DNA of 11,582 nucleotides. Source: an uncultured Bacteroidales bacterium. Its GTDB lineage: Bacteria; Bacteroidota; Bacteroidia; Bacteroidales; UBA932. Of this stretch, positions 1 to 11,582 are shown in pieces (within the stretch, counting starts at the first letter, position 1; the number at the start of each line of letters is the position of its first letter). Made by a program: the position numbers and the translations under genes. Below the pieces are notes generated by a model, which was not told the DNA's origin, did not search any database, and saw only the letters and a program-made list of their open reading frames with translations. The stretch lies in assembly GCA_946406275.1 (NCBI GenBank), contig CAMJJZ010000034.1:1-11582 (forward strand), written 5' to 3'.

Positions 1-640
1 CTTTGACGGCATTCTGGCGGATCTGGGGGTATCAAGCCATCAGTTTGACACGGCGGAACGCGGATTCAGCTTCAGGTTCGAGGATGCTCCGCTGGACATG
101 AGGATGAACAAGGAGGCGAAGGTCACTGCTGCGGATGTGGTGAACACATATGCGGAAGAGGACCTGGAGCGTATCCTGAGGCTGTACGGAGAGGTGGACA
201 ATGCACGTCAGGTTGCAAGGCTCATCAAGGCTGCTGACGATATCAAAACCACCGGAGACCTGGACCGCGCAATTGCAAAGGCACTTCCCAAGAATGCAGA
301 GCACAAGGCCCTTGCACGCATCTACCAGGCCCTTAGGATAGAGGTCAACCAGGAAATGCGCTCCCTGGAGAAGTTCCTGGAAGGCGCTACTGCAAGCCTC
401 AAGGAAGGCGGCAGACTTGTGGTCATCACCTACCACAGCCTGGAAGACCGCATGGTCAAGAACTATATCAAGACCGGAAACATAGACGGAACGGAGAACA
501 AGGATGCATTCGGCCGCGTAAGCGCTCCGCTGGAGGCTGTGAACCGCAAGCCGATTGTCCCTCAGGAAAGTGAAATAGCCCTGAACACACGCGCCCGCAG
601 CGCAAAGCTCAGGATAGCGGAAAGGAGGGCGGGACGATGA
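1..640 (+). CDS. rsmH: 16S rRNA (cytosine-1402-N4)-methyltransferase RsmH, 5' end missing
   Basis: RsmH (MraW) uses S-adenosylmethionine to N4-methylate C1402 in the decoding centre of 16S rRNA. The reading frame is open from base 2, so the gene enters from outside the window; about the first third of the usual ~300-residue protein, including the first SAM-binding motif, is missing. The visible 212 residues begin FDGILADLGVSS, the family's acidic-loop motif, followed by GFSF and PLDMRM. Later come the ITYHSLEDR motif (about residue 140 of the visible part) and the typical basic C-terminus NTRARSAKLRIAER. A methionine at 98 is internal (the M of DMRM, within a conserved motif) and not the start. 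The stop TGA overlaps the ftsL-like start as ATGA at 637-640. First-gene position in a dcw cluster agrees with the call. Confidence 0.96.
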   Translation, partial: FDGILADLGVSSHQFDTAERGFSFRFEDAPLDMRMNKEAKVTAADVVNTYAEEDLERILRLYGEVDNARQVARLIKAADDIKTTGDLDRAIAKALPKNAEHKALARIYQALRIEVNQEMRSLEKFLEGATASLKEGGRLVVITYHSLEDRMVKNYIKTGNIDGTENKDAFGRVSAPLEAVNRKPIVPQESEIALNTRARSAKLRIAERRAGR

Positions 641-981
641 GCGTAGCCGGAAACATCTGGACGGCAGTCCGCAACACTTTCAAAGCCCTCCGTAACGGAG
701 AGTTCCTCCTCAGGATAAGGGCCGACAAATATTACATGCACATCATGTATCTGTTCCTCCTGATGTGGCTCACCATCATGCTCAGCCTCAGGGTAGACAA
801 GACCCTGGCCCAGGTTGGAGAGAACAAGGCCGCCATTGAGGAACTCAGGATACGCCACAGTGAGAAAGAGGCGGAGCTGGTGAAGCTGGAAAGCGCATCG
901 GCAACTGAGACGAGACTTAAGAAAATGGGATCCAAACTGGCTATGCCCACCGGACCCGCTACCATAATGAAGAAGAAATGA
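637..981 (+). CDS. ftsL: FtsL-like cell division protein (Bacteroidota type)
   Basis: This 114-residue protein has the architecture of the FtsL-like proteins found between rsmH and ftsI in Bacteroidota. A cytoplasmic N-terminal part (about 1-33) is followed by one membrane helix (about 34-52, HIMYLFLLMWLTIMLSL). After it comes a charged stretch with a heptad-like pattern (about 55-97), which fits the periplasmic coiled coil that in FtsL pairs with FtsB and activates FtsW/FtsI. Sequence conservation in this family is weak, so the call rests on topology and position more than on motifs. The start is set by the ATGA overlap with rsmH. A purine-rich AAAGGAGGG at 621-629 lies upstream, the only Shine-Dalgarno-like sequence that stands out in the window. 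The end overlaps ftsI by ATGA at 978-981. Confidence 0.85.
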   Translation: MSVAGNIWTAVRNTFKALRNGEFLLRIRADKYYMHIMYLFLLMWLTIMLSLRVDKTLAQVGENKAAIEELRIRHSEKEAELVKLESASATETRLKKMGSKLAMPTGPATIMKKK

Positions 982-2891
982 GCAGGCGCAAGAGCGAAAT
1001 ACAGGACACCATAGAAAACCGCGATAGAATACACGTGGTTATGTTCTTCCTGTCCATTCTGTTCCTTGCCCTGGGAGCTTTCATCATGGTGAAGATAGTG
1101 CAGATACAGACTGGATACCACGTGGACGGCCGTGTGGTGAACCTGTTCCGTACCACCGTCCAAAAGCACGTGGACAAGCCCGTGAGAGGCCGCATCCTGG
1201 CAACCGACGGCCGTCCACTGGCAATATCGGCCCCATTGTACGACATCCACATGGACTGCACCGTACGCAAGCAGGAATACAAGGACAAGAACAACACTGA
1301 GGCGGAAGCCGCCTGGAGGGCAAAAGCCGGCGAGCTGGCAAAGAAGCTCTCCGCAGAGTTCCGCGACCGTAGCGCCGAAGACTACCTGAACGCAATCATC
1401 GGCGGACGCGAAAAAGGCTCCCGCTACCTTAAAATAAAGAATAACATAGACCTCACCACCCTGAACCGCATCAAGACCTTCCCGCTTTTCAACGAAGGTG
1501 CAAACAAGGGCGGCATGATAGTGGAGCGCCACGAGGAACGCATCTATCCGTACGATTCCCTGGCCCGCCGCACCATAGGCTATGTTAAGGAAAGCAACCG
1601 CATTGGCCTGGAATCCAGCTTCGACCACGTCCTCCACGGCCGCGAGGGCTACGAGTGGCGCCGCGTAACGGACCGCAAGACCTGGATCCGCGACATAGAC
1701 TCCGCCAGCGTAAAGGTCCTTGACGGGGACGATATCCGCACCACCCTCAACGTGGACTTCCAGGACATTGCCGATAAAGCCCTCCGTGCCCAGATCCAGG
1801 CCGATGACGAGGTCCGCGCAGGCATCTGCATAATCATGGAGGCAAAGACCGGCGCCATCCGCGCAATGGTGAACCTCTCCCGCGGCGACACCCCCCAGAC
1901 GGTGCTCTGGGAAAGGGACAACCTCACCCTCCGCGAGGTTGGAGAGCAGGGCTCCGTTATGAAGACCGTCACACTTGTATCCCTTGTGGAAGACGGTTAC
2001 GTGAAGACCCTTGACCAGACCCTGCCCACCAACAACGGCTTCGTTCCCGGCGGTTACAACCAGGACGTTCACATCCTGGACTACCAGAGGGAAACCGGCC
2101 GCAGGGACATAACCGTGATGCACGGCTTTGAAATATCGTCCAACTACGTGTTCACCTGGCTGGCGGAGAACTACTACGGCAAGAAGCCGGAGGAGATGTT
2201 CGACCACATCTACTCCTACCGCTTCGGAGAGCCCTTCGACTTTGACATAAGCGGAATGGGCACGCCGGTAGTGAATCGTCCCGGAACTGCAGGATGGTCA
2301 AAGACCACCCTGGGAACTACGGCCTACGGCTACAGCATGGCCGTGACTCCCCTGCACGTGGCCACCTTCTACAACGCCCTGGCAAACAAGGGCAGGATGA
2401 TGAAGCCTTACCTGGTGGAGAGCATCGAGAAGGACGGAAAAGTTCTCAAGCGTTACGATCCTTCCGTGCTGAACAGCAGTATCTGCTCCCCCGCCACCGC
2501 CGACACCGTTACCCGCGCGCTACGCGCCGTGGTTAACGAAGGTACCGCCACCCGCCTCCGCAGCGCCAAGATGGCCGTCGCAGGAAAGACCGGCACCGCC
2601 CGCGTGGTCCTTTCTCCGGAAGAGAGAGGCGGCAGCAAAGACCCGTACAGCGACGCCTACGGCAGAAAGAAGTTCCAGGGAACCTTCGTTGGATTCTTCC
2701 CGGCCGATGACCCCAAATATACCATACTGGTCACCGTTTATTCCTATCCTTCCCACCGTAACTTCTACGGCGGAACCAAACCGGCACTGGCCGTGAGGGA
2801 TATCGTAGACCAGCTTTACGCACTTGACCCGGACTGGCGCCCGGAACTGCATCCCACCGCCTCCGTCCCTAACATGACAGCCCAGAAATGA
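978..2891 (+). CDS. ftsI: Septal peptidoglycan transpeptidase FtsI (class B PBP, PBP3)
   Basis: FtsI cross-links septal peptidoglycan with its SEDS partner FtsW. The 637-residue product has a short cytoplasmic tail, one membrane helix (about 19-41), the PBP dimerisation domain starting at RGRILATDGRPLA (70-82), and a transpeptidase domain with all three catalytic motifs: SVMK with nucleophile S326 and K329, SSN (387-389) and KTG (537-539). The residues before the nucleophile read EQGS instead of the common EPGS. The protein ends soon after the transpeptidase domain with VPNMTAQK. From family knowledge, Bacteroides FtsI homologues are about 700 residues and carry a C-terminal PASTA domain that typically begins with a VPN-like motif, so this copy looks shortened. 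It overlaps the ftsL-like gene and murE by 4 nt each (ATGA), indicating translational coupling. Confidence 0.96.
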   Translation: MSRRKSEIQDTIENRDRIHVVMFFLSILFLALGAFIMVKIVQIQTGYHVDGRVVNLFRTTVQKHVDKPVRGRILATDGRPLAISAPLYDIHMDCTVRKQEYKDKNNTEAEAAWRAKAGELAKKLSAEFRDRSAEDYLNAIIGGREKGSRYLKIKNNIDLTTLNRIKTFPLFNEGANKGGMIVERHEERIYPYDSLARRTIGYVKESNRIGLESSFDHVLHGREGYEWRRVTDRKTWIRDIDSASVKVLDGDDIRTTLNVDFQDIADKALRAQIQADDEVRAGICIIMEAKTGAIRAMVNLSRGDTPQTVLWERDNLTLREVGEQGSVMKTVTLVSLVEDGYVKTLDQTLPTNNGFVPGGYNQDVHILDYQRETGRRDITVMHGFEISSNYVFTWLAENYYGKKPEEMFDHIYSYRFGEPFDFDISGMGTPVVNRPGTAGWSKTTLGTTAYGYSMAVTPLHVATFYNALANKGRMMKPYLVESIEKDGKVLKRYDPSVLNSSICSPATADTVTRALRAVVNEGTATRLRSAKMAVAGKTGTARVVLSPEERGGSKDPYSDAYGRKKFQGTFVGFFPADDPKYTILVTVYSYPSHRNFYGGTKPALAVRDIVDQLYALDPDWRPELHPTASVPNMTAQK

Positions 2892-4312
2892 ACTACAGAG
2901 ATTTCACACTCATTACCGCCGATTCCAGGAAAGTGATTCCCGGAGCGCTGTTCGTTGCCATCAAGGGTTACGCCAGTGACGGCCACGATTATATTCAGGC
3001 TGCCATTGAGAAGGGAGCGAAGGGGGTGATTTGTGAGCACATGCCGGATGAGATTCCCGGGACAAGCCCGAGAATGACGGGCGACGTAGAGTTCGAAGTT
3101 GTGGAGAATAGCAGGGCGGCACTGGCAATTGCGGCGGATGAGTTTTACGGACATCCTTCAAGGAAACTGAAGCTTGTGGGAATTACCGGAACTAACGGAA
3201 AAACCACCACGGTGACGCTTCTGTACAGGCTTTTCATGGGAATGGGCTACAACTGCGGACTGCTTTCCACAATAGCCAATTATGTGGGAACCGAGCGCTT
3301 GGAAACTGACAACACCACCGCAGATCCCGTCACTATCAATTCCCTCATGGCCCGTATGGTGGAAAAGGGATGCGAATACTGCTTCATGGAGGTGAGCTCC
3401 ATAGGAGTGGAACAGGACCGCGTGAAAGGCCTTCACTTTGCCCTGGGCATCTTCTCCAACCTCACCCACGACCATCTGGACTACCACAAGACCTTCGCAG
3501 AGTATCTCCGTTGCAAGAAACTCTTCTTCGACACCCTGCCCAAGACCGCGGTAGCCCTCATAAATACTGACGATAAAAACGGCCCCGTAATGGTGCAGAA
3601 CACCGCCGCTAAGGTTGAAACCTACTCCGTGAAGGGCCTTGCGGACCACACCGCCCGCGTGCTGGAGCAGAGCTTCGACGGCATGCTCCTGAAGATTGAC
3701 GGAACAGACGTATGGTGCCGCCTCATTGGCGAGCACAACGCCTACAACCTCTTGGCAATCTACAGCGCAGCCGTGTGCCTCGGCCTTGGCAAGGAAGAGA
3801 CCCTCACCGCCCTTTCCGCCCTGGAGCAGGCTCCTGGAAGGCTGGAGAACATGCGCGGTCCCAAGGGCATATCCGTAGTAGTGGATTACGCGCACACGCC
3901 CGACGCCATGGAGAACGTCCTCAAGACTCTCCGCGCCATTGCCCCGGAAAGGCAGCTTACCTGCCTGTTCGGCTGCGGTGGAGACCGAGACCGCACCAAG
4001 CGCCCGGAGATGGCCCAGGTTGCGGAGAAGCTGGCCGACCGCATAATCGTCACATCCGACAATCCCCGCACGGAGGACCCTCAGGCAATTATTGACGAGA
4101 TTCTTCGCGGCCTGTCCCCCGCCGCCATGGCAAAGACCCTGGTGATTGCCGACAGGCGCGAAGCCATCCGCACCGCAATCATCACCGCAAAGGAGAACGG
4201 GACGGTGCTGCTGGCAGGAAAGGGGCATGAGACGTACCAGATAATCGGGAAGGAGAAGAGACATTTTGACGAGAAGGAGATAGTTAAAGAGGTTTTTTGC
4301 ATTATGAATTAG
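2888..4312 (+). CDS. murE: UDP-MurNAc-L-Ala-D-Glu:meso-diaminopimelate ligase MurE, with in-frame repeat insertion
   Basis: MurE adds the third stem-peptide residue to UDP-MurNAc-dipeptide, using ATP, in the cytoplasm. The 474-residue protein shows the N-terminal ADSR...GALFVAIKG...DGHDY motif of domain 1, the ATP-binding P-loop GTNGKTT (101-107), the likely carbamylated lysine K210 in the EYLRCK context, and DNPR at 391-394. DNPR is the signature of meso-diaminopimelate-adding enzymes. Two oddities stand out. The N-terminus is short (DSR at residues 12-14, about 15 residues earlier than in related enzymes), and an in-frame TAA at 2870 with no start codon between rules out a longer start. Residues 55-64 (EIPGTSPRMT) are encoded exactly by a 30-nt palindromic repeat that recurs after the gene. 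The stop TAG shares its G with that second copy. Confidence 0.96.
   Translation: MNYRDFTLITADSRKVIPGALFVAIKGYASDGHDYIQAAIEKGAKGVICEHMPDEIPGTSPRMTGDVEFEVVENSRAALAIAADEFYGHPSRKLKLVGITGTNGKTTTVTLLYRLFMGMGYNCGLLSTIANYVGTERLETDNTTADPVTINSLMARMVEKGCEYCFMEVSSIGVEQDRVKGLHFALGIFSNLTHDHLDYHKTFAEYLRCKKLFFDTLPKTAVALINTDDKNGPVMVQNTAAKVETYSVKGLADHTARVLEQSFDGMLLKIDGTDVWCRLIGEHNAYNLLAIYSAAVCLGLGKEETLTALSALEQAPGRLENMRGPKGISVVVDYAHTPDAMENVLKTLRAIAPERQLTCLFGCGGDRDRTKRPEMAQVAEKLADRIIVTSDNPRTEDPQAIIDEILRGLSPAAMAKTLVIADRREAIRTAIITAKENGTVLLAGKGHETYQIIGKEKRHFDEKEIVKEVFCIMN
3050..3079 (+). repeat. 30-nt palindromic repeat, copy 1, in frame inside murE
   Basis: This copy matches copy 2 (4312-4341) at all 30 bases. 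It consists of GAG, a left arm ATTCCCGGG (3053-3061), a loop ACAAG (3062-3066), a right arm CCCGAGAAT (3067-3075) and GACG. The 9-bp arms pair except for a central C-A opposition, which is G-T on the other strand. It starts on a murE codon boundary and is ten codons long, so the frame is kept. It lies between two predicted beta strands of the UDP-binding domain (GVICEHMP and EFEVVENS), at a point where related MurE proteins have a shorter linker. The flanking bases on both sides differ from those of copy 2. A mobile or spreading palindrome inserted into a tolerant loop is the best reading. Confidence 0.9.
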
Positions 4313-4341
4313 AGATTCCCGGGACAAGCCCGAGAATGACG
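4312..4341 (+). repeat. 30-nt palindromic repeat, copy 2, murE/mraY junction
   Basis: This copy is identical to copy 1 within murE and has the same orientation. The left arm is 4315-4323, the loop 4324-4328 and the right arm 4329-4337. Its first G is the last base of the murE stop codon TAG. It is followed by a 10-nt A/T-rich spacer and the mraY ATG at 4352, so the junction consists of little else. There is no T-tract after the hairpin, so it is not an intrinsic terminator. In mRNA the hairpin would sit just upstream of the mraY initiation region. Confidence 0.9.
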
Positions 4342-4351
4342 TTATAAAGAT

Positions 4352-5644
4352 ATGATTTACCATCTGTTCCAATATTTAGAGAAGGCGGGGGTGGATTTCC
4401 CCGGAATAGGTCTGATGCATTACCTGAGCTTCAGGGCAATGCTGGCGGCGGTTACAGCTGTGCTTATGAGCATGCTGGTGGGCAAGAAGATTATCCGCTG
4501 GCTGCAGAGCAAGCAGATTGGAGAGACCGTGCGCGACCTTGGCCTTGAAGGTCAGATCCAGAAGAAGGGCACTCCCACCATGGGCGGAATCATCATCATC
4601 CTGTCCATCATGACCGGCGTGCTCCTGTTCTGCGACCTCACCAACATCTATGTGAAGCTCCTTGTAGCGGCCACCATCTGGTGCGGCGCCCTGGGCTTTA
4701 CGGACGACTACATCAAGGTGTTCAAGAAGCGCAAGGAAGGCATGTCCGAAAAGGGTAAGCTTCTGGGACAGATAGTATTGGGATTTATAGTCGGCCTCAC
4801 CGTTTGGATGAGTCCGGACATCGTTGTCCGTGAGAAAGTGGAAGTCAAGGAGAGCGTGGAGCGCACCCTTGAGAGCGAAACCACCGTTACCACGGGACGA
4901 TATGTAAGTGAGGATGTGGTTAAAAGCACCAAGACGACCATCCCCTTCGTTAAGAACCATGAGTTTGACTACCGCTGGCTCTCCCCCGTTAAGGGAGTCT
5001 GGGGTTGGTACGCGAAGTGGGCCATCTACGTGCTCATGATCATCGTCGTCATAACCGCCTGCTCTAACGGCACCAACCTTACTGACGGGTTGGACGGCCT
5101 GGCGGCGGGAACATCAGCAATAGTTGGAGTGGTGCTCGGCATCCTGGCATGGCTGGGGGGCAACCTCATCGACTCCAATTATTTGAACATTATGTACATT
5201 CCGGGATCCGGAGAGATAGCCATCTTCATGAGTGCCTTCGTAGGCGCCCTCATAGGCTTCCTCTGGTACAACTCGTTCCCCGCACAGGTGTTCATGGGGG
5301 ATACCGGAAGTCTCACTATAGGCGGAATCATAGGTGTAAGCGCCGTTCTCATGCGAAAGGAGCTCCTTATTCCGCTGCTTTGCGGCATTTTCTTCGTGGA
5401 GAGCCTCTCCGTCCTTATCCAGAGGGTCTATTTCAAGGCTACCCGCAAGAAGTACGGCCAGGGCCGCCGCGTCTGGAGCATGACACCGCTCCACCACCAC
5501 TACCAGGACAAACCCGCCCCTGCCGGTGCGGTCATCTTCCCCAAGCCCGTCCCGGCACAGCACGAGGCAAAGATTACGGTGAGGTTCTGGATTGTTGGAA
5601 TTATCCTGGCTGTAAGTACGTTAGCATTACTTAAACTTAGATAG
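4352..5644 (+). CDS. mraY: Phospho-N-acetylmuramoyl-pentapeptide transferase MraY
   Basis: MraY transfers phospho-MurNAc-pentapeptide from UDP to undecaprenyl phosphate at the inner membrane, making lipid I. The 430-residue polytopic protein has the family motifs in order: KKGTPTMGG (71-79), the catalytic TDDYIK (D118, D119), TNLTDGLDGLA (241-251), FMGDTGS (314-320) and PLHHHYQ (379-385). A long periplasmic loop (about 154-220) explains most of the extra length over the 360-residue E. coli enzyme and is usual in Bacteroidota. After HHHYQ there is a proline/alanine-rich stretch (about 386-403) before the conserved KITVRFW segment, longer than the short link in the Bacteroides enzymes I know. 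The last membrane helix ends at LLKLR. The start ATG at 4352 fits the family's N-terminus (YHLFQYLE...DFPG). Palindromic repeats flank the gene on both sides. Confidence 0.97.
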   Translation: MIYHLFQYLEKAGVDFPGIGLMHYLSFRAMLAAVTAVLMSMLVGKKIIRWLQSKQIGETVRDLGLEGQIQKKGTPTMGGIIIILSIMTGVLLFCDLTNIYVKLLVAATIWCGALGFTDDYIKVFKKRKEGMSEKGKLLGQIVLGFIVGLTVWMSPDIVVREKVEVKESVERTLESETTVTTGRYVSEDVVKSTKTTIPFVKNHEFDYRWLSPVKGVWGWYAKWAIYVLMIIVVITACSNGTNLTDGLDGLAAGTSAIVGVVLGILAWLGGNLIDSNYLNIMYIPGSGEIAIFMSAFVGALIGFLWYNSFPAQVFMGDTGSLTIGGIIGVSAVLMRKELLIPLLCGIFFVESLSVLIQRVYFKATRKKYGQGRRVWSMTPLHHHYQDKPAPAGAVIFPKPVPAQHEAKITVRFWIVGIILAVSTLALLKLR

Positions 5645-5673
5645 AGACCTCCGGAACAAGTCCGAAGGTGACG
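5644..5673 (+). repeat. 30-nt palindromic repeat, copy 3 (diverged), mraY/murD junction
   Basis: This copy aligns without gaps to copies 1 and 2, with 22 of 30 bases identical. The arms are ACCTCCGGA (5647-5655) and TCCGAAGGT (5661-5669) around the unchanged loop ACAAG (5656-5660), followed by the unchanged GACG. All eight differences lie in the arms and form four compensating pairs, while the central C-A mismatch stays. As in copy 2, the first G is the last base of the upstream stop codon (mraY TAG). A 9-nt spacer separates the repeat from the murD ATG at 5683. No T-tract follows, so it is not a terminator. Confidence 0.82.
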
Positions 5674-5682
5674 AGAGAAATT

Positions 5683-7017
5683 ATGTCAAGAGTAGTTGTA
5701 TTGGGAGGCGCAGAAAGTGGAGTAGGCGCCGCAGTATTGGCAAAAGTGAAAGGTTACGATGTGTTCCTTAGCGACAAGGGGCAGATCAAGGATGAGTATG
5801 CAGAGCAGCTGCGCAAATGGGAGATCCCGTTCGAGCAGGGTCAGCATTCGGAAAATCTTATCCTGAATGCGGACGAAGTGGTGAAGAGCCCAGGCATCCC
5901 CGGGACCGTTCCCATGGTGCAGAAGATCCGTGAAAAGGGCATCAAGGTTGTGTCTGAGATAGAATTCGCAAGCCGTTTTGACTCTGCGAAGAAGATCTGC
6001 ATCACCGGATCCAACGGTAAGACCACCACCACTTCCCTCATATATTATCTGATGCAGAACGCCGGCCTCAACGTGGGCCTTGGCGGCAACATAGGCAAAT
6101 CCTATGCATACCAGGTGGCAACCGAGCACTTCGACTACTATGTCCTTGAGATCTCCAGCTTCCAGCTTGACGATATATACGATTTCCGTCCGGACATCGC
6201 CATCATAACCAACATCACCCCGGACCACCTGGACCGCTACGACCACAACATGGAGAACTACGTTGCGGCCAAGTTCAACATTACCAGGAACCTCCGTCCG
6301 GACGACTGCTTCATATTCGACTCCGACGACTCCATTACCGTTGGACACTTGTCCAAGATTGTGCTTCGATGCAAAATGCTGCCCTTCTCACAGAAGGAGG
6401 AAGTTAAGCAGGGCGCCTTCTTGAAGGATGACAAGATAGTCCTGCGTTATGAGAAGGAAGAGACCGATATCTTCCTCCAGGACCTTGCCCTTGGCGGAAA
6501 GCACAACATCTACAACTCCATGGCGGCAGCCCTGGCAGCAAAGGCCGCGGGCATAGAGAACGACGTTATCCGCCGTTCCCTGGCCACCTTCCAACCCATC
6601 GAGCACCGTCTGGAGCCCGTCCTGAGCATTAAGGACGTACTTTATATCAACGACTCCAAGGCCACCAACATAGACAGCGCCTGGTACGCTCTGGAATGCC
6701 AGAAGCGTCCAGTGGTGTGGATCGTAGGCGGCACTGACAAGGGTAACGACTACTCCATCCTGAACAAGCTTGTGAAGGAGAAGGTAAAAGGCATCGTGTG
6801 CCTTGGCGTAGACAACAGCAAGATCCACGCAGCCTTTGGCGGCATGGTCAGCAACATGGTGGATGCCCTGAGTGCAGAGGAAGCCGTACAGAAGGCCGCC
6901 GCAATGGCCCAGGCCGGCGACGTGGTGCTCCTGAGCCCCTGCTGCGCCAGCTTCGACCTGTTCAAGAACTACGAAGACCGCGGAGAGAAATTCAAAGCAG
7001 CCGTAAGAAAGCTTTAA
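5683..7017 (+). CDS. murD: UDP-MurNAc-L-alanine:D-glutamate ligase MurD
   Basis: MurD adds D-glutamate to UDP-MurNAc-L-Ala in the cytoplasm, using ATP. From ATG 5683 the protein is 444 residues and begins MSRVVVLGGAESGVGAA, the nucleotide-fold start expected for Bacteroidota MurD. The P-loop GSNGKTTTT is at 109-117. NITPDHLDRY, the GKHNIYN motif of the central domain, NDSKATN, and near the end SPCCASFDLFKNYEDRG all follow in family order. An in-frame GTG at 5668 would add five residues (MTREI), but it lies in the right arm of the palindromic repeat and the extension has no counterpart in the family, so ATG 5683 is preferred. No clear Shine-Dalgarno sequence is present. ftsW starts 3 nt after the TAA stop. 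Confidence 0.96.
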   Translation: MSRVVVLGGAESGVGAAVLAKVKGYDVFLSDKGQIKDEYAEQLRKWEIPFEQGQHSENLILNADEVVKSPGIPGTVPMVQKIREKGIKVVSEIEFASRFDSAKKICITGSNGKTTTTSLIYYLMQNAGLNVGLGGNIGKSYAYQVATEHFDYYVLEISSFQLDDIYDFRPDIAIITNITPDHLDRYDHNMENYVAAKFNITRNLRPDDCFIFDSDDSITVGHLSKIVLRCKMLPFSQKEEVKQGAFLKDDKIVLRYEKEETDIFLQDLALGGKHNIYNSMAAALAAKAAGIENDVIRRSLATFQPIEHRLEPVLSIKDVLYINDSKATNIDSAWYALECQKRPVVWIVGGTDKGNDYSILNKLVKEKVKGIVCLGVDNSKIHAAFGGMVSNMVDALSAEEAVQKAAAMAQAGDVVLLSPCCASFDLFKNYEDRGEKFKAAVRKL

Positions 7018-7020
7018 TAT

Positions 7021-8379
7021 ATGGTAGAAGAGAAGAAACAGAGTTTCCTGGGCCAGCTCACGGGCCTTATGGACCGGTTTGCCGGGGACAAGGTGATATT
7101 CCTTATCGCCATGTTCCTCATGCTCATATCCGTGATATCCGTCTTCTCTTCCACTCCCCTCCTGGCCATTGAGCTCAAGAGCGACCGCACGTCTATCATG
7201 GTGGACCAGCTCAAGCTTGTGGGCCTCGGCTTCGTGATTATCCTTGCTCTGTACGGATTCTTCAAAGTGGAATGGTACAGGAAGCTGTCCAGATGGGGTT
7301 TCGCAGTGAGCTTCGTCCTTCTGGCCGTACTGGTCTTCAAGCTCAACTTCGGCTTCGTGAGGGCCGGCGAAATCAACGGCGCACGCCGAATACTAATTCT
7401 GGCCGGAAAACAGATACACATCTACGAATTCGTGAAGATATTCATGATAATGTATCTGGGATGGGCCCTTGACACGTACAAGGAGCACGGATTCACTTTC
7501 CTGCCCAAGCTGGCGTCCAAGTTCGAGCGCCTGGCCTTCCTGGAGAAGGACATCTGGCAGAAGATATTCTACATCTACCTCCCCATACTCCTGGTCACCC
7601 TCATGGTGAGTACCGGATCAAATTCATCGGCCCTGTTCATCGGTGGCATAATGATACTGATGGTACTTATCGGAGGCCTTGAGATCAAGGACGTGGCGCT
7701 GGTGGGGGCCGTGCTGATAGTGGCCTTCGGTTGTATGTTCGGGGCCTACAAGATGGGAATCCTCAAGGATACGCGCCTTGGAACCCTGGTCTCCCGCATC
7801 ACCAATGACGATGACGCCACAATGGACATACTCTTGAGCTCAGAGCCATATACCAAGCAGTGGCAGAAGGCAAAAGATGCCCTGGACCAGCCTGTGGGCG
7901 CGCTTCTGGCCATCAAGGAAGGCGGCTTCTGGGGCAAGGGCATTGGCAACAGCACTCAGAAATATCAGGTTCCCGTTATATTCGGGGACTATATGTTCAG
8001 CTTTATTGTGGAAGAGGCCGGCCTCTGGGGCGCGCTTCTCCTGATACTCCTGTACTATAGCCTGCTGGCCCGCGGAACGCTGGTGGCAAAGCAGTGCGAC
8101 AAGTACTACGACAAGATGATAGTGACAGGCCTCATTATCCTTGTCACGGGCCAGGCCTTCATGCACATGGCGGTGAACGTACACCTGCCGCTTGTGCCCC
8201 AGACCGGCCAGACCCTCCCTCTGGTGAGCCATGGAGCCAACTCCTTCCTGGCATTCAGCATAGTATTCGGCATCCTGCTTTCCATATCCCGCGACGCCCG
8301 TGAGAACATGGATCGCCTGGAGCATGATGCAAAGCCCATTATAGAACACGACGACTGGACTCAAGATACAACGGCATGA
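7021..8379 (+). CDS. ftsW: Septal peptidoglycan glycosyltransferase FtsW (SEDS family), divergent
   Basis: FtsW polymerises lipid II into septal glycan strands in complex with FtsI. The 452-residue protein has many hydrophobic segments, beginning about residues 24-44 and ending about 408-424. A long loop at about 244-320 includes GFWGKGIGNSTQKYQVP. It is followed by FGDYMFSFIVEEAGLWG, whose D323 matches the catalytic aspartate of the SEDS DFIFA-EE motif. The motif TGQTLPLVSHGANS (395-408) corresponds to the usual TG-LPFISYGGSS. Several signatures are altered: GARRI (120-124) instead of GARRW, HIYEF (133-137) instead of QPSEF, and GSNSSA (199-204) where PDLGTA-like residues are common. Between murD and murG in a dcw cluster, FtsW is far more likely than RodA. 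The stop overlaps murG (ATGA, 8376-8379). Confidence 0.93.
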   Translation: MVEEKKQSFLGQLTGLMDRFAGDKVIFLIAMFLMLISVISVFSSTPLLAIELKSDRTSIMVDQLKLVGLGFVIILALYGFFKVEWYRKLSRWGFAVSFVLLAVLVFKLNFGFVRAGEINGARRILILAGKQIHIYEFVKIFMIMYLGWALDTYKEHGFTFLPKLASKFERLAFLEKDIWQKIFYIYLPILLVTLMVSTGSNSSALFIGGIMILMVLIGGLEIKDVALVGAVLIVAFGCMFGAYKMGILKDTRLGTLVSRITNDDDATMDILLSSEPYTKQWQKAKDALDQPVGALLAIKEGGFWGKGIGNSTQKYQVPVIFGDYMFSFIVEEAGLWGALLLILLYYSLLARGTLVAKQCDKYYDKMIVTGLIILVTGQAFMHMAVNVHLPLVPQTGQTLPLVSHGANSFLAFSIVFGILLSISRDARENMDRLEHDAKPIIEHDDWTQDTTA

Positions 8380-9509
8380 CGCAGTACAAACCAATAAGGG
8401 CCATTATCAGCGGCGGAGGCACGGGAGGTCACATCTTCCCGGCAGTCTCCATTGCCCACAAGCTCAAGGAGCTTAACCCGGACACCGAAATCCTCTTCGT
8501 AGGGGCCAAAGGCAAGATGGAAATGGAGAAAGTTCCCGCGGAAGGCTTCCAGATAGTAGGCCTTCCTATAGTGGGAATGCAGAGGCGTCTCACCCTCAAA
8601 AATATCTGGAACGATATCCAGGTCCCCTTCAAAGTGCTCTCAAGCATAGGCAAGGCCAGAAAGATAGTCCGCCAGTTCAAGCCCGATATTGCCGTGGGCG
8701 TGGGCGGATATGCCAGCGCTCCCCTTCTATGGGCCGCCAGCGGCATGAAGGTCCCCTGCCTCATCCAGGAGCAGAACGGTTTTGCCGGCGCCACCAACAA
8801 GATCCTTGCAAAGCGCGTTGGCAGCATCTGCGTAGCCTACGAGGGCATGGAGAAGTTCTTCCCTGCCGATAAGATAGTCCTCTCCGGCAACCCTATCCGT
8901 CCGGCGGTAAGTTCCCCGGCAACTCCCGCAATGAAGGAGGAAGCCATGAAGTTCTATGGCCTGGACGCCGCCAAGAAGCACGTCTTCGTGGTTGGCGGCA
9001 GTCTTGGCAGCGGCACCCTGAACAAAGCCATGAAGCGCTGGATCCAGGAAGGCTGCCCCGGCGGTGAAGACGTGGAAATAATTTGGCAGTGCGGTAAGTA
9101 CTATAAGGCCGATACTGATGCCTTTATGGCCGAACATCCGGAGGTCAAGGGCATAAGCCACTTTGACTTCATTTCCCGCATGGACCTTGCGTTCGCGGCC
9201 GCCGACGTGGTAATATCCCGCAGCGGCGCCAGCACCGTCTCCGAGGTCTGCGCCATGGGCAAAGCCACAGTCTTCGTCCCTTCCCCCAATGTGGCCGAAG
9301 ATCACCAGACCCACAACGCAATGGCCCTTGTCCGCAAGGACGCCGCCATGATAGTGAAGGACTCCGAAGCCCCGGAAAAGCTCATGTCAACCGCCCTGGA
9401 TCTGGTCCATAACCCGGAAAAGATTGCCACGCTTGAAAAGAACGCCCTTGCAATGGCGCTTCGCGACGCCGCGCAGTTAATTTGTGACGAAATTTACAAG
9501 CTCGTATGA
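8376..9509 (+). CDS. murG: UDP-GlcNAc:lipid I N-acetylglucosaminyltransferase MurG
   Basis: MurG is a peripheral membrane GT-B glycosyltransferase that adds GlcNAc to lipid I, giving lipid II on the cytoplasmic face. The 377-residue product has the glycine-rich GGGTGGHIFPA loop (13-23), VGVGGYASAP, IQEQNGFAG, the second-domain loop VVGGSLGSGTLN and the donor-binding ISRSGASTVSE segment. PSPNVAEDHQTHNA near the end corresponds to the family's Q/N-containing nucleotide-sugar site. The length is usual for the family (about 355-375). The start is fixed by the 4-nt overlap with ftsW, and the N-terminus matches the family position of the first glycine loop. The end overlaps murC by ATGA at 9506-9509. 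No unusual feature was seen. Confidence 0.97.
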   Translation: MTQYKPIRAIISGGGTGGHIFPAVSIAHKLKELNPDTEILFVGAKGKMEMEKVPAEGFQIVGLPIVGMQRRLTLKNIWNDIQVPFKVLSSIGKARKIVRQFKPDIAVGVGGYASAPLLWAASGMKVPCLIQEQNGFAGATNKILAKRVGSICVAYEGMEKFFPADKIVLSGNPIRPAVSSPATPAMKEEAMKFYGLDAAKKHVFVVGGSLGSGTLNKAMKRWIQEGCPGGEDVEIIWQCGKYYKADTDAFMAEHPEVKGISHFDFISRMDLAFAAADVVISRSGASTVSEVCAMGKATVFVPSPNVAEDHQTHNAMALVRKDAAMIVKDSEAPEKLMSTALDLVHNPEKIATLEKNALAMALRDAAQLICDEIYKLV

Positions 9510-10855
9510 AGAACGTATATTTCATAGGAATAGGCGGCATAGGCATGAGTGCCCTTGCACGTTACTACAAATTCAAAGGATTTGAAGTGGCGGGCTATGA
9601 CCGCACACCTTCGGACCTAACCGCTCAGCTAGAGAAAGAAGGTATCAGCGTGCATTACGAGGACCGTCCGGACCTGGTTCCTGACGACAAGGACAACACG
9701 CTTGTAGTGTACACTCCTGCCATTCCCGCAGACCTTGGCGAACTCCGTAAAGTGATGGACCAGGGCTACGCCGTTCTCAAACGATCACGTACCCTTGGCG
9801 AGATAACACGCGGCCAGAGGTGCATGGCGGTGGCAGGAACCCACGGCAAAACTACCACCTCAACGCTCACGGCGCACATTTTCACCGAAACCGGCGAGGG
9901 CTGCTCCGCCTTCCTTGGCGGCATCTCCCGCAACTACGGCACCAACCTCCTCATGTCAAAGAACGAGACCGTAGTGGTGGAGGCCGATGAATTCGACCGC
10001 TCCTTCCTCCAGCTCTTCCCGGAGATTGCGGTTATCACTGCCGTGGACGCAGACCATCTGGACATTTACGGTGATTACGAGCACGTGGTGGAGGCCTTCC
10101 GCGCCTTCGCTTCTCAGGTAAGCGGCACCTTTATCGCCAAGATGGGTACCCCCATTCGCCCGGAAGATACCAAAGCAACCCTTCTAACCTATCACTATAT
10201 TAACCCCGGGGCCGATTATTATGCTATCGGCCCCAAACCCGACCAATGCGGATACTTCCACTACGACCTCAAATGGCCCGGCGGTATCCTTAAAGATATA
10301 AAAGTAGGCGCACCCGGATGGGTGAACGCGGAAAACAGCGTGGCGGCCGCGGCCATCGCCCTCACCTACGGGCTTGACCCGGAGGCTGTGAAGGCGGCCA
10401 TAGGCACATTCCAGGGCGTCAAAAGGCGCCTGGAGGTGCATGTGAATACGCCAAAGATATCGTACATAGACGATTATGCCCACCACCCGGCCGAGCTGGA
10501 AAGCGCCATTACCTCCATGCGGGAAATCTTCCCCGGACGCAAGCTCACGGCCATTTTCCAGCCGCACCTGTACACCCGTACACGGGACTTTGCACCGGAG
10601 TTCGCCGCCGCCCTGTCCAAGGTGGACAAACTTATCCTGCTGGATATTTATCCGGCCAGGGAAGAGCCCATCCCGGGAGTGACATCGGAGATGATTTTCA
10701 AGGATGTAACAGCACCGGAAAAAGTACTCATCAAGAAAGAAGAACTCATGGAACTGCTAGCAGAAGAGCCTGTCGACGTACTGGCAACCTTCGGAGCCGG
10801 AAACATCGACAGATATATTGAACCCATAACCAAGCTATTGGAGAGCCGTCTATGA
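9506..10855 (+). CDS. murC: UDP-N-acetylmuramate:L-alanine ligase MurC
   Basis: MurC attaches L-alanine to UDP-MurNAc, the first step of stem-peptide assembly, in the cytoplasm with ATP. The 449-residue protein starts MKNVYFIGIGGIGMSALA, the Rossmann-type glycine motif that marks MurC. The P-loop GTHGKTTTS lies at 111-119, followed by EADEFDRSFL, DADHLDIYGDYEH, DDYAHHPAELE, FQPHLYTRTRDFA, DIYPAREEPIPGVTS and FGAGNID, all in family order. The histidine in GTHGKTT separates it from MurD/E/F, and the DIYPAREEPIPGV segment is typical of MurC rather than Mpl. It shares ATGA overlaps with murG (9506-9509) and ftsQ (10852-10855). ddl, which follows murC in many proteobacteria, is absent here, as is usual for Bacteroidota clusters. 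Confidence 0.97.
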   Translation: MKNVYFIGIGGIGMSALARYYKFKGFEVAGYDRTPSDLTAQLEKEGISVHYEDRPDLVPDDKDNTLVVYTPAIPADLGELRKVMDQGYAVLKRSRTLGEITRGQRCMAVAGTHGKTTTSTLTAHIFTETGEGCSAFLGGISRNYGTNLLMSKNETVVVEADEFDRSFLQLFPEIAVITAVDADHLDIYGDYEHVVEAFRAFASQVSGTFIAKMGTPIRPEDTKATLLTYHYINPGADYYAIGPKPDQCGYFHYDLKWPGGILKDIKVGAPGWVNAENSVAAAAIALTYGLDPEAVKAAIGTFQGVKRRLEVHVNTPKISYIDDYAHHPAELESAITSMREIFPGRKLTAIFQPHLYTRTRDFAPEFAAALSKVDKLILLDIYPAREEPIPGVTSEMIFKDVTAPEKVLIKKEELMELLAEEPVDVLATFGAGNIDRYIEPITKLLESRL

Positions 10856-11582
10856 AACCTATTGTCCGGCGAGGCCTTGGCCTGCTTCTAGTAATTGCGT
10901 GTGCCGCCGTATGGGTGGTGTCTTCCGGCATGTCCCGGAGGGCCCTCCGTGAACGCACATGCAAAGGAAAGGAGACGCTGGATGTGATAGTGAAAGACAG
11001 CCTTGAAAGGAAGTTCGTGGCAAAGGAAGACGTGGAGAAGTGGCTGGACAAGGAATACCGGGCATATGCCGGCCTGCGGCTGGACAGCGTGAATCTTGGC
11101 AAGATAGAGAGCATCGTCCTTGGACACAGCGCCGTGCGAAGCTGCGAGGCCTGGCTCACGGACGACGGAACGCTGCACATAGAGCTCACCCAGAGGCAGC
11201 CGGCAGTACGTTTTGACGAAGGCACAAACGGTTATTACTGCGACTCCGAAGGCTTCATCTTCCCCCTGCAGGCACGCGGAAGCGTAGAAGTGCCGGTTGT
11301 TGACGGGAAGATTCCGCTTCACGTTGCAAGGGGCTTCAAGGGCTCCCCTGCCACCGAAGCCGAAAGGGAGTGGCTTGCAAAGATACTTTCCCTGGCCGCC
11401 TACATGAAAGGCACGCCATGGGAAAACAACATAGAGAAGATCACTGTAGCCGAAGACGGGAACCTTGTAATCAAACCCGTCCAGGGCAAAGAGCAGTTCA
11501 TCTTCGGCCCCCCTGTACGCATAGCGGAGAAGTTCTCCCTCATGGACAAGTACTACACCACCGTAGTCCCCTCCAAGGAAGC
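10852..11582 (+). CDS. ftsQ: Cell division protein FtsQ, 3' end missing
   Basis: FtsQ is a bitopic divisome protein whose periplasmic part binds FtsB/FtsL. The frame is open from ATG 10852 to the window end and gives 243 complete residues. That is near the full length of Bacteroidota FtsQ proteins, so few residues are likely to be missing. The visible features are a short basic N-terminus (MKPIVRRG), one membrane helix (about 8-25), a POTRA-like region in which FVAKEDVEKWL and LGKIESIVLGHSAVRSCEAWL fit the family pattern, and ELTQRQPAVRF (about 103-113), the well-conserved end of that domain. YYCDSEGFIFPL and the later VPVVDG also match FtsQ. Sequence conservation is otherwise low, so position after murC supports the call. 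The start overlaps the murC stop (ATGA). Confidence 0.92.
   Translation, partial: MKPIVRRGLGLLLVIACAAVWVVSSGMSRRALRERTCKGKETLDVIVKDSLERKFVAKEDVEKWLDKEYRAYAGLRLDSVNLGKIESIVLGHSAVRSCEAWLTDDGTLHIELTQRQPAVRFDEGTNGYYCDSEGFIFPLQARGSVEVPVVDGKIPLHVARGFKGSPATEAEREWLAKILSLAAYMKGTPWENNIEKITVAEDGNLVIKPVQGKEQFIFGPPVRIAEKFSLMDKYYTTVVPSKE

Follow-up and report, generated by a model that had tools for sequence, protein, structure and literature searches.

The window analyzed here, a stretch of 11,582 nucleotides from an uncultured Bacteroidales bacterium, carries a cell-wall gene cluster in which murE, mraY, murD, murG and murC were named by NCBIfam models; the ftsI-, ftsW- and rsmH-like open reading frames (ORFs) that flank the cluster are presumed assignments that rest in part on position. 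The murE gene (2888–4312, plus strand) is an intact ORF of 474 amino acids, and its product scored 589 bits against NCBIfam model NF001126 (cut-off 373). MurE is an essential ligase. Further downstream, the mraY product (4352–5641, 430 amino acids) matched TIGR00445 in two separate stretches, which suggests a central insertion. Among the best 80 of 207 loci, the nearest MurE was found in a rumen Bacteroidales MAG (locus L001; 93% identity in the best segment), and it is 96% identical to that of the window over 451 columns when the linker discussed below is left out. By their records, the named relatives are MAGs or assemblies of metagenomes; loci are given L numbers and genomes G numbers, with G001 denoting the genome of L001 and G002 that of the next nearest MAG (L058).

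The murE gene contains a 30-nucleotide palindromic repeat, GAGATTCCCGGGACAAGCCCGAGAATGACG (3050–3079, plus strand). An earlier reading of the DNA, made without database searches (the sequence-only reading), had proposed that the repeat starts on a codon boundary and encodes residues 55–64 exactly. Indeed, with murE starting at 2888, position 3050 opens codon 55, and the encoded peptide is EIPGTSPRMT. Two further copies lie in the window: one is identical (4312–4341), and the other is 73% identical (5644–5673). The presence of an exact 30-mer twice in 11.6 kb means that the repetition is not due to chance. Read on the minus strand, the unit at 3050–3079 comprises CGTC, a 9-nt arm beginning with AT, a 5-nt loop, a second 9-nt arm and CTC; the arms ATTCTCGGG and CCCGGGAAT enclose the loop CTTGT. 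The palindrome is thus genuine yet imperfect, its 9-bp stem including one G.T pair. The unit length is divisible by three, and only one of the six reading frames is closed. A functional RNA was considered as a reading of the hairpin and found no support: its stability in place was nothing unusual (z = -1.4; 17 of 200 shuffles were equally stable), and no Rfam model matched within the window at the gathering score.

To what class does this repeat belong? In the available text of Di Nocera et al. (2013, PMC3733652), CGTC-tagged REPs are described as having an unpaired tetranucleotide tag at one end (CGTC, or else TGTC or CCTC), an 8–9 bp stem starting with AT, a 4–5 nt loop and an unpaired 3-nt tail that is mostly CCA. 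The reverse complement of 3050–3079 opens with CGTC, and its stem (9 bp) and loop (5 nt) fall within the published ranges; the tail is present as CTC where most CGTC REPs have CCA. Judged by its tag, stem and loop, the 30-mer is a CGTC-tagged REP, i.e., an element of a known kind.

The second, identical REP (4312–4341, plus strand) occupies the spacer between murE and mraY and begins with the final G of the TAG codon that stops murE. In six of the ten loci compared at this position (L001, L002, L003, L004, L007 and L009), the murE stop and the mraY start overlap as ATGA, which represents an empty site. In the window and in L006 (L006:4958-4985), the spacer that follows the murE stop is made largely of REP, with different stems. 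The copy at 4312 is the cleanest comparison of empty and filled sites in the window, and REPs lying directly after the murE stop could alter translational coupling. The diverged, REP-like third copy (5644–5673, plus strand) is located in the mraY–murD spacer and likewise shares the final G of the stop codon (TAG) upstream of it. This copy overlaps a GTG at 5668 where murD might start; the ATG at 5683 is the likely start codon of that gene.

Copies of the element are dispersed in the closest relatives. A strict pattern, slightly degenerate and allowing at most two mismatches, was matched by 15 copies in G001 and five in G002; there were no matches in the other eight of the ten genomes searched, nor did the reversed control pattern yield any. 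When G001 was searched along with 60 relatives that did not include G002 (61 in all), copies of this pattern occurred in G001 only. Seven of the 20 copies in G001 and G002 are the exact 30-mer, and 11 fit the degenerate pattern without any mismatch (control, 0). These counts, together with the exact pair in the window, speak against a chance match or a convergent coding sequence. In favor of that explanation one can cite the shortness of the element and the native E-I-P-like start of the linker loop in some relatives, but we consider its probability to be practically nil.

With a generic pattern that retained the same ends, we recorded 33 matches in G001, 68 in G002, 20 in G005 and 38 in G006 (controls 0, 2, 0 and 2, respectively); a few starts with two fitting ends enter these counts twice. 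The pattern keeps its end motifs, GAGAT and ATGAC, constant. A further form, type B (GAGATCCTTCGCTC...), was present in seven of the eight genomes tested and absent from G001. From the generic and type-B matches, it appears that the ends are common across genomes while stems and loops vary both between and within them. Many dispersed copies, another hallmark of CGTC-tagged REPs, are thus seen in the relatives G001 and G002, from which we infer the copy number of the window's own genome.

The sequence-only reading had proposed a search of the proteome for other in-frame copies. Of the 20 strict copies in G001 and G002, eight are embedded in frame in ORFs that match a Pfam family. In G001/G002, these ORFs encode an A2M-like protein (Pfam A2M), a DNA alkylation repair protein (DNA_alkylation), a GH92 protein (Glyco_hydro_92), a DUF3575 protein (DUF3575) and the GMP synthase GuaA (GATase); the ATP synthase gamma subunit AtpG (ATP-synt) and MutL (MutL_C/DNA_mis_repair) contain copies in G001, and RsmH (MraW; Methyltransf_5) contains one in G002. 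With MurE included, the in-frame copies use three of the five open frames. The frame that gives EIPGTSPRMT-type peptides is found in MurE, the alkylation repair protein, MutL and GuaA; the DSRDKPEND-type frame occurs in RsmH and the DUF3575 protein, and the reverse, SFSGLSRES-type frame in AtpG, the A2M-like protein and GH92. Of the remaining 12 strict copies, one lies in an ORF without a Pfam match (L126), and the other 11 lie where there is no ORF longer than 90 amino acids or in short, end-placed or pre-start ORFs outside the Pfam scan. Eight of 20 is therefore a lower bound.

In MurE, the element falls in a hypervariable linker (3029–3103, plus strand; approximately residues 48–72) that joins a strand ending in VICE to the strand FEVVENS and that harbors REPs recurrently in relatives. 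In the 120 listed homologues (of 8000 scored), this segment may be missing altogether or reach about 60 residues, and it contains many repeat-like peptides. Five metagenomic homologues (P0023, P0041, P0055, P0073 and P0091) have linkers with a longer, PESSLRDPSH-type peptide, perhaps another inverted repeat family judging from the peptide. At the DNA level, the linker was read in 81 loci, i.e., the window and the best 80 of the 207 relatives; L054 is counted among them, its linker region being unalignable and labeled “none” in the tree analysis. The linker is lacking in 20 of the 81 rows (only five residues of the stretch are present; six of these rows were inspected), and this part of MurE is thus dispensable. 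Proteins without the whole linker, as in GAAAVVDGSR, include those of L017, L018, L020, L025 and L056, among others.

The sequence-only reading had held that MurE linkers are generally shorter than that of the window. Many of the Bacteroidales examined here bear out this expectation, as does 8f5d, the best PDB match, which is about six residues shorter at the linker. The expectation fails for another solved MurE, 1e8c, which we take to be the E. coli enzyme: 1e8c aligns with residues 49–66 without gaps and so has an equally long loop. Length alone is therefore no proof of insertion. Nor did we find the clean ten-residue insertion at residues 55–64 that had been proposed, either among the 120 listed homologues of 8000 or among the best 80 of 207 loci; instead, the linker is hypervariable, and L001 has another REP there. 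The same reading had named as counter-evidence that relatives, both near and remote, would all have alignable sequence of equal length devoid of the palindrome; this is likewise not what was observed inside the clade. Changes in linker length do not all derive from repeats: when three mismatches were allowed, the murE insert of L058 was found only once in G002 (itself) and not at all in G001 or G003.

How often has the linker received REPs? In the 710,635 bp examined, a looser detector, from which the counts for REP reuse are taken, yielded 43 REP-like matches. Fourteen of these fell in the 5,535 bp of linker (0.8% of the sequence), in 12 of the 81 loci (the window, L001, L004, L005, L006, L012, L037, L040, L049, L051, L052 and L080). 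The number expected in the linker by proportion is 0.33 (binomial 2e-19, uncorrected for kinship). On reversed sequence, the looser detector gave 10 matches, and about a quarter of the 43 may thus be due to chance; a stricter detector gave nine matches, three of them in the linker, with none in the control. Among 25 further loci, the detector added one more clear REP (L185); L187 and L203 looked decayed by eye, and the match in L184 repeats that of L012.

The linker REP of the window is in forward orientation. That of L001 is reversed, has a different stem and is read in a different frame, encoding KVIPGLTGDL; the two loci group together in the MurE tree with SH-aLRT support of 90 (99 with L058). 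The sisters L005 and L006 (support 100) have REPs of different classes. L004 and L005 have REPs at the same codon, with arms that differ yet are paired. L049 and L080 each contain a forward and a reverse REP, adjacent to one another, as does L185 by eye. The single insertion event envisaged by the sequence-only reading is thus the wrong picture, for the linker has been used repeatedly. On a quick MurE tree built without the linker, the presence of REPs requires at least eight changes, or 11 when orientation and class are included, counts that are blind to the distinction between gain and loss; label shuffles were often equally low (103 of 500 for type-B forward). The tree counts and shuffles would fit rapid turnover or scattered gain and are no proof of either.

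Could the clade have inherited one ancient MurE-linker hairpin whose arms then changed in concert, either through compensatory mutations or through conversion by other REPs of the genome? The pairing of different arms at the same codon in L004 and L005 is what such a history would produce, and conversion in place is possible for these two loci. The constant end motifs of the generic pattern agree with it as well, as does the partial clustering of type-B REPs in one clade (five forward and one reverse of 16 rows). A common ancestral hairpin does not readily accommodate the differences in orientation, stem and reading frame between the window and L001, however, or the different classes of the sisters L005 and L006; furthermore, no REP was detected in the linker of 69 of the 81 loci, and 20 rows have no linker at all. 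On balance, we judge this explanation to be quite unlikely.

The MurE linker is not alone in this behavior: in AtpG, MutL and RsmH, too, species differ in the stem, loop and orientation of the REPs that occupy the same linker. By the looser detector, and with the starting copies included (AtpG and MutL of G001, RsmH of G002), REPs occupy a loop of AtpG in five of 13 loci from 12 genomes, in both orientations (with more recognized by eye in L155, L161 and L165), the MutL linker in four of 12, and the RsmH loop in four of the 61 loci in which the motif could be located. In GuaA, a REP was found in one of nine aligned genomes, namely the starting copy; three of the 12 genomes were left out for having partial matches only, and G001 appears to keep only the left half. 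In MutL, the nearest relative is without the insert and also lacks neighboring residues, and the filled allele of GuaA shows a small net change in length. Insertion with local replacement fits the MutL and GuaA alleles better than pure insertion. REPs are also not the only repeats in these loops. A second, unrelated family with the core GGCCGATGC, matched 34 times in G008 and 15 times in G077 (controls 0 and 1, respectively), is present in the MurE loop of L011 and in the AtpG loop of G008 (L160). The AtpG of G004 (L164) has a loop stretch of 79 residues with a triplicated ASLGRNDNVP-type unit and further repeat-like sequence.

The concentration of REPs in a few loops raises the question of whether the linker is a true target site, favored by the insertion machinery for its DNA or for a REP already in place, as opposed to a site where selection filters random insertions. 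Such a preference would explain why the window and L006 have different REPs right behind the stop codon of murE, and also why REP lies beside REP in L049, L080 and, by eye, L185. On the other hand, the landing points and their neighboring bases vary among species, and the loops concerned vary in length anyway; a true target site is, in our estimation, unlikely. Selection of the inserted peptide or of the RNA hairpin for a function in MurE (activity, regulation or translation speed) would likewise account for the repeated use of a single site in an essential gene, a site that lies in the 5' portion of its ORF. What counts against this explanation is that the in-frame copies of the strict-pattern REP are read in three frames; reversed REPs, other repeats and the absence of the linker are all tolerated; and neither the fold statistics nor the Rfam search in the window, both reported above, singled out the hairpin. 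We therefore regard a selected function as very improbable.

A movement step calls for a look at transposases. PF01797 (Y1 transposase) was found in all 12 genomes searched, with 36 matches in total. We fetched 30 of these 36 loci with about 1.5 kb on each side: a REP was near the gene in two, at least 288 bp from the ORF, and no flanking RAYT adjoined a REP among the 30. For this family, the one transposase family searched, the elements thus show no transposase association, as is reported for CGTC REPs. As the REPs do not adjoin PF01797 genes, the movement step is one that we infer: REPs would insert at a site, or take the place of the sequence there, largely irrespective of what the target is. 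Those that land in folded cores would be removed by purifying selection, and those in permissive loops would survive, decaying by point change, partial deletion or duplication until later arrivals overwrite them. Through such survival and overwriting, REPs would keep supplying the loops with new sequence. If insertions into folded regions are selected against and those in variable loops tolerated, recurrence at the same loops would follow; no special target is needed. We consider it probable that a mobile CGTC-tagged REP landed in the length-tolerant MurE linker of this uncultured rumen Bacteroidales and that REPs recur in, decay in and replace each other within permissive loops.

The new aspect of these observations is that the same loops of housekeeping enzymes are reused by different REPs, even between sister MAGs. 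In the literature consulted, which was chiefly the freely accessible part, we found no description of REP reuse of one protein loop in Bacteroidales. Intragenic REPs have so far been catalogued mostly gene by gene. Because filled, inverted, different and absent alleles coexist in one linker of close relatives, they amount to datable events, and both the movement of CGTC REPs and the protein sequence that it creates become testable. To judge from these alleles, REPs seem to have supplied housekeeping proteins with new loop sequence over and over. Differences in loop length among core enzymes of rumen Bacteroidales can stem from selfish DNA rather than from adaptation, and such changes may affect marker-gene trees and protein models. 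A bolder proposal, which we advance tentatively and with some doubt, is that REPs are an active protein-diversifying force throughout this clade: a few loops of essential enzymes (MurE, AtpG, MutL and RsmH) might be standing landing pads where the turnover of REPs, by gain, inversion, stacking and loss, outpaces the divergence of species, perhaps by targeted single-strand insertion or by conversion that recognizes resident REPs.

How do these elements compare with known systems? With the GTAG REPs that accompany a RAYT (TnpA-REP), the 30-mer shares the short dispersed hairpin and an unpaired tetranucleotide tag. It differs in that the tag is CGTC and in that only two of the 30 PF01797 loci had a REP nearby, neither of them close to the ORF, an arrangement unlike that of a REPtron. 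The likeness to CGTC-tagged REPs extends from the tag, the AT-starting 9-bp stem, the 5-nt loop and the 3-nt tail to dispersal, intragenic copies and the lack of a flanking transposase gene. According to the available text of PMC3733652, those elements occur as many dispersed copies, some intragenic, in five phyla including Bacteroidetes; head-to-head dimers predominate among them, no transposase gene flanks them and no dedicated transposase is known. One same-site case is mentioned there, in recB of two Xanthomonas species. The elements described here depart from that pattern in the tail (CTC rather than CCA) and in the reuse of several housekeeping loops by different REPs across species.

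The sequence-only reading had also drawn a parallel with the Rickettsia palindromic elements (RPEs), and the parallel turned out to be closer than it supposed, since the CGTC-tagged super-family described in PMC3733652 takes in RPE-4 and RPE-6 (RPE-1 being separate). The likeness of the 30-mer to these elements rests on the tag and geometry as published there. RPEs are given as about 150 bp in the accessible text of a review, vs. 30 bp here, and their hosts, intracellular alphaproteobacteria, belong to a different phylum from the rumen Bacteroidales MAGs. While these features contrast, the two systems have in common the in-frame insertion into protein genes, seen here in MurE and in eight of the 20 strict copies, and, for RPE-4 and RPE-6, the CGTC tag itself.
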